Assembly: GCA_026004195.1 (NCBI GenBank)
Contig: BPIQ01000003.1
Coordinates: 186,001 to 250,000 of the forward strand
DNA length: 64,000 nucleotides
From: Candidatus Binatia bacterium
GTDB lineage: Bacteria; Desulfobacterota; Binatia; HRBIN30; BPIQ01
Reading direction: 5' to 3'
Under the pieces are notes generated by a model. The model ran no database searches, was not told the origin of the DNA, and was given only the letters and a program-made list of their open reading frames with translations. Both the position numbers and the translations under genes were made by a program. Shown piece by piece: positions 1 to 64,000 of the stretch (the first letter of the stretch is position 1; every line of letters begins with the position of its first letter).

Positions 1-1
1 G

Positions 2-817
2 ACGGCCGCCACGATGGAACCCGGCCGGCTGACGATCCTCGCGAGCGGTAGCCAGGGTGAAGCCCTCTCCGCCCTCGCACGGATCGCCATGGACGACCAC
101 CGACTCGTCAAGATGCTCCCGGGGGACGCCGTCGTCCTTTCCGCCCGCGTCATCCCGGGAAACGAGCGGCTCGTCGCCAACATGGTGAACCACATGTGTC
201 GCCGGGGCGCGACGATCCACACCGAGCGGACGGCGCCGGTGCACGTCTCGGGACACGCGAGCCAGGAAGAGCTCAAGACGATGATCCGACTCCTCCGGCC
301 GAAATACTTCGTGCCGCTCCACGGCGAATACCGCCATCTCGTCCGGCACGGAGCGCTCGCGCGCGAAATGGGTCTGCCGCCGGAAAACACGTTCGTGATC
401 GAGAACGGGCAGGTGCTCGAGATCCGGGCGGACGGGGCCGAGCTGCGCGATCCCGTTCCCGCCGGACGGGTTTTCGTCGACGGGAAGGGCATCGGGGACG
501 TGGGCGACATCGTGCTCCGCGACCGCCGTCACCTCTCGCGAGACGGCATCGTGCTCGCCGTGCTCGCGATCGACCAGCACACCGGAGAGATTCTCTCGGG
601 GCCGGAACTGGTCACCCGGGGATTCGTCGCCGAGGAGAACCAGGGGGTGCTCGAGGAGGCCAAGGCGCTTCTGCTCGAGCACCTCCGGAACTCCGGCGCG
701 GAGACCCGCACGGATTCTTTCGAGATGTCCGAGGAGGTCCGCAAGCTCCTGCGGCGCCATTTCGCGAAGACCCTCGACCGCCGGCCCGTGATCCTGCCCC
801 TCATCCTGGAGATGTGA
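2..817 (+). CDS. rnj: Ribonuclease J, C-terminal part (5' truncated by window edge)
   Basis: The reading frame is open to the left edge, so only the last ~271 residues are visible. RNase J is a metallo-beta-lactamase/beta-CASP ribonuclease (5' exo and endo activity) in mRNA decay and rRNA maturation in the cytoplasm. The visible part holds the end of the beta-CASP region with the conserved SGHAS and PLHGEYRHL histidine motifs, the linker (NGQVLEI), and the C-terminal domain with GDVGDIVLRDR and a terminal DRRPVILPLILEM. The catalytic HxHxDH motif would lie upstream. The GTG of ftsK follows one base after the stop, so the two genes are probably translationally coupled. Seen: motifs and truncation; family assignment from recall. 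Confidence 0.93.
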   Translation, partial: TAATMEPGRLTILASGSQGEALSALARIAMDDHRLVKMLPGDAVVLSARVIPGNERLVANMVNHMCRRGATIHTERTAPVHVSGHASQEELKTMIRLLRPKYFVPLHGEYRHLVRHGALAREMGLPPENTFVIENGQVLEIRADGAELRDPVPAGRVFVDGKGIGDVGDIVLRDRRHLSRDGIVLAVLAIDQHTGEILSGPELVTRGFVAEENQGVLEEAKALLLEHLRNSGAETRTDSFEMSEEVRKLLRRHFAKTLDRRPVILPLILEM

Positions 818-818
818 A

Positions 819-3092
819 GTGGCGCGGAAGCGAGCCAAAAAAGAGCCCGAGCGCGAGATCCGCCCGTCGGGGGGCGAAGGCTGGCTCGTCCTCGAGGAAG
901 TGGGGGCCGTCCTCTCGACCGCGCTCGCCCTTTTTCTCTTCGCGAGCTTCCTTTCCTACCGACGCGGCAGCGTCGGCGAGAACCTGGGGGGACTTTTCGG
1001 GTACAAGCTCGCGGACGTGGCCATCCAGGCTTTCGGGCTCGCGGCTTACCTGCTCGGACCTTTCCTTCTCCTCCTGGGCTGGACTCTCATCCGGCACGGC
1101 GCGCGAGAGCTGTCCCCGGGCAGGGTGCTCGGTTGCGGGTGGTTTCTTCTCACCCTCGCCGTGGCCCTCGGTCTTGCGCTTCCGGACGCCGAGCTTCCGC
1201 ACGCAGGAGGGTTCGTCGGTGGATTCCTCGCCCACCTGCTCGCTTCGAGCCTCGGGCGGGTGGGCAGCATGCTCGCCACGGGCTCGTGCCTGGTCCTGAG
1301 TTTCGTCGTCGCCACCGGAACTCCGCTCCGGGTGCTCGGAGCCACGGCGGCGGAACTCTCCTCCCGCGCGCTCGAAAGCGCCCGGCGAGCGCTCGCACGC
1401 CGGGGCGGCGAATCTCGGGCGCAGTCCCCCGACGCCGGGAGCCGCTCCTCGCCCGCCCGCAAAGCCGAACCCGCGCGGCGGCCGAGAAGCGAGCCGCTGA
1501 TCCTCGTCGAGAAGGCGGAGACCCGCCGCCGCAAATCCGAGCCGCCTCGGCAGCAGGAGTTCCCGTTTCTCCCCGACCAAACCTACAAGCCTCCCCCCCT
1601 CGATTTTCTCGACCCGCCCCCCCTCACCGATCGCAAGGTCGACGAAGAGGCGCTCCGGCGCAGCTCCGAGATCCTCGAGGCGAAGCTCGCGGACTTCGGC
1701 ATCGAGGGGCGGGTCGTGGCGGTGCGTCCCGGTCCCGTGATCACGACGTACGAGATCGAGCCGGCGCCCGGGGTCAAGGTGAGCCGAATCGTCACGCTCT
1801 CGGACGATCTCGCGATGGCACTGCGCGCCCCCGGCATCCGCGTGCTGGCACCCGTGCCCGGCAAGGCCGTGGTGGGCATCGAGGTCGCCAACGTCCGCCG
1901 GGAACACGTCGCCCTCAGGGAACTGCTCGACAGCGAAGCTTTCCAGCGCAGCGAATCCTTGCTTTCCGTGGCGCTCGGGAAGGACGCCACGGGAAACCCG
2001 GTCATCGCCGACCTCGCCCGCATGCCGCACCTCCTGGTCGCGGGTGCCACCGGGACCGGAAAGTCGGTCTCGCTCAACGCCATGATCGTGAGCATCCTCT
2101 ACAAGGCGTCGCCCCGGGACGTCCGCTTCGTCCTGATCGATCTCAAGATGCTCGAGCTTTCCGTCTTCGAGGAAATCCCGCACCTGCTGGTCCCGGTCGT
2201 GACCGACCCGAAGAAGGCCGTCGTCGTGCTGAAAAACCTCGCCGAACAAATGGACGAGCGCTACCGGAGGATGAAAGAGAAGGGGGTCCGCAACATCGAC
2301 AGCTACAACCGGGCCCTCGAACGGGAGAAGGCGGATCGAGAGGGCGGCGTCGTGGAGCTCACCGAGGTCGTCGAGGAAGGAGGGGCGGAACCCGCGGAAA
2401 CCGGCCCGAAGGAAACGGTCGTTCACGAGCACATGCCGAGGATCGTCGTCATCGTCGACGAGCTCGCCGACCTCATGATGACCGTCGGAAGGCAGGTGGA
2501 AGAACCGATCACGCGGCTCGCCCAGAAGGCGCGGGCGGCCGGGATCCACCTGATCCTCGCCACCCAACGGCCCTCCGTCGACGTGATCACGGGCCTCATC
2601 AAGGCCAACTTCCCGGCACGGATCTCGTTCCAGGTCACCTCGCGGGTCGACTCGCGAACGATCCTCGACTGCATCGGTGCCGAACGCCTTCTCGGGGGAG
2701 GTGACATGCTCTACCTGCCGCCGGGCTCGGCACGACCGCAGAGGCTCCACGGCGGCTACGTCTCGGAGCGGGAAATCCACAAGATCGTCGACTTCGTCAA
2801 ACGGCAGGGACAACCGCAGTACGTCCTGGGTCTTCTGGAGAGTCCCGAGGAGGAAAGCGACTCGGAGCTCGCCGAAGAGGAGTACGACGACGAGCTCTAC
2901 GACCGCGCGGTCCGACTCGTCCTGGAAAGCCGCCAGGCGTCCATTTCGTGGGTGCAAAGAAGGCTCCGGATCGGCTACAACCGGGCGGCCCGCCTGGTCG
3001 AACGCATGGAGAAAGAAGGGATCGTGAGCTCGGCCGAAGGCGGACGGCCCCGGGAGGTTCTCGCGCGCGATCCGGACGACGAGGAGTCGTGA
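819..3092 (+). CDS. ftsK: DNA translocase FtsK/SpoIIIE
   Basis: A 757-residue septal DNA translocase that pumps chromosome termini through the closing septum. The N-terminus (about residues 25-170) has several hydrophobic membrane segments. A charged Pro/Arg-rich linker follows, then the alpha/beta motor with Walker A GATGTGKS near residue 407, Walker B IVVIVDELADLMM, and the LATQRPSVDVITG motif. The last ~60 residues form the winged-helix gamma domain (RAVRLVLESRQASISWVQRR) that reads KOPS-like sites. The start is GTG, supported by GGAG seven bases upstream inside the RNase J stop region. It is followed by lolA with a GTGA overlap, the same order seen in many proteobacteria. Confidence 0.97.
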   Translation: MARKRAKKEPEREIRPSGGEGWLVLEEVGAVLSTALALFLFASFLSYRRGSVGENLGGLFGYKLADVAIQAFGLAAYLLGPFLLLLGWTLIRHGARELSPGRVLGCGWFLLTLAVALGLALPDAELPHAGGFVGGFLAHLLASSLGRVGSMLATGSCLVLSFVVATGTPLRVLGATAAELSSRALESARRALARRGGESRAQSPDAGSRSSPARKAEPARRPRSEPLILVEKAETRRRKSEPPRQQEFPFLPDQTYKPPPLDFLDPPPLTDRKVDEEALRRSSEILEAKLADFGIEGRVVAVRPGPVITTYEIEPAPGVKVSRIVTLSDDLAMALRAPGIRVLAPVPGKAVVGIEVANVRREHVALRELLDSEAFQRSESLLSVALGKDATGNPVIADLARMPHLLVAGATGTGKSVSLNAMIVSILYKASPRDVRFVLIDLKMLELSVFEEIPHLLVPVVTDPKKAVVVLKNLAEQMDERYRRMKEKGVRNIDSYNRALEREKADREGGVVELTEVVEEGGAEPAETGPKETVVHEHMPRIVVIVDELADLMMTVGRQVEEPITRLAQKARAAGIHLILATQRPSVDVITGLIKANFPARISFQVTSRVDSRTILDCIGAERLLGGGDMLYLPPGSARPQRLHGGYVSEREIHKIVDFVKRQGQPQYVLGLLESPEEESDSELAEEEYDDELYDRAVRLVLESRQASISWVQRRLRIGYNRAARLVERMEKEGIVSSAEGGRPREVLARDPDDEES

Positions 3093-3724
3093 CGCTTCTG
3101 CTCGTGCTCTTTCTGGCCGGCGCCGCGCCTCCGACCGAGACCCGCGTCTCCGACCTGGTCCGTCGCCTCCAACAGCGGTACGAGGAGACGGAAGACTTCG
3201 CGGCGGACGTCGTGCAGAAGTCCGTCTTCCGGAGTCTCGGGCGCACGCTCGAAGCGCGGGGGCGCGTCTACTTCAAGCGACCCGGACGCTTGCGCTGGGA
3301 GGTGGAGAACGCCACGCGCGAGCTCATCGTCGCGGACGGAACCTACCTCTGGATCTACCACCCCGACCGCAAACAAGCCTACAAGGCGCCTTTCGACCGC
3401 GCCTTCCGCTCTCGCACACCCGTCTCCTTCCTCCTCGGACTCGGCCGGATCTCGGAGGAATTCCACGTGACGGACGCGGGGTCGGACGGCACCGCGCTCC
3501 GCTTGCGCCTCGAGCCGCGCTCGGCTACCGAACTGGGCGTGCTCGAACTCACGGTCGACGCCGCCACCCTCGACGTGCGGAAAGCCCGGATCGAAGACCC
3601 CCTCGGGAACGTGACGGAGCTCGAGTTCCGGAACTTCCGGCGCGACCTCGCCCTCGAGGACTCGCTTTTCCTTTTCGAGCCCCCGGAAGGTACCGAGGTG
3701 CTCGTCGCGCCGGGGCTTCTCTGA
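3089..3724 (+). CDS. lolA: Outer-membrane lipoprotein carrier LolA
   Basis: A periplasmic chaperone that ferries lipoproteins from LolCDE to the outer membrane. The GTG start overlaps the ftsK stop (GTGA) and gives 211 residues beginning with a short hydrophobic signal peptide (MTLLLVLFLAGAA). The mature part has the family pattern: VQKSVFRSLGRTLEARGRVYF, the PGRLRWE segment, LIVADGTYLWIYHPDRKQ, and PLGNVTELEFRNF near the end. An upstream ATG inside ftsK is in frame, but it would put the signal peptide in the middle of the protein, so it was not chosen. Implies a diderm envelope. Confidence 0.92.
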   Translation: MTLLLVLFLAGAAPPTETRVSDLVRRLQQRYEETEDFAADVVQKSVFRSLGRTLEARGRVYFKRPGRLRWEVENATRELIVADGTYLWIYHPDRKQAYKAPFDRAFRSRTPVSFLLGLGRISEEFHVTDAGSDGTALRLRLEPRSATELGVLELTVDAATLDVRKARIEDPLGNVTELEFRNFRRDLALEDSLFLFEPPEGTEVLVAPGLL

Positions 3725-3732
3725 GGATCGTC

Positions 3733-4218
3733 ATGCCGTCGTTCGACGTGGTCTCCGAAGTGGACCTCCAGGAAGTGCAGAACGCGCTGCAGCAGGCACG
3801 CAAGGAGATCGAGCAGCGCTACGACTTCAAGAACACGAACACGACGCTCGAGCTCGAGGACGACACGATCACCATCACCTCCTCCGACGAATACAAGGTC
3901 CGGGCGGCTTACGACGTGCTGCAGTCCAAGCTCGTGCGGCGCAAGGTGCCGCTCCGCGCGATTCTTCCGGGAAAAGTCGAGCCCGCGGCCGGCGGCCGGA
4001 CGCGGCAAAGCTTCACGATCCAACGCGGGATCGACGCGGAGAAGGCCCGCAGCGTGACGAAAGCCGTGAAGGAAACGAAGCTCAAGGTGCAGGTCCAGAT
4101 CCAGGGAGACCAGCTTCGCATCTCGGGCAAAAAAAAGGACGACCTCCAGGCCGTGATCCGGCTCCTGCGGGAAAAGGACTTCGGCATCCCGCTCCAGTTC
4201 ACGAACTTTCGCGACTAG
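3733..4218 (+). CDS. yajQ: YajQ family nucleotide/c-di-GMP-binding protein
   Basis: A 161-residue protein of the UPF0234/YajQ family, two ferredoxin-like domains that bind nucleotides; some members (e.g. in Xanthomonas) bind cyclic di-GMP and modulate transcription. The start MPSFDVVSEVDLQEVQNALQ and the segments EIEQRYDFKNTNT and QLRISGKKKDDLQAVI are family hallmarks, and the length is exactly typical. It lies 8 bases after lolA and 11 bases before the first ArsA-like gene, so it probably belongs to the same transcript. Function here beyond ligand binding is inference. Confidence 0.95.
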   Translation: MPSFDVVSEVDLQEVQNALQQARKEIEQRYDFKNTNTTLELEDDTITITSSDEYKVRAAYDVLQSKLVRRKVPLRAILPGKVEPAAGGRTRQSFTIQRGIDAEKARSVTKAVKETKLKVQVQIQGDQLRISGKKKDDLQAVIRLLREKDFGIPLQFTNFRD

Positions 4219-4229
4219 GCCGGCGGTCC

Positions 4230-5165
4230 ATGGACCGCACCGAGCGTTTCCTCGCGGACTCCGACGAATTTCCCCGCCTCGTCTTCGTGACGGGCAAGGG
4301 CGGCGTCGGAAAAACCACGCTGGCCGCCGCTCTCGCCCTCGAGCGGGCACGAACGGCACGAACGCTGCTGGTCGAGCCAGGATCGGGCGGCCTCGGCCGC
4401 CTCTTCGGCCGGTCGGCGCTTCCCGAGAGACCCGCCCGACTCACCGGGAAAAACCTCTACGGCGTCCGTCTCGACCCCGCGAGACTCCTCGAGGAGTACT
4501 TCCGCTCCGTCGTCTCGATCCCTTTCCTCACGGGCCGGCTGCTCGCGAGCCGGAGCTTCCGGGCGCTCGCCACGGCGGCACCCGGCGTCCGGGAATTCCT
4601 CTACCTGTGGAAATTCGTCGAATGGGCGGGCTCGACCAAGCCGCGCTTCGAGACCGTCGTCGTGGACGGTCCCGCGACCGGCCACGCTCTGCGTCTTTTC
4701 TCGACACCGCGCTCGCTCGCCTCCCTGGTACCGAGCGGCCCCATCGGCGAAGTGAGCCGCAAGGCCCTCGCGCTCATCGGCGATCCCCGCCGCACGGCGG
4801 TCGTGCTCGTCACGCTGGCGGACGAACTCGCGGTCACCGAAACGATCGAAGCCTACCGGGAGTGTCTGGACGACCTCGTCCTGAGAGTGACCCGTCCGGT
4901 TCTCAACCGGGTCTACCGCCGCCGCTTTTCCGCGTCCGAGCTCGCGCTTCTCGCCGAGCGTGGCGACCACCCGCTCGCGCGAGCGGCTCTTTTCGAAGCC
5001 GCCCGGTGGCGGGAGACGCAGCGACACGTCGCCAGGCTCCGCCGCGCCCTCGGGGTCGCACCCCTCGGCTTGCCCGTGATTTTCGCGGACGACCTGGCTC
5101 TTCCCGAGCTTCGTTCGCTCGGCCCCAAGCTCCGGAGACTTTTCCGGCAGGGTGCGCCATGTTGA
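4230..5165 (+). CDS. ArsA/Get3-like ATPase, first of a tandem pair
   Basis: A 311-residue single-domain SIMIBI-class ATPase. The deviant Walker A GKGGVGKTT (about residues 22-30) keeps the signature lysine (K23), which in dimers contacts the partner's nucleotide. Further motifs are VVDGPATGHALRLFS (switch-II-like) and PVLNRVYRRRFS. Family members act in arsenite efflux (ArsA) or tail-anchored protein targeting (Get3). No arsB, arsR or other ars gene is nearby, so arsenic resistance is unlikely. Its last 7 bases overlap the start of a second ArsA-like gene, suggesting the two make a heterodimer, as proposed for tandem pairs in actinobacteria. Confidence 0.85.
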   Translation: MDRTERFLADSDEFPRLVFVTGKGGVGKTTLAAALALERARTARTLLVEPGSGGLGRLFGRSALPERPARLTGKNLYGVRLDPARLLEEYFRSVVSIPFLTGRLLASRSFRALATAAPGVREFLYLWKFVEWAGSTKPRFETVVVDGPATGHALRLFSTPRSLASLVPSGPIGEVSRKALALIGDPRRTAVVLVTLADELAVTETIEAYRECLDDLVLRVTRPVLNRVYRRRFSASELALLAERGDHPLARAALFEAARWRETQRHVARLRRALGVAPLGLPVIFADDLALPELRSLGPKLRRLFRQGAPC

Positions 5166-6247
5166 GGCGGAAGCTCGAGGGCAAAAGGGTGGTCTTCTGC
5201 CTGGGCGCCGGCGGAGTGGGAAAAACGACGGTGGCCGCGGCGCTCGGGATCGCCCGAGCGCTCGAAGGGCATCGCACGGCCGTGATCACGGTCGACCCGG
5301 CCCGCAGGCTCAGGGACGCACTCGGGCTCGCCTCGCTTTCCTCCGAGCCGACCCCGGTACCGCTCCCCCGGGCGAACGGAACGCTCGACGCGTTGGCCGT
5401 GCACCCCGAGCGAACCCTCGACGCGCTTCTCCGGAGGCTCGCACCGACACCGGAGATCGCCGACCGGCTGCTCACGAACCGTCTCTACCGTGGGATCTCG
5501 GCGGGCATCGCGGGTTCGGCCGAATACGCGGCCGTCGAGCGCCTGTGCGACCTCGCCCGAAGGGAGTCGTACGACACGGTCGTCGTGGACACGCCGCCGG
5601 GCGCCCACGCCGGGGATCTCCTGCGGGCACCCTACCGGCTCGGCGAACTCGTCGGAAGCCGCGCCCTCGGCTGGCTCAAGGCACCGGCCACGCTCCTCGG
5701 AAGCCTGGGACCGCTCCGCCGGCTGGCCGTCTCGCCGCTCCTGCGCATCCTCGAACGATGGACCGGCGTGGACTTGCTGCGCGAAATGTCGGAGCTCGCC
5801 GGCGCTCTGGAGAGCTTCGCGCCTTCGATCGGTGCCCGGGCGCGAGAGATCGAGGAACTCCTGCGGTCCGACGACACGGCTTTTCTTCTGGTGACGACAC
5901 CGGAGCCCCACGCCGTCGAGACGACGCTCGCGCTGCGCGAGGAGCTCGCCCGAGAGAGGCTCCGCCCCGAGGGCATCGTGGCCAACCGGGTCGTTTCCTT
6001 TCCCCCCCTCGACCTCGAAGGCGAGGCCCGCCTCTGGCCCGAGCCGCTCCGGCGGCGACTGCGCGCCAACTACTCGGACCTTCTTCGCCTGAGCCGGCGC
6101 GACGCACGCGCGCTGCGGGAGCTCGGCAAGAAAACGTCGCTCCCGATCCTCGCCGTGATTCCGGCCCTCCCCCAACTGCCCGTTTCCGTCCCGAGACTCG
6201 AAGAACTCGGCTCTTACCTCGGAAGTCCCGACGCGGGCGCCAGCTAG
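5159..6247 (+). CDS. ArsA/Get3-like ATPase, second of a tandem pair
   Basis: A 362-residue partner of the preceding ATPase. The start is ATG, overlapping the previous stop by 7 bases. The P-loop is GAGGVGKTT (residues 16-24), so the signature lysine of the deviant Walker A is replaced by alanine. ITVDPARRLRDALGL (about residue 45) and VVVDTPPGAHAGDLL are the A-loop and switch II of this subfamily. The late helical region (residues 150-230) is leucine-rich and could line a hydrophobic client groove. Its stop overlaps the stop of the convergent gene on the other strand within a CTAG palindrome. The client is unknown. Confidence 0.83.
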   Translation: MLRRKLEGKRVVFCLGAGGVGKTTVAAALGIARALEGHRTAVITVDPARRLRDALGLASLSSEPTPVPLPRANGTLDALAVHPERTLDALLRRLAPTPEIADRLLTNRLYRGISAGIAGSAEYAAVERLCDLARRESYDTVVVDTPPGAHAGDLLRAPYRLGELVGSRALGWLKAPATLLGSLGPLRRLAVSPLLRILERWTGVDLLREMSELAGALESFAPSIGARAREIEELLRSDDTAFLLVTTPEPHAVETTLALREELARERLRPEGIVANRVVSFPPLDLEGEARLWPEPLRRRLRANYSDLLRLSRRDARALRELGKKTSLPILAVIPALPQLPVSVPRLEELGSYLGSPDAGAS

Positions 6248-6597
6248 GTCTTTTCCCCGTCGGAGGGAAAAGATCGCTTGAGGGCGGCGAGCTCGGCCAG
6301 CAAGCGGTCGAGCTTGATGTTGACGTTGACGAGGTTGCCCTGGAGCGCCTCGAGCTTCCGCTCGAGGGCTTCGTAGTCCGACCGGGACGGCAGGTGGAGG
6401 AGGGCGAGCACGCTGCGCATGTTCTGGTCGAACGACCCCTTGGCCTCGGCCGCTCGCCGCAGAAGACCGAGGACCGCCTCGGAGAGGCTCGCGCTTTGCG
6501 CGATCTCCTGGGCGAATTGCCCGAGCGCTCCCTCCCCTTTTTCCACCACTTTCTGGAACACTCCGGACGGCGCACGCCGCCTCGACTTCCTCGGCAT
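6244..6597 (-). CDS. Small phasin/PhaE-like coiled-coil protein
   Basis: A 117-residue, highly helical protein. After a basic start (MPRKSRRRAPSG) there is an amphipathic stretch (FQKVVEKGEGALGQFAQEIA), then the pattern VLALLHLPSRSDYEALERKL followed by a leucine-heptad coiled coil. A Leu-Pro-[ST]-[RK]-x-[ED]-hydrophobic turn leading into a coiled coil is typical of polyhydroxyalkanoate-associated phasins and PhaE subunits. No PHA synthase is in the window, so a granule role is only a suggestion. Convergent with the ArsA pair, sharing four bases of a CTAG palindrome. Confidence 0.6.
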   Translation of the reverse strand: MPRKSRRRAPSGVFQKVVEKGEGALGQFAQEIAQSASLSEAVLGLLRRAAEAKGSFDQNMRSVLALLHLPSRSDYEALERKLEALQGNLVNVNIKLDRLLAELAALKRSFPSDGEKT

Positions 6598-6654
6598 CGG
6601 CCCCTACTATACGGGCCCGGGCGGCCCGTCAACGCGGCGACGTGCCTTCGGACC

Positions 6655-7227
6655 ATGGACGAACTCCCCGGAGAGATCTACACGGTGGGTCACTCGAACC
6701 GCTCCCTCGACGAGTTCCGGGAGCTGCTTTCGGGCCACGGTATTCGGGCGCTGGCGGACGTCCGGCGATATCCGACGTCGCGCCGCTGGCCCCACTACCG
6801 CAGGGAGAACCTCGAGCGCGAGCTCGCCTCGTGGGGCATTTCCTACGTCTGGATCCCCGAACTCGGGGGCCGCCGGCACGGGAGTTCTTCGGATTCCGTT
6901 CACGTCGCCTGGAAGGTGGCGGGCTTCCGGGCCTACGCCGAGCACATGGAAAGCGCGGAATTTTCCGTCGGGATCGAGAAACTCCTCGCCTTCGCCCGCG
7001 ACCGAAGGGCGGCCGTCCTGTGTGCCGAGGCCGCCTTCTTCCGGTGTCACCGCCGGCTTCTCGCCGACTTCCTCGTCGTCCGGGGAACGCGAGTCTTCCA
7101 CATCGAGACGCCGACCCGAGCGTGTCCGCACGAGCTCACGAGCTTCGCCCGGGTCGTCGAAGGACGAATCCTCTACGACCTCGTGGAGCCCCGCGCGGGG
7201 AGCACCCGAGAGGAGTCCTCGGCGTGA
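6655..7227 (+). CDS. DUF488 family protein
   Basis: A 190-residue DUF488 (COG5483-like) protein of unknown biochemical function. The start IYTVGHSNRSLDEFRELL, the DVRRYPTSRRWPHY segment, and the late motif VLCAEAAFFRCHRRLLADFL with a Cys and the CHR triad are diagnostic. The start ATG at 6655 was chosen because the family begins just before the TVGHS motif; the longer in-frame extension upstream is antisense to the phasin-like gene. It overlaps the next small gene by a GTGA junction. Confidence 0.88.
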   Translation: MDELPGEIYTVGHSNRSLDEFRELLSGHGIRALADVRRYPTSRRWPHYRRENLERELASWGISYVWIPELGGRRHGSSSDSVHVAWKVAGFRAYAEHMESAEFSVGIEKLLAFARDRRAAVLCAEAAFFRCHRRLLADFLVVRGTRVFHIETPTRACPHELTSFARVVEGRILYDLVEPRAGSTREESSA

Positions 7228-7466
7228 GCTGGGAGACGGTGCTCGGTTTTCTCACCGGAGTTCGCCTGCTCGCCCCGGAGATCGACGCCGAGACGCTGCT
7301 CCGCACGGTCTTCGTGGTCCACCTTTGCGACGCCGTGGTGTGCGCGCTCTACGCACGAGACCGGGGATATTCGAAGCTCCGCTGGGCGCTCGCCGGGTTC
7401 GTCTTCGGAATCTGGGCCGTGGCGGCCATCATCGTGCTCTCGGCGTGCCGACGCTCTCCGCGATGA
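7224..7466 (+). CDS. Small two-helix membrane protein
   Basis: An 80-residue protein starting at GTG, overlapping the DUF488 stop by four bases. Two hydrophobic segments are visible: around residues 27-45 (LLRTVFVVHLCDAVVCALY) and 55-75 (WALAGFVFGIWAVAAIIVL), with a charged loop between. No known family is recognised. It overlaps the 3' end of the convergent acpS gene by 38 bases, so one of the two C-termini is constrained by the other. Translational coupling to the DUF488 gene is the main support. Confidence 0.6.
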   Translation: MSWETVLGFLTGVRLLAPEIDAETLLRTVFVVHLCDAVVCALYARDRGYSKLRWALAGFVFGIWAVAAIIVLSACRRSPR

Positions 7467-7824
7467 CGACGGCCACCGCGAAGCCGGCCGCGTGGGAGAG
7501 CGCGACGTGCCAGCGCGCGACGTGGAGCTCCTCGGCCCGTCGTTCGGCAGCTCCCCGAAGCCGCACCGAAGGTGCGCCGTCCCCCCGCAGGATCTCGACG
7601 TCTTTCCACCCGATCCCTCCCTGACCGACCCCGCGCCCCAGCGCCTTGAAGACCGCCTCTTTGCCGGCGAATCGCGCCGCGAAGCTTTCTTCGGGGGAAC
7701 GCTTCCGCCTCTGGCACTCGCGGATTTCCTCTGCCGTGAACACCCGGTCGCGGAAGCCCGCCCGCCGAAGCGCCGCCCGGATACGCCCCACCTCCACGAA
7801 GTCCACGCCGATGCCGACGACCAT
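7429..7824 (-). CDS. acpS: Holo-[acyl-carrier-protein] synthase AcpS
   Basis: A 131-residue phosphopantetheinyl transferase that activates acyl carrier protein using CoA. Family motifs are VGIGVDFVEVGRI at the N-terminus (metal-binding Asp8) and the central FAGKEAVFKALG with the second metal ligand Glu. The C-terminus continues HVALSHAAGFAVAVVIAE. The start codon abuts the stop of the upstream radical SAM gene, so it is probably the last gene of the transcript that carries the division cluster. Confidence 0.94.
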   Translation of the reverse strand: MVVGIGVDFVEVGRIRAALRRAGFRDRVFTAEEIRECQRRKRSPEESFAARFAGKEAVFKALGRGVGQGGIGWKDVEILRGDGAPSVRLRGAAERRAEELHVARWHVALSHAAGFAVAVVIAESVGTPRAR

Positions 7825-9537
7825 TCAGCAAGCCGCGCAGGCGGTGCACGTGGAGGTGTCGCACGGGGGAGTCTCGAGCGCTTCGAAAGCCTTCCGCCGT
7901 TCCACCCAGAGGTAAAGTTTCGAGAGCTGCTGCTCGAGGACCTCCCAGGGAAGAAATTCGTCGAACGCGTACCGCCGGTGGACGTAGGCATCCGGTGGCG
8001 GAAGATCCCCGAGGCCCGAACGCTTCCAGTCCCGTACCACCGCCCAGGCGTCACCGCCCGAGCGATGGACCGCCTCGAGAAAGCGCCCCACGCGGCGGTC
8101 CCCGCGCGAGAGGAGGGTCTGCACGTAGGCTTCGCGCGGCGATTCGGTTTCGACCCTCACTCTCGGTTCTCGGCCGAGCCGCTGCCGCAGAAAGGCGAGC
8201 TTGGCCCGCAGCGACCCGATTTCTTCCATGGGCTCCCACTGGAACGGCGTCCAGGGTTTCGGAACGAACGGGTTGATCGAAACGGTGAGCCTTCCCACAC
8301 GCGACTTCCCCCCGGCAGCGGACTGGCGCCGCAGGATCGTCTCCGTGAGCTCGACGATCGCCTCGACGTCCTCGGCCCTCTCCGTGGGAAGCCCCACCAT
8401 GAAATAGAGCTTGAGGTCGGGCACCCCCTCCCCCACCAGGAGGTCGACGGCTCGCAGGATGTCCTTTTCCTCGAGGTTCTTGTTGATCACCCGGCGCAGC
8501 CGTTCCGAGCCCGCTTCGGGGGCCACGGTCACGCTTCGGTTGCCGCCCGCCCCGAGTGCCGAGGCGAGCCGCGGGGTCACGCAGTCGGCCTTGAGAGAGG
8601 ACGGCGAAAGCCGGCCTCCCCGGACACTGGCTTCCTCGGCGAGCCGATCCACCCCGGGCACGCTCGCCATCTCCGCCCCCACGAGCCCGATCGTCCGCCT
8701 GTGCTCGAGACCCCGGAGGAGCTCGGACCGGAGCCGTTCCACGCTGCGCGTCCTGAGCGGGCGGTAGATGAAACCCGCCGCGCAGAACCGGCATCCCCAC
8801 TGGCATCCCCGGCTCGCCTCCACGAGGAACATGTCCCCGAAGACCGCCTCGTCGGAAAGCACGCGCGTGGTGGTCGCGAACCGGTCGAGGTCGAGGACGA
8901 GCCGCCGTTCGACTCGGGCGGGTCCCGGCCCCTCGTGCTCGAGCGCCACCTGCCGTTCCCCGTCGTACACGGGCCGGAAAAACCGGGGCACGTAAGCTCC
9001 CCGGACCTTCTCGGCCACCTCCGCAAGCAAGCCCTGCCGGTCGTTCCGTTTTCCGGCCGACTCGGCGTACACGGAGAGGAACTCGGGCAGCATTTCCTCC
9101 GCCTCGCCGACCAGAAAGAGGTCCACGAAATCCGCCAGAGGCTCCGGATTCAGAAAGACCGCGGGCCCCCCCGCGAGCACGAGCGGCCCGGCCTCGCGCT
9201 CGCGGGCCCGAAGGGAAAGCCCTCCGCGCTCGAGCATCCGGAGGACCCGCCAGTAGTCTTCTTCGAACGAAATCGAGAACGCGAGGAGGTCCGCCTCCCC
9301 CACCTCCCGTCGGCTCTCGACGCTGCGGACGGGGCCGTCGGAGTCGGGAAAAAAAACACGCTCGCAAACGAACCCGGGGGTTCGGTCCACGATCTCGTAG
9401 ACGGCCTGGAACCCCAGGTTTCCCATGCCCACGGCGTACACGTTGGGGTACGCGAGAAAAACCCGGTGGGGAGCGTCTCCCTTTTTCGGGAAGAGAATCG
9501 TTTCCCTCCGGGGGTTTCTTTCGCGGGGGCTACCCAT
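7825..9537 (-). CDS. B12-binding-like radical SAM protein (TIGR03960 type)
   Basis: A 570-residue radical SAM enzyme. The N-terminal ~200 residues match the B12-binding-like domain of YgiQ/TIGR03960 proteins (RVFLAYPNVYAVGMGNLGFQ; LAGGPAVFLNPEPLADF). The [4Fe-4S] motif GCQWGCRFCAAGF lies near residue 245, followed by RPLRTRS. The C-terminal end is cysteine-rich (CDTSTCTACAAC), fitting an additional metal site. TIGR03960 proteins are often fused or paired with a TIGR03936 domain; no such partner is seen here. It lies 53 bases after ftsZ and directly before acpS. The substrate is unknown; a tRNA or cofactor modification role would be speculation. Confidence 0.85.
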   Translation of the reverse strand: MGSPRERNPRRETILFPKKGDAPHRVFLAYPNVYAVGMGNLGFQAVYEIVDRTPGFVCERVFFPDSDGPVRSVESRREVGEADLLAFSISFEEDYWRVLRMLERGGLSLRAREREAGPLVLAGGPAVFLNPEPLADFVDLFLVGEAEEMLPEFLSVYAESAGKRNDRQGLLAEVAEKVRGAYVPRFFRPVYDGERQVALEHEGPGPARVERRLVLDLDRFATTTRVLSDEAVFGDMFLVEASRGCQWGCRFCAAGFIYRPLRTRSVERLRSELLRGLEHRRTIGLVGAEMASVPGVDRLAEEASVRGGRLSPSSLKADCVTPRLASALGAGGNRSVTVAPEAGSERLRRVINKNLEEKDILRAVDLLVGEGVPDLKLYFMVGLPTERAEDVEAIVELTETILRRQSAAGGKSRVGRLTVSINPFVPKPWTPFQWEPMEEIGSLRAKLAFLRQRLGREPRVRVETESPREAYVQTLLSRGDRRVGRFLEAVHRSGGDAWAVVRDWKRSGLGDLPPPDAYVHRRYAFDEFLPWEVLEQQLSKLYLWVERRKAFEALETPPCDTSTCTACAAC

Positions 9538-9590
9538 GGCGAGGGGGGACGCACGCTTTTATATCGCCGCCCCTCCCCGCCCACAAGCCG

Positions 9591-10781
9591 CTACCGCCGG
9601 CGCCGCGGACGCAAGAACGACGGGAGTTCGAACCGGCCTTCCTCTTCCTGTTCGAGGAAGTACTCGTCCGTGCCGTCCCGGCCCTTCCGCTCGATGGCCG
9701 GCGTCTCGAGGTCGTCGTCCACGACGCAGCCGACCTTCACGACGGGGCGGCCGTCGGGGGCGATTTTCGGGGCGGCCGGCGAGGCCAGGCTTCCGGGGGC
9801 ACCCAGAGGCCGGCGCGCGGCCGAACCCTCGCCGAAACCCGTGGCGATGACCGTCACTCGCACCTCGTCCTCGAGCGTCTCGTCGATCACGGCGCCGAAG
9901 ATGATGTTCGCGTCCTCGTCGGCGAGTTTCTGGACGAGCGTCGCCGCGTCGTTCACCTCGTGGAGCGAGAGATCCGGGCTGCCGGTGATGTTGATGAGGA
10001 TTCCGCGCGCCCCTTCGATCGAGAGATCCTCGAGGAGAGGACTCGAGATCGCCCTCTGTGCGGCTTCGACGGCCCTCTGCTCTCCCGAGGCGGAGGCCGA
10101 TCCCATCAGAGCGAGGCCCATCTCGCACATGATCGTGCGCACGTCCGCGAAGTCGAGGTTGATGAGCCCGTGGACGGTGATGAGGTCGGAAATGCCCCGA
10201 ACGGCGTAGAGCAACACCTCGTCCACCTTTCGGAAGGCCTCGAGCAAGCCGGCATCCCGGCTCGCGATCGTGAGCAGCCTCTGGTTCGGGATGACGATCA
10301 AGGTGTCCACCGAGTCCTTCAGCTCCCGGATGCCTTGCTCGGCCTGCTGCATCCGCTTCTTCCCCTCGAACGAAAAGGGCTTCGTCACCACGCCGACCGT
10401 GAGGGCGCCTGTTTCCTTGGCCAGCCGGGCGATGACGGGAGCACCGCCCGTGCCGGTCCCGCCCCCCATGCCGGCGGTGATGAAAACCATGTCGGCACCC
10501 ACCAGGTGATCCCGGATCTTGTCGGCATCCTCGAGCGCCGCTTGCCGCCCCACCTCGGGATTCGCGCCCGCGCCGAGCCCCTTGGTGAGCTGCTCTCCGA
10601 GCTGGATTTTGACGGGGCAGAGGTTGGCCGCCAGCGCTTGAGCGTCCGTGTTGGCCGCGACGAACTCCACCCCGCAGAGTCCCGCGGCGATCATCGTGTT
10701 GAGGGCGTTGCCGCCCCCGCCCCCCACGCCGACGACCTTGATGCATGCCCCGACCTTCTGTTCCGGCACGTACTCGATCAT
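9591..10781 (-). CDS. ftsZ: Cell division GTPase FtsZ
   Basis: The tubulin-like GTPase that forms the Z-ring. It has 396 residues from ATG, with GAGGAAGAGGAGG-type purine-rich sequence just upstream. Motifs: [12 protein letters not shown], the GMGGGTGTG tubulin signature near residue 105, synergy (T7) loop [11 protein letters not shown], and a variable acidic/glycine-poor linker ending in the conserved tail [12 protein letters not shown] that binds FtsA. A longer upstream extension is open but covers the ftsA-ftsZ spacer (106 bases) and the ftsA 3' end, so it was rejected. Last division gene of the cluster. Confidence 0.97.
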
Positions 10782-10887
10782 CTCCGCCTCCTCTTCCTCG
10801 TCTCCGTCCCCGACTCGGCCCCGGCCGACCGGAGCACACCGGTTCGGGTGCGCGATCCGACTCTCCGAACTCCCGCTGCCATCGACT

Positions 10888-12108
10888 TCAGAAAAACTCC
10901 CGCAACCAGCCCGCGACTCTGCGGCGGACCTTTCCGAAAACGCCCTCGTCCTCGGCGCCACCGGCCCCGAACCCCGGGCTGGCGAGCCGCAGGAGCCCGA
11001 CCGCGGTGGAGAACTCGGGACCGGTCTCGACTTCCGGCCGTCCGAAAGCGCGCAGCGGCCGGCCCACGCGTACCGCCGCGCCGAGAACGTCCCTGCCGAG
11101 CTCCTCGCATCCCGGCAGACGAGCCGTTCCTCCGGTGAGGACGACCCCACAGGGAAAGTCCTGCGGCTCCACGCCCGCCCACCGGAGGTGGCGGCGGACC
11201 AGGGAAAAGATCTCTTCCATCCGGGCTTCGACGATCTGGGCGAGCTTGCGCCGGGCAAAAAACCTGGGCTCCCCGCTCACCGAAGAGACCTCCACCGACT
11301 CCTCGGGATCGACCTCACGCGCCCGGCAGGTCGCGTGCCGTCGTTTGAGGATTTCCGCTTCCCGCGAGGAGACCTTGAGCCCGTAAGCGATGTCGTTCGT
11401 CACGTGGCGCCCACCCCAGGGAAGGACGGCGGTGTGACGCAAGCTCCCCTCGCGGTAGACGGCCACGCCCGTCGTCCCTCCTCCGATGTCGAGGACCAGG
11501 ACTCCGAGCTCCCGCTCCTCGTCCGCGAGCACCGCTTCGGCCGAGGCGACCGGTTGCCCGAGAACGCCCGCGACGTGCAACCCGGCCCTTTCGCAGCACC
11601 TCCTCAGGTTTTCGACCGACGGCCACGACGCCACGACGAGGTGGACGTAGGCCTCGAGCCGAACGCCGTTCATGCCCACGGGGTCGAAAACACGCTCCCT
11701 TCCGTCGAGGACGAAATGCTGGGGCAGCACGTGGAGGATCCGTTCTTCGGGGGGAAGAGCCACCGCACTGGCCGTCTCGAGAACGCGCTCGACGTCCGAG
11801 CGCTCCACCTCACGGCCGCGTACCGCAACGACTCCGTGGCTGTTCCAGCCCCGAACGTGCCTTCCTCCCACCCCCACGAAGACGCTGTGGATTTCGCACC
11901 CGGCCATGACCTCGGCTTCGTGGACCGCGCGAGAGACGGCCCCGGCCGCAGGCTCGACGTTGACGACCACGCCGCCACGAATCCCGGCCGACGGGGCCGT
12001 CCCCACGCCCACGACCTCGAAGGAGTCCTCCCGTGGACGAGCCACCACGGCCGTGACGCACGTCGTACCCGGATCCAACCCCACCAAAAACTCCGCCCGT
12101 CTCGCCAT
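10888..12108 (-). CDS. ftsA: Cell division protein FtsA
   Basis: A 406-residue actin-like ATPase that tethers FtsZ to the membrane. Seen: [15 protein letters not shown] (phosphate 1), the 1C-domain region following [30 protein letters not shown] (phosphate 2), [16 protein letters not shown] (adenosine motif), and the C-terminal amphipathic membrane-targeting helix [14 protein letters not shown]. It lies 12 bases after ftsQ and 106 bases before ftsZ, the usual order. Confidence 0.96.
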
Positions 12109-12120
12109 GCGTCGACGTAC

Positions 12121-12891
12121 TCAGATCGATAGACCGTGCTCCGTCGTCAGTTTCTGCCCACCGGAGTCCCGGAACCGCACCAGCACCGAGCGCCGGAGGG
12201 AAGCGTCCACACTCTCGAGGAGGGGCTCCCTCGGAGCCCAACGTGCGAGCACGTGCTCGGCGCGCGCGATTCGCCGGGTCCAGTCCGACCAGCCCACCAG
12301 GATCGGGATCACGGGACGGCGGGGAACCAGCACGAAGCCTCGTTCCCTGTCCACGTGCACTTCCGAAATCCCCCCCACACACCGTCTCCGCTCGCAAATC
12401 CGCGCAAGTCGTAATGCCCGGCGCACGACTTTCCCGCCCGACCGAAAGTCCCCTTCCTCGAGTCCGGTCAGGAGAGGAAGCGCCGGGACTTCGCCGGGCT
12501 CGACCGGGCCGAGCAACCGACCTGCCCGAGACACATACTGCAACCGGCCGAGAACCGCAATCGCTTCGGGTCTCCGTTCTCGAATTTCCACCACGACGCG
12601 ACCGGGGAATTCGCGCCGCACCCGGACCGCGGAGACCCACGGCAGACGTGCGAGACTCCTCTGCCACGCCGAGCCGTCCACTTCCCAGAGGCTCGTCCCG
12701 AACGACGCACCCACCGTCCGGAGAACCTGCTCCCGGGAAAGCCGAACGACCCCCTCGACGACCACCTCCCGGAGCGCGAAGTAGGGGTGAGAGCGGACCC
12801 GCTGCCAGCCTGCCGCAAGGCCCCAGAGGCCCGCGGCCACGGTTGCGGCGAGGACGGCAACGCGGAAGACCCGACGCAACCCGGAGCCCAT
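12121..12891 (-). CDS. ftsQ: Cell division protein FtsQ/DivIB
   Basis: A bitopic divisome protein linking FtsBL to other components. With the ATG start at 12891 it has 256 residues: a short cytoplasmic N-terminus, one membrane helix (VFRVAVLAATVAAGLWGLAAG), a POTRA domain (HPYFALREVVVEGVVRLSREQV; FPGRVVVEIRERRPEA) and a C-terminal beta domain. An alternative GTG at 12906 overlaps the murB stop, but its spacing to a ribosome-binding site is poor. Gene order murB-ftsQ-ftsA supports the call; ddl, often between murB and ftsQ, is absent. Confidence 0.9.
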   Translation of the reverse strand: MGSGLRRVFRVAVLAATVAAGLWGLAAGWQRVRSHPYFALREVVVEGVVRLSREQVLRTVGASFGTSLWEVDGSAWQRSLARLPWVSAVRVRREFPGRVVVEIRERRPEAIAVLGRLQYVSRAGRLLGPVEPGEVPALPLLTGLEEGDFRSGGKVVRRALRLARICERRRCVGGISEVHVDRERGFVLVPRRPVIPILVGWSDWTRRIARAEHVLARWAPREPLLESVDASLRRSVLVRFRDSGGQKLTTEHGLSI

Positions 12892-12896
12892 CGTGC

Positions 12897-13823
12897 TCAG
12901 TCCCACTCCCCCACGAGCCTCACCTCGGGTTCGAGACGGATCCCGAACCTTTTTTCCACCACGAGGCGGGCTTCCTCCATCAGCGCCCTCACGTCTTCCG
13001 CTTTCGCACTGCCCAGGTTCACGATGAAATTCGCGTGTTTCGTCGAAATCATCGCTCCACCCCGGCGTGCGCCCTTCAGACCCGCTTCCTCGATCAGACG
13101 ACCCGCGTAGGTACCTTGAGGGTTCTTGAAGATCGACCCCGCGTTCGGCTTTCCGCGCGGCTGGGAGTTCCTGCGACGGCTGCGCGCCTCCTCCATGCGA
13201 GCCCGGATCTCCGAAGGATCTCCAGGCCGCAAGCGGAACTCCACGAACGTCACGACGAAACCCTCGGGCAGGTCCATTCTGCGGTAGCCGAACCGGAGAC
13301 TCTCCTTCGGGACGACCCTTGCTTCACCGCCGGATTCCACCCCGTGCACGGCCTCGACGACGCTGCCCAACTCTCCGCCGAACGCCCCCGCGTTCATCAG
13401 GAGCCCCCCGCCCACGGTCCCGGGGATGCCCTCGGCGAACTCGAGACCCTCGAGAGACCGCTCGACGGCCGCGCGGACGAGCTTCCTGAGAGAACCCGCG
13501 GCACCGGCCCGGACCCGCATACCCCCCTCCCCGTCGGGCCACTCGAGAACCGCAAAAGGCCGGCCCAGCCGCAAGACGACACCCCGGACGCCCCGGTCGC
13601 TCACCAGGACGTTGGTGCCCGCCCCCAGAACCGTCACGGGAACGCCGTAGAGAGCCGCGAGCCCGAGCGTCGTCTGCACCTCCTCCGTGGTCCGGGCTTC
13701 GACCCAGAGGTCGGCGGGCCCCCCGATGCGGAACGAGGTGTGGCGCCAGAGCGGTTCGTCGAGACGAACCACGGGACCGAGCCGCCGGAGGAATTCCTGG
13801 CGTACCGAGTCGGGCACCTTCAT
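12897..13823 (-). CDS. murB: UDP-N-acetylenolpyruvoylglucosamine reductase MurB
   Basis: A 308-residue FAD enzyme that reduces UDP-GlcNAc-enolpyruvate to UDP-MurNAc. The ATG start overlaps the murC stop (ATGA). Motifs: HTSFRIGGPADLWVEA, LGAGTNVLVSDRG, GIPGTVGGGLLMNAGAFGGE, and the catalytic GSIFKNPQGTYAGRLIEEAG segment. The late GGAMISTKHANFIVNLG fits the MurB group with a shortened substrate loop (type II-like). An upstream in-frame extension is antisense-style shadow over murC. Confidence 0.95.
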   Translation of the reverse strand: MKVPDSVRQEFLRRLGPVVRLDEPLWRHTSFRIGGPADLWVEARTTEEVQTTLGLAALYGVPVTVLGAGTNVLVSDRGVRGVVLRLGRPFAVLEWPDGEGGMRVRAGAAGSLRKLVRAAVERSLEGLEFAEGIPGTVGGGLLMNAGAFGGELGSVVEAVHGVESGGEARVVPKESLRFGYRRMDLPEGFVVTFVEFRLRPGDPSEIRARMEEARSRRRNSQPRGKPNAGSIFKNPQGTYAGRLIEEAGLKGARRGGAMISTKHANFIVNLGSAKAEDVRALMEEARLVVEKRFGIRLEPEVRLVGEWD

Positions 13824-15226
13824 TGGACCAGGTCCGAAGACGGCCGAGCTCCGAGCGCCACGAGAACGTCGGCGGCCAACTCGTGGATGTCGCCCGCACC
13901 CAGCACCAGCAGCAAATCGCCGGGACGCACCAGCGCGAGAACGCGCTCGAGCAAACCGGTGCGATCCGGTTCGAAGTGGACGTCCACGTGTCCTCGCCTC
14001 CGGAGGGCGTGGTAGAGAGCCTCCCCCTGAACGCCCGGAATTTCGGCCTCGCCCGCGCCGTAGATCTCGGTCAGAACGAGAACGTCGGCGGCGTCGAACG
14101 CCGAGAGGAAGTCGTAGAAAAGGTCCCGGGTGCGCGTGAACCGGTGGGGCTGGAAGGCGACCACGAGGCGTCGTGCGAAACCTTCGCGGGCCGCCCCCAG
14201 CGTCGCGGCGATCTCGGCGGGGTGGTGTGCGTAATCGCTCACGACGAGCACGCCGTTCGCTTCGCCGCAAAGCTCGAAACGGCGGTGGATCCCGCTGAAA
14301 CGCCCCAGCGCTTCGGCCGAGACCTCGAAGGGAACGCCGAGCTCGGAGGCCACGACCAGAGCGGCCACCGCGTTGGTGGCATGGTGCCGGCCCGGAAGCC
14401 CGAGCCGCACGGACCCGAGGAGCCGGCCGCGCCGGCGGACCCGGAACGTCGTTTCGGTTTCCCGTACGGCCACGTCCTCGGCCCGCCACTCCGCGTCCGC
14501 GCTCGTCCCGTAGGTGACGACACGCTTGCGAACGGCCGGAAGAATCGCCCGCACGTTGGGGTGATCGAGGCAGAGAACGGCGCAGCCTTCGAACGGGACG
14601 CGGTTGGCGAACTGCAGGAAGGCGTTTTTCAGTTGCTCCAGGTCTCCGTAGTAGTCCAGGTGTTCGGGGTCGATGTTGGTGACGACGGCGATCGTGGGCG
14701 AGAGCAGGAGAAAGCTCCCGTCGCTTTCGTCCGCTTCCACCACGAGAACCTCTCCCCGCCCGAGCCGCACGTTGCTCCCGAACCCCTGCACGACGCCTCC
14801 GACGACGGCGGTCGGATCGAGCCCCGCGTGGGCCAGGATCGTGCCGATCAACGACGTGGTGGTGGTCTTGCCGTGCGACCCACCGACCACGACGCTGTGC
14901 TTGAGCCGCAGCAGATCGGCCAGCATCTCGCCCCGCAGCACGACGGGGATGGAGAGTTCCCGGGCTCTCAGAACCTCGGGGTTCGAATACTTGACGGCCG
15001 ACGAAATCACCACGACGTCGGTGTCCGGGGCCACGTGGGCCGCGTCGTGTCCGAGAAACACGCGTGCGCCGAGGCGTTCGAGCCGTTCCGTGATCCGGCT
15101 CTTGCGAAGGTCGGAGCCCGTGACGGTGTGCCCCAGGGTGAGGAGGATTTCCGCGAGCCCGCTCATCCCCACGCCACCGATGCCCACGAAATGAACGCGC
15201 CGCGGCCTACGGAACGCTTGCGACAT
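13820..15226 (-). CDS. murC: UDP-N-acetylmuramate--L-alanine ligase MurC
   Basis: A 468-residue Mur ligase adding L-Ala to UDP-MurNAc. Seen: N-terminal Rossmann HFVGIGGVGMSGLAEI, P-loop GSHGKTTTTSLIG near residue 115, EADESDGSFL, NIDPEHLDYYG, HRRFELCGE, DYAHHPAEIAATL, and QPHRFTRTRDL. Length is typical. Start ATG at 15226 lies within the last bases of murG (overlap of 20 bases), and its stop overlaps murB. Confidence 0.96.
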   Translation of the reverse strand: MSQAFRRPRRVHFVGIGGVGMSGLAEILLTLGHTVTGSDLRKSRITERLERLGARVFLGHDAAHVAPDTDVVVISSAVKYSNPEVLRARELSIPVVLRGEMLADLLRLKHSVVVGGSHGKTTTTSLIGTILAHAGLDPTAVVGGVVQGFGSNVRLGRGEVLVVEADESDGSFLLLSPTIAVVTNIDPEHLDYYGDLEQLKNAFLQFANRVPFEGCAVLCLDHPNVRAILPAVRKRVVTYGTSADAEWRAEDVAVRETETTFRVRRRGRLLGSVRLGLPGRHHATNAVAALVVASELGVPFEVSAEALGRFSGIHRRFELCGEANGVLVVSDYAHHPAEIAATLGAAREGFARRLVVAFQPHRFTRTRDLFYDFLSAFDAADVLVLTEIYGAGEAEIPGVQGEALYHALRRRGHVDVHFEPDRTGLLERVLALVRPGDLLLVLGAGDIHELAADVLVALGARPSSDLVQ

Positions 15227-16295
15227 GATCGGCTCCTCTCGCGACTCGCTCGCAAACTTCCACGACCCGCTCCGTCGCGTCGGGTCTTCCGAGAAGAAGG
15301 GCGCGCTCCGCCATCGAGCGCAAGCGCTCCGGGTCGGACGCGAGTCCCGTTACGCAGGCCACGAGCCGATCCGGGGTGAGATCCCGGTCGAGGATCAGCT
15401 CGGCCGCTCCCGCCCGCACGAGCACTTCGGCGTTCGCCCTCTGGTGGTCGTCGGCGGCGTAGGGGTAGGGGACCAGAATCGACGGTTTCCCGAGCACGGT
15501 AAGCTCGGCCAGTGTCGTGGCCCCGGCTCTGCAGAGCACGAGGTCCGCGCTCGCGTAGGCGTCCCCCATGTCTTCGAGGAAGGGGACGACCTTCGCCTCC
15601 ACGCCGCTCTCCCGGTACGCTTCCCGCACGGACGAAAAGTCCCCCTCTCCGGTCTGGTGCACGAGGCGAAAGCCCCGAATCTCGCGCACGAGCACGCGCG
15701 CGGCCTCGCGAACGGCGACGTTGATCTTGTGGGCTCCCTGGCTTCCGCCGAGCACGAGGAGCGTGAATCCCGTCCGAGGGGAGGGACCCGGGCGGACGGG
15801 AAACCGCCGCACGGGATTCCCGGTGAGTTCGGTGGGCACCCCTTCGAGCGACGCGCGGGCGGCGGAAAACGCGAGGCACACGACGCGGGCCCAGCGCGAA
15901 AGAACACGCGTCGCGAGGCCGGGGACCGCGTTCTGCTCGAGGAGGACGACGGGGACTCCCCGGAGCCGCGCCGCCACCACGACGGGTACGGAGGCGTACC
16001 CTCCGACGCCGAGCACCACGTCGGGGTCGAACCGGCGCAACTCCCACCACGCACGCCCTACCGCGTACGGAAAGGAAACGCCGAAAGCGAGGAGCGCCCG
16101 GGGCCCTTTGCCTCGGAGCGGCCGAACGGGCAACGTGGCGAGAGGCACGCCGTGGGCGGGGACCACTTTTTTTTCGAGGCCGTAGCCGCCTCCCACGAAA
16201 AGGACTTCCCCCGAGCGCTCTCGCACCGCCTCGGCCACTGCGAGGCCGGGAAAAATGTGCCCGCCCGTACCGCCGCCTGCGACGACCATCCTCAT
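15207..16295 (-). CDS. murG: UDP-GlcNAc:lipid I transferase MurG
   Basis: A 362-residue GT-B glycosyltransferase that converts lipid I to lipid II at the inner face of the cytoplasmic membrane. Motifs: VVAGGGTGGHIFPGLAVAEA at the start, VLGVGGYASVPVV, LEQNAVPGLATR, VLGGSQGAHKIN, and the donor site CRAGATTLAELT with VPYPYAADDHQ. Start ATG 16295 is four bases after the ftsW stop; a second ATG two codons later is possible. Both precede the glycine loop by the normal distance. Confidence 0.95.
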   Translation of the reverse strand: MRMVVAGGGTGGHIFPGLAVAEAVRERSGEVLFVGGGYGLEKKVVPAHGVPLATLPVRPLRGKGPRALLAFGVSFPYAVGRAWWELRRFDPDVVLGVGGYASVPVVVAARLRGVPVVLLEQNAVPGLATRVLSRWARVVCLAFSAARASLEGVPTELTGNPVRRFPVRPGPSPRTGFTLLVLGGSQGAHKINVAVREAARVLVREIRGFRLVHQTGEGDFSSVREAYRESGVEAKVVPFLEDMGDAYASADLVLCRAGATTLAELTVLGKPSILVPYPYAADDHQRANAEVLVRAGAAELILDRDLTPDRLVACVTGLASDPERLRSMAERALLLGRPDATERVVEVCERVARGADHVASVP

Positions 16296-16299
16296 CCCC

Positions 16300-17430
16300 T
16301 CATCCCGTGGAGCGAGAAAGCGCCCCGAGCATCCCGAGCTGCGCCAGCGTCCCGACGAGCGCCGACCCACCGTAGCTCATCAGCGGCAGCGGCAGTCCCT
16401 TGGTCGGAATCAGCCCGAGAACCACTCCCAGGTTCACGAGCACGTTCGAGAAAAAGCCCACGGTGACGCCGAACGCGAGCATCCCGCCGAACGGGGTCGG
16501 ATGCCGCAGCGACGTCCGAAACCCGCGCAGGGCGAGGAGGAGAAAGAGTCCGAGCACCAGGAAAGCGCCCACGAGCCCCGTCTCTTCCCCTAGCAGCGCG
16601 AAGAGAAAGTCCGTGTGCACCTCCGGGAGAAAAAAACGCTGCCGGCCGCTTCCCAGGCCGTTTCCGTAGAGTCCTCCCGACCCGAAGGCGAGAAAGGACT
16701 GCACGAGCTGGAAATCCGTCCTGGTCACGTCGTCCCACGGGTCGAGGAAAGAAAGGAGCCGGGCGGTTCGGTACGGGGCCATGACCAGGACCGCCCCGAG
16801 GCCCACCCCGGCCGAGCCGCCGAGAGCCGCGAGATGGGAGAGGCGCGCACCGCCCGCGAAGAGCATCGCGAGCAGAAGCACCCAGAGAAGAGCCGCGTTC
16901 CCGTAGTCGGGCTGTGCGATCAGGCAGGCGGAGAGGACGGCGACGACGATCGTGGGCGGCAAGATCCCGCGAGAAAACGACCGGATCCGCTCGCCCTTTC
17001 GCGCGATCGACCGGGCGAGATAGCAGACCAGCGCGACTTTCACGAACTCCACGGGTTGGAGCGTGACCTTTCCGCGGACGGCGATCCAGCGCCGAGCCCC
17101 GTGCCGGGCCTCCCCGAGTTCGGGGCTCCAGACGAGCAGAAGGAGCACGGACGCGAGCAGGAGGCCGACCGGCGCCCAACGTTCGAGCGTCGAGGCGGGG
17201 AGCTCGAGGAAAAACAGGAACACGCCGAGACCCACGCAAGCCGCCGCGAGCTGCTTGAAGAAAAGCCAGAAGGGGTTGCCCGTGCGTTCGGCGGAGTAGA
17301 AGTAGGTGGCGTCGAAGACCATCACGAGCCCCACGCAAAGCAGCAGGCCCGTGCAGAGCAGGAGAACGGGATCCGGGCGTCCCTTTCTCGGGATCACGAA
17401 GGTCCGAACCTGGCTCGGAAACGTCGTCAT
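16300..17430 (-). CDS. ftsW: Lipid II polymerase FtsW
   Basis: A 376-residue SEDS-family peptidoglycan glycosyltransferase. About ten hydrophobic segments are visible. Family motifs: ARRWIAVRGKVTLQPVEFVKVAL, AQPDYGNAALL, the TDFQLVQSFLAFGSGGLYG loop, HTDFLFALLGEETGLVGA, and the C-terminal GLPLPLMSYGGSALV. The start ATG overlaps the murD stop (ATGA). It works with the class B PBP encoded upstream in the same cluster. Confidence 0.96.
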   Translation of the reverse strand: MTTFPSQVRTFVIPRKGRPDPVLLLCTGLLLCVGLVMVFDATYFYSAERTGNPFWLFFKQLAAACVGLGVFLFFLELPASTLERWAPVGLLLASVLLLLVWSPELGEARHGARRWIAVRGKVTLQPVEFVKVALVCYLARSIARKGERIRSFSRGILPPTIVVAVLSACLIAQPDYGNAALLWVLLLAMLFAGGARLSHLAALGGSAGVGLGAVLVMAPYRTARLLSFLDPWDDVTRTDFQLVQSFLAFGSGGLYGNGLGSGRQRFFLPEVHTDFLFALLGEETGLVGAFLVLGLFLLLALRGFRTSLRHPTPFGGMLAFGVTVGFFSNVLVNLGVVLGLIPTKGLPLPLMSYGGSALVGTLAQLGMLGALSRSTG

Positions 17431-18758
17431 CCGAGAGCCTCCACGACCTGCCGGAAACGCCGACCCCTCTCGGCATAGTCCGAGAACTCGTCGAAGCTCG
17501 CACACCCCGGCGAGAGAAGGACGGTCTGCCCGCTCGAGGCGAGTCGGGCCGCACACCGCACGGCGTCCTCGAGCCCCCGTTCCACGGTGAGCGGCACGCT
17601 CTGCCCGAGTTGCCGCGCAATCTCGGGACCCGCGGCACCGAACGCCACGACGTGCCGCACTCTGCCGGGGAAAAGAGGCAGGAGAAGCCGGAAGTCCGCC
17701 CCTTTGTCGTAGCCGCCCAGCAGAAGCACGACCTCTCCGGAAAGGCCCGAGAGAAGCTTGGCCACGGCGCCGACGTTCGTGGCCTTCGAATCGTCGACGA
17801 ACCGCACTCCTGCGCGCTCGGCCACGAACTCCGCCCTGTGAGGGAGCGGAGCCGCCGCATCGATCGCCTCCTGCACGGCCTGGTCGGGAAACCCCCACGC
17901 GCAGGCGGCCGCGACCGCAGCCAGCACGTTCTCTTCGTTTTGCGCCCCGCGGAGAGCCGTCCGCCGGAGCGAGAAGCGGCGCGGCCTCCCCCCGGGGCCC
18001 CGGTAGACGACGTCCCCGCCGTCCAGGAAAGCGCCGAACTCCACGGGATCCCGGCCGAACGAAACGACACGCCCGTAGGTGCGGTTCCGGAAGGCCCAGA
18101 CGCCGGGATCGTCGCGATTGAGCACCACGCGAGACTCGGGGCCCGCGGCCGTGACGAGCCGGCCCTTCGTTTCCGCGTACTCCTCGAAGGTAGCGTATCG
18201 GTCGAGGTGATCGGGGCTCAGGTTCAGAAAAACCGCGAGCGCGGGACGAAAGCACCGGACCCATTCGAGCTGGAAGCTCGACACTTCCACGACCGCCAGG
18301 TCCGGCAGCGCCTCCTCGAGAAGCGCCTCGACCAGAGGGACACCCAGGTTGCCCCCGACGAACGCTCGGCCCACCGACCGCCGCGCCATCTCCCCGAGCA
18401 GCGAGGTGGTCGTACTCTTGCCGTTCGTCCCCGTGACCGCGAGGATCGGGCACGGAAGAAAGCGGTACGCCAGCTCGATCTCGCTCCAGACGGGCACGCC
18501 GAGCCGGACGGCCGAACGCAGGAGGGGGTGATCCTTGGGGACCCCCGGACTCGGCACGACGAGGTCGACGCCGCCGAGGGCCGAGGTGTCCTCGTCCGAA
18601 ACGACCGACTCGCCGAGCTCGCGCGCCGCCTCCTGCCGTGCCGCCTCGGACCGCTCGGCGATGCGGACGCGCGAGCGGCGGGCGCGGAGAAAGCGCGCGA
18701 CGGCACGTCCCGTCCGCCCGGCACCCAAGACCAGCACGAGTTTGCCCGAAAGGTTCAT
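17427..18758 (-). CDS. murD: UDP-N-acetylmuramoylalanine--D-glutamate ligase MurD
   Basis: A 443-residue Mur ligase adding D-Glu. Seen: VLVLGAGRTGRAVARFL, VVPSPGVPKDHPLL, P-loop GTNGKSTTTSLLGEMA near residue 109, LNLSPDHLDRYATFEEY, LPHRAEFVAERAGVRFVDDSKATN, and LLSPGCASFDEFSDYAERG near the end. The last motif is the MurD C-terminal signature. It is three bases from mraY upstream and overlaps ftsW downstream. Confidence 0.96.
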   Translation of the reverse strand: MNLSGKLVLVLGAGRTGRAVARFLRARRSRVRIAERSEAARQEAARELGESVVSDEDTSALGGVDLVVPSPGVPKDHPLLRSAVRLGVPVWSEIELAYRFLPCPILAVTGTNGKSTTTSLLGEMARRSVGRAFVGGNLGVPLVEALLEEALPDLAVVEVSSFQLEWVRCFRPALAVFLNLSPDHLDRYATFEEYAETKGRLVTAAGPESRVVLNRDDPGVWAFRNRTYGRVVSFGRDPVEFGAFLDGGDVVYRGPGGRPRRFSLRRTALRGAQNEENVLAAVAAACAWGFPDQAVQEAIDAAAPLPHRAEFVAERAGVRFVDDSKATNVGAVAKLLSGLSGEVVLLLGGYDKGADFRLLLPLFPGRVRHVVAFGAAGPEIARQLGQSVPLTVERGLEDAVRCAARLASSGQTVLLSPGCASFDEFSDYAERGRRFRQVVEALG

Positions 18759-18761
18759 CGA

Positions 18762-19838
18762 TCAGCGCAACTTCAAGGTGCTCAACGCCACCAGGGCGAA
18801 GACGACGGAAACGATCCAGAAGCGGACGATGATCTGAGGCTCCGGCCAGCCGAGGAGCTCGAAGTGATGGTGGAGCGGAGCCATCCGGAGGATCCGTCTC
18901 CGGCGCAACTTGAAAAACAACACCTGCACGATGACGGAAAGCGCTTCCGCCACGAAAACCGCGCCCGCGATGCCAAGGGCGATCTCGTGCTTGGTGAGCA
19001 GCGCGACGATACCGAGAGCGGCACCGAGTGGCAGGGCTCCCACGTCGCCCATGAACATGGAAGCCGGGTAGGCGTTGAACCAGAGAAAGCCGAGTCCCGC
19101 GCACACGAGAGCCCCGCAGAACACGGCGAGCTCCCCGGCTCCGGGAACGTAAGGAATCTGCAAGTACTCGGCGATCCGAGCGTGCCCCACCGCGTAGGCG
19201 AAAATGACGTACGTGGCCCCCGTGGTCATCACCGGACCGATGGCGAGACCGTCGAGGCCGTCGGTGAGGTTCACGGCGTTCGAAGCGCCCACGACCACGA
19301 GCGTGGCGAAGGGGACGTAGAACCAGCCCAGGTCCGGGTGCACGTCCTTGAAAAAGGGAAAAAAGAGCTCCGTCGTGAAGCCGGGGTGGAAAAAGAGCAC
19401 CAGCGCGGCCGTGCCGGCGATGGCGGTTTGCCAGAGAAGTTTCTCTCTCGCGCGCAACCCCTTGGCGTCGCGGCGAGTCACTTTGCGGTAGTCGTCCACG
19501 AAGCCGACGACGCCGAACCCGACGGTCACAGAGAGCGCGATCCAGACGTAAGCGTTCGTCAGGTCCGCGAGCAGGACCGTGGCCAGAACCAGCGAAAAGA
19601 GAATCAGCGTCCCCCCCATCGTGGGCGTGCCCGCCTTCGCGTGGTGGCTCGGGGGACCGTCGCTGCGGATCGTCTGTCCGATCTGCAGCTCGGAGAGTCT
19701 GCGGACCAGCCAGGGCCCCAGGACCAAAGAGACGCAGAGCGCCGTGAGCGCCGCGAGCAGCGTGCGGAAGGTGATGTAGCGGAAGACGTTGAAGGCGGGC
19801 CAGGAGGTGTGGAGCGGCACGAGGAAGTGGTAGAGCAT
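18762..19838 (-). CDS. mraY: Phospho-MurNAc-pentapeptide transferase MraY
   Basis: A 358-residue polytopic membrane enzyme that makes lipid I from undecaprenyl phosphate and UDP-MurNAc-pentapeptide. Motifs: the MLYHFL start, [21 protein letters not shown] with catalytic aspartates, [28 protein letters not shown], and [14 protein letters not shown] with the histidine triad. The start ATG overlaps the murF stop by one base (TGATG). An upstream extension of 43 codons is antisense-like and basic, hence rejected. Confidence 0.97.
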
Positions 19839-21208
19839 CAGGACGCCTTGCGCAGCAGTTCCACGGTCCTTTCGAGCCTCGCGAGTCGGGACCCTTTCAC
19901 GAGAACCACGTCCCCGGGGCGCCAGCGCTCGCGGACGAGCCGGGCGGCTTCCTCGGGAGTTTCGCACCTCGCGACCGCGTCGGCGCGCATGCCTTGCGAC
20001 AGCGCGCCGACCGCGATCGCTTCCGCCGCCCTACCCACCACCACCACCTCTTCCACCCCGTACCGGGCGACCCACTCGCCCACCCGGCGGTGCTCCTCCT
20101 CCGCACCACTTCCCAGCTCTCGCATCTCGCCGAGAACGGCGAGGGGTCGCCCGGCCAGGGATCTCAGCGTGCGCAAGGCCGCCTCGACGCTGGCGGGATT
20201 GGCGTTGTACGCATCGTGCACGACCGTGACTCCGTTCCGAAGTCGCAGCACCTCCATCCTCATGGCGACCGGTCGGAACGACTCGAGACCCTCCACGACG
20301 GCTTCGAGGGGAATCTCCGCGGAAAGCGCCAGCGCAGCCGCGGCGAGCGCGTTCCGGGCGTTGTGCTCTCCGACGACCCGGAGACGGACTCTCGCCCTGC
20401 GCACTCCCGCGCAGAGGTCGAACGAAATGCCCTCGAAGCCGTGGGCCGTGAAGTTCTCGATGCGCAGAGGCTCTTCCCGGCCGAACCAGACCTTGCGGCC
20501 GGGGAAGCGACCGGACACGCGCCGTACCCACGGGTCGTCGGCGTTCAGCACCGCGACGGCGTGTCCGGGAAGATTCTCGAGCATCTCGGCCTTCGCGTCC
20601 GCCACCCCCTCGAGGCTTCCGAGGGCTTCGAGGTGAGCGGGTCCCACGTTGAGCAGCGCCGCATGGTCCGGAGCGACGATCTCGGTGAGCCGCGCGATTT
20701 CGCCGCGGCGGTTCATCGCGAGCTCGAAGACCCCGATCCGTTGGCCCTCGTAGCGCAAGAGCGTCAGGGGCACGCCGACCAGGTTGTTCCAGTTTCCTTC
20801 GGTTTTGAGCACCTCTCCCGGCCGGACGGTCTCGCAAATCGACGCCAGCATTTCCTTGGTGGTCGTCTTCCCGTTGCTGCCGGTCAGGGCGAAGACCTTC
20901 TCGAAGGGAGCGGAGCGCCGCACCGCCCGGGCCAGATCCCCGAGCGCGCGCAGCGTGTCGGCGACCCGGACGAGGCAACCCCGGTCGGCGGGTACGTCCC
21001 GCGAGACCACGGCCCCGCAAGCTCCGGAATCCAGAGCGGCGAGAACGAAGTCGTGACCGTCGAAGTTCGGCCCCCGCAGCGCGAAAAAGAGAGCCCCCGG
21101 TTCGATCGAGCGGGAGTCCGTACCCACGCGGGTGACGACCCGGGCGGGGTCTCCCCGCACGAGCTCCCCGCCCGTCAGGCGTGCGATATCGCCGAGCGTC
21201 CAGCGCAT
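19838..21208 (-). CDS. murF: UDP-MurNAc-tripeptide--D-Ala-D-Ala ligase MurF
   Basis: A 456-residue Mur ligase adding D-Ala-D-Ala. Seen: [17 protein letters not shown] start, [15 protein letters not shown]-loop [11 protein letters not shown] near residue 107, [17 protein letters not shown] (MurF-specific), [29 protein letters not shown], and [10 protein letters not shown]. The features separate it from MurE, which lacks the NNxxGVPLTL and NANPxS motifs. An earlier ATG at 21256 would add 16 residues and is possible. It follows ftsI directly; the expected murE between them is absent. Confidence 0.94.
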
Positions 21209-21260
21209 GGTCCCCGTGGTATCTCGGCGGCCCGACTCCTCCGCTGCGCATCTCATACCG

Positions 21261-23189
21261 TCAATCCAGTTGCGAGCCAAATTGCAGGCGCACGGTACCG
21301 CCGAACGGGAGGTCGCTCCCCGGGGGCGGGTCCTGCGCGACCACCACGCCCCAGCCTTCGATGACGGGCGAGAGCCCGAACCGGGCCAGTTGCCGGACGG
21401 CGTCTCGCATGCTGAGACCGACGAGGTTCGGCATCCCGCCCTTGGGCCGCGCTTCCCCGAAAGAGACCCTTCGAAGCTCTCGCGGGGCGAGCGGCTCGAC
21501 GGGGGGAGGCTCCGGATCGGCTCCGAGAAACGGCAGGGCGTAGGACACGAACCTGCGGAAGACGGGGGCGGCAGCCGTTCCGCCGTATCGGGCCCGACGC
21601 GGTCGGTCGAGAATCACCGCCACGACGATTTTCGGGTTCTCCGCCGGAGCGAAGCCGACGAAAGAGACGATACGGTCGGAGGCCGAGTAGGTTTTCGTGG
21701 CGGGATCGACGACCTGAGCCGTTCCCGTTTTCCCGGCCACCCGCACTCCCGGAATCCGGGCGAGGTGCCCCGTGCCGCCCTCGACGACCCCTTCGAGAAG
21801 CACCGAGACGAGCCGTGCGGTCCCCTCGGAAATCGCCCGGCCTTCGGGCAGCGGACCCCCCCGGAAGACCACCCCGCCCTCGGCGTCGACGATCCGGTCC
21901 ACGACGTAAGGGCGCAGGAGGATCCCGCCGTTCGCCAGCGCCGCGTACGCCCGGACGAGCTGGAGGGCCGTGACGGCCACTCCCTGGCCGAAGGCGATCG
22001 TGGCCAGCCGGATCGGTCGCCAGCTTCGCGCAGGAGGGACGAGACCCGGCGCTTCTCCGGGGAGCTCGACCCCGGTGCGCCTCCCGAAACCGAAGCGCCG
22101 GAGCGCGTCGCCGACGCGCTCCTTGCCGAGCCGGCCCGCGATCTTCGCGATGCCGATGTTGCTCGAATACTGGAGCACCTGCGCGAAAGTGAGCCGGGAT
22201 CGGGGCTCGTGATCCCGGATCCAACGCCCCCCGACGAAATACCGGCCACCTTCGCAATCCAGGACGTCTCCCGGTCCGAAGAGACCCGACTCCAGAGCTG
22301 CCGCTGCCACGAAGGGCTTGAACGTGGAACCCGGCTCGAACAGGTCCGTCACCGCCCGGTTCCGCCATGCGTCCGGAGAGGCGAGATTCGGTCGATTGGG
22401 ATTGAAGCGGGGGACCTGCGCCAGGGCGAGAATCGCACCGGAACGGGGGTCGAGGGCGAGTAGCATGCCGGCTCGTGCCCCGGCTTCCTCGACGCCCCGG
22501 TCGAGCTCCACTTCCGCGGCGTGCTGCAAGGAGGCATCGATCGTGAGCAGCAGCGTGTGACCGGGACGAGCACGCGATCGCCGGCTCCCGTGCGGGAAAA
22601 TCCGGCGACCGCGCGCGTCCCTCTCCACCACCACCGCCACCGCCTCACCTCGCAGAAGCTCGTCGTATCGGAGTTCGAGCCCCGAAAGCCCCTGCCCGTC
22701 GACGCCGACGAATCCGAGAAGTTGCGCCCCCAGGTCCCCGTGCGGGTAGAAGCGGCGCGTCGACACCTCGAACTCGATTCCCTCGAGACCGAGGGCACGC
22801 ACGGCCTCCTCCTGCGCAGGAGAGACGTTCCGCGCGAGCCAGAGGAACGGCCGCCCGCTCTCCCGGGCCTTGCGAAGAATCTCTTCCGGGGAGAGCCGGA
22901 GAGCTCGGCCGAGCGAAGCGAGTTCCTCGTCCGTGGGTTGGAATCGGGAGGGTCGAAGGCCGATCGAGGCCGAGCGCACGGTCATCGCCAGGGGTCGTTG
23001 TTCCCGGTCGAGAATCGAGCCTCGTTCGCCGAGGACGGTCAGGCGCTCTCGTTGTTGGCGCGCCGCCATCGTCGACAGGGATCGACTCTCGACCCAGGCG
23101 AGCTCGACGGCACGGAGCGCCACCGCCCCGACGAAGCCGAGAAAAACTGCGACGACCAGAAGCACGCGCCTGCGCCGGGGAACGCTCAC
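21261..23189 (-). CDS. ftsI: Class B penicillin-binding protein (FtsI/SpoVD type) with PASTA domain
   Basis: A 642-residue septal DD-transpeptidase. The GTG start overlaps the ftsL stop (GTGA). Layout: basic N-terminus, one membrane anchor (VLLVVAVFLGFVGAVAL), dimer domain with GERGSILDREQRPLA, transpeptidase domain with nucleophile motif STFKPF (about residue 286), SSN (about 341), and KTGTAQV (about 485). The last ~60 residues (MPNLVGLSMRDAVRQLARFG ... DPPPGSDLPFG) form one PASTA domain, as in SpoVD/PBP2x and deltaproteobacterial FtsI. Works with FtsW encoded downstream. Confidence 0.95.
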   Translation of the reverse strand: MSVPRRRRVLLVVAVFLGFVGAVALRAVELAWVESRSLSTMAARQQRERLTVLGERGSILDREQRPLAMTVRSASIGLRPSRFQPTDEELASLGRALRLSPEEILRKARESGRPFLWLARNVSPAQEEAVRALGLEGIEFEVSTRRFYPHGDLGAQLLGFVGVDGQGLSGLELRYDELLRGEAVAVVVERDARGRRIFPHGSRRSRARPGHTLLLTIDASLQHAAEVELDRGVEEAGARAGMLLALDPRSGAILALAQVPRFNPNRPNLASPDAWRNRAVTDLFEPGSTFKPFVAAAALESGLFGPGDVLDCEGGRYFVGGRWIRDHEPRSRLTFAQVLQYSSNIGIAKIAGRLGKERVGDALRRFGFGRRTGVELPGEAPGLVPPARSWRPIRLATIAFGQGVAVTALQLVRAYAALANGGILLRPYVVDRIVDAEGGVVFRGGPLPEGRAISEGTARLVSVLLEGVVEGGTGHLARIPGVRVAGKTGTAQVVDPATKTYSASDRIVSFVGFAPAENPKIVVAVILDRPRRARYGGTAAAPVFRRFVSYALPFLGADPEPPPVEPLAPRELRRVSFGEARPKGGMPNLVGLSMRDAVRQLARFGLSPVIEGWGVVVAQDPPPGSDLPFGGTVRLQFGSQLD

Positions 23190-23554
23190 CGCAAGCTTTC
23201 CTCTCCGAGGGGCGCGCGCATCCCGAGCTCGACGGCCCACGAACGAAGCCGGGCGGGAGACTCGGCCGCGGCCACCTCGAGCCGGAGCTCCCGGTTTTCG
23301 CGTTCCAGCTTCTCGATGGTTCCGCGCAAGAGCGAGAGCCGATACCCGAGCTCCGTCACCTCGACCTCGAGCTTCACGCGGACGAGGGCCAGAGTCAGAA
23401 GCAGGAGCGCCATCGGCACCACGGTCCGGAGCACGGCCCGCCTCGCGTGCCGGTCGAGGCGGGCGGAATTCCTCGGTCCGAAGAGAACGCTCGGGCCGCC
23501 GGTGAGGGTCGGCCCGGGCGTGCGCGGGCGCTCGCGCTCAAAGAGCCATCCCAT
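23186..23554 (-). CDS. ftsL: Cell division protein FtsL
   Basis: A 122-residue bitopic divisome protein, identified by size, topology and position between mraZ and ftsI. It has a basic cytoplasmic N-terminus, one membrane helix (VVPMALLLLTLALVRV), then a periplasmic leucine-zipper-like coiled coil (LLRGTIEKLERENRELRLEV). ATG at 23554 gives a 17-base overlap with the end of mraZ. Sequence conservation of FtsL is low everywhere, so the call rests on context. rsmH would normally sit between mraZ and this gene. Confidence 0.82.
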   Translation of the reverse strand: MGWLFERERPRTPGPTLTGGPSVLFGPRNSARLDRHARRAVLRTVVPMALLLLTLALVRVKLEVEVTELGYRLSLLRGTIEKLERENRELRLEVAAAESPARLRSWAVELGMRAPLGEESLR

Positions 23555-24005
23555 GGAATTCCTCGGGATTCTCGGCGATGTGGCGGTCGTCCCGCTCGAC
23601 GATTTCCAGCCACGCGTTCCGGTCCCAGATCTGCAGGCGGTCACCGCCTCCGGCGGCCATCACGACGACGGACCGGTCGAGATGCGCGTACTCCCGCAGG
23701 CGTGGCGGAATGAGAATGCGGCCCTGGCCGTCGAGCTCGCAGAGGTGCGCGCGCGCGATGTAGTACCGGTTGAACCTCTGGACGCGAGGGTCGAACGGAG
23801 GCTGCTGCCGGATCCGCTCGGTGAGCCGAAGCCACGACGGGTAGGGGTACACCTCGAGGATGGGGATGGATTCGACCCGGAAGTTCGTGACGACGAGCCG
23901 CTTGTCTTTGGTGACGAGGAGCGCCTTGCGAAAGGGGGAGGCGATCGCGAGTCGCCCCTTTTCGTCCAGCTGGTGTTCGAACTGCCCGACGAAGAGAGGC
24001 TCCAC
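23538..24005 (-). CDS. mraZ: Transcriptional regulator / cell division protein MraZ
   Basis: The dcw cluster regulator, built of two AbrB-like swapped-hairpin domains that form a ring and bind repeated DNA boxes in its own promoter. Motifs: VGQFEHQLDEKGRLAIASPFR (first domain) and ARAHLCELDGQGRILIPPRLR (second), each with the DxxGR signature. The start is taken as GTG at 24005 (155 residues) because GGGGAG lies 7 bases upstream and the family starts just before GxFEH. A GTG at 24020 (160 residues) is also open. It is followed directly by ftsL, not rsmH. Confidence 0.9.
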   Translation of the reverse strand: MEPLFVGQFEHQLDEKGRLAIASPFRKALLVTKDKRLVVTNFRVESIPILEVYPYPSWLRLTERIRQQPPFDPRVQRFNRYYIARAHLCELDGQGRILIPPRLREYAHLDRSVVVMAAGGGDRLQIWDRNAWLEIVERDDRHIAENPEEFHGMAL

Positions 24006-24013
24006 CGATCGTC

Positions 24014-24050
24014 TCCCCACTTTTCACCACTCCGCCCCATTTCCTCCCCA
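24014..24050 (-). promoter_or_regulatory. Candidate MraZ-box operator (four TGGKG-type repeats)
   Basis: Reading the minus strand, TGGGGA, TGGGGC, TGGTGA and TGGGGA begin at 24050, 24039, 24029 and 24019, i.e. spaced 11, 10 and 10 bases. MraZ of other bacteria binds direct TGGGN repeats about ten bases apart upstream of its own gene. The proximal box overlaps the GGGGAG ribosome-binding site, so binding could block translation start as well as transcription. Confidence 0.7.
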
Positions 24051-24061
24051 CCGCGGGCGAG

Positions 24062-24091
24062 TGTATGCCAGACTCCCGCCGACCGTGTCAA
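24062..24091 (-). promoter_or_regulatory. Predicted sigma70-type promoter of mraZ/dcw cluster
   Basis: On the minus strand a perfect -35 TTGACA (24091-24086) is followed after 18 bases by CATACA (24067-24062), a fair -10. It lies between the 3' end of the RNase P RNA and the MraZ boxes, which would then sit just downstream of the start site, where a repressor would act. Confidence 0.55.
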
Positions 24092-24144
24092 GAAGAAAGA
24101 GGGGAAAAATTCGGGCGAAAATCGGGCGAACACCGGAACACTCG

Positions 24145-24516
24145 CCGGGCGAGAGAGGGTCGGTAAGCCGGATTCTGTGTCCCCTTCTAGAGCTCGAAGG
24201 GGAGAGTGGTCATTCCTCTGGGCCGACGGTTTCCCGCCGGCTCGTTGCGACGACCCGAGGGTTCGCGCGGGCCACGCTTCCCTCTTGTTGGTCTTGCTCC
24301 GGGTGGGGTTTGCCGCACCGGCCGGTCACCCGGCCGGGGATGCCGAGGCACCTTTTCACCGGTACCCGACCCTCGAGGGGCCGGGCCCGTCTCTTTTCTG
24401 TGGCACTTTCCCCGCCTCGCGGCGGGCCGCCGTTAGCGGCCACCCTGCCCTGCGGAGTCCGGACTTTCCTCCCGTGTCTTCCGACACGAGCGACCACTGA
24501 ACCCTCTCTCGCCCGG
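24145..24516 (-). ncRNA. rnpB: RNase P RNA, bacterial class A
   Basis: The catalytic RNA of RNase P, which matures tRNA 5' ends. Ends are set by a perfect 16-base inverted repeat (24145-24160 with 24501-24516) forming helix P1. On the minus strand the 5' conserved region reads GAAAGTCCGGACTCCGC (about 24467-24451) followed by AGGGCAGGGTG. GGTGAAAAGGTG and AGCAAGACCAA lie in the middle, and ACAGAATCCGGCTTA, the 3' conserved region, at about 24177-24163. Together these form the P4 pseudoknot pairing. It starts six bases after the zinc-ribbon gene and may be cotranscribed with it. Confidence 0.95.
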
Positions 24517-24521
24517 AAACC

Positions 24522-25253
24522 TCAGGAATCCTCCGGCCAGTAAAGCATCCGGTGGCAGTTCGGGCAAACGCGCACGTCGCGGGCCCTCTGGATTTCGTTG
24601 ACGAGCTGCGGCGGCACCATCCTGTGGCACCCCGTGCAGGTCCCGTCCCGGATCGAAACGACGGCGAGCCCTTCTCGGCGGGCGAAAATCTGCTCGTAGC
24701 GGCGCCGCAGGCCCGGGTCGATTCGTCCTGCCAGGTGCTCCCGCAGCTCGCGATCCTCGCGTGCCTCTTCCTCGAGAGCCCGCAGCCGCTCCTTTCTCTC
24801 CGAGATTTCCGCTTCCGCCGGCGCCGCCGAGCTCGCGAGTTCCTCCCGAACTTCGCGAAGCTCGCGGTCGAGCACTTCGGTCTCTTCCAGGAGCAGAAGG
24901 AGCTCCGCTTCCATCTGCTGCGTGGCTTCCTTGCCGAGTTCGATTTCCCGCCGGATCGCGAGAAGCTCTTTTTCCGTCCGCACGCGGTTGAGCCTCATGC
25001 GCCGATCCTTCATCCGGCTGGCCTCTTCGTCCATTCTGGCCTCGAGGGCCCGCCGTTTGGCCTCGAGCTCCTCGCGCCGGGCAAGGAGCGCGGCTTCGCG
25101 GTTCTTTTTTTCACGCAGCGCCTTCTCCCGCTCCTCGATCTCCCTGCGCAACGTTCCGGCCAGAAGCTCGCGCTCGCGCAGGCGCTGATCCACCTGCTGG
25201 AGCGCGACGAGTCGGCCGATCTCGCTCTCCCCCGTGTGCTCTTCTCCTTGCAT
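24522..25253 (-). CDS. Coiled-coil C4-type zinc-ribbon protein (COG1579)
   Basis: A 243-residue cytoplasmic protein. Residues ~10-175 are an almost continuous charged coiled coil rich in Glu, Arg and Leu. The C-terminus carries a zinc ribbon with CTGCHRMVPP and, 20 residues later, CPNCHRMLYW. This is the COG1579/zf-RING_7 family, often near nif3-like, dnaG or rnpB genes and of unknown molecular function (nucleic-acid binding is assumed). It sits between a tRNA gene and rnpB, so a role in RNA metabolism is plausible but inferred. Confidence 0.88.
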   Translation of the reverse strand: MQGEEHTGESEIGRLVALQQVDQRLRERELLAGTLRREIEEREKALREKKNREAALLARREELEAKRRALEARMDEEASRMKDRRMRLNRVRTEKELLAIRREIELGKEATQQMEAELLLLLEETEVLDRELREVREELASSAAPAEAEISERKERLRALEEEAREDRELREHLAGRIDPGLRRRYEQIFARREGLAVVSIRDGTCTGCHRMVPPQLVNEIQRARDVRVCPNCHRMLYWPEDS

Positions 25254-25272
25254 TTCCCTTTCCGAAACTCGG

Positions 25273-25345
25273 TGGGCCCACCAGGACTCGAACCTGGGAC
25301 CTACCGGTTATGAGCCGGCAGCTCTGACCGCTGAGCTATGGGCCC
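25273..25345 (-). tRNA. tRNA with CAU anticodon (elongator Met or Ile2)
   Basis: Minus-strand cloverleaf: acceptor GGGCCCA pairs with TGGGCCC, D-arm GCTC/GAGC, anticodon loop CTCATAA, T-arm CCAGG with loop TTCGAGT and CCTGG, discriminator A. The genome reads CCG after the discriminator, so the full CCA is not encoded. CAU may be read as Met or, after lysidine modification, as Ile; C4-G69 and C5-G68 occur in both kinds and do not decide it. Confidence 0.93.
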
Positions 25346-25382
25346 CGCGACGAACGCACCCGACCGTGCGCCCCCTTCACGC

Positions 25383-27155
25383 TTAGCACCCGCTCCTCCT
25401 CAAGGAAACTCCCTGCCGCTCCGCTCTCCGCTTCTCGAGCCGCGCCTGGTAGCGTTCCAGAAGCTCTTTTTCCCGTCGTTCGTCCCCCGCTTCCTGCGCG
25501 GCGCGCAGCTCCCGTAGCACCTCCTCGGCCGCTCTGCGTTCGGCGTCCGCCAGGACCTTCCGGACGCAATCCGCGGCGACCCGACGCAGTTCGCTCGAGC
25601 CCACCCCTTCGCTCCGCAGAACGCTGCCGCTCAAGCGGCCCGCCACCGCGGGGGGCAGGGTGTCGAGGACCGAGGCCACCGCCCGCTCCCCGTCTTCCCA
25701 GGCAGTCGCGATCTTCCGCCCCCAATCGCGGAGAACGGGGCTCGAAAAGGAGTCGAGTGCCCCCTGCTCGACGACTTCCCGCGCGACCTCGCGTTCGGCT
25801 GCCATGGCTTCGAGCAGTTTCCACTCGGCCGGAGGCCCGGGGACCGGATCCGAAGCCGCAGGCGGGCCTTGGGCATCGGCCTTGCGCGGGCCCCGCACGA
25901 GAGCCTCCTCACTGACGCCGAGACACTCCGCCGCCCTGCGGAGCAGCAGCTCTCGTCCGAGGGGATTTCGGACGGCGGCGACGAGCGACGCCACCCTCTC
26001 CGCCGCCCGGGCACGGGCCCCGAAGGACGCCCCGGCCTCGAGCCGAAGCCGCTCGAAGAAGAGATCGGCCACGTCGCGAGCCGAGTCGACGACGGCCCGG
26101 AGCGACTCGGGCCCGCGCGCCCGCACGAGGGAATCCGGATCTTCGCCTCCGGGCAAAAACCCGACCCGCACCCAGACACCCGCCTCGGCGCACACCGAAA
26201 ACGCCCGCTCGGCGGCTTCCCGGCCCGCCTCGTCCCCGTCGAAGAGGAGAACGATGTCCGTGGCGAGCCGAGAGAGACGGCGAAGGTGGGAAGGCCCGAG
26301 AGCCGTGCCGAGCGTGGCGACGACGTTTTCCATCCCGGACTGCGAAACCGCGAGCACGTCCATGTACCCCTCGACCACGAGCGCGCGCCCTTCCTTCCGG
26401 ATCGCCTCCCGAGCCTGGAGCAGACCGTAGAGGAGCTGCGCCTTGCGGAAGACGGCCGTTTCCGGAGAGTTCAGGTACTTGGGCATCCCCTCGCCCAACA
26501 CCCGCCCGCCGAACCCGCAGACGGCTCCCCGCGCGTCCTCGATGGGAAACATGAGCCGTCGTCGGAAGCGGTCGTAGTAACCCCCTCCCTCGCGGCGACC
26601 CACGAGACCCGCCCGGCAAGCGACCTCGAGCGACCGCTCTCGCCCCGCGAGTTCGCGGACGAGAAACTCCCCGCCCGCGGGCGCGTAACCCAGCCGAAAC
26701 CGGGAGACCGTCTCGCGCGCGACGCCCCTCGCCTCGAGGTACTCGCGCGCCTCTTTTCCCTCGGCGCCCTCGAGGGCTCCCCGGAACTTGCCGAGAGCCC
26801 ATGCGTTGGCGCGCAGGAGAGCCTCGCGCTCCCTCGCCGAGCCGCCGGGACCGCCCGCCTCGGGCAGCCGCACGCCGGCGCGGGCCGCCAGGAGCCGGAC
26901 CGACTCCGGAAAGGTGACGCCCTCCGCCCGCATGAGGAACTGGAACACGGATCCTCCGGCCCCGCAGCCGAAGCAGTGAAAGAGCCCCTTTTCCTCGCGG
27001 ACCGTGAAAGAGGGGGTCTTCTCCTCGTGGAACGGGCAGAGCCCGACGAAGTTCTGCCCGGAGCGCTTGAGGCTCACGTACTGCGAGACGACCTCGACGA
27101 TGCTGACCCTTTCCTGGACTTCTTGGATCAGATCGTCCGGAAGCCGCCCAGCCAT
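25383..27155 (-). CDS. dnaG: DNA primase DnaG
   Basis: A 590-residue replication primase. N-terminal CHC2 zinc domain: LCPFHEEKTPSF and LFHCFGCGAGGSVF (about residues 38-70). The catalytic core begins with YLEARGVARETVSRFRLGYAP, then has the TOPRIM acidic motifs VEGYMDVLAV and LLFDGDEAG. The C-terminal third (about 420-590) is helical, charged and poorly conserved, as expected for the helicase-binding domain. It lies 11 bases after cvpA. The usual downstream rpoD is not present; a tRNA gene follows instead. Confidence 0.96.
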   Translation of the reverse strand: MAGRLPDDLIQEVQERVSIVEVVSQYVSLKRSGQNFVGLCPFHEEKTPSFTVREEKGLFHCFGCGAGGSVFQFLMRAEGVTFPESVRLLAARAGVRLPEAGGPGGSAREREALLRANAWALGKFRGALEGAEGKEAREYLEARGVARETVSRFRLGYAPAGGEFLVRELAGRERSLEVACRAGLVGRREGGGYYDRFRRRLMFPIEDARGAVCGFGGRVLGEGMPKYLNSPETAVFRKAQLLYGLLQAREAIRKEGRALVVEGYMDVLAVSQSGMENVVATLGTALGPSHLRRLSRLATDIVLLFDGDEAGREAAERAFSVCAEAGVWVRVGFLPGGEDPDSLVRARGPESLRAVVDSARDVADLFFERLRLEAGASFGARARAAERVASLVAAVRNPLGRELLLRRAAECLGVSEEALVRGPRKADAQGPPAASDPVPGPPAEWKLLEAMAAEREVAREVVEQGALDSFSSPVLRDWGRKIATAWEDGERAVASVLDTLPPAVAGRLSGSVLRSEGVGSSELRRVAADCVRKVLADAERRAAEEVLRELRAAQEAGDERREKELLERYQARLEKRRAERQGVSLRRSGC

Positions 27156-27166
27156 GACGTGCCGCT

Positions 27167-27673
27167 TTACGAGCGCCTCTCCCCGGGCGGTTTTCCGACG
27201 GACGAAAGACCGAACTCCAGGAGGACCTCCGCGGCTTCCACCAGAGGCTTTCCGACCTTCGAGGCCATCAGGCGGTCGTCGAACTCCTTGGCCGGCACGA
27301 ACATGTGGAGGAACAGGAGCACGAAGGCCGCTGCGAACGCCGCCTTGCCGGCGCCGAAAACCGCCCCGACGAACCGGTTCACTCCGCCCAGCAGAAGGGC
27401 CGCGGCCAGCCGGTCGAGAACGAGACCGAGGAGGTTGACCGCGAGGTGCGTCCCGAGAAAAACCCCGACGAAACCGAGCGCGTCACCCAGAAGGCCCGGC
27501 GCGGGAGCGAACTCGAGCAGCCACTCCCCGAGGTCCGAACCCCAACGGAAGGCGGCGAACACCGCGGCAAAAAGCGCGAGAAAGCCGAACAGCTCGCGAA
27601 AGAATCCACGGAAATACCCCCGGAGGGCGGCGAGACCGACGACCGCGAGAACGACCACGTCCACGGCGTTCAT
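27167..27673 (-). CDS. cvpA: CvpA family membrane protein
   Basis: A 168-residue inner-membrane protein with four hydrophobic helices. The start MNAVDVVVLAVVGLAALRGYFRGF carries the CvpA signature (N-x-[VIL]-D ... GxxxG-[FY]-R-G). A second conserved patch is LDRLAAALLLGGVNRFVGAVFG, followed by a short cytoplasmic tail. In E. coli CvpA is linked to colicin V production and envelope homeostasis. ATG 27673 was chosen because the signature starts there; upstream codons are basic and overlap rpsU. Confidence 0.87.
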   Translation of the reverse strand: MNAVDVVVLAVVGLAALRGYFRGFFRELFGFLALFAAVFAAFRWGSDLGEWLLEFAPAPGLLGDALGFVGVFLGTHLAVNLLGLVLDRLAAALLLGGVNRFVGAVFGAGKAAFAAAFVLLFLHMFVPAKEFDDRLMASKVGKPLVEAAEVLLEFGLSSVGKPPGERRS

Positions 27674-27701
27674 CCCAGCCTCCTCGCGGCGGTCCTTCGG
27701 C

Positions 27702-27899
27702 TCAGAAACCGGCGCGGGCTGCGCGGCGGAGAAGCCGCTTGCGCGCGGCCATCGCCTTTTTCTTCTTCCGCACGCTGGGCTTCTCGAAATATTCGCGTTT
27801 TCGCAGCTCGGCGAGGATCCCCGCCTTCTCACACTGCTTTTTGAACCGTCGAATCGCGCTCTCGAGCGATTCGCTTTCCTTCACGCGTACCCCGGCCAT
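27702..27899 (-). CDS. rpsU: 30S ribosomal protein S21
   Basis: A 65-residue, very basic small-subunit protein that helps mRNA binding near the anti-Shine-Dalgarno region. Family pattern: [37 protein letters not shown], then a lysine/arginine-rich tail. ATG 27899 is preceded by GAGAAGAAAG. First gene of an rpsU-cvpA-dnaG macromolecular synthesis operon with its own promoter just upstream. Confidence 0.96.
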
Positions 27900-27934
27900 C
27901 TTTCTTCTCGTTTTCCTCCCGTCGGAAAAGCCAC

Positions 27935-27962
27935 ACTCTATTTCATCGCTTCTCGCTGTCAA
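27935..27962 (-). promoter_or_regulatory. Predicted promoter of rpsU-cvpA-dnaG
   Basis: Minus-strand TTGACA (27962-27957), a 16-base spacer and TAGAGT (27940-27935), 36 bases before the rpsU ATG. It lies over the last codons of the neighbouring GDPD gene, which is read in the same direction. Confidence 0.6.
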
Positions 27963-28674
27963 GGAGAGCGAACCTTTCCGGATAGTCCGTCATGATCCCG
28001 TCCACCCCCCATTCCACGAGCCTCGCCATCTCCCCGACGTCGTTGACCGTCCAGGCCAGAACCCTGAGACCGCGCGCGTGCGCCTCGCGGACGATTCGCT
28101 CGGTGACGAGTCCCGCCCGAGGATGGATGGACCAGGCGGCGAGTCGTTTGGCCCATGGCCAGGCTCCGCCGAAGTCCGGCTCGTTCCACAAAAGCCCGAT
28201 CCTCGCCCCGGGCGAGAACTCCCGAACCTTGGCGAGCGCCTCCGGGTCGAAGCAAGAAATCACCGTCGTGCCCACGATTCCCGCCCGTGCGAGCACGGCG
28301 AGCGTCCGCAGTGCCAGCGTTTTCCACTCGGGAGGATCCCCTTTGAGTTCCACGTTGAGCAGAGCCCGACGACCCACGAGCTCCACGACTTCTTCCAGGG
28401 TGAGGATCCGCTCCCCGCGGTAGGCCGGGCCGAACCAGGACCCCGCATCGAGCTCCCGCAACTCGGCGACCGTGCGCTCCCGGACCCTGCCGCGACCGTT
28501 CGTGGTCCGCCGGAGGTCGTCGTCGTGGAACACGACCGGTACGCTGTCGGCACTCAAGCGGACGTCGAGCTCGATCATGTCCACCCCGAGCTCGAGGGCA
28601 CGCTCGAAGGCGGCCCGCGTCAGTTCCGGGGCCGAACCGGACGCACCGCGATGGGCGACTCGAAAAAAGCCCAC
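27943..28674 (-). CDS. Glycerophosphodiester phosphodiesterase family protein
   Basis: A 243-residue TIM-barrel GDPD that hydrolyses glycerophosphodiesters to glycerol-3-phosphate and an alcohol. Seen: [18 protein letters not shown] (catalytic His plus metal-binding Glu; Leu replaces the common Asn in E-N-T), [22 protein letters not shown] (metal ligands and second His), [12 protein letters not shown], and [12 protein letters not shown] with [11 protein letters not shown] at the end. No signal peptide, so cytoplasmic. Start GTG at 28674. Its 3' end overlaps the rpsU promoter. Confidence 0.92.
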
Positions 28675-28766
28675 GATCCGCGCGTTTACGGAAGCTTCTC
28701 CGTCGCGTCAACGGTGGCAGGCGGAGCGGAGGCGCGCGGAAAACTGTGCTATGCGTCCAGAGTGGG

Positions 28767-29618
28767 ATGGGCCGACGGTGGTTCGAACTCGGGCTGAGCG
28801 TCCCGGAGCGGTTCGCGGACGCGGTCGAGAGTTTTCTCTTCGACCTCGGAACGACGGGACTCGAGATCCGCGAAGCCCCGGGCTCTCGCCGTCTTCTGGC
28901 CTACTTCCGCCGTCCGCCCGACGTTCGCCTCCTCCGCTCCTACCTCCGGGAGCTCGGTGTCGGGAGACACGGCCGGCTTCGCCTGCGAAGTGTGGACGAG
29001 CGGGAGTGGAAAAACAGGTGGAAGTCTTCTTTCCCGCCCCTCGAAATCGGAGCGACGTGGTACGTCTGCCCGCCCTGGAGCCGGGGCGGCGGTGCCGGAC
29101 GGGTTCGCATCGTGCTCGACCCCGGCCTCGCTTTCGGCACGGGACAGCACCCCACCACGCGGCAGACGCTCGTCCTCGCAGAGCGCTGGCTCCCCGACCC
29201 TTGTCCGAGCGCCCTCGACGTGGGGACGGGCTCCGGAATCCTGGCCATCGCGCTGGCGAAGCTCGGTGTGCCGAGGGTCGTCGCGGTGGACGTCGATCCC
29301 CAGGCCCTCGAGTCGGCGCGCCGCAATGCCGGCCGAAACCGCGTGCTCCGCAATCTCGAATTCCACTCTTCCCTCGAGGAGATCGAGGGTCGAACCTTTC
29401 CACTCGTGCTCGCCAATCTCGAACGAGATCCGCTGCTCCGCTTGCGCGCCCCGATCGAGCGCCTCTCGGAGCCGGGCTCGCGGCTCGTCGCCGCGGGTCT
29501 CCTCGTCGAGGACGTGGAAACGTTCCGGAAAGCGTACGGGCGGAAGTGGCGGGAAATCGAAAGCACGGAGGAAGACGGCTGGGTGGCTTTCGCGCTCGAA
29601 CGACGGGACGGAACATGA
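28767..29618 (+). CDS. prmA: Ribosomal protein L11 methyltransferase PrmA
   Basis: A 283-residue SAM-dependent methyltransferase that trimethylates ribosomal protein L11. N-terminal substrate-recognition domain (residues 1-~110, SVPERFADAVESFLFDLG), then REWKNRWKSSFPPLEIG, PGLAFGTGQHPTTR, and the SAM site ALDVGTGSGILAIALAKLG with VDVDPQALESARRN. ANLERDPLL is the motif IV region. ATG 28767 was chosen over a GTG seven codons upstream. It overlaps rsmE by ATGA; the prmA-rsmE pairing is common. Confidence 0.92.
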   Translation: MGRRWFELGLSVPERFADAVESFLFDLGTTGLEIREAPGSRRLLAYFRRPPDVRLLRSYLRELGVGRHGRLRLRSVDEREWKNRWKSSFPPLEIGATWYVCPPWSRGGGAGRVRIVLDPGLAFGTGQHPTTRQTLVLAERWLPDPCPSALDVGTGSGILAIALAKLGVPRVVAVDVDPQALESARRNAGRNRVLRNLEFHSSLEEIEGRTFPLVLANLERDPLLRLRAPIERLSEPGSRLVAAGLLVEDVETFRKAYGRKWREIESTEEDGWVAFALERRDGT

Positions 29619-30373
29619 CGAGCCGCACGAAGCTCGACCTACCGCGCTTTTTCTTCGACCCGTCCGACCGCCGCGGCGACCGCGTCGTGCTGCGCGGCGA
29701 AGAGTTCTCCCACGTGCGCGCGCGCCGGGTGCGTCGCGGCGACACGGTGGCGCTTCTCGACGGCTCCGGAAAGGAATACGAAGGCAGGGTGCAGGACATC
29801 GGCAGGAAAGAAGCGGTCGTCGAGATCGTCGGGGTGGAAGAGCCGCCGAGGGAAACCGCGCTGCGCATCGTGCTCGTGCAGGCGGTGCTCGCGCCCCCCC
29901 GCGTCGACCTGCTCGTCGAGAAAGCCACGGAGCTCGGGGTCGCGGAAATCCGCCTCTTCACCAGCGAGCGAACGGTCGTGGCTCCGTCGAAAGCACGACT
30001 CCAGCGGTGGCGGCGCATCGCCCGCGAGGCCGCCAAACAATCGGGGCGCCTTCTCGTCCCGACCGTCGGGGAGCCGCTCCCCTACGAAGAGGTTCTCGAG
30101 CGGACGGCGCGGGAGACGCCGGCCCGTTTTCTCCTCCATCCCGAGGGCGATCCCTTCTCTCCCGAACCCCCGCCGGGTGCCGATCTCGCGTTTTTCGTCG
30201 GCCCCGAGGGCGGCTTCACGTCGGGGGAGGTGCGTCGGGCCCGCGAGGCCGGCCTGCGCGTCGTTCGGCTCGGACCCCGGCGCCTGCGTGCCGAGACCGC
30301 GGCGATCGTGGCCGTGGCGCTGGCCGAGCTTCTCTGGGGGGACTTCCTTGCGAGGGGGACACCACCTCCCTAG
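29615..30373 (+). CDS. rsmE: 16S rRNA (uracil1498-N3)-methyltransferase RsmE
   Basis: A 252-residue SPOUT-fold RNA methyltransferase. N-terminal PUA-like part with GEEFSHVRARRVRRGDTVALLDG. The middle has LVQAVLAPPRVDLLVEKATELG and REAAKQSGRLLVP. The trefoil knot SAM site is FFVGPEGGFTSGEV and VRLGPRRLRAETAAIVA. Length is typical. ATG overlaps the prmA stop, so both are on one transcript with gshB nine bases further on. Confidence 0.95.
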   Translation: MTSRTKLDLPRFFFDPSDRRGDRVVLRGEEFSHVRARRVRRGDTVALLDGSGKEYEGRVQDIGRKEAVVEIVGVEEPPRETALRIVLVQAVLAPPRVDLLVEKATELGVAEIRLFTSERTVVAPSKARLQRWRRIAREAAKQSGRLLVPTVGEPLPYEEVLERTARETPARFLLHPEGDPFSPEPPPGADLAFFVGPEGGFTSGEVRRAREAGLRVVRLGPRRLRAETAAIVAVALAELLWGDFLARGTPPP

Positions 30374-30382
30374 CATACGGGC

Positions 30383-31351
30383 ATGCCCCGCCGTTACGCC
30401 TTCGTCATGGATCCCCTCGACCGGATCCTGCCGGACAAGGACACGACGTTCGTCTTCATGCTCGAAGCCCAGAGGCGGGGCGAGGAAGTCTACTACCTCG
30501 GCCCCGAGCACCTTTTCGTCGAGGGCGGGACTCCCCACGCCCGAGCGTGGCGGTGCGAAGTTCGGCGTGCGACCCCCCACTACACGCTCCACGAAGAGCG
30601 CACGGGGGAGCTCGCGTGGTTCGACGCCGTCTTCATGCGGAAAGACCCTCCCTTCGATCTCCCCTACTACTTCGCCACGCAGATCCTCGGGCTCGTCGAC
30701 CCCGCGCGGACCTTCGTCCTGAACGACCCCAGAGGCTTGCGGGAAGCGAACGAGAAGCTCTACGCGCTGCACTTTCCCGACCTCGTCCCCCCGACGCTCG
30801 TGAGCCGGGAGATCCCGAGGCTCAAGGCGTTCCTCGACGCGGTGGGCGGGGAAATGATCGTCAAGCCGCTCGACGGTTGCGGCGGTTCGGGCGTCTTCTA
30901 CCTCCGGCGAGGGGACAAGAACGTCAACGTACTTCTCGAGACCGCCACGGCGAACGAAACTCGCTGGACGATGGCGCAGAAATACCTCCCCGAAGCCCGC
31001 GAAGGGGACAAGCGCATCGTCTTGCTCGACGGAGAACCTCTCGGGGCGACGCTGCGCGTGCCGGCCGAGGACGAACACCGGGGCAACATCCACGTCGGAG
31101 GACGGTGCGTCCGGACCGAGCTCACCGAGCGAGACCGCGCCATTTGCGCCCGCCTCCGGGACCGGCTCAAGGCCGACGGTCTCTACTTCGTCGGTCTCGA
31201 CGTCATCGGGGGGTGGCTGACCGAGGTGAACGTCACGAGCCCCACGGGCGTCCAGGAAATCGACCGCCTCGAAGGCGTCGAGCTCGAACGGGCCGTGCTC
31301 GACTTCGTGGAGGAAAAGGTCCGTCGCCCGTCGGCGAGAGGGCGCACCTGA
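30383..31351 (+). CDS. gshB: Glutathione synthetase
   Basis: A 322-residue ATP-grasp ligase joining gamma-Glu-Cys and glycine. Seen: FVMDPLDRILPDKDTTFVFM (prokaryotic GshB start), FMRKDPPFDLPYYFATQIL, VKPLDGCGGSGVFYL (ATP-binding loop), AQKYLPEAREGDKRIVLLDG, GNIHVGG, and GLDVIGGWLTEVNVTSPTG. Complete and of usual length. gshA is not in the window. Indicates that the host makes glutathione. Confidence 0.95.
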   Translation: MPRRYAFVMDPLDRILPDKDTTFVFMLEAQRRGEEVYYLGPEHLFVEGGTPHARAWRCEVRRATPHYTLHEERTGELAWFDAVFMRKDPPFDLPYYFATQILGLVDPARTFVLNDPRGLREANEKLYALHFPDLVPPTLVSREIPRLKAFLDAVGGEMIVKPLDGCGGSGVFYLRRGDKNVNVLLETATANETRWTMAQKYLPEAREGDKRIVLLDGEPLGATLRVPAEDEHRGNIHVGGRCVRTELTERDRAICARLRDRLKADGLYFVGLDVIGGWLTEVNVTSPTGVQEIDRLEGVELERAVLDFVEEKVRRPSARGRT

Positions 31352-31357
31352 GAGGGG

Positions 31358-31636
31358 TCAGTCGGGCTCGAATTCGAAAGCCAGGCGCGCGCGTTTGGCC
31401 GTATTGCACGCCTTGCACGCCGGGACCACGTTGCCTTTCGTCGACCGGCCGCCCAGGGCGAGCGGGACGACGTGATCCATCGTGAGCTCGTGCGGCGGGA
31501 ACTCGCGGCCACAGTAGTGGCAGCGACGCTCCGCGAGCCGCCTTTTCCACCACGTCGAGCGGCGCAGCTCCCGGGCACGAGCCCTTTCGCGTCGGATGTG
31601 CGCCTCGATCTCGTCGGGGTAGACCCGCTCAGGCAT
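31358..31636 (-). CDS. HNH endonuclease
   Basis: A 92-residue HNH nuclease-fold protein. A helical basic N-terminus leads to a zinc-binding CHYCGREF, the catalytic LTMDHVVPLALGG (DH of the HNH motif), NVVPACKACNTAK with the Asn and the second CxxC. Stand-alone small HNH proteins of this kind are common and mostly uncharacterised. Its start overlaps the end of the upstream kinase-like gene by eight bases, so it is the last gene of that four-gene unit; the 3' ends of this gene and gshB are six bases apart. Confidence 0.87.
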   Translation of the reverse strand: MPERVYPDEIEAHIRRERARARELRRSTWWKRRLAERRCHYCGREFPPHELTMDHVVPLALGGRSTKGNVVPACKACNTAKRARLAFEFEPD

Positions 31637-33248
31637 CGACCGACCTCGTTCGCGCCAGGGCGCGTTCGAGGGCGCTTTCGACCCGCGCGAGAAGCTCGGG
31701 AAGCGGCCGTTCGGTGTCGACGCACAGGTCCGCGTCGCCTTCCCCGGCCGTCAGAGGTTCGTAGCGCGAACGCTGCCGCAAATACACGGACCAGTCGGCG
31801 TCCGAAGGTCCCGCCCCGGCCCGCACCCGCTCCCCCAGGCGGCGGTAGGTGGTCGCCTCCGAACACCGGCACTCCACGGCCACGAAGGGAACCCCGAAGT
31901 CCCGGGCGAGGGCCCGAGCCTCCCCCCGCTCCTGCCGTCGCTGGAACGTCGCGTCGAGGATGACGCCCCTCCCCCGGCCGAGCGCCGCCCTGGCCCGCTC
32001 GAAAAGCGTGGCGTAGGTCCGCGCGCTCATGTCCGGGCCGTAAAGCCAGGGACGATCCTCTTCCCGGCTCGGCTCGTTCGGGGGGAGTCCCGCCAGCTCC
32101 TTTCGCACCTCGTCGGAATTCCAGTGCTCGAAGCCCGTGCGACGCGCGAGCTCCCGGGCGAGCGTCGTCTTGCCGGAGCCGCTGAGCCCGAACACCACGA
32201 CCAGCACGGGACGGTAAGCCCAGGTGAAACGGTAAGCGAGCCGAAAGTGCAGGACGGCGGAATCCCGTGCCCTCGACCTCGCCTCTTCTCCCACTTCCGG
32301 CTCCTCGCTCGCGAGACTCTCCACCTTGCCCCGAATGTAGGCGCGGTGGCACGCAAAAAACGGCCAGAGTCTCGCGACGTCGGCGTCCCCCGCGCGCTCG
32401 GCGTATTCCGCGACGAACGTTTCGGCGAGATCCTCGCGCCCGTGGTAGACGAGGTCCATCGCGAGGAAAGCAACCTCGGCCGCCACGTCGCGGCAGCGAA
32501 AGTCCCTCCGGAATTCGATGCAGTCGTAGATCTGGATCCCGTCCTCGAAACAGACGTGCTCGGCGTGGAGGTCCCCGTGACCTTCCCTCACCCGACCCGT
32601 GCGGCACCGTTCCTCGAGCCAGGGCCGGAACTCCGCGAGAGCCGCGCGGAAAAAAGCACGGATGGCATCGTCGACCCTCGGCTCGACGGTCACCCCGCGA
32701 AACCGGGCGGCCTCGGCGAAGTCCTCCTCCAGGGAAGCGGCGAAGGACTGCGGACTTCCGAACGCGCGAACCTCGGGCCCGCAGTCCGCCGCCTCGTGGA
32801 ACGCCGCGACCTTTTGCGCGAGCCGGCGGAGCATTTCCGGAGTAGCCTCGCCCCGTTCGAGAAGTCGGGCGAGCATCCGCTCGGCGGGCAGGCGCCGCAT
32901 CTCCACGGCGTACTCGACCGCTCCCGGATCGTCGGCGCTCCCGAGGGAAAACCCGGCTTCGCGCCGGCAGATCCCCACGACTCCCCGGTACACGTCCTGC
33001 GTGAGGCGCCGGTTGAGCCGCACTTCTTCCTCGCAGAAGTGGCGGCGGAGCTCGAGCGTGGAAAAATCGAGAAAGGAAAACCGTACCGGTTTTTTCACCT
33101 TGTAGACCTTCTCGCCCGCGAGAAACACGTACGAGGCATGGGTCTGGACGAGGTCCACCCGCTCGGGACGGTGGGGGTAGAAGGCCGGATGCCGCATGGC
33201 CTCGAACCAGGAAGGCAGCGCTCCGAAGCCCGAAGGTCCGGCCGTCAT
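31629..33248 (-). CDS. Bifunctional aminoglycoside-phosphotransferase-like / ATP-binding kinase
   Basis: A 539-residue two-domain protein. Residues ~35-330 form an APH-like kinase fold (COG2187): KVYKVKKPVRFSFLDFSTLE, the Brenner-type motif VREGHGDLHAEHVCFEDG near residue 222 and IQIYDCIEFRRDFRCRDVA (DFG equivalent). Residues ~345-520 are a P-loop NTPase (COG0645) with GLSGSGKTTLARELA near 351 and HWNSDEVRKEL, GVILDATFQRR. Such fusions are widespread and uncharacterised; a nucleotide or small-molecule kinase is likely. ATGA overlap with the HTH gene upstream. Confidence 0.88.
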   Translation of the reverse strand: MTAGPSGFGALPSWFEAMRHPAFYPHRPERVDLVQTHASYVFLAGEKVYKVKKPVRFSFLDFSTLELRRHFCEEEVRLNRRLTQDVYRGVVGICRREAGFSLGSADDPGAVEYAVEMRRLPAERMLARLLERGEATPEMLRRLAQKVAAFHEAADCGPEVRAFGSPQSFAASLEEDFAEAARFRGVTVEPRVDDAIRAFFRAALAEFRPWLEERCRTGRVREGHGDLHAEHVCFEDGIQIYDCIEFRRDFRCRDVAAEVAFLAMDLVYHGREDLAETFVAEYAERAGDADVARLWPFFACHRAYIRGKVESLASEEPEVGEEARSRARDSAVLHFRLAYRFTWAYRPVLVVVFGLSGSGKTTLARELARRTGFEHWNSDEVRKELAGLPPNEPSREEDRPWLYGPDMSARTYATLFERARAALGRGRGVILDATFQRRQERGEARALARDFGVPFVAVECRCSEATTYRRLGERVRAGAGPSDADWSVYLRQRSRYEPLTAGEGDADLCVDTERPLPELLARVESALERALARTRSVDA

Positions 33249-33928
33249 GTCTTTCGGGAATCGGCGCGGCGACCCCGGGTTTTCTTGCGGGCCGCCTTCG
33301 AGTCCACGAACCGCATGGAGAGTTCGAAAGCCGCCCGGGTGAAGTCGAGCACCCGCTCGAACTCTTCGTCCGAAAGCTTTCGGGCGGCGTCGTGTCCGCG
33401 AAGGATGTTCAGGAAGAGCCGCTCGCGCTCGTACTGAAGGGGGAGCCGGCCGATCCCCCAGGCGTCGAGAATCTTCCAGAGCTCCGGGTTGTAGGTCCTC
33501 GTGGCCCGAAGGATGAACGGTACGGGATCGTGCCGGGCGAGCAGGGCCGCGAGCCGGAGGACGAGCTCGAAGGACAACGTGGCGGTGCCGTTCTCCACCG
33601 CTTCGAGCAGACTCCGGTCCCGCAACTGGATGGCGTCGGCCACTTCCTGGATCGTGAGCCCCGCCAGCTCCCGGAGTTCCCGCAGGTAGAGGCCCGTCTC
33701 CCGCAGGAGCTCGAGCTGTTCGGGGCTGAGGAGCCTGAGCTGCTCGGGGCGAAGCCAGAGCGCTTGCGCCACGCGCAGGGGAGCCGTACCCGTCCGCGTG
33801 GCCACGCGCAGAGCGAGGCCCGCGAGCTCGGCCGTCACTTGCGTGAGCCGCGCGAGGAGCGACCGTTCCTCCGAAAGTTCGGGCCGCCGCGCTTTCCCGG
33901 CCCGCACGGGGCGCCTACGCTCGGTCAA
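33245..33928 (-). CDS. XRE-like helix-turn-helix protein
   Basis: A 227-residue protein. Middle section TGLYLRELRELAGLTIQEVADAI ... LLEAVENGTATLSFELVLRLA is an XRE-family helix-turn-helix (about residues 95-150). The C-terminal ~75 residues are helical and charged without known motifs. Start TTG at 33928 is supported by AAAGGAAG seven bases upstream and by direct coupling to the LOG gene stop; an upstream open extension is out of register with any ribosome site. It ends with an ATGA overlap to the kinase gene. Possibly the regulator of this small operon (inference). Confidence 0.78.
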   Translation of the reverse strand: MTERRRPVRAGKARRPELSEERSLLARLTQVTAELAGLALRVATRTGTAPLRVAQALWLRPEQLRLLSPEQLELLRETGLYLRELRELAGLTIQEVADAIQLRDRSLLEAVENGTATLSFELVLRLAALLARHDPVPFILRATRTYNPELWKILDAWGIGRLPLQYERERLFLNILRGHDAARKLSDEEFERVLDFTRAAFELSMRFVDSKAARKKTRGRRADSRKT

Positions 33929-34509
33929 GACGGACTTCCTTTCGCGACCAGAAGCTCGAGCGTCTCGAGCAGGGGACCGATTTCTCCGCCGCTGCGGACG
34001 AGGGCCCGGTGTTCGGACGCGAGAAAACCCTCCCGCACCATCTTCTCGAGGAATTCGAGCAGAGGCCGGAAATAACCGCAAACGTCGAGGATCCCGCACG
34101 GCTTCGCCGTGTAACCGAGCTGGGCCCACGTGAGCACTTCGAAGAGCTCGTCCATGGTTCCGAGGCCTCCCGGCAGGGCGAGAAACGCGTCCGCCAGCGC
34201 AGCCATGCGAAGCTTGCGCTCGTGGAGGGTTTCGACCACGTGAAGCTCGGTGAGCCCCCGGTGGGCGAGCTCCCTCGAAACGAGGCCCTTCGGGATCACG
34301 CCGATCACCCGCCCTCCCGCGCCGAGCACGGCGTCGGCCAGGACGCCCATGAGCCCCACGTTCCCGCCTCCGTAGACGAGGCGGACGTCGCGCCGAGCGA
34401 GCTCGCGGCCCACCCGTTCCGCCGCCTCGCGGTAGACGCTCGCGGAGCCGGAGCTCGAACCGCAGAAGACGCAGAGGCTTCGTAGCTGCTTGCCTTCGCC
34501 CGTGGACAC
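33925..34509 (-). CDS. LOG family protein (TIGR00730, Rossmann fold)
   Basis: A 194-residue lysine-decarboxylase-like nucleotide-binding protein. Motifs: LCVFCGSSSGSASVYREAA at the N-terminus, VYGGGNVGLMGVLADAVL, and the LOG signature LPGGLGTMDELFEVLTW. Family members hydrolyse cytokinin or purine ribotides at the base-ribose bond; the substrate in this host is unknown. GTG 34509, with GGGA eight bases upstream, gives the usual length. First gene of the LOG-HTH-kinase-HNH unit and divergent from the aminotransferase gene. Confidence 0.9.
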   Translation of the reverse strand: MSTGEGKQLRSLCVFCGSSSGSASVYREAAERVGRELARRDVRLVYGGGNVGLMGVLADAVLGAGGRVIGVIPKGLVSRELAHRGLTELHVVETLHERKLRMAALADAFLALPGGLGTMDELFEVLTWAQLGYTAKPCGILDVCGYFRPLLEFLEKMVREGFLASEHRALVRSGGEIGPLLETLELLVAKGSPS

Positions 34510-34564
34510 CGAGCTTTCCCTTCGTGTCGATTTAGGGTTAAGGAGCTCCGGGTACAAGCGGATC

Positions 34565-35803
34565 ATGGAAACCACCGATCGGGTCTTCGAACGATTCTCG
34601 CTTTTCGTCTCGCCTTTCAAAGCCGACGTGTGGTCTTCCCTCGGAGTGCGCTTCGTCATGGGCCGGCGGGAGGGGAGCTGGTTCTGGGACCTCGAGGGAA
34701 AGCGCCGCATCCTCGATTGCCACGGCAACGGGGGGACGTACAACCTCGGCCACCGCCACCCCGCGGTGGTCTCGGCTCTACGTCGAGCGCTCGAGGAATT
34801 CGACATCGGAAACCACCACTTCGTCAGCGCTGCCCGGGCCAGGCTGGCGGAGCGGCTCGCGGGCTGCCTGCCGGGCGACCTGCAGTACACGGTGTTCGGC
34901 GTGAGCGGCGGAGAAGCCGTCGACACGGCCATCAAGGTGGCCCGGGGTTTCACCGGCCGTCCCGGAATCGTGAGCGCGGTCGGGGGGTATCACGGTCACA
35001 CCGGCTTCGCTCTCGCGGCGGGCGATGCCCGGTACAGGGAACCGTTCGGGCCCCTCGCGCCCGGGTTCACGCAGGTCCCCTTCGGCGACCTCGAAGCACT
35101 GGAAAGGGCGGTCGACCGGACGACGGCAGCGGTCCTGTTCGAAACCGTTCCCGCCACGCTCGGAATGCGCGTCCCGACCCCCGACTTCTTTCCGCGGGTA
35201 CGCGACCTCTGCGACCGCGCGGGGGCGCTCCTGATCGTCGACGAGGTCCAGACGGGGCTCGGCAGAACCGGGAAGATGTGGGCGATCGAGTGGTACGACG
35301 TGGTCCCCGACATCCTGGTGACCGGAAAGGGTCTGAGCGGCGGCCTCTACCCCATCACCGCGACCTGCCTCCGCGCACCGTTGATCGAGTTTTTCCGTCG
35401 CGACCCTTTCATCCACGTGAGCACCTTCGGAGGCTCCGAGCTCGGCTGCCTCGTCGCTCTGGCGATGCTCGACGTCGTCCAGGCACCGGGATTTCTCGAG
35501 CGAGTCCGGAAGCTCGCGGACTGGTACGCGGGCGAGCTCGAACGGCTCCGGAAAAAACACGCTTCGGTGCTCGTCGAGGTTCGGCAGCTCGGCCTTTTTC
35601 TCGGGCTCCGCTACCGGAGCGCCGAAGCCGGCCCGCGCATGACCAAACTCTGCTTCGACGAGGGGCTTTTCGCGCTCTTTGCCGCGAACGACCCTTCCGT
35701 CCAGCAATTCTTGCCTGCTTTGACGATTTCCGACGACGAAGCCCGTTTTTCGATCGAAGTGCTCGACACTTGTCTCTCGCGGTTGGAACGAAGCCCGGAC
35801 TGA
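34565..35803 (+). CDS. Class III PLP-dependent aminotransferase
   Basis: A 412-residue fold-type I aminotransferase (ornithine/GABA/glutamate-semialdehyde group). Seen: LDCHGNGGTYNLGHRHPAVV, FGVSGGEAVDTAIKVARG (phosphate site), GGYHGHTGFALAAGD, LLIVDEVQTGLGRTGKMW, and the PLP lysine K255 in LVTGKGLSGGLYPITA. The substrate cannot be read from sequence; GxHGxTGF resembles omega-amino acid transaminases. ATG 34565 was used because the motif spacing fits. The following gene overlaps or abuts its 3' end, so the two are likely coupled. Confidence 0.9.
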   Translation: METTDRVFERFSLFVSPFKADVWSSLGVRFVMGRREGSWFWDLEGKRRILDCHGNGGTYNLGHRHPAVVSALRRALEEFDIGNHHFVSAARARLAERLAGCLPGDLQYTVFGVSGGEAVDTAIKVARGFTGRPGIVSAVGGYHGHTGFALAAGDARYREPFGPLAPGFTQVPFGDLEALERAVDRTTAAVLFETVPATLGMRVPTPDFFPRVRDLCDRAGALLIVDEVQTGLGRTGKMWAIEWYDVVPDILVTGKGLSGGLYPITATCLRAPLIEFFRRDPFIHVSTFGGSELGCLVALAMLDVVQAPGFLERVRKLADWYAGELERLRKKHASVLVEVRQLGLFLGLRYRSAEAGPRMTKLCFDEGLFALFAANDPSVQQFLPALTISDDEARFSIEVLDTCLSRLERSPD

Positions 35804-37086
35804 GCCCTGGCGACGTTGCCTCGCGGCTGCTCGAAATCGAAAGAAGTCTCGGGGAGCGGCGAAGTTTCGCCCGAGCCCTCGCCCGAGGACGGGCCGGCTC
35901 GCGCGACTCTCGGGCCCTTCCCACGTGGCGGGCAGCGGAAGAAGCCTCTCGTCTCGTCCTCTCTCTCGACGGGGACGTCCTCCTCCGCGTCCTGCGCACC
36001 TGGATTCCCAACCCGAAGCACCTGCGGTTCCTTCTCGCTCTCTGGGACGGCGTGCGCGCGTGTGCCGGGGAGGTGACGGCAACACGGAGCGGCCCCCGGG
36101 CGGTACCGGCCCCTCCGCCCGAAGCGCTTTTGCGAGGTCTTCGCCTCGAACGGACGTTCTTCCACGAGCTTCGCCGTAGAGCCCGAGCACCGCTCCGCCT
36201 CGTCGTCTGCGGATTCGGCGAGGTTACGCGGACCGTGGCGCTCGAGCGAGCGGCTTCCCCGTTCGCGAGCGTCGTGCCAGCCCCCGCGCGGGTGTACAAG
36301 AAACTTCCGCCTTTCCCCGGAGTCGAGATGGCCCGGGCCTACGCCGGTACCTATCGGGAATACAACCGAAGACTCCTCGAGGCGGGTCTCCGGATCCCCG
36401 ATCCCGGCGCCGGAATCCTCGTGCGGGGCGACGGGTCCGCCGTGATCGTGTGCACGCAGAGACGCCTCCAGGCTTCGTCGATCGCCAAGGACATCCTCCT
36501 GCGCTCGAACGAAAGCGAAGCTTCGGACCTTTTCGGTCGCGTGCTCGAGGAAATCCGCAAGGTCTTTCTCTACAACCGCTCCCAGGGGAGCGGAGGGGTC
36601 GTGCTCGGACTCGACGCGCAAATCCCGAACTGGGCCCTCGAGAACGGGGCGGGACGCCGGACCCTCTGGTACCTCGACACCGGCACTCCGATGATGCGCC
36701 GGGGCGGACGGGACTGCTTGCCGCTGTCTTTCTACCTCCAGGGCTTGCCCGGCTTCGCCCGGCCCTGGGTCCGGCCCCTGGCTCGCCGGGTCCTCGACCG
36801 CTATTTCGACCTTCCCACGATCCTTCTCGACTTTCTGGCGAACGTGGCGATCCACGGGCGGCCCGACCTCGTCGAGCCGCTGCTCCCGCAGGCGAACGGG
36901 TTCCTCCGCGAGTGCGGCTACCACCCCTGGAGCCTCGAGCAAGTCGACCGCTACCGAAAACGAGACGTCGCCACGTGGCGTCTGGTCCGGAGTCTCCGCC
37001 AGCTCGACGTGTGGCTCTCGGGACGGCAGAGCCTCCGGCAGGCGACGAAAAACATCGCCGCCATCTACCGGAACCCGATCTTTTGA
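35770..37086 (+). CDS. Uncharacterised protein with predicted kinase-like fold (DUF6206-like)
   Basis: Up to 438 residues; no firm family match beyond a resemblance to DUF6206 from memory. Several landmarks of a protein-kinase-like fold appear in order: a glycine loop VVCGFGEVTRTVAL (about residues 147-160), VYKK with candidate beta-3 lysine K177, a helix with acidic residues (TYREYNRRLLEAG), GLDAQIPNWAL with D282 and N287 spaced like a catalytic loop, and YLDTGTPMM with D303 in the DFG position. The start is uncertain: TTG 35770 overlaps the aminotransferase by 34 bases; CTG at 35800 (CTGA overlap) is possible. No membrane segments. Confidence 0.65.
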   Translation: MSLAVGTKPGLSPGDVASRLLEIERSLGERRSFARALARGRAGSRDSRALPTWRAAEEASRLVLSLDGDVLLRVLRTWIPNPKHLRFLLALWDGVRACAGEVTATRSGPRAVPAPPPEALLRGLRLERTFFHELRRRARAPLRLVVCGFGEVTRTVALERAASPFASVVPAPARVYKKLPPFPGVEMARAYAGTYREYNRRLLEAGLRIPDPGAGILVRGDGSAVIVCTQRRLQASSIAKDILLRSNESEASDLFGRVLEEIRKVFLYNRSQGSGGVVLGLDAQIPNWALENGAGRRTLWYLDTGTPMMRRGGRDCLPLSFYLQGLPGFARPWVRPLARRVLDRYFDLPTILLDFLANVAIHGRPDLVEPLLPQANGFLRECGYHPWSLEQVDRYRKRDVATWRLVRSLRQLDVWLSGRQSLRQATKNIAAIYRNPIF

Positions 37087-37093
37087 AGGGCCC

Positions 37094-37120
37094 TGTAACC
37101 TTTCCGGCCGCTCGAACGTG
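37094..37120 (+). promoter_or_regulatory. Candidate ECF41-type promoter
   Basis: TGTAACC (37094-37100), a 16-base spacer, and CGTG (37117-37120), 54 bases before the oxidoreductase start. ECF41 sigma factors are reported to use TGTCACA-N16-CGTC in front of the partner gene; this matches 5 of 7 and 3 of 4 bases. The ECF41 gene itself is the second gene of the operon. Confidence 0.4.
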
Positions 37121-37173
37121 TTCCGGTTCGGGGGGAGCGAACTCCCCGGAGTTTTTCGCGAAGCGGAGGCAAA

Positions 37174-38454
37174 ATGGCAAACGAAACGACCCGTTCCGTC
37201 GTCGTCGCCGGAGGAGGCCTGGCAGGGCTCGCCGTGGGTACTCTCCTGGCTCGGCGCGGCAAAAAAGTCGCCCTTTTCGAGAGGTCCGAGCGGCTCGGGG
37301 GCCGAGCTTCTTCGGTCGAAAAGGGAGGGCACGTGCTGAACTGGGGGCCTCATGCCCTCTACCGGGGAGGCTGCGCGGCCCGGGTTCTCCGAGCACTCGG
37401 CGCCTTTCCGGCCGGTGGGGTTCCCCGGGTCTCGGGAGCCTACGCCTTCGCGCGGGGTCGACTCCATACCTTTCCGGGAGGGTTCCTCTCCCTCCTCACC
37501 ACCGGGCTTTTCGGCCCGGCGGAAAAGCTCGAAGCGGCGCGCATCCTCTCGCGGATATCTCGGCAGGGCTCCGCGTGCCGGGAGGGGAAAAGCATCGGGG
37601 AGTGGGCAGAAGAACACGTCCGCCACCCCCGCGTCCGGTCCTTCGTTTTCGCCCTGGTGCGGCTCGCCACGTACGCGAGCGACCCGAAGCAGAGCGCAGA
37701 CGCCGCGCTCGGCCAGCTCCGGCTCGCTCTGCGCGAGAACGTTCTCTACGTGGACGGCGGCTGGCAAGCGATCGTGGACCGGCTCCGCGAACTTGCGCTA
37801 GTCTCGGGCGTGGAGCTCCGGACCGGCATGGCGGTGCGCAGCGTCGAACGCGCGGGGGCCTCTTTCCGGGTTCGCCTCGGAGACGGCAGCTCCCTTTCCG
37901 CCGACGCGGTCGTGCTCGCGATGGCACGAAGGGAAGCGTTCCGGGTCTTCCCCCCTGCGACCGCCGGGACCGAGGAAGTACCCGAAGTGCGCGCAGCGTG
38001 CCTCGACCTGGCGCTTTCGACCCTGCCACGACCCGGGGCGACGTTCGCCCTCGGCATCGACCGTCCGCTCTACTTCTCCGTGCACTCCGCGTTCGCCCGT
38101 CTCGCACCGGACGGGGGCGCGACGATCCACGTCGCGCGTTATCTCTCCTCCGAGGAAAGACCGGAGGCGCAGAGCATCCGGAGCGAACTCGAAAGCTTCG
38201 CCGATCTCGTGCAACCGGGGTGGCGCCGTGCCGCCGTCGAGCGCCGCTTCCTTCCCTCCATGACGGTCTCCGGCTGGCTTCCGACTCCCGCGACCGGTTC
38301 CCTCGGGGGTCGCCCCGGCGTTCGCGTCGACGGAGTCCCGGGTCTCTACCGTTGCGGCGACTGGGTGGGACCCGAGGGGCTGCTTTCGGATGCCGTCTTC
38401 GCCAGTGCGGAAGCCGTGGCGCGGGAAATCTCGGGAGAAGCCCCGACGCCGTGA
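37174..38454 (+). CDS. FAD/NAD(P)-dependent oxidoreductase, phytoene-desaturase-like
   Basis: A 426-residue flavin amine-oxidase/desaturase-fold protein. Dinucleotide-binding start VVVAGGGLAGLAVGTLLARRG (residues ~9-29) with LFERSERLGGRASS; FAD-binding C-terminal motif LYRCGDWVGPEGLLSDAVFASAEAVA. The middle (DGGWQAIVDRLRELA, then VRSVERAG) matches desaturase/protoporphyrinogen oxidase relatives. No carotenoid genes are nearby. It overlaps the following sigma factor gene by GTGA. ECF41 sigma genes usually neighbour a carboxymuconolactone decarboxylase, oxidoreductase or epimerase, so this is the likely target gene. Confidence 0.87.
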   Translation: MANETTRSVVVAGGGLAGLAVGTLLARRGKKVALFERSERLGGRASSVEKGGHVLNWGPHALYRGGCAARVLRALGAFPAGGVPRVSGAYAFARGRLHTFPGGFLSLLTTGLFGPAEKLEAARILSRISRQGSACREGKSIGEWAEEHVRHPRVRSFVFALVRLATYASDPKQSADAALGQLRLALRENVLYVDGGWQAIVDRLRELALVSGVELRTGMAVRSVERAGASFRVRLGDGSSLSADAVVLAMARREAFRVFPPATAGTEEVPEVRAACLDLALSTLPRPGATFALGIDRPLYFSVHSAFARLAPDGGATIHVARYLSSEERPEAQSIRSELESFADLVQPGWRRAAVERRFLPSMTVSGWLPTPATGSLGGRPGVRVDGVPGLYRCGDWVGPEGLLSDAVFASAEAVAREISGEAPTP

Positions 38455-39401
38455 GAACCTCCCCGCGTCCCCCGTCTCCACCGGCTTTCGCCCGGGCCTT
38501 TCGCGATCACGCGAAGTTCCTCTGGGGACTCTCCTACAGGATGACGGGCTCGGCTGCCGACGCGGACGACGTCGTGCAGGAAACCTTCGCCCGCGCCCTC
38601 ACCTTCCGGCCTCGAAAACTCGACCGCCCCTGGCTCCAGCGCGTGGCGCTCAACCTGAGCCTCGACCTGCTCCGCCGGCGCAAGCGGAGAGCGTACGTGG
38701 GACCGTGGCTCCCCCAACCCGTCGACACCTCGGACGAACCGCCCGCGTTCGAGCCGGAAGCGGGGTCCGAGCGGAGCACCGAGGGGCGCTACGAACTCGT
38801 CGAAAGTCTTTCCTACGCGTTTCTGCTCGCCCTCGAGGTCCTCACCCCCAAGCAACGTGCCGTCCTCCTGCTGCGCGACGTCTTCGACTACTCGGTGGAG
38901 CAAACGGCACGCGCTCTCGACACGACTCCGGCCAGCGTGAAAACCCTCCACCACCGCGCACGGCGTGCGATGCAGGGGTACGACGAGAAACGGTGCCGTC
39001 CCACGGTCGAGGCGCGAAGGCGCGCGAGAGGAGCCCTCGAGCGACTCGTCTCCGCTCTCGCTCGCAGGGACCTCCGGCAGGTCGAGGCTCTGCTTTCCGA
39101 AGACGTGGTCTCGCTCAGCGACGGAGGCAAGCACGTTCCCGCGGCCCGCAGGCCGGTCACCGGCAGGGAGCGAGTGGCAAGGCTCTGGACGGGGCTCGCC
39201 GCGCGCCAACTTCCCTCTCGGGTCGAAATCCGGATCCTCAACGGTATGCCCGCGGCCGTCCTCCGGGGGACGAACCCCGACCCCATCGTGCTCCGGGTCG
39301 AGGTCGGTGGAGACGGCAAGGTCCGGGAAATTCACTCGATCCTGGCGCCCGAGAAGGTCGCGACGCTCGCTCCGACCCGGAAGCGGTGGTGGGACGCTTG
39401 A
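38451..39401 (+). CDS. ECF sigma factor, ECF41/SigJ type with SnoaL-like C-terminal domain
   Basis: A 316-residue extracytoplasmic-function sigma factor. Region 2: LSYRMTGSAADADDVVQETF, LDRPWLQRVALNLSLDLLR. WLPQP follows (the ECF41 WLPEP-type motif). Region 4: LTPKQRAVLLLRDVFDYSVE and TTPASVKTLHHRARRAM. The last ~120 residues are a SnoaL-like domain with the SDGGK motif and NGMPAAVLRG, which in ECF41 proteins touches the core and controls activity instead of an anti-sigma factor. GTG start overlaps the oxidoreductase stop. Confidence 0.9.
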   Translation: MRTSPRPPSPPAFARAFRDHAKFLWGLSYRMTGSAADADDVVQETFARALTFRPRKLDRPWLQRVALNLSLDLLRRRKRRAYVGPWLPQPVDTSDEPPAFEPEAGSERSTEGRYELVESLSYAFLLALEVLTPKQRAVLLLRDVFDYSVEQTARALDTTPASVKTLHHRARRAMQGYDEKRCRPTVEARRRARGALERLVSALARRDLRQVEALLSEDVVSLSDGGKHVPAARRPVTGRERVARLWTGLAARQLPSRVEIRILNGMPAAVLRGTNPDPIVLRVEVGGDGKVREIHSILAPEKVATLAPTRKRWWDA

Positions 39402-39413
39402 GCCGACGACGCG

Positions 39414-39821
39414 GTGGGAACGTTCGGTCGATACCTTCTTTTCCAAATCCCGGGTTGGATCGCGGTCGGCGTTCTCGTCGTCCTGGCGGACTCGCTCGAA
39501 ATCCTCTCCGCGCGGGTCGGCACCGCGATCCTGGCCCTCTGGGTCGTCAAGGATTTCGCCCTCTACCCTCTCGTGAGGGCGGCGTACGAAAAGCCGGGGT
39601 CGGACGGGAAAACGGACCTCGCGGGGGCCCGAGGCACGGCCCTCACGGACATCTCCCCTCGTGGCTCCGTGAGAGTGCGGGGCGAGCTCTGGCGAGCCGA
39701 GCTCGCCGCGACGAGCCCTCCGGTACGGGCCGGAGAAGAGGTCGAGGTCGTCTCGAGCCGGGGACTCACGCTGGTGGTGCGCAACGCCGGTCGCGAAGAC
39801 CTCCAGGAGCGCCCACGCTGA
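39414..39821 (+). CDS. NfeD-like membrane protein with OB-fold domain
   Basis: A 135-residue protein, GTG start. Two hydrophobic helices (IPGWIAVGVLVVLADSLEI; VGTAILALWVVKDFALYPL) are followed by a C-terminal OB-fold: GARGTALTDISPRGSVRVRGELW ... VRAGEEVEVVSSRGLTLVV. The G-x-A-x-T-x-L-x-P-x-G-x-V pattern is that of the NfeD soluble domain. It lacks the ClpP-like protease part of long NfeD. Twelve bases after the sigma factor gene. Confidence 0.8.
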   Translation: MGTFGRYLLFQIPGWIAVGVLVVLADSLEILSARVGTAILALWVVKDFALYPLVRAAYEKPGSDGKTDLAGARGTALTDISPRGSVRVRGELWRAELAATSPPVRAGEEVEVVSSRGLTLVVRNAGREDLQERPR

Positions 39822-41018
39822 TCACTCGGGCCTTTCCTCTTCGCCCTCGGAGCCCACGTCGCTCCCGAAAGCGCCGGGTGCGGTTTCGGGAACGACCCCG
39901 TCGGGAACTCCGATGTGGAACGCCGCGTAGCCCGGGATCACGACCGGCGCCAGGGTCATGCCGATGACCGTGCCGTCGTAGGGCGACACGACGACCGAAC
40001 GTTCCTTGCGGATCGGATCCGTCACCACGCCGAGCACGGTACCGCTCTCCACCGTGTCCCCGAGCTCCGCTTCGGCGACCAGGATTCCCCCCATGTCCAC
40101 CCGGACCCAGTGAGACTCGGGGTAAAAGCGCGGCTCGGGGCTCCAGCTTCCCCCGAAGTCCGTCATGCCGAGCCAGCCGAGCAACCTGCGCACTCCCTCG
40201 ACGCCCCGGTCGATTTCCTCCCGCTGGAACCGCATCGGTTCCCCGGCCTCGTAGACGATCGCGGGTATCCCGCGTTCCGTAGCCGCGCGGCGCAAGGTTC
40301 CCTCGCGACCCACGTTGTGGAGCACGATGGGACAGCCGAACCCCCGCGCGAGCCTGCGAACGGCGGCGTGCCGCAGGTCCGCCCGGATTTGCGGCAGGTT
40401 CGTGCGGTGGAAAGAACCGCTGTGGAAATCGACGAGAGCGTCGCAGTGACGGACCACACCCTCGAAGAGAGCATGGGCGATCCGCGAGGCCGAGCTCCCG
40501 AGCGGATGGCCGGGAAAGTAACGGTTCAGGTCCCTCCGGTCTGGCAAGTACCGAGAGCTGCGCTGGAAGCCGTGGAGGTTCACGATCGGAACCGCAAGGA
40601 CCATCCCGGCGAGATGTTCCGGCTCGAGCTCCTCGGCGAATTTTCGCACGACCTCGATCCCGTTGAGCTCGTCCCCGTGGATTCCCGCGGTGAGGCACAG
40701 GGTCGGACCCGGATGCCAGCCGCGCACCGTGACCACGGGGACCCGCACCGAAGAACCGGCAAAGGACTCGCTCGAGCGGAGGAAGAGCTCCACCTTGCTG
40801 CCCGGGGGCACTTCGGTTCCGAGAACGCGGGCGGGAGGCCAATCCGGAACGCACGCCCGGGGAGGCTCGGCCCGGCCCAGGGGGTACAGAGGGAACCCCC
40901 TCGACGTGGCAAGACAGACGCGCGCGAAGGAGTCCATCGAATCCGCGCTCGCTCCCGCGGCCCAGAGGAGGGTCGCAAGAAAAGCGAGAAAAACCTTCGT
41001 GCGTTCTGGCCGCGACAT
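39822..41018 (-). CDS. Succinylglutamate desuccinylase/aspartoacylase family protein, exported
   Basis: A 398-residue M14-like zinc carboxypeptidase-fold amidohydrolase. A signal peptide is visible (residues 1-25, VFLAFLATLLWAAGASA). Zinc and catalytic motifs: LTAGIHGDELNGIEVV (HxxE), PIVNLHGFQRSSRYLPDRRDLNRYFPG, LVDFHSGSFHRTNLPQ (third zinc His), and IVYEAGEPMRF (catalytic Glu). A C-terminal lipoyl-like beta domain follows. It may deacylate N-acyl amino acids outside the cytoplasm. Its stop meets the NfeD stop. Confidence 0.9.
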   Translation of the reverse strand: MSRPERTKVFLAFLATLLWAAGASADSMDSFARVCLATSRGFPLYPLGRAEPPRACVPDWPPARVLGTEVPPGSKVELFLRSSESFAGSSVRVPVVTVRGWHPGPTLCLTAGIHGDELNGIEVVRKFAEELEPEHLAGMVLAVPIVNLHGFQRSSRYLPDRRDLNRYFPGHPLGSSASRIAHALFEGVVRHCDALVDFHSGSFHRTNLPQIRADLRHAAVRRLARGFGCPIVLHNVGREGTLRRAATERGIPAIVYEAGEPMRFQREEIDRGVEGVRRLLGWLGMTDFGGSWSPEPRFYPESHWVRVDMGGILVAEAELGDTVESGTVLGVVTDPIRKERSVVVSPYDGTVIGMTLAPVVIPGYAAFHIGVPDGVVPETAPGAFGSDVGSEGEEERPE

Positions 41019-41324
41019 TGCCGTCCTTCGGCGAGTATAGCCGATGTACGGTCAGGCTCTACCGTGGGACCGCGGAAGGGATGTCGAGCGCGTGCCGCCC
41101 CCGGCACCAGGGCCTCGTGCGAAACCACGGGGCACTCGCTTTGCGACGTGCGACCGCCGGGGAGCGAGGCGCAGTGGGTCCCGGAAAGCAGGCCGGGACA
41201 AGAACCTCGCCTCGCCGCTGCCGCGTGGCACGACTCCGGGCTGCGCGTGCGCGGGGGTGGACGAAAAATTCTTTCTTCGCTACTGGTGTGCGGCGAGAAA
41301 AAAGCGTTCGGGGAGGGAGGTGGG
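41019..41324. other. Divergent intergenic region of 306 bases, no gene seen
   Basis: Lies between the divergent aspartoacylase-like gene and the small CxxC gene. On the minus strand TATACT occurs about 16 bases before the aspartoacylase ATG but has no good -35 element. A purine-rich GGGAGGGAGG stretch near 41310-41320 is the ribosome site of the right-hand gene. No terminator, repeat or RNA is recognised. Confidence 0.5.
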
Positions 41325-41492
41325 ATGGCACACGTCCGGGTCATTTGCGCTGCGTGTCACGCGGTCATCGTGCAGTGCACGGAAAGCGAGGCGTCGATCG
41401 CACACGAAGCGGTCTGCACGGAGTGCGAGGAAAAGGGCTTCTACATCCGCGACGGCCGCCTCCAGCGCGACGAGGCACAGGCGCAAACCTAG
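41325..41492 (+). CDS. Small CxxC zinc-ribbon-like protein
   Basis: A 55-residue protein with two cysteine pairs, VICAACHAVIVQC and VCTECEEKGFYI, spaced 25 residues apart as in a miniature zinc ribbon. The ATG is preceded by GGGAGGGAGG. The rest is acidic (SEASIAHEA; RDEAQAQT). No family is recognised and the gene stands alone. The paired cysteines and strong ribosome site support it being real; metal binding is inference. Confidence 0.6.
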   Translation: MAHVRVICAACHAVIVQCTESEASIAHEAVCTECEEKGFYIRDGRLQRDEAQAQT

Positions 41493-41623
41493 AAGCTTTC
41501 CGTCCCGTCCGGGGGAGTGCCCGGGTCGCCTCCCGGACGCGACGACGGCGTCGAGAAACGTCGGCCCGGTTTTTCCGGCCCGAGCCCCGCGAGCGGCAAT
41601 CGAAGAAACGTCGGCTCGGGCGG

Positions 41624-42355
41624 CTAGGCTCCGTCGCGTGTCCCGGGGCTTTCCGGTCCGCGAGACGGGCGTTCGGAACGATCGAGAAAACGAAAGTCGC
41701 CGTAGAAGGCTTCCGCGTCGCCGCAGGAGTTGTCGGAGTCCGTCATCAACCCGACCGCCATGGGGGGCGGGGGTTCTCGGCCGAAGGCCCTGCGGTAGTC
41801 CCCGACGAGGTCCACCACCTCGCGCCGCCAGGTCCGAAGGGGGCCCGCTCCGAGCGAGATCATCTTCGACGTCGGCACGAACGGATTGTCCCAGCGAGTA
41901 CCCCGCGGAAGCCGGTTCGTCCAGACGTAGTTCAACGCGCTTCCGGGCAACTCCTCGCCGTAGAGGCGCTCGAAAAACGCGTGCTTCCACCGGAGCCAGA
42001 AAGACAGAGCTCCGTCCTCCGGCGGAAAGAGCACGTAGACGCGGGCACCGAAGTCGTCGCCCTCTCGGGTTCTCTCGTTCTCGGCCCCGGGCAGGAGTGG
42101 AACTTTCCACTGCCAGGAAAAAAGGGGCGTGACCTCCGGATCGACGCCCGATAGCCGATGGACGAGCACCGAGGCCGAGCAACGGCTCTCGGCACGAACG
42201 GCCCGAATCCCCCGCTCCCGCACCACCGTGTAGCGAGTCGCGCGCCGTACTTTCGGAAGCTCGCGGGGTTGCCAGAGATCCGGAGGCGGAAGGAGGACGG
42301 TCCCGAGGAGAAGCGACACGGCTCCGAGGTGGAAGCCTCGCCTTTTTCGATCCAC
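41624..42355 (-). CDS. DUF3047 family exported protein
   Basis: About 243 residues from GTG 42355. N-terminal basic/hydrophobic stretch (KRRGFHLGAVSLLLGTVLLP) resembles a signal peptide. DUF3047 pattern: SGVDPEVTPLFSWQWKVP, DDFGARVYVLFP, ALNYVWTNRLPRGTRWDNP, RTWRREVVDLVGDYRRAFG, and GLMTDSDNSCGDAEAFYGDF near the C-terminus. Function unknown. The upstream open extension is antisense to the short-chain dehydrogenase and is rejected. Confidence 0.85.
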   Translation of the reverse strand: MDRKRRGFHLGAVSLLLGTVLLPPPDLWQPRELPKVRRATRYTVVRERGIRAVRAESRCSASVLVHRLSGVDPEVTPLFSWQWKVPLLPGAENERTREGDDFGARVYVLFPPEDGALSFWLRWKHAFFERLYGEELPGSALNYVWTNRLPRGTRWDNPFVPTSKMISLGAGPLRTWRREVVDLVGDYRRAFGREPPPPMAVGLMTDSDNSCGDAEAFYGDFRFLDRSERPSRGPESPGTRDGA

Positions 42356-42397
42356 GCCGCGCTTGATCCTGCTCTCCCTTCCCCCTATGAGCAAGGC

Positions 42398-43189
42398 ATG
42401 TCGAACCCACCGAAGGCGACCGCTCTCGTGACCGGAGCTTCGAGCGGCATCGGCCGCGCGTTCGCCGAGCGCCTCTCGCGCGACTATCACGTGTGCCTGG
42501 TCGCACGTTCCCACGAGCGACTCGAACAGGTCGCCTCCGGAATCCGCGAGCGAGGGGGTGCGGCCGAAGTGCTGGTGGCGGACCTTGCACGGCCCGAGGG
42601 TCTCGAGCGGGTCGTCTCCCGGATCGAAAAAGGGCAGGACGTGGAGTTGCTCGTCAACAACGCGGGATTCGGCACCGTAGGGCCCTTCGTCGAGCTCGAT
42701 CCGAGCAGGGAGGAGGAGGAAATTCGGCTCAACGTCCTGGCGCTCGTACGACTCACGCGGGCCGCGTTGCCCGCGATGGTCGCCAAACGCCGAGGAGCGA
42801 TCGTCAACGTGTCCTCCGTGGCCGGTTTCCTTCCCGGTCCGGGTACGGCGACCTACAGCGCGACGAAGGCATTCGTCACGAGCTTCTCCGAGAGTCTGGC
42901 CACCGAGCTCCGGGACACGGGCGTACGGGTGCAGGTGCTCTGTCCCGGTTTCACCCGCACGGAGTTCCAGAAGCGGGCCGGAGTCCGTGCCGAGTCCGTG
43001 CCCGGCTGGCTCTGGATGAGCCCCGAAGAAGTCGTCGATGCTTCCCTCGCCGCCCTGGAAAAAGGACGGACCCTCTGCGTCCCGGGGGCTCCCTACCGGC
43101 TCGCGGTCGCTGCCCTTCCTTTCGTCCCCCGTTCGTGGATTCGAGCGGCGAGCGGGCGGGTCGGGAAGAAACTCGTCGGGAACTCCTGA
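42398..43189 (+). CDS. Short-chain dehydrogenase/reductase (classical SDR)
   Basis: A 263-residue NAD(P)-dependent oxidoreductase. Seen: ALVTGASSGIGRAFAERL (cofactor loop), LVNNAGFGTVGPF, NVSSVAGFLPGPGTATYSATKAF (catalytic Ser, Tyr-x-x-x-Lys), VLCPGFTRTEFQKRAG. The C-terminal hydrophobic stretch (YRLAVAALPFVPRSWIRAA) may associate with the membrane. Closest in character to DltE/YqjQ-like SDRs; substrate unknown. Divergent from the DUF3047 gene 42 bases away. Confidence 0.9.
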   Translation: MSNPPKATALVTGASSGIGRAFAERLSRDYHVCLVARSHERLEQVASGIRERGGAAEVLVADLARPEGLERVVSRIEKGQDVELLVNNAGFGTVGPFVELDPSREEEEIRLNVLALVRLTRAALPAMVAKRRGAIVNVSSVAGFLPGPGTATYSATKAFVTSFSESLATELRDTGVRVQVLCPGFTRTEFQKRAGVRAESVPGWLWMSPEEVVDASLAALEKGRTLCVPGAPYRLAVAALPFVPRSWIRAASGRVGKKLVGNS

Positions 43190-43306
43190 AAAAGCCCGAC
43201 CTTCCCGCCCTTCGCACCCCGTGGCCTCGCGCCTCGCCGGGAAGCTCGGGGCTTGTCGTTCTCCGACGAACGTGCCAGCCTGGGTGGCGGCTAGCCGCCC
43301 GGGCCC

Positions 43307-44266
43307 ATGCGCACGGAACGAAGAATTCTCGTCGCCAGCCCGCGTGGTTTCTGCGCGGGTGTATCCTACGCGATCGAAATCGTCGACCTCGTCCTCGACC
43401 GCTTCGGCCCCCCGGTCTACGTACGGCACGAAATCGTCCACAACCGCCACGTCGTCGAGGGACTGCGGGCAAGAGGAGCGCGCTTCGTGGAAGACCTCTC
43501 GCTGGTGCCCGAAGGAAGCCTCCTGGTCTTCAGCGCCCACGGTGTGTCGCCCGCGGTGCGCCGCGAGGCCGCCGAGCGCGGGCTACGGGTCGTCGACGCG
43601 ACCTGTCCCCTCGTCACCAAGGTCCACCTCGAGGCCCTGCGCTACGCGCGAGAGGGGTACGACATTCTCCTGATCGGCCATCGGGGGCACGTGGAAGTGG
43701 AGGGCACGCTCGGGCACGCCCCCGAGCGCATGCAGCTCGTCGAAACCGTCGAGGACGTGGAAAAGGTCGAGGTACGCGACCCGGACCGGGTCGCCGTGGT
43801 CACGCAGACGACCCTTTCCGTCGACGACACGCGAGAGATCCTCGAAGCCATCCGGCGGCGGTTTCCGCGAGTCCGGACCCCGAAAAAGGACGACATTTGC
43901 TACGCTACCCAGAACCGCCAGACCGCCGTCAAAGAGCTCGCCCGGCGGACGGACCTCGTTCTGGTGCTGGGCTCGCCGACCTCGAGCAACGCAAATCGGC
44001 TCGTCGAAGTCGCCCGCAACGAGGGCACTCCGGCTCGGCTCATCGAGGAGGAATCCGACATAGCGGAGTCGTGGGTCGAGAGCGTCGAGAGCGTGGGCCT
44101 GACCGCCGGGGCGTCCACCCCGGAGCTCCTCGTGCAGGCCACCGTGAAAAAGCTGCGGGAGCTCGGGTTCGGCCGGGTCGAGCTCCTCGAAACCGCCCGG
44201 GAACACGTCACGTTTCCGCTGCCGCGCGAGCTTCGCGAACCCTCCCCCGACTCCCGCCCGAACTGA
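43307..44266 (+). CDS. ispH: 4-hydroxy-3-methylbut-2-enyl diphosphate reductase IspH
   Basis: A 319-residue iron-sulfur enzyme making IPP and DMAPP in the MEP pathway. Three cluster cysteines are in PRGFCAGVSYAIEIVD, VVDATCPLVTKVH and, third, in KDDICYATQNRQ; also the catalytic-site motifs VRHEIVHNRHVV, FSAHGVSPAVR and GSPTSSNANRL. Complete. The last 59 bases overlap the end of the convergent lipoprotein gene. Confidence 0.95.
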   Translation: MRTERRILVASPRGFCAGVSYAIEIVDLVLDRFGPPVYVRHEIVHNRHVVEGLRARGARFVEDLSLVPEGSLLVFSAHGVSPAVRREAAERGLRVVDATCPLVTKVHLEALRYAREGYDILLIGHRGHVEVEGTLGHAPERMQLVETVEDVEKVEVRDPDRVAVVTQTTLSVDDTREILEAIRRRFPRVRTPKKDDICYATQNRQTAVKELARRTDLVLVLGSPTSSNANRLVEVARNEGTPARLIEEESDIAESWVESVESVGLTAGASTPELLVQATVKKLRELGFGRVELLETAREHVTFPLPRELREPSPDSRPN

Positions 44267-44645
44267 CCTCGCCGCCGAGGAAACGGACCGGCTCCCTGCC
44301 CTCGAGCATCCGGGGCGTCACGACGTAACTACCGCCGACGGCACGAGTCCAGATCCTGTCGGCAAGAGCCCTGTCCCCGAAGGAAGCCACGTAGGCGAGG
44401 CCGCTGAGCAGAGCCCCGCCCGCGGCGAACACCGCCTTGGCGGGAACATAGGGGACGTTGACGAGAACCGTGCCCACGTAGGTGACCGGCGCGTGCTTCT
44501 CCTCCCGGCTCTCCGAAACCGACGCGGCGGTTCCGGCAGCCCCTCCGGCCACCGCGCCCGCAGCGAGCAGCGCGCATCCTGCGGCGAAGAAGCTGGCAAA
44601 GGCAAATCCCAGCAGGAGGGACACCCTACCCGGCGACGCTCTCAT
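44208..44645 (-). CDS. Small predicted lipoprotein
   Basis: A 145-residue protein starting with a lipoprotein-type signal (LLLGFAFASFFAAGC, cysteine at residue 24). An Ala/Gly-rich stretch (ALLAAGAVAGGAAGTAA) follows, then HAPVTYVGTVLVNVPYVPAKAVFAAGGALLSGLAYV, resembling small exported proteins of unknown function. The C-terminal half overlaps ispH on the other strand by 59 bases. Start ATG overlaps the stop of the upstream PGPGW-type gene, supporting expression. Confidence 0.7.
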   Translation of the reverse strand: MRASPGRVSLLLGFAFASFFAAGCALLAAGAVAGGAAGTAASVSESREEKHAPVTYVGTVLVNVPYVPAKAVFAAGGALLSGLAYVASFGDRALADRIWTRAVGGSYVVTPRMLEGREPVRFLGGEVSSGGSRGRVREARAAAET

Positions 44646-44959
44646 GACCCTTCCTCCTTCTTTCCGGAGTTTCCGGCGTCTCGTGACGATCCGCCCTCGG
44701 TCCTACGCGCTCCGCTCGCCAGCATCTCGGGCGAGCTGCCGAGCGTGGACTGGGCCCGTTCTTTTACCCACCGGAGCCAGCGCCGGGCGAACTCGAACTC
44801 GAGGGCCAGGATGCCGAGCCCGGCCGGGATCACGAGAAAGGCCGGACCGGGCGTCACGAGCAGAACGACCCCGATCCCGAGAACGGTAAACCCGACGACC
44901 GACACGACGATTCGCCTGGCTACCTTGTAGGCGACCCGACCCCAGAAGAGCTTCGGCAT
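44642..44959 (-). CDS. Two-helix membrane protein, PGPGW family
   Basis: A 105-residue inner-membrane protein. Its hydrophobic hairpin VSVVGFTVLGIGVVLLVTPGPAFLVIPAGLGILALEFEFA matches the PGPGW (TIGR02611-like) family pattern with the T-P-G-P turn between two helices. A basic amphipathic segment and a charged tail follow. ATG 44959 is chosen because GAAGG lies six bases upstream; an ATG five codons earlier is also open. ATGA overlap with the lipoprotein gene. Function unknown. Confidence 0.78.
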   Translation of the reverse strand: MPKLFWGRVAYKVARRIVVSVVGFTVLGIGVVLLVTPGPAFLVIPAGLGILALEFEFARRWLRWVKERAQSTLGSSPEMLASGARRTEGGSSRDAGNSGKKEEGS

Positions 44960-45081
44960 GGTGCGCCTTCTCATAGAGGTGGAAGCCGGAGGAGCGCAAC
45001 AAGAAGAGGCTCTTGCAGCCGGGCCTCCCGAGAGCCAAGTTTCGGGGGCGAAGGCAGAGTGCCATGCAAGGAGGAAACGTC

Positions 45082-45633
45082 ATGCAACGAGGGGACGCGC
45101 TTCTTCTCGTGGATGTCCAGAACGACTTTTGCCCGGGCGGAGCGCTGCCGGTCGAAGGCGGACACGAGGTCGTACCGGTCCTCAACGCGTGGATCCAAAA
45201 GGCCCGAAGCGCCGGGGTTCCCGTCTACGCCTCCCGGGACTGGCACCCGAGACGCCACGTGAGCTTCCGGGAACGGGGAGGTCCCTGGCCGCCCCACTGC
45301 ATCCAGGACACGCCCGGAGCGGCCTTCCATCCCGAGCTCGAGCTGCCGCCTTCGGTCGTCGTGGTGAGCAAAGGCGTGCGATTCGACAAAGACCAGTACT
45401 CGGCCTTCGACGAAACCGGCCTCGAAAGCGAGCTCCGTCGCGAGGGAATCCGCCGGCTCTGGGTCGGGGGTCTCGCCCAGGACGTCTGCGTCAGGGCGAC
45501 CGTCCTCGACGCCCTGCGGGCGGGATTCGAGGTTCACCTGCTTCTCGCCGGGACCAGGCCCGTCGACCCGGAAGCGGGGAAAAAGGCCGTGGAGGAAATG
45601 AAAAAGGCCGGGGCGGTCATCGAGGAGTCCTGA
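45082..45633 (+). CDS. pncA: Nicotinamidase
   Basis: A 183-residue cysteine hydrolase converting nicotinamide to nicotinate for NAD salvage. Active-site features: LLLVDVQNDFCPGGALPV (Asp), SRDWHPRRHVSF (metal-binding D-x-H ... H), SKGVRFDKDQYSAF (Lys region), and GLAQDVCVRATVLDALRAGF (nucleophile Cys). ATG 45082 has AAGGAGGAAACGTC immediately upstream, an optimal ribosome site, so it is preferred over an ATG six codons earlier. Its 3' end overlaps the convergent DUF72 gene by 17 bases. Confidence 0.93.
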   Translation: MQRGDALLLVDVQNDFCPGGALPVEGGHEVVPVLNAWIQKARSAGVPVYASRDWHPRRHVSFRERGGPWPPHCIQDTPGAAFHPELELPPSVVVVSKGVRFDKDQYSAFDETGLESELRREGIRRLWVGGLAQDVCVRATVLDALRAGFEVHLLLAGTRPVDPEAGKKAVEEMKKAGAVIEES

Positions 45634-46381
45634 CTCCGGGGCGTAGTCGCGTCCCGACGAACCGCCGGAGGTCGCGAGCGTCCTTCACCGCCCAACCCTC
45701 CCGGTCGTTGTTGAAGTAGGCGAAAACGTCGATCCCGGCCCGGAGCCACTCGACGATTTCCGCCGCTTCTCGGGCCAGGCGAGCGGGACCGTACCTGCCG
45801 CCATAGTTCACCCCGTGATAGCGGAGGTACACCCAGTCCGCCGTCCGCCGTCTCGGATGGTCCTCGAGAAGGTCGTGGATGCAGAGGGCAGCCCCGTGCC
45901 GCTCCAGGATGCGGAACACCTCCTCGGAAAGCCAGCTCGGGTCCCGGAATTCCACGACCCAGCGCACGGGGGCTCCGGCAGCTGCCTCGAAGAAGCCCTC
46001 GAGTCGCTCGGGACGGGCTTTCCAGTTGGGGGGCAGTTGCACGAGAATCGGACCCAGGTGCTCCTCGAGCCTCGAGGCGCGATCGAGGAAGTTCTCGAGC
46101 ACCGGGGCGGGGTCCCGTAGGCGCTTCACGTGCGTGCCGAAGCGGCTGAACTTCAGGGCATAGAGAAAACCCGGCGGTGCCGCCGCCCTCCAGCGCTCGA
46201 AGACCTCGGCCGGGGGCAACCGGTAGAAGGTGTTGTTGATCTCGACGGTGTCGAAAACGCGGGCATAGTGGGAAAACCACTTCGACGGCGGCAGATCCGC
46301 CGGGTAGAACACGCCCCGCCAGTGCGGGTACTGGTACCCGGAGGTGCCGCAGCGAAACCGGCCTTCCCGAAGGCGACTCAT
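45617..46381 (-). CDS. DUF72 family protein
   Basis: A 254-residue TIM-barrel protein of the DUF72/YecE family. Motifs: FRCGTSGYQYPHWRGVFYP, FDTVEINNTFYRLP, PGFLYALKFSRFGTHVKRL, WVVEFRDPSWLSEEVFRIL, YLRYHGVNYGGRY, and DVFAYFNNDREGWAVKDA. These are the standard signatures. Enzymatic role is unknown. Divergent from hsp20. Confidence 0.93.
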   Translation of the reverse strand: MSRLREGRFRCGTSGYQYPHWRGVFYPADLPPSKWFSHYARVFDTVEINNTFYRLPPAEVFERWRAAAPPGFLYALKFSRFGTHVKRLRDPAPVLENFLDRASRLEEHLGPILVQLPPNWKARPERLEGFFEAAAGAPVRWVVEFRDPSWLSEEVFRILERHGAALCIHDLLEDHPRRRTADWVYLRYHGVNYGGRYGPARLAREAAEIVEWLRAGIDVFAYFNNDREGWAVKDARDLRRFVGTRLRPGVRTPR

Positions 46382-46411
46382 CCTGCGCGGCTCTCCCGAG
46401 AGGAGCCCCCC

Positions 46412-46439
46412 TTGAAAGCGGGCACGGCGTGATTATGCC
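46412..46439 (+). promoter_or_regulatory. Possible promoter of hsp20
   Basis: TTGAAA (46412-46417), 16-base spacer, TATGCC (46434-46439), 40 bases before the hsp20 ATG. CTTGAAA also resembles a sigma32 -35 element, but no CCCCAT -10 is seen. Confidence 0.4.
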
Positions 46440-46478
46440 GATTCGACGGAAAATCTCGAACGAAAGGAGGTGACGAGC

Positions 46479-46919
46479 ATGAGAGCACTCGCGCCGTGGA
46501 GACCGAGCCCGCTGTCGATGCTGCATTCGGAAATCGACAACCTCTTCGCTCGCTTTTTCGAGGACGACTGGTGGCTCCGCCCCTTCGAAGGCACCCTGGC
46601 GCCTCCGATCGAGTCCTTCGTTCGGGGTGAGGAGCTCGTCGTTCGCGCCGATCTCCCCGGCGTGGATCCGAAGGATGTCGAGATCGCGATCGAGGGCGAT
46701 CGGCTGACGATTCGAGGCGAGCGCAAGAGTGCTACGAACGGGTCGGGCGAGCACCTCTACAAGGAGGTGAGCTACGGCCGGTTCGAGAGGACCATCACGC
46801 TCCCCGCTGGCGTCGACGCGGACTCCGTCAAGGCCACCTACAAGGACGGCGTCCTCGAGATCACCATGAAGGCGCCGAAGACCCTGGTCTCGAGGAAGGT
46901 CCCGGTCGAGGTGGCTTGA
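46479..46919 (+). CDS. Hsp20/alpha-crystallin small heat shock protein
   Basis: A 146-residue ATP-independent chaperone. N-terminal arm (RPSPLSMLHSEIDNLFARFF), alpha-crystallin domain from about residue 42 (PIESFVRGEELVVRADLPGVDPKDVEI), hallmark KEVSYGRFERTITLPAGVD, A-x-x-x-[ND]-G-V-L motif (ATYKDGVLEI), short tail. ATG 46479 sits 7 bases after AAAGGAGG, and an in-frame GTG inside that sequence is not used. A strong terminator follows 60 bases downstream, so it is monocistronic. Confidence 0.94.
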   Translation: MRALAPWRPSPLSMLHSEIDNLFARFFEDDWWLRPFEGTLAPPIESFVRGEELVVRADLPGVDPKDVEIAIEGDRLTIRGERKSATNGSGEHLYKEVSYGRFERTITLPAGVDADSVKATYKDGVLEITMKAPKTLVSRKVPVEVA

Positions 46920-46981
46920 CGCGGGGTTCGCGCCGGACCGCCCGTCCGGGATCGTTCCGGCGGGAAAAAAGGCGAGGATGG

Positions 46982-47013
46982 AGCGCCCCGGGGGCCGGGG
47001 CGCTTTGTTTTTT
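46982..47013 (+). terminator. Rho-independent terminator after hsp20
   Basis: AGCGCCCC (46982-46989) pairs with GGGGCGCT (46997-47004) around a 7-base loop, followed by TTTGTTTTTT. A strong GC stem plus a T-run on the plus strand. Confidence 0.9.
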
Positions 47014-47181
47014 CGGCGAGCTCCCGGGTTTTTCCCGTTTTCCCCCAACCGGCTGCCACCGGCTCGGCCGCCCCGGTGTCCTGGTCGCGCGGTGACGGAC
47101 GGCCGATGCAATTCGTCCCCTTGACAGCCCGCAAGCCGGTGGTTACCCGGCGTGGCGTCTTTTTGAGGAGGCTCTAGGTAG

Positions 47182-47232
47182 ATGGCGACGAAAGTTTGGC
47201 ACCGAAGGGGCGAGGTTGCGAGGGCACCCTAG
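47182..47232 (+). CDS. Possible 16-residue leader peptide before groES
   Basis: ATG preceded by GAGGAGG at ten bases; encodes MATKVWHRRGEVARAP and stops 131 bases before groES. No attenuator structure is evident, only the later inverted repeat. It could be chance in a long leader; recorded because of the good ribosome site. Confidence 0.2.
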   Translation: MATKVWHRRGEVARAP

Positions 47233-47363
47233 GAGGTCGGGCGAAACAAAACGTAGTTTCGCGGGCGCTTGCGGTCCGCGAAGCTTTCGTGAGCTGTTCC
47301 CGGCACGCAAGTCGTTGAACGAAGAAAAACGACAACGAGCAAAGAGAGAAAGGAGGAAACGTC

Positions 47364-47657
47364 ATGGCTGTTCGAGTTCGTCCGCTGCACGACCGAGTGA
47401 TCGTGCGTCGTATCCAGGAGGAGGAGAAGACCAAGGGCGGGATCATCATCCCGGACACGGCCAAGGAAAAGCCGCAGGAGGGGGAAGTGGTAGCCGTGGG
47501 GCCCGGCCGGCGTGAAGACGGAAAGCTCATCGCCCTCGACGTCAAAGCAGGCGACCGGGTGCTCTTCGGAAAGTACGCCGGCACGGAAATCAAGCTCAAC
47601 GGGGAAGAACACCTCATCCTGAGGGAAGACGACATCCTCGGGGTCATCGAACGCTGA
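47364..47657 (+). CDS. groES: Co-chaperonin GroES
   Basis: A 97-residue heptameric cap of the GroEL chaperonin. Seen: [44 protein letters not shown] (mobile loop included), [36 protein letters not shown] is preceded by AAAGGAGGAAACGTC. Followed 29 bases later by groEL. Confidence 0.97.
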
Positions 47658-47680
47658 AGCCGGCTCTCGGGAGGAGGTAG

Positions 47681-49306
<1,626 letters not shown>

Positions 49307-49372
49307 GATCTCGCGCATCCCGGGCCGTCTCGGGAAGAGGCGGCCCGGGATGCCGGAGCCGGGGGAGAACCG

Positions 49373-50521
49373 ATGCGAATCGCACAGGTCGCACCCCTCT
49401 ACGAGCGCGTCCCGCCGGAACTCTACGGCGGGACGGAAAGGGTCGTCTCCTACCTCACGGAGGAACTCGTCCGTCGGGGACACGAGGTCACGCTCTTTGC
49501 GAGCGGCGACTCGATCACCCGAGCGCGACTCGAGCCCATGTGCCCGAGGGCACTGCGGCTCGACCCCAACTGCAAAGACCCCCTCGCCCCGCACGTCCGG
49601 ATGATCGGGCGGGTGTACCAGAGAGCCGAGGAGTTCGACCTCATCCACTGCCACGTCGACTACCTGTGCCTGCCGTTCACCCGCTTCGTCTCGACTCCCA
49701 CCGTGATCACCCTGCACGGTCGGCTCGACATCCCGGAGATCGGGCCGCTGTACCGGGAGTACCCGGAAGTGCCTCTCGTTTCGATCAGTGACGCGCAGAG
49801 AATCCACCTCCCCGACGTGAACTGGCTCGCCACGGTCCACCACGGGCTCCCGAGGGACCTCTACGTCTTCCACCCGAAGGCCGACTCCTACGTGCTCTTT
49901 CTCGGACGGATCTCGCCGGAAAAGCGTCCGGACTCCGCGATCCGTGTGGCGTGCCGTGCCGGCGTCCGCCTTCGCATCGCCGCCAAGGTGGACGCGGTGG
50001 ATCGCCTCTACTTCGAGCGGGAAATCCGGCCGCTTCTCGATCACCCGCTCGTGGAGTTCATCGGCGAGGTGGACGACGCGGCCAAGCGGGAACTCCTCGG
50101 GAACGCCCGAGCGCTCCTTTTTCCCGTCGACTGGCCGGAGCCCTTCGGACTCGTCATGATCGAGGCTCTCGCCTGTGGAACGCCCGTCGTGGCGCGACGC
50201 AGGGGCTCGGTTCCCGAAGTCGTCGAGCACGGGCGAACCGGCTTCGTCTGTGAAACGGAAGACGAAATGGTCGAAGCGCTCGCGAGAATCGAGGAGATCG
50301 ACCGCGCCGTCTGCCGGCAGGTGTTCGAGAGACGCTTCACGGTGGAAGTCATGGCGAGTCGCTACGAAGAGGCGTACCGGAAGGTCCTCGCTTCGCGGCG
50401 AGAAGAGGGAAGAGCCCCTCGCCGGCCAGCCTCGCAGCTCGAGATGTTCCCGAAAGAACCGCTCTTCCCCGTCCCCCCTCCGTTCGAACGGGAAACCGGC
50501 ACGGCCTGCGTTTCCGCCTGA
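49373..50521 (+). CDS. Family 4-type glycosyltransferase
   Basis: A 382-residue GT-B transferase. N-terminal acceptor domain MRIAQVAPLYERVPPELYGGTERVVSYLTEELVRRGHEVTLFASG; C-terminal donor domain with LFLGRISPEKRPDSAIRVA and the EX7E-type PEPFGLVMIEALACGTPVVARRRGSVPEVVEHGRTGFV. Similar proteins act on glycogen/trehalose or surface polysaccharides; the next gene is a debranching-type glucosidase, hinting at a storage- or trehalose-related glucan. Substrate not determinable. Confidence 0.9.
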   Translation: MRIAQVAPLYERVPPELYGGTERVVSYLTEELVRRGHEVTLFASGDSITRARLEPMCPRALRLDPNCKDPLAPHVRMIGRVYQRAEEFDLIHCHVDYLCLPFTRFVSTPTVITLHGRLDIPEIGPLYREYPEVPLVSISDAQRIHLPDVNWLATVHHGLPRDLYVFHPKADSYVLFLGRISPEKRPDSAIRVACRAGVRLRIAAKVDAVDRLYFEREIRPLLDHPLVEFIGEVDDAAKRELLGNARALLFPVDWPEPFGLVMIEALACGTPVVARRRGSVPEVVEHGRTGFVCETEDEMVEALARIEEIDRAVCRQVFERRFTVEVMASRYEEAYRKVLASRREEGRAPRRPASQLEMFPKEPLFPVPPPFERETGTACVSA

Positions 50522-50571
50522 GCCGAAAACCCGGCTTGCGAGACCCGACGAACCCGCTGTAAACGGAACTC

Positions 50572-52746
50572 GTGGCGCAACCGAGGGGCATCCTGGTCGG
50601 GGGCGAATATTACGTCCTCGCCTCCGCGCTGGCAGGACGCCGGCCCCGCGTGGTCGTGAGTCACGGGGACACGTTCGCCGTTTTCGACCTGGCAGGAGAC
50701 ATCCCCTCGGGCGGCTCGGAATACGGGTTGTTCCACGGGGGGACACGGTTTCTCGACCGGTTCGAGCTCAAGCTCAACGGCCGCTTCCCGTTTCTCTTGA
50801 GCTCCGGACTCGCGGAGGACAGCGTCGAGCTCGAAACCTACCTTTCGAACGACGACGAACGACAGGACGGCGTCGTCGTCCTGGAGCGGGACACCGTCGC
50901 CATACGGCGGAACAAGCTCGCTCTCGAAAACCGCCTGTACGAGCGAATCGAGCTCCACCATTACGGGTCGGAACCGCTGGAGCTGGCCCTCGAATTGACG
51001 TACGGGGCGGATTTCGCGGACATTTTCGAGGTGCGCGGGATCGACCGCCCGAGCCGCGGGAGACAGCTCCCGCCCTCCGTCGAAGCTCGAAAGGGCATCG
51101 TCCGCCTGCGGTACGAAGGCCTCGACGGGCTGCGCCGAGAGACGGCGCTTCACTTCCGCCCGCTTCCCGGCGCCCTCGGAGAAGAGACGGCCTCGTACCG
51201 GTTCCGCCTGGCTCCCGGCGAAACGGTGCAGGTCGACGTGGAGGTCGACTGCATGGTCGGCGAGCAGAAAATCCTCAGGCGACATTACGGGCCGGCGCGC
51301 GCCGTCCTCCGTCAGGAGCGCCGCTCGTGGCGGGAGGAGTTTCCGGTCCTCTACACGAACAACGAGGGCTTCAACGACTGGCTCAACCGCTCGCTCGAAG
51401 ACCTGGCTCTTTTGCGAAAACAGGCCGAGGAAGGGACGACCGTTTACGCGGGCATTCCCTGGTTCGCCACTCTCTTCGGCCGTGACAGCCTGATCACGGC
51501 CTTCGAGGTCCTGGCGTTCAACCCGCGCCTGGCCGCCGGTACCCTGCGGGTCCTCGCGTCGATGCAGGGAAAGGAGGAAAACCCGGAGCGGGAAGAAGAG
51601 CCGGGAAAAATCCTGCACGAGGTCCGCTCGGGCGAGATGGCGAACACGGGCGAGGTCCCGTTCGGGCGGTACTACGGAAGCGCGGACAGCACCCCCCTCT
51701 TTCTCGTCCTGCTCTCGGAGTACGCCAGGAGGACCGGGGACCTCGAGCTCGTACGCGAACTCTGGCCGGCCGCTCTGGCCGCCCTGGCATGGATCGAGCA
51801 GTGGGGAGACCGAGACGGCGACGGCTACGTGGAGTACGAACGCAAGAGCGAGCGTGGGCTTTACCACCAGGGCTGGAAAGATTCCCGCGACTCGGTTTTC
51901 CACGCCGACGGGACGCTCGCAAAACCCCCGATCGCGCTGGCCGAAGTCCAGGCTTACGTCCATTGGGCGCTGCGGGGCATGGCGGAACTGGCACGCCACC
52001 TGGGGCACCTCGACGACGCGCTCCGCTGGGAGGAGCGGGCCGTGGTCCTCAAAACCCGCTTCAACCGCGAGTTCTGGCTCGAAGACGAGGACACCTTCGC
52101 GCTCGCGCTCGACCGCGACAAAAAGCCCTGCCGAGTCGTCACGACCAACGCCGCGCACTGCCTCCTCGGAGGGATCGCCGAGCCGCAAAAAGCCGAAGCC
52201 ACGATCGAGAGGCTCCTCCGCGACGACGTCTTTTCCGGCTGGGGCCTTCGCACCCTCTCGACGAAAGCCCCCAGGTACAACCCCATGGCGTACCACAACG
52301 GCTCGGTGTGGCCCCACGACAACGCGCTCGCCGCCGAAGGCTTCGCGCGCTACGGGGCGACCGAGCGGGCCGCGAAGCTCCTCACCGCCCTTTTCGACGC
52401 CGCGCTCGCCACGGACGAGCGGCGACTGCCGGAGCTTTTCTGCGGATTTCCCCGCTCCATGCAGCACAAGCCGGTCGCCTACCCCGTCGCGTGCCGTCCG
52501 CAGGCGTGGGCCGCCGCGAGCGTCTTCTTGCTGCTCAAGGCCGTCCTCGGGCTTTCCGTCGACGGGTTCGAGCGAAACCTGTGCTTCAGCCACACGAGCC
52601 TCCCCGAATGGCTCGAGCACCTCGAAATCCAGGGGCTCGACGTGGGAGGCGCACGCCTCGACCTGGCCGTGCACCGGGGCCGCTGGGGGGCAGCCGTCGA
52701 AGTCGTCGAGAAGCGGGGTGACGTCGACGTGATCGTCCGCAAATAG
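50572..52746 (+). CDS. Glycogen debranching enzyme-like amylo-alpha-1,6-glucosidase
   Basis: A 724-residue protein of COG3408. N-terminal beta-domain (residues ~1-260; VSHGDTFAVFDLAGDIPSGG, GLFHGGTRFLDRFEL, YLSNDDERQDGVV) and a C-terminal (alpha/alpha)6 barrel from ~260: GIPWFATLFGRDSLITAFEVL with the catalytic-site Asp, YGSADSTPLFLVLLSEYAR, WKDSRDSVFHADGTLAKPPIALAEVQAYV, PLKSxP-like YNPMAYHNGSVWPHDNALAAEG, and CRPQAWAAASVF. Start GTG at 50572. Likely hydrolyses alpha-1,6 or related linkages in glucans. 50 bases after the glycosyltransferase. Confidence 0.88.
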   Translation: MAQPRGILVGGEYYVLASALAGRRPRVVVSHGDTFAVFDLAGDIPSGGSEYGLFHGGTRFLDRFELKLNGRFPFLLSSGLAEDSVELETYLSNDDERQDGVVVLERDTVAIRRNKLALENRLYERIELHHYGSEPLELALELTYGADFADIFEVRGIDRPSRGRQLPPSVEARKGIVRLRYEGLDGLRRETALHFRPLPGALGEETASYRFRLAPGETVQVDVEVDCMVGEQKILRRHYGPARAVLRQERRSWREEFPVLYTNNEGFNDWLNRSLEDLALLRKQAEEGTTVYAGIPWFATLFGRDSLITAFEVLAFNPRLAAGTLRVLASMQGKEENPEREEEPGKILHEVRSGEMANTGEVPFGRYYGSADSTPLFLVLLSEYARRTGDLELVRELWPAALAALAWIEQWGDRDGDGYVEYERKSERGLYHQGWKDSRDSVFHADGTLAKPPIALAEVQAYVHWALRGMAELARHLGHLDDALRWEERAVVLKTRFNREFWLEDEDTFALALDRDKKPCRVVTTNAAHCLLGGIAEPQKAEATIERLLRDDVFSGWGLRTLSTKAPRYNPMAYHNGSVWPHDNALAAEGFARYGATERAAKLLTALFDAALATDERRLPELFCGFPRSMQHKPVAYPVACRPQAWAAASVFLLLKAVLGLSVDGFERNLCFSHTSLPEWLEHLEIQGLDVGGARLDLAVHRGRWGAAVEVVEKRGDVDVIVRK

Positions 52747-52793
52747 GGGGCCCGGCGTGCAGCCGGAAACGGGAAGCGTATAATACGGCACCG

Positions 52794-53859
52794 ATGGCGG
52801 CTCCCACGGTTCCGACGACGGTATTCCCGGAGTTCGAAAATTCCATCCGGGCCTTCCTGCTCGATCCGCCGCCTCCGCCCCGCTACCTCGAGCTTCTGGA
52901 CAACGGAGAACTCGAAAAGCGGGTCGAGGCGGCGCTCGAGGAGCTGCGCGCCTGCCGCGTCTGCCCCCGTGACTGTGGGGTCGACCGACTCCATGCGGTA
53001 GCCGCTCGCCCCGGCGGCACCGGAACGCCGGGGCGAGCGCTTCGTCCCCGACCACATCCCCAAGGGAACGAGCTGCTTCACGGGACGCTACGCGCGCGTC
53101 GCGTCGGCATTTCCCCACTTCGGCGAGGAGGATTGCCTCCGCGGGTGGAGGGGTTCCGGCACGATCTTCTTTTCGTTCTGCAACCTTCGCTGCGTCTTCT
53201 GCCAGAACTGGGACGTGAGTCAGGCGGGCGAAGGGAAAGAGCTCGACGCGGAAGAGCTCGCGGAGCTGATGCTCGCCCTCCAGGAGGAAGGCTGCCACAA
53301 CATCAACTTCGTCACCCCGGAGCACGTGGTCCCCCAGGTGCTCGAGGCGGTGTGGGTGGCGGCGCGCAAGGGCCTGCGCCTCCCGCTCGTCTACAACACG
53401 AGCGCCTACGATTCTCTGCGGAGCCTCGAGCTTCTCGACGGCGTCGTCGACGTTTACATGCCGGACTTCAAATTCTGGGACCCGCAGCTCGCGCGGCGCT
53501 ATCTCAAGGCGGAAGACTACCCCGAGGTAGCCCGCCGGACGATCCGCGAAATGCACCGGCAGGTGGGCCCGCTCCGCTTCGACCGGAACGGCCTCGCGGT
53601 CCGCGGCGTCCTGGTGCGGCACCTGGTCATGCCGGGCCTCGTGGAGGACTCGGTGAAGATCCTCCGGTACCTCGCATCGGAGGTCTCCCCCGACACGTAC
53701 GTCAACATCATGGACCAGTACTACCCGGCAGGCTCCGTGTCGGCGGGGAAGTACCCGGAGCTCGGAAGGCGGCCTGCCCGAGAGGAGATCGAACACGCAT
53801 ACCGGGCGGCGCGGGAGGCCGGTCTCTGGAGATTCGACGTCCGCTGGAGGCACGTGTGA
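52794..53859 (+). pseudogene. PflA-like radical SAM protein, frameshifted
   Basis: N-terminal part in one frame (from ATG 52794: MAAPTVPTTVFPEFEN ... CRVCPRDCGVDR) and the rest in the next frame (SCFTGRYARVASAFPHFGEE, GSGTIFFSFCNLRCVFCQNWD with the CxxxCxxC cluster, INFVTPEHVVPQVLEA, to RWRHV). Removing one G from the GGGG run at 53030-53033 joins them as TGTPGERFVPDHIPKG and gives a normal ~354-residue protein of the pyruvate-formate-lyase-activating-enzyme-like radical SAM group. A GTG at 53215 alone would lack the cluster and cannot be a functional start. A sequencing error is as likely as a real mutation. Confidence 0.8.
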
Positions 53860-54368
53860 GGCCCCGAGTACAGTTCATCCACGGCCTCGAGGGCAGCCCC
53901 CGGGGAACGAAGGCACGGCTTTTCGCCGAGCATTTCGAGGCGCTCACGCCCGAGATGGACACCCGCGATTTCGAGGGCTGCGTCGAGACGCAGGCAGCGG
54001 CACTCGAGCGCTTTCGACCCGACGTGCTCGTCGGCTCCTCGTTCGGCGGCGCCGTCGCCGTCGAGCTCCTCCGCCGCGGCCTCTGGCGCGGGCCCACGCT
54101 GCTCCTGGCGCAGGCAGCGCTCCGCTACGACCCGAACGCCGCGCTTCCGGAAGGAGTCAGAGTCTGGCTCGTCCACGGGCGGCGGGACGACGTGGTCGAC
54201 GTCGAAGACAGCCGCAAGCTCGCGAGAACCGGAACCCCCGGGCTCGTTCGGCTCCTGGAAGTCGACGACGACCACTCCCTTTCCGAGCTCGTGGCGACGA
54301 GTCGCCTCGTCGCGCTGGTCCGGGAACTTCACGCGCAAGAACGTTCGGGCCGCGTGGAGAGCCGCTGA
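53856..54368 (+). CDS. Small alpha/beta hydrolase (YqiA-like)
   Basis: A 170-residue esterase-fold protein. FIHGLEGSPRGTKARLF (oxyanion region), DVLVGSSFGGAVAVELL (nucleophile Ser in G-S-S-F-G-G), WLVHGRRDDVVDVEDS (Asp) and LEVDDDHSLSEL (His) give a full triad. This is the compact UPF0227/YqiA-like form. GTG start overlaps the radical SAM stop (GTGA), suggesting the two form an operon even if the first is broken. Confidence 0.85.
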   Translation: MRPRVQFIHGLEGSPRGTKARLFAEHFEALTPEMDTRDFEGCVETQAAALERFRPDVLVGSSFGGAVAVELLRRGLWRGPTLLLAQAALRYDPNAALPEGVRVWLVHGRRDDVVDVEDSRKLARTGTPGLVRLLEVDDDHSLSELVATSRLVALVRELHAQERSGRVESR

Positions 54369-54390
54369 AAGAACGCGAAAGGAGGGCGCG

Positions 54391-54870
54391 ATGGTGCTCG
54401 AGGCTCGCGACGTCATGGTCCGGGAGGTCATCACGGTGAGCCCGGAGACGACCCTGGCCGAGCTCGAGGACCTCCTCACCTCGCAACGGATCACGGGCGT
54501 GCCGGTCGTGCGCGACGGAAAGCTGGTGGGCATCGTCTCGCGGTCGGACATCGTCCGTTACTTCAGCCTGAAGAGAGCGCTCGGGACCATCCTCTCGAAG
54601 AAGAACGAGGACGCTCGGCTCGGCGAGCTGGACCACTTGCGCGTCGAGGAATTCATGGCCCACGACCCGATCACGGTCGCGCCGAACACGCCGCTCGAGG
54701 AAATCGCTCGCACGATGGTGCGAAAGCGGGTCCACCGCGTCGTCGTGACCGAAGGAGACCGGATCGTGGGGCTCCTGAGCTCCCTCGACGTGGTGCGCCT
54801 GGTCGCCGAGGGCAAGCTCGCCGTCGCCGAAGCGAGAGGCCGAGGGAATCCCGAGGACGTCGAGTCCTAG
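54391..54870 (+). CDS. CBS-pair domain protein
   Basis: A 159-residue protein made of two CBS motifs: ARDVMVREVITVSPETTLAELEDLLTSQRITGVPVVRDGKLVGIVSRSDIVRYF and VEEFMAHDPITVAPNTPLEEIARTMVRKRVHRVVVTEGDRIVGLLSSLDVVRLV. CBS pairs bind adenosine nucleotides as energy sensors. No enzymatic domain is attached. ATG preceded by GAAAGGAGGGCGCG. Confidence 0.92.
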   Translation: MVLEARDVMVREVITVSPETTLAELEDLLTSQRITGVPVVRDGKLVGIVSRSDIVRYFSLKRALGTILSKKNEDARLGELDHLRVEEFMAHDPITVAPNTPLEEIARTMVRKRVHRVVVTEGDRIVGLLSSLDVVRLVAEGKLAVAEARGRGNPEDVES

Positions 54871-54882
54871 GGGGCGGAGAGG

Positions 54883-55836
54883 TCAGACGGCAGCCGCAGC
54901 TCCGGCGCTCGCCGGGAACTCGTACCGTACGCCGGTGAGATCCTCCGAAAGTTCCCAGAGACGCCGCGCCGTCACGGGGTCGAGCGCCCGACGGCTCGGG
55001 CGAACCTTTCGCGGATATCCTCGGTTTTCCAGCATGCCGTCGGGGCCGATGTAGTCGCCCCCCTCCACGTCGGAGGCCGTGGCGGCGTAGAGGATCGGCA
55101 GCGCCCCCATCGCCGCCGACTGGGCGAAATACCGGTTTCCCACGCGGGCGAGGCTCTCCATGAGCCTCGCGCCCGAGAGCCTCGGCCCCACGAACTGGAG
55201 GTTCGTCGCCGCCCAGCCGGGGTGGCAGGCGACACTCCGGACGTCCGCGCCGCAAGCGCGCAGCCGCCGGTCGAGTTCGAACGCGAAGAGCAGGTTCGCG
55301 AGCTTGCTCTGCGCATAAGCGCGCCACTTCCCGTAGCTGCGCTGGGCGTTCCAGTTCTCGAAGTCCATCCGGCCGAAGCGGTGCGCGTTGCTGCTCACCG
55401 TGACGACGCGCGCCGACGGCGTCGAAAGCAGAGCCGGCAGGAGAAGGCCCGTCAAAGCAAAATGCCCGAGGTGGTTCGTCCCGAACTGCATCTCGAAGCC
55501 GTCCGCGGTCCGCAGGAGCGGGAGCGCCATCACGCCGGCGTTGTTGCAGAGGACGTCGAGACGGTCGGAGCGAGCCGAGAACCTGCGCGCGAAATCCCGA
55601 ACCGAGGCGAGGTTCGCGAGGTCGAGGAGCTCGACCTCCACCGTCGCTCCCGGGGATTCCCCGACGATCCTGGCCCGAGCCTCTTCCGCCTTTTTCGCGT
55701 CGCGGCAAGCCAGGACGACTCGCGCCCCCTTCTGCGCGAAGACCCGTGCCGCCTCGAAACCGATCCCGCTGTTCGCTCCGGTGACGACCACCGTGCGGCC
55801 GGAAAGGTCGGGAACGTCGTCTCGGCTCCAGGCCAT
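54883..55836 (-). CDS. Short-chain dehydrogenase (retinol-dehydrogenase/protochlorophyllide-like)
   Basis: A 317-residue SDR. VVVTGANSGIGFEAARVFAQKGARVVLACRD (cofactor), VLCNNAGVMALPLL, QFGTNHLGHFALTGLLLPAL, VVTVSSNAHRFG, SYGKWRAYAQSKLANLLFAFEL (catalytic Tyr-x-x-x-Lys), CHPGWAATNLQ. The pattern NxGxMxLP and the long C-terminus resemble the light-independent retinol dehydrogenase-type SDRs. Start ATG 55836; the 446-codon open upstream extension is antisense. Function unknown. Confidence 0.9.
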   Translation of the reverse strand: MAWSRDDVPDLSGRTVVVTGANSGIGFEAARVFAQKGARVVLACRDAKKAEEARARIVGESPGATVEVELLDLANLASVRDFARRFSARSDRLDVLCNNAGVMALPLLRTADGFEMQFGTNHLGHFALTGLLLPALLSTPSARVVTVSSNAHRFGRMDFENWNAQRSYGKWRAYAQSKLANLLFAFELDRRLRACGADVRSVACHPGWAATNLQFVGPRLSGARLMESLARVGNRYFAQSAAMGALPILYAATASDVEGGDYIGPDGMLENRGYPRKVRPSRRALDPVTARRLWELSEDLTGVRYEFPASAGAAAAV

Positions 55837-55908
55837 TTGCTCTTTTCCCGTCGGCGGAAGCCCCGGGGAGCCTCGCCGACCCTTCCCTTCTAGGCTAGAG
55901 TCGGCCCG

Positions 55909-56334
55909 ATGTCGATGACCCGCGACCCACGGCCTTGGTTGGGGGCTCTGGTCGCGTACTACGGCGCCTGGCAATCGGTCCACCTCTTTCTCGACGCGAT
56001 CCACTTCGCCCTTCCGTGCGTCGCGTCCCCGATCTACCGGCTCGTCGGCGGGAGCATGACGGCGGACCCGTTCCGATCCCTCGAGGCGAGCGGATCCGTC
56101 GACACCGTCGTCGCGGCGCCCGCGGGAATCGTCTTCGCGCTGGCCTACCGGAAATCGAGACCCCGGGCGCCCTCTCTCGGCGTTTTCTCGCTGGCCTTGG
56201 CAACCTGCAGCGCCTACTGGACCTGCTGCCTCCACGTCACCCTCGGCACGTTTCCACGCGACCCATGGTCGGTCCTGCCCGGGTTCGGCTCGTTCCTCTC
56301 CCAATCTCGTCCTTCTTGTCGCCCTGCTTCGTAG
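55909..56334 (+). CDS. Hypothetical membrane protein
   Basis: Up to 141 residues with three likely hydrophobic segments (LGALVAYYGAWQSVHLFLDAI; VDTVVAAPAGIVFALAY; LGVFSLALATCSAYWTCCLHV). No family recognised. The last 20 residues are polar and basic and could be an artefact of the frame. Divergent from the dehydrogenase; start ATG two codons before a second ATG. Confidence 0.45.
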   Translation: MSMTRDPRPWLGALVAYYGAWQSVHLFLDAIHFALPCVASPIYRLVGGSMTADPFRSLEASGSVDTVVAAPAGIVFALAYRKSRPRAPSLGVFSLALATCSAYWTCCLHVTLGTFPRDPWSVLPGFGSFLSQSRPSCRPAS

Positions 56335-56376
56335 CCCCGGTGCGACATCGCCCGATCGCCGACGTAGCCTCCGGCA

Positions 56377-57225
56377 GTGACGCAACCCTTCCCTGGCGGC
56401 TCCGTTTGCACCCGTGTGCGCCCGCTCGCAAGCGTCCTTTTCCTCCTGCTCGCCTGCACCGCCGCGGCGAGCGAGGCTCCGGGTTCTCCCGTCGGCGAAT
56501 GGAGGTACGTCCTTCTGTGGAACGGGCTCCCGGCAGGAAGCGCCAGCGTCCGCGTGGACCGGGACGAAAAAGCCGGCACGTATGTCGTCGAGGGAGAGGC
56601 CCGGACGAACGCGCTCGTGGACCTTTTCTGGCGTCTTCGGGCGAGCCTGAGGAGCGTCGTCGACGCCAGCTCCTGGCGCCCCCGGCGGTACGAGCTGGTC
56701 CGCAAGAAAAGCAAAAAGCGGAAGGTCGTCGAGGTGGCCTTCTCGCGTGACGGCGCCGTGGGCTGGTACTCGAGGCGGGGCAAGGTGACGGTCCGGAAAG
56801 TCGAGGAACCGCGCATCCTCGACCCGGTGGCGGCAGCTCTGCGAGCCCTCGCCTTCCCTCTTCGCACGAACGAGCCTTACTCGTACCGGGTTTTCACGGG
56901 GCGCGCGCTCTACGAGGTCGAGGCGCGGATCCTGGGGCGGGAGAAAGTTCGGGTGCCGGCCGGCGAGTTCGAGGCGTGGAAGGCGTTCCTCAGGGTCGTG
57001 CGCGTCCCGAGGGAGGCCCGAGAGAAGAAAGACGACGACGAACCCACGGAGCTCGAGATCTGGCTCGCGGGCGAGAAGCCATCCGTGCCGGTCCGCGTGG
57101 AGGGAAAGCTCGCCGGTTTCCCGATCGGTCTCGAACTCGAGGACGCCTCGACTCCGCCGCCGCGGTCCGCTCACTCGGCCGGTTCGGGAGCCACGGCCGC
57201 CACGAGAGCCAGCTCGCCCGGGTGA
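56377..57225 (+). CDS. DUF3108 family exported protein
   Basis: A 282-residue protein with a signal-like region (VRPLASVLFLLLACTAAASEA); LLAC could be a lipobox. Body matches DUF3108: WRYVLLWNGLPAGSASVRVD, YVVEGEARTNALVDLFWRLRASLRSVVD, RKVEEPRILDPVAAALRAL, YRVFTGRALYEVEARILGREKVRVPAGEFEAWKAF. GTG start; a GTG 13 codons later is also possible. Family members are periplasmic and of unknown function. The last 55 bases overlap the convergent ParB-domain gene. Confidence 0.8.
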   Translation: MTQPFPGGSVCTRVRPLASVLFLLLACTAAASEAPGSPVGEWRYVLLWNGLPAGSASVRVDRDEKAGTYVVEGEARTNALVDLFWRLRASLRSVVDASSWRPRRYELVRKKSKKRKVVEVAFSRDGAVGWYSRRGKVTVRKVEEPRILDPVAAALRALAFPLRTNEPYSYRVFTGRALYEVEARILGREKVRVPAGEFEAWKAFLRVVRVPREAREKKDDDEPTELEIWLAGEKPSVPVRVEGKLAGFPIGLELEDASTPPPRSAHSAGSGATAATRASSPG

Positions 57226-58175
57226 ACCGAGGAGACGTCGAAGGACCTCGCCGCCGCGGCCATGCGCGTGAGCAGTTCCGCGAGCCCCATCGGTGGCGGG
57301 GCTTTCTTCCTGCCGCGCGCCCTCGGAAGCGGCTGGATCCGGGCCACGACGAAATTGCGGAGGTACGGCGAGCGGAAGCCTCGCTTGCGGAGTGCTTCCA
57401 CGACGCGTTTCACCTCGGAATCGACCTGGAGAAGGCGGGCGGCGAGTCCCTCCCGCCGCCGGAGGCTCGCCGGGAGCGTTTCGTCGGAAAAGCGGTCGAC
57501 TTTCCTGAGCACGGGCGCGTAGGCACCGCCCGCGAACCTGGGATCCTCCTCGTAGGCGAGGCCGAGCGTGAGAAGCTCCGGAGACTCGAACTCCTCGGCG
57601 TGCTCGCTTTCCTTGCTCCGGGGCTGCCGCTTCGCGAGCTCCCTCGCCATCCGGATCACTTCGAGGCTCCGCTCCTTCAGGTTGTGCGCCTTTTCCGTGT
57701 TGAGCGCGAGAATGCGAAAAGCGAGCGACTCGTCCGGAGAAACCAGCGCCGTCACGTAGCGAAGGCCCAGAACCTTCGCCGCGGCGAGCCGGTGCCTGCC
57801 GTTGGGTGTCCAGAGCGTGCCGTCGGCGCCGCGGACGACGATGACCGGGTCGAGAAAAGACCCGCTCTCGGAAATCTTCTGCGCGAGCTTCTTCGCGTGT
57901 GCCGGCGAAAGGTCCCGCTGGAAGGGGGTGGGCTCGACGGCCTCGAGGGGAAGGACGGCGAGAAGAAGGGGGCGGCCCGAGAGAGGCTCGCGATAGGCCA
58001 CGAGCGGCTTTCCACCCCGATTCTCGAGCTCTCGGGCCAGGGAAGAGACCTCGGGCGCGTCGAGAGAAAGGACGACGTCCTCCGCCTCGAGGCCGCGCTT
58101 TTCTCGCGGCGGAGCAAGCTTGGGCTTTCCCCTTTTCGTCCGCTTCCGCGAAGGCTTCGAGCTCTTGCGCGGCAT
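57171..58175 (-). CDS. ParB N-terminal domain-like protein
   Basis: A 334-residue protein with a lysine-rich start (KSSKPSRKRTKRGKPK). Residues ~70-150 carry the ParB/Srx fold (FQRDLSPAHAKKLAQKISESGSFLDPVIVVRG, LWTPNGRHRLAAAKVLGL), with GRHRLAA resembling the CTP/arginine patch GERRxxA. The helix-turn-helix of chromosomal ParB is not evident and no parA is nearby. The C-terminus is basic and helical. It lies downstream of the S41 protease gene on the same strand; a plasmid or segregation role is not supported. Confidence 0.75.
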   Translation of the reverse strand: MPRKSSKPSRKRTKRGKPKLAPPREKRGLEAEDVVLSLDAPEVSSLARELENRGGKPLVAYREPLSGRPLLLAVLPLEAVEPTPFQRDLSPAHAKKLAQKISESGSFLDPVIVVRGADGTLWTPNGRHRLAAAKVLGLRYVTALVSPDESLAFRILALNTEKAHNLKERSLEVIRMARELAKRQPRSKESEHAEEFESPELLTLGLAYEEDPRFAGGAYAPVLRKVDRFSDETLPASLRRREGLAARLLQVDSEVKRVVEALRKRGFRSPYLRNFVVARIQPLPRARGRKKAPPPMGLAELLTRMAAAARSFDVSSVHPGELALVAAVAPEPAE

Positions 58176-58266
58176 GCCCCGACTCTACCAGCTCGCCTTT
58201 TCCGTCCCAAGCGATGCCACGGGAAGCTCGAGGGGGCGACGACGGATTCGCGCCGAGACTTCCGGC

Positions 58267-59745
58267 TCAACCGCGCAAGCCGTCGAGGAGCCGGCAGACC
58301 TCGGCGCTTGCGGCTTCCGTCCAGGGTGCACGGGGGTGGCCCGAAAGGAGCAAGGAGACCGCGACCCGCAGCTCCGGATCGTCTCCCTCGGGAATCCGAA
58401 CCCGCAGCTTCGACCCGCCTTCGTCGGGAACGCACGAGCGCAAAAGCTCTTCCAGCTCCGTCTCGACCGAGACGTCGGGGACGAGCCCCTTTTCGGGAAG
58501 GGGACGGCCCGCGGAAAAAACGCGAGCGACGGTGAGCTTGAGGACGAGCCGGTCGTGAAAAGAGAAGATCTTCTGGACGACCGACTTACCGTACGTCCGC
58601 CGGCCCACCAGAAGCGCGCGCCCGGAAAAGGCCAGGGCAGCCGCCAGGGTCTCGGCACTCGAGCCGGTCTTTTCGTCGACGAGGACCAGGAGAGGCAGCG
58701 CCGGATCCTCGAACTTCGTACCGCTGCGGGTGGCGACGACCCGCTCCCTGAGGCCCGAAACGGGTTTGCCGTCCCTTCCCCGCGTCTCGAGAATCGTCCC
58801 CTCGGCGAGAAAGAGGTCGGCGATCCGTGCTGCCGAAAGCATGCTGCCGCCCGTGTTTCCCCGGAGGTCGAGGACGATTCCGGCAAGCTCGGGCACCCCG
58901 AGGACACCGGGGAAGCTTCTTTCGGCGACGACAGCCGTGTTTTTCGCCAGGTGCCTCAGGCGGAAGTAGGCCACGCGCGGGTGGATCATCCGGCTTTCGA
59001 CCGTGGGCCAGAGGACGCGGCGCCGCTCCACTTGGAGTCGCAGGGGACTTTTTCGGGGCGGTCTCAGGACCTCGATGCGAACCGTGCTCCCCTCGGGACC
59101 GCGCAGGAGGCCGACGACCTCCGAGACCGTTTTGCCTTCGACGTCCTGGTCTCCCACGCGCACGATGCGGTCTCCGGGGCGCAGCCCTGCCCGGGCCGCA
59201 GGACTTCCCGGGAACACCTCCACGATCCGGACGGATCCCTCCCGGCGCCCCACACGGCAGCCCACACCCACGAAGGACCCGCGGTAGGACGCAAAGGCCC
59301 GATCGGCCTTTTCTTCGGTCAGAACCGTGGACCAGCGGTCGAGCGTTCGGACGGCTCCGCGCAAAGCCCGGGCTGCAAGCTCGTCCGGGTCCTCGCCGGG
59401 GCGAGCCCGCGAAACCTCCGTAACGAGGCCGTCGAGTACCCTGCCGAGGCACCGCGGGTCCTCGCAGTCGCCGGGCAACCGCAGGGAGCTGCCATGGAGC
59501 CGCTCGATGCGATCCCCCGCCGTCTCGAGGCCGAGCTCGCGCGCGGCGCCGCGGAGCATGGCTCGGGTGTCGATTTTTTCGGGGTAGAGATAGCGCTCGA
59601 AAACCCTTCCGAGGACTTCCTCGAAAATCGGGTCCGGAGTCTCCCGGAGAGGCAGGTCTTTCGGCATCGTCGAGACGGTGCACCCCATCGCCGCAGCGCC
59701 AAGGCACGCGAGGAGCCGGCCGACCCGGCGTCCCCGGAAAGTCAT
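58267..59745 (-). CDS. S41-family PDZ protease (carboxy-terminal processing type), exported
   Basis: A 492-residue protein with an N-terminal signal (GRLLACLGAAAMGC, possibly a lipoprotein). PDZ domain about residues 150-235 (FVGVGCRVGRREGSVRIVEVFPGSPAARAGLRPGDRIVRVGD), then the S41 catalytic core with LAGIVLDLRGNTGGSMLSAARIADLF, the serine region LVLVDEKTGSSAETLAAALAF and the lysine in GRRTYGKSVVQ. This is the serine/lysine dyad of Tsp/CtpA. ATGA overlap with tlpA upstream. Presumably cleaves envelope proteins; the neighbouring repeat protein is a candidate substrate. Confidence 0.9.
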   Translation of the reverse strand: MTFRGRRVGRLLACLGAAAMGCTVSTMPKDLPLRETPDPIFEEVLGRVFERYLYPEKIDTRAMLRGAARELGLETAGDRIERLHGSSLRLPGDCEDPRCLGRVLDGLVTEVSRARPGEDPDELAARALRGAVRTLDRWSTVLTEEKADRAFASYRGSFVGVGCRVGRREGSVRIVEVFPGSPAARAGLRPGDRIVRVGDQDVEGKTVSEVVGLLRGPEGSTVRIEVLRPPRKSPLRLQVERRRVLWPTVESRMIHPRVAYFRLRHLAKNTAVVAERSFPGVLGVPELAGIVLDLRGNTGGSMLSAARIADLFLAEGTILETRGRDGKPVSGLRERVVATRSGTKFEDPALPLLVLVDEKTGSSAETLAAALAFSGRALLVGRRTYGKSVVQKIFSFHDRLVLKLTVARVFSAGRPLPEKGLVPDVSVETELEELLRSCVPDEGGSKLRVRIPEGDDPELRVAVSLLLSGHPRAPWTEAASAEVCRLLDGLRG

Positions 59746-60671
59746 CGGACGCGCGCGCTTCCCATCCCGGAAAGCAGCTCCTCGAGAACGCGGTCCGAAA
59801 GGGCCGCCGGATGGTCGTGCCAGCGCACGGTACCTTCGCGATCCACGAGAACGAGCGTCGGTACGGAGCGCGCCTCGTAGGCGGCCGACGTCTTTCCGCC
59901 GTCGTCGACACCCACCGGGAAACGAAACCCGTGCTTCTCGAGATACGGCGGGATGTCCCCGTCGGTCTGGCCCCGCGAGTGGTCGGTGATGCCGATCACC
60001 ACGAAGCCCCGCGGAGCGAAGCGGCGGGCCAGGTCGGAGACGAAGGGAGCTTCCTTCCGGCAGTTGGGGCACCACGTGGTGAAGAAATAGATCATCCGGG
60101 GGCCCTTGCGTGCGAGGTCTCCGGGCTCACCGGCCCGAAACCAGCGCCGGACCTGGAGCTCCGGCGCCTTCTTTCCTACGAGCCGCAGAGAGCGTTCCAA
60201 CTTCTCGGCACGGCGCAGGAGGTCCGGGGTTTTCGAATCGAGAGCCATGAACTGCTCGAGCGTTCGGCGTGCTGCCTGGGGGCGGAGGTAGTTTTTCTCC
60301 ACCATGGCACGCTGAAGCAGCGCTTTCGCGACGTACGCCGGATCGATCGGGTATTTCTCGAGAACGGCCGTGTACGCCGCGATGGCGGCGTCGGGCTGGT
60401 CGAGGAAGAGTTTCGCCGACCCGGCCATGTACTGCGCGCGGGAGGCTATCGGGTCCCTCGGGTACCGGCGGGCGATCTCGAGGTATCCGGCGTACGCCTT
60501 CTCGAACTCGGCTGCGGCTTCCGGAGGGTTGCGGTGGAGTTTCTGGAGTTCCCGGCCACGGAGGAAGTGCCGGTGCACCTCGGCGAACTCTTCGGGCGGC
60601 GAAGCCAGGGCGGCCGGGGCCAGAACCAGGAACGAGACGAAAGCGGCAAGAACTTTGGTGGTCGGGGTCAA
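59742..60671 (-). CDS. TlpA-like thioredoxin-fold protein with TPR-like N-terminus, exported
   Basis: A 309-residue periplasmic protein. Signal peptide VLAAFVSFLVLAPAALASP, then helical repeats (residues ~25-155: HRHFLRGRELQKL, EKAYAGYLEIARRYP, DAAIAAYTAVLEKYP) and a thioredoxin domain with FFTTWCPNCRKEAPFVSDL (CPNC active site), GITDHSRGQTDGDIPPY and SVPTLVLVDREGTVRW. Fits TlpA/ResA disulfide reductants. Overlaps the S41 protease gene (ATGA). Confidence 0.9.
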   Translation of the reverse strand: MTPTTKVLAAFVSFLVLAPAALASPPEEFAEVHRHFLRGRELQKLHRNPPEAAAEFEKAYAGYLEIARRYPRDPIASRAQYMAGSAKLFLDQPDAAIAAYTAVLEKYPIDPAYVAKALLQRAMVEKNYLRPQAARRTLEQFMALDSKTPDLLRRAEKLERSLRLVGKKAPELQVRRWFRAGEPGDLARKGPRMIYFFTTWCPNCRKEAPFVSDLARRFAPRGFVVIGITDHSRGQTDGDIPPYLEKHGFRFPVGVDDGGKTSAAYEARSVPTLVLVDREGTVRWHDHPAALSDRVLEELLSGMGSARVR

Positions 60672-60690
60672 GGGCGTCGGGGCAGGTCGC

Positions 60691-60720
60691 GCTCCCGGGG
60701 GAAAAGGTTCCCCCGGGAGC
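60691..60720 (-). terminator. Strong inverted repeat after the TSP3 repeat gene
   Basis: GCTCCCGGGGGA (60691-60702) and TCCCCCGGGAGC (60709-60720) form a perfect 12-base stem with a 6-base loop between the repeat gene stop and the tlpA start. A T-run follows on the plus strand only; on the minus strand it lacks one, so it may act as a stem-loop rather than an efficient terminator. Confidence 0.5.
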
Positions 60721-60734
60721 TTTCTACCTTTCGG

Positions 60735-64000
<3,266 letters not shown>

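Follow-up and report, generated by a model that had tools for sequence, protein, structure and literature searches.

In the window, i.e., the whole stretch of 64,000 nucleotides from a Candidatus Binatia bacterium analysed here, a gene of the DUF6206 family (PF19709) follows the gene of a class-III PLP enzyme, and the two overlap by 34 nt. The features discussed below are all located on the + strand:

34490..35803, + strand: PLP enzyme of class III, by annotated type an aminotransferase; TTG 34490 opens the longest ORF, but comparison with homologues favours ATG 34565 as the start
35156..35158, + strand: T223 of the PLP enzyme, at the second Glu of EPIQGEGG in YgjG; T in 70/70
35327..35329, + strand: K280 of the PLP enzyme, the PLP-lysine position; K in 70/70
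35705..35707, + strand: Q406 of the PLP enzyme, at the Arg of TIRIEPPL in YgjG; Q in 68/70, K in 2
35770..37086, + strand: DUF6206 gene, 438 aa, TTG start, TGA stop; kinase-like, long form
36211..36234, + strand: glycine loop GFGEVTRT, residues 148–155, spanning model strands 142–149 and 154–160
36298..36300, + strand: K177, β3-lysine equivalent (VYKK ends in K177/K178); invariant, in model strand 174–178
36613..36630, + strand: D282-x4-N287, catalytic-loop equivalent; invariant, between model helix 248–272 and strand 288–293
36676..36678, + strand: D303, equivalent of the (metal) Asp of DFG, opening D-T-G/S-T-P; invariant, directly after model strand 296–301
37127..37150, + strand: terminator-like hairpin, then GTTTTT, between the DUF6206 gene and the FAD gene

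The ORF at 35770–37086 is a genuine gene, beyond what chance would give. GC content at the third codon position is 0.65–0.95 from about 35930 on and lower 5' of there. The first-pass annotation had remarked that the start lacks a clear ribosome-binding site, which is a fair description, as TTG35770 is the sole in-frame ATG, GTG or TTG within 35470–36051 and has GAAG 10 nt upstream. The family named there, DUF6206, proved right: Pfam assigns the window protein to it with 84.2 bits against a cut-off of 30.4, residues 187–413 corresponding to positions 50–270 (of 271) of the profile. In the Pfam scan, up to E 1, DUF6206 alone was listed and no kinase family, and the NCBIfam search gave the protein no family. 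The window protein differs from the Pfam family in carrying about 140 residues ahead of the first kinase strand, with a helical region at residues ~13–137. Used alone as a query, it recovered no relatives in genome contigs, viral contigs or plasmids; 345 relatives were collected by tblastn in the genome contig collection. From the sets used below, G336 (under the Pfam cut-off) was excluded from A1, and the frame-split L082 and L089 are absent from the 79-row alignment. Of the 78 relatives that could be read, 64 entered A2 and 50 entered A3; five were excluded for truncation or doubtful starts, and the rest were near-duplicates removed by hand or, for A3, long forms.

The AlphaFold2 models of the window protein (pLDDT 85.0, pTM 0.74) and of an Archaeoglobus homologue (pLDDT 94.1, pTM 0.91) both have a two-lobed predicted fold with the strands and helices in kinase order. 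In Foldseek searches, the 50 matches listed of 1167 for the window model and the 50 listed of 1888 for the Archaeoglobus model were all kinases, pseudokinases or kinase complexes by name, with low TM-scores of 0.2–0.5 for both models. When the window model was compared by VIA-align, Z was 12.0 for human PRPK (rmsd 3.5, 181 aligned of 232), 11.6 for APH(3')-Ia and 11.5 for A. fulgidus Rio1, and also 10.8 for the aminopropanol kinase 6ef6 and 10.2 for the ethanolamine kinase 2qg7. Among the rows of the structural alignments, 9fqr_Xr and the pre-40S entries carry the name of a complex and not of a kinase. The divergent protein kinase-like fold proposed in the first-pass annotation is thus supported by the predicted structure, and also by the conserved residues.

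In A1, the HMM-found set, K177, D282, N287 and D303 are invariant in 20/20 rows. In the second set D282, N287 and D303 were found in 79/79 rows and K177 in all 77 ungapped ones, a conservation that is partly by construction because the glycine loop or the D282–W288 motif was part of the patterns used to fetch these relatives; K177 and D303 lie outside these patterns. Within the glycine loop, G148, G150 and E151 are family-invariant. The gene with its kinase landmarks in order was therefore borne out by codon positions, Pfam match and conservation. One of those landmarks, a helix with acidic residues, did not hold up: the alpha-C helix (residues 183–206) has no conserved acidic column, the best being E197 in 52/79. 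The alpha-C glutamate that pairs with the β3 lysine was not found, E151 of the glycine loop being invariant instead, and we therefore claim the fold from the predicted structure and not as membership in a classical kinase family. As for the DTG noted at the position of DFG, its D303 is invariant, whereas the third residue is S in 60/79 and G in 9/79; judged from the alignment, the family motif is D-T-S-T-P and not DTG.

Comparisons at the sequence level gave a different picture. The PDB profile search with A1 returned six chance-level matches and no kinase, and in hhalign the probability of a match to 30 local APH domains was 0.3%, similar to the negative control. Since profile-profile similarity to these APH domains was lacking, what carries the kinase claim is the predicted fold, together with the positions of the motifs and the genomic context. 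A kinase-fold assignment of DUF6206 was not found in the sources searched, and the words DUF6206 and PF19709 are absent from the open literature searched.

The two genes are tightly linked, and in many cases they overlap. By a strict rule, the PLP enzyme lies directly upstream of DUF6206 in 69/80 related loci; beyond these, tblastn coordinates place it upstream in 5 further loci, 2 others have it as a contig-edge fragment, and three loci (L114, L122 and L124) have no PLP neighbour. It also adjoins DUF6206 in 12/19 of the separate set found by HMM. Tree distances of the two genes are correlated (r 0.64, 65 pairs), a value reached in 0/2000 permutations. In a 395-genome phylum sample, the PLP enzyme (cut-off E 1e-90, set after the scores were known) occurred in 18/18 genomes with DUF6206 vs 1/377 without it, a count that joins two draws matched by equal size and shared handles, includes few genomes of the window's class, and depends on the search by which absence is called (the Pfam profile finds 14 genomes over cut-off, the A5 profile 18). 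G271, with a 43-residue hit containing four stops, was left out. The genes are unlinked in 4 of the 18 co-occurring genomes; in G023 and G093 a phosphotransferase of the APH family adjoins the PLP enzyme and DUF6206 is elsewhere in the genome, so that co-occurrence there need not mean cooperation. In the window's own class, the signature PLP enzyme is present in 6/8 DUF6206 genomes and absent from G108 and G109 (best match 38%), which carry the closest relatives of the window protein within that class (38%). Coupling to the aminotransferase, as suggested in the first-pass annotation, is right and stronger than could be seen there, and DUF6206 very probably works with the upstream PLP enzyme, the pair being found in bacteria and archaea. 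Counter-examples are G108 and G109, with DUF6206 but no such enzyme, and G004, with the enzyme but neither DUF6206 nor a kinase next to it.

Other candidates from the neighbourhoods were set aside. An apparent 807-aa fusion at L091 arises where the PLP-enzyme gene overlaps, in another frame, with a DUF6206 gene of the ordinary kind, and most 'LOG' neighbour matches are the PLP-enzyme gene read in antisense. In 20/100 stretches (the window and 99 loci; Pfam on two) there is a Peptidase_C69/secernin-like gene, of which the window genome has one unlinked copy; it occurs in 16/20 DUF6206-positive genomes and was left out as a third module gene because it is also present in 18/39 DUF6206-negative ones.

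The partner belongs to class III, with 276.7 bits to Aminotran_3 and K280 in 70/70. In transaminases of this class, a Glu/Arg pair (E235/R413 in ornithine aminotransferase) binds 2-oxoglutarate or glutamate, and phospho-lyases are not known to have the Glu235/Arg413 pair. The corresponding omega-transaminase pair is absent from the partner enzyme, where T223 and Q406 (or Lys) stand in these positions. Glu and Arg are both retained by the six PLP paralogues compared, of which two come from the window genome and four stand next to permease-like genes or to one another; outside the T/Q branch, both are also missing in L194. The branch is marked by the signature D[IV]GNH..., E-x-x-P-A-T-x-G and V-x-Q or its K variant. 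A phospho-lyase is not its closest class-III relative: in PDB scores the putrescine aminotransferase reaches 228 bits vs 135 bits for the ethanolamine-phosphate phospho-lyase 6tor. Two members of the same branch, L196 and L197, are located in a phosphonate cluster.

The place of DUF6206 can also be taken by another kinase. Behind the same PLP-enzyme subfamily, no more than ~130 nt from the tblastn match, we found an APH phosphotransferase (PF01636, 81–98 bits) in 6/15 examined loci without adjacent DUF6206, namely on the Pseudomonas sp. MPC6 plasmid and in G013, G008, G023, G098 and G093. In G467, a member of the APH-linked PLP subfamily is followed by DUF6206. The APH family consists mostly of small-molecule kinases.

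Taken together, we propose, with a probability of roughly 0.6, that DUF6206 is an ATP-dependent small-molecule kinase paired with the upstream PLP enzyme, perhaps as a system of the kinase/phospho-lyase type. The parts of this proposal differ in strength. Kinase activity is likely, and the substrate is probably a small molecule and not a protein; that DUF6206 acts upstream of the PLP enzyme seems somewhat favoured, while phospho-lyase chemistry of the latter is possible at a little under even odds. DUF6206 would most likely phosphorylate a metabolite of the amino-alcohol type at its hydroxyl group; the PLP enzyme would then act on the resulting phosphorylated amine and probably remove phosphate and ammonia from it, giving a carbonyl compound, as in the pair of hydroxylysine kinase and phospho-lyase. 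The microcompartment aminopropanol-kinase pair also includes a phospho-lyase.

An alternative we regard as unlikely, but take seriously, is that the kinase is real and acts after or beside ordinary transamination: the PLP enzyme would be a transaminase whose amino acceptor is unusual, and the product or another pathway intermediate would be phosphorylated by DUF6206. Such a reading is consistent with the PLP enzyme scoring best against transaminases, with its occurrence without any kinase just downstream in G004, G096, G097, G160 and G197 (in G004, where the enzyme has 71% identity and DUF6206 is absent, no ORF of at least 150 aa starts just downstream), and with a Burkholderia plasmid variant that has behind it an aldehyde dehydrogenase-like ORF (named by eye), which would fit any aldehyde-producing reaction. 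However, the Glu and Arg kept by the compared transaminase-type paralogues are lost in this branch, and the exchange of DUF6206 for APH kinases also argues against it.

It is rather improbable that the family activity is lost or altered in the divergent window copy, which would then be a pseudokinase or have a new specificity. In the DUF6206 tree the branch of this protein is visibly the longest (mean distance 3.52 vs 2.13 overall, while its PLP enzyme, at 1.59 vs 1.39, is barely above the mean), and the protein has lost K361, E362, Y396 and S286, each kept in 78/79 rows. Nevertheless, K177, D282, N287, D303, G148, G150, E151, Q230 and W288 are all kept, and the adjacent partner retains T223, Q406 and K280. 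Less probable again is a regulatory or protein kinase of Bud32/RIO type that acts on the PLP enzyme and not on a metabolite: PRPK/Bud32 and Rio1 are among the best structural matches and the genes are closely linked, but APH-family phosphotransferases take the place of DUF6206 beside the same PLP subfamily. Finally, that the gene is part of the downstream FAD-oxidoreductase/ECF41-like sigma unit is very improbable in spite of the common strand and the gap of 87 nt, since the FAD protein has no tblastn match in 100 DUF6206 context loci (E 1e-6) and, as a weak argument (5 terminator-like sites found in the region vs 4.6 expected), a terminator-like hairpin lies between the genes. The hairpin at 37127..37150 may end a two-gene transcript. 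The ECF41 side is only a local neighbour of DUF6206, and the unit was rejected as a partner because it is not a conserved neighbour.

On the preferred kinase/phospho-lyase reading, a catalytic class and a partner could be assigned to DUF6206, which occurs in several bacterial phyla as well as in archaea. The two proteins would point to a metabolic step on a phosphorylated amine, and a branch whose genes are routinely called aminotransferases would be marked as probably something other than ordinary transaminases. More tentatively, DUF6206 could be a new family of kinases, exchangeable for APH kinases, which forms with an unrecognised class-III PLP branch an ancient kinase/phospho-lyase pathway for an amino-alcohol in Archaeoglobi, Asgard archaea and several bacterial phyla. 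If this is true, the branch members in the phosphonate cluster would suggest that the whole branch handles phosphoryl- or phosphonyl-bearing amines.

Among known systems, the APH family (PF01636) resembles DUF6206 in predicted fold and holds an equal genomic place beside the PLP-enzyme subfamily, whereas DUF6206 has neither a Pfam match nor profile-profile similarity to it. Bud32/PRPK and RIO proteins are its best structural matches; however, identity over the aligned part is 13–15%, Pfam gives no RIO match, and the context of DUF6206 is metabolic. On the side of the PLP enzyme, PMC8154272 describes class-III PLP lyases, among them PbfA, (R)-1-hydroxy-2-aminoethylphosphonate ammonia-lyase (NF049939), which is annotated as a transaminase and is actually a lyase. 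The window enzyme, at 224 bits, is below the NF049939 cut-off of 525 and was rejected as a PbfA, as were its phosphonate-cluster cousins, for which NF049939 was not listed at E 1e-55. The nearest parallel in organisation differs in its kinase family, and the window PLP enzyme scores lower with a phospho-lyase than with a transaminase (135 vs 228 bits); it is the HYKK and PHYKPL pathway, in which, according to PMC5200902, a kinase is combined with a phospho-lyase, so that there, too, a kinase is paired with a PLP lyase.

The DUF6206 gene of the window is best read as encoding a small-molecule kinase that acts with the PLP enzyme encoded directly upstream. The two genes are arranged as follows:

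34490-35803, + strand: class-III PLP enzyme gene, annotated as an aminotransferase, directly upstream of DUF6206
35770-37086, + strand: DUF6206 ORF, 438 residues, TTG start, Pfam PF19709

DUF6206 was the sole Pfam family found for the product (PF19709; E 1.1e-23, 84.2 bits, cut-off 30.4), with no others listed up to E 1 and no NCBIfam model. The gene is single-copy in its genome, and a literature search on DUF6206 and on PF19709 found no paper. At 37174-39401 (+) follow a FAD amine-oxidoreductase-like gene and, overlapping it, a gene for an ECF41-like sigma factor whose C-terminal domain is SnoaL-like; the adjacency of the FAD and DUF6206 genes is not conserved. The window also holds a class A bacterial RNase P RNA (24148-24509, -) and a tRNA gene (25273-25345, -).

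The first-pass annotation had proposed a divergent kinase fold, and the landmarks on which it relied were found in the product where it had placed them. We modelled the protein using AlphaFold2 with a 65-sequence alignment (pLDDT 85.0, pTM 0.74). The model runs through strands 142-149, 154-160 and 174-178 (with K177), helix 185-205 and strands 213-218 and 224-231. Helix 248-272 leads to the D282 loop, two more strands follow (288-293 and 296-301), and D303 comes before a helical C-lobe; in this predicted structure the elements stand in kinase order. Foldseek returned 1167 matches for the model, and all 50 of those listed were kinase-fold proteins (best E 5.1e-4). VIA-align scored PRPK at Z 12.0 (rmsd 3.5, 181 residues), APH(3')-Ia at 11.6, Rio1 at 11.5, the microcompartment aminopropanol kinase 6ef6 at 10.8 and an ethanolamine kinase at 10.2. 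A 301-aa Archaeoglobus homologue, modelled with the window sequence excluded (pLDDT 94.1, pTM 0.91), matched 372 Foldseek entries at E<=0.001, with every one of the 50 listed again kinase-fold, and had Z of 11.8 to PRPK and 11.3 to amicoumacin kinase. For both models the Foldseek TM-scores are low, at 0.2-0.5. The predicted fold is like that of the APH family; in sequence, hhalign against 30 APH domains of related genomes detected no similarity to DUF6206. By predicted structure and motif position, DUF6206 has a kinase fold, which supports the first-pass proposal, with a sequence far from known families, and it would be a kinase family unrecognised as such in the databases searched. Another kinase-like protein is encoded a few genes upstream, at 31632-33248 (-): this 539-aa ORF has an AAA_33 nucleotide-kinase domain toward its C-terminus, and HGDLHAEH...YDCIEF in its N-terminal half, where no Pfam match was found, resembles by eye an APH-type catalytic loop.

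Conservation was assessed in two alignments. The first, free of pattern-based retrieval, comprises the window protein and 19 homologues that the Pfam profile picked out of three genome samples (39, 148 and 395 genomes); G148, G150, E151, K177, Y198, Q230, D282, N287, W288, D303 and P307 are invariant in all 20 rows. A wider search with this alignment gave 345 relatives confirmed by tblastn, the best 80 of which represent, judging by record titles, Archaeoglobi, Asgard archaea, deltaproteobacteria, Spirochaetes, Chloroflexi, Bacteroidota and Acidobacteria, among other groups. In the second alignment (the window protein and 78 of these 80), D282, Q284, N287, W288, D303 and P307 are invariant in 79/79 rows and K177 in the 77 ungapped ones; since the retrieval patterns included both the glycine loop and the motif D282-W288, only K177 and D303 among the first-pass residues are free of bias here. 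The conservation expected of K177, D282, N287 and D303 was borne out, but no acidic residue is conserved in the helix after the lysine (E197, the best, in 52/79 rows), so DUF6206 lacks the classical alpha-C glutamate.

The window copy is the visibly longest branch of the tree and lacks K361, E362, Y396 and S286, kept in 78/79, while every catalytic residue is present. Like relatives in Chloroflexi, Spirochaetes and other groups, it is of the long form that carries a helical region at the N-terminus (window residues 13-137; loci L062, L107, L110, L055, L054, L064, L070 and L092), of which residues ~66-95 look common to the group.

The coupling to the aminotransferase gene suggested earlier was upheld. 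In 69/80 loci a homologous PLP-enzyme ORF immediately precedes DUF6206 in the same orientation, spaced from a 44 nt overlap to a 241 nt gap, mostly by no more than a few tens of bases, although choosing, out of 345 relatives, the 80 most similar to the window protein may favour this arrangement. Tblastn coordinates place it upstream in five more (L082, L087, L089, L091, L106), in L117 and L128 just its end is visible where the contig stops, L076 starts at a contig edge, and it is missing beside DUF6206 in L114, L122 and L124. In the HMM-found set the genes adjoin in 12/19. Tree distances of the two proteins correlate (r 0.64, 65 pairs; 0/2000 permutations as high), and the Chloroflexi loci L062, L107 and L110, with which the window protein groups, are also nearest to its PLP enzyme. 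Within a 395-genome phylum sample (PLP-enzyme query from genome G013, E<=1e-90), 18 genomes have DUF6206 and 19 have the PLP enzyme, which is present in 18/18 DUF6206 genomes versus 1/377 others; the Fisher p of 3e-30 is overstated, as the 18 belong to seven families and are not independent. The genes are side by side in 14/18 and unlinked in genomes G023, G160, G197 and G260. The pairing is strong but not absolute, and is weakest in the window's own class, where 6/8 DUF6206 genomes have a PLP enzyme with the T223/Q406 signature (window numbering). The closest DUF6206 relatives in that class (G108 and G109, 38% identity) have no orthologue of the enzyme (best match 38%), and G004 has the enzyme at 71% without DUF6206. 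In part of the family a Peptidase_C69/secernin-like gene, often starting MCDT, adjoins the pair or is found close by (L119:5385-6599, L120:6739-8055 and 18 more stretches).

The Glu/Arg pair of omega-transaminases binds 2-oxoglutarate or glutamate. In an alignment with the E. coli putrescine aminotransferase, T223 of the window enzyme takes the position of the second Glu in EPIQGEGG, and Q406 that of the Arg in TIRIEPPL. Among DUF6206-paired enzymes, T223 and K280 are kept in 70/70 and Q406 in 68/70 (K in the other two). Both Glu and Arg are present in six paralogues, two of the window genome and four adjoining permease-like genes or one another; L194, a distant plasmid enzyme, lacks the two, so their loss also occurs outside this branch. 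The signature recurs in cousins that are APH-paired or solo, and two copies on rhizobial plasmids that adjoin an alkaline-phosphatase-family gene carry it too, one with DUF1045 and phnF. These copies, L196:4971-6257 (Phyllobacterium, the one with DUF1045 and phnF nearby) and L197:4947-6236 (Mesorhizobium), also follow a peptide-type ABC transporter; the NCBIfam PbfA model did not appear among their matches at E 1e-55, and they are possibly an undescribed phosphonate enzyme.

The best evidence for DUF6206 function is the place it shares with a known kinase family. Among 15 loci examined that have the signature and no adjacent DUF6206, six have, right after an enzyme of the same PLP-enzyme subfamily, a gene for a phosphotransferase of the APH family (PF01636, 81-98 bits): a Pseudomonas sp. 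MPC6 plasmid and genomes G013, G008, G023, G098 and G093, G098 being the sole genome of the phylum sample in which the PLP enzyme occurs without DUF6206. No kinase lies just downstream in G004, G096, G097, G160 and G197, only 527 nt are visible in G260, the two rhizobial plasmids have a phosphonate cluster, and a transposase interrupts the surroundings of one non-APH locus. A Burkholderia variant has an aldehyde-dehydrogenase-like ORF after the enzyme, and in G467 a subfamily member is followed by DUF6206. Against this reading, G023 and G093 already have an APH beside the PLP enzyme, and their DUF6206 gene is located elsewhere.

The DUF6206 protein would act as a small-molecule kinase together with the PLP enzyme. 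Since the window PLP enzyme is by overall score nearer true transaminases than phospho-lyases, a lyase step would be a favoured guess only. Class III does include lyases annotated as transaminases, such as PbfA, according to PMC8154272. HYKK and PHYKPL, described in PMC5200902, form a known pathway of kinase and phospho-lyase. With DUF6206 a kinase-fold protein stands beside a class-III PLP enzyme; the kind of pairing is known, and the probable kinase family is the new element.
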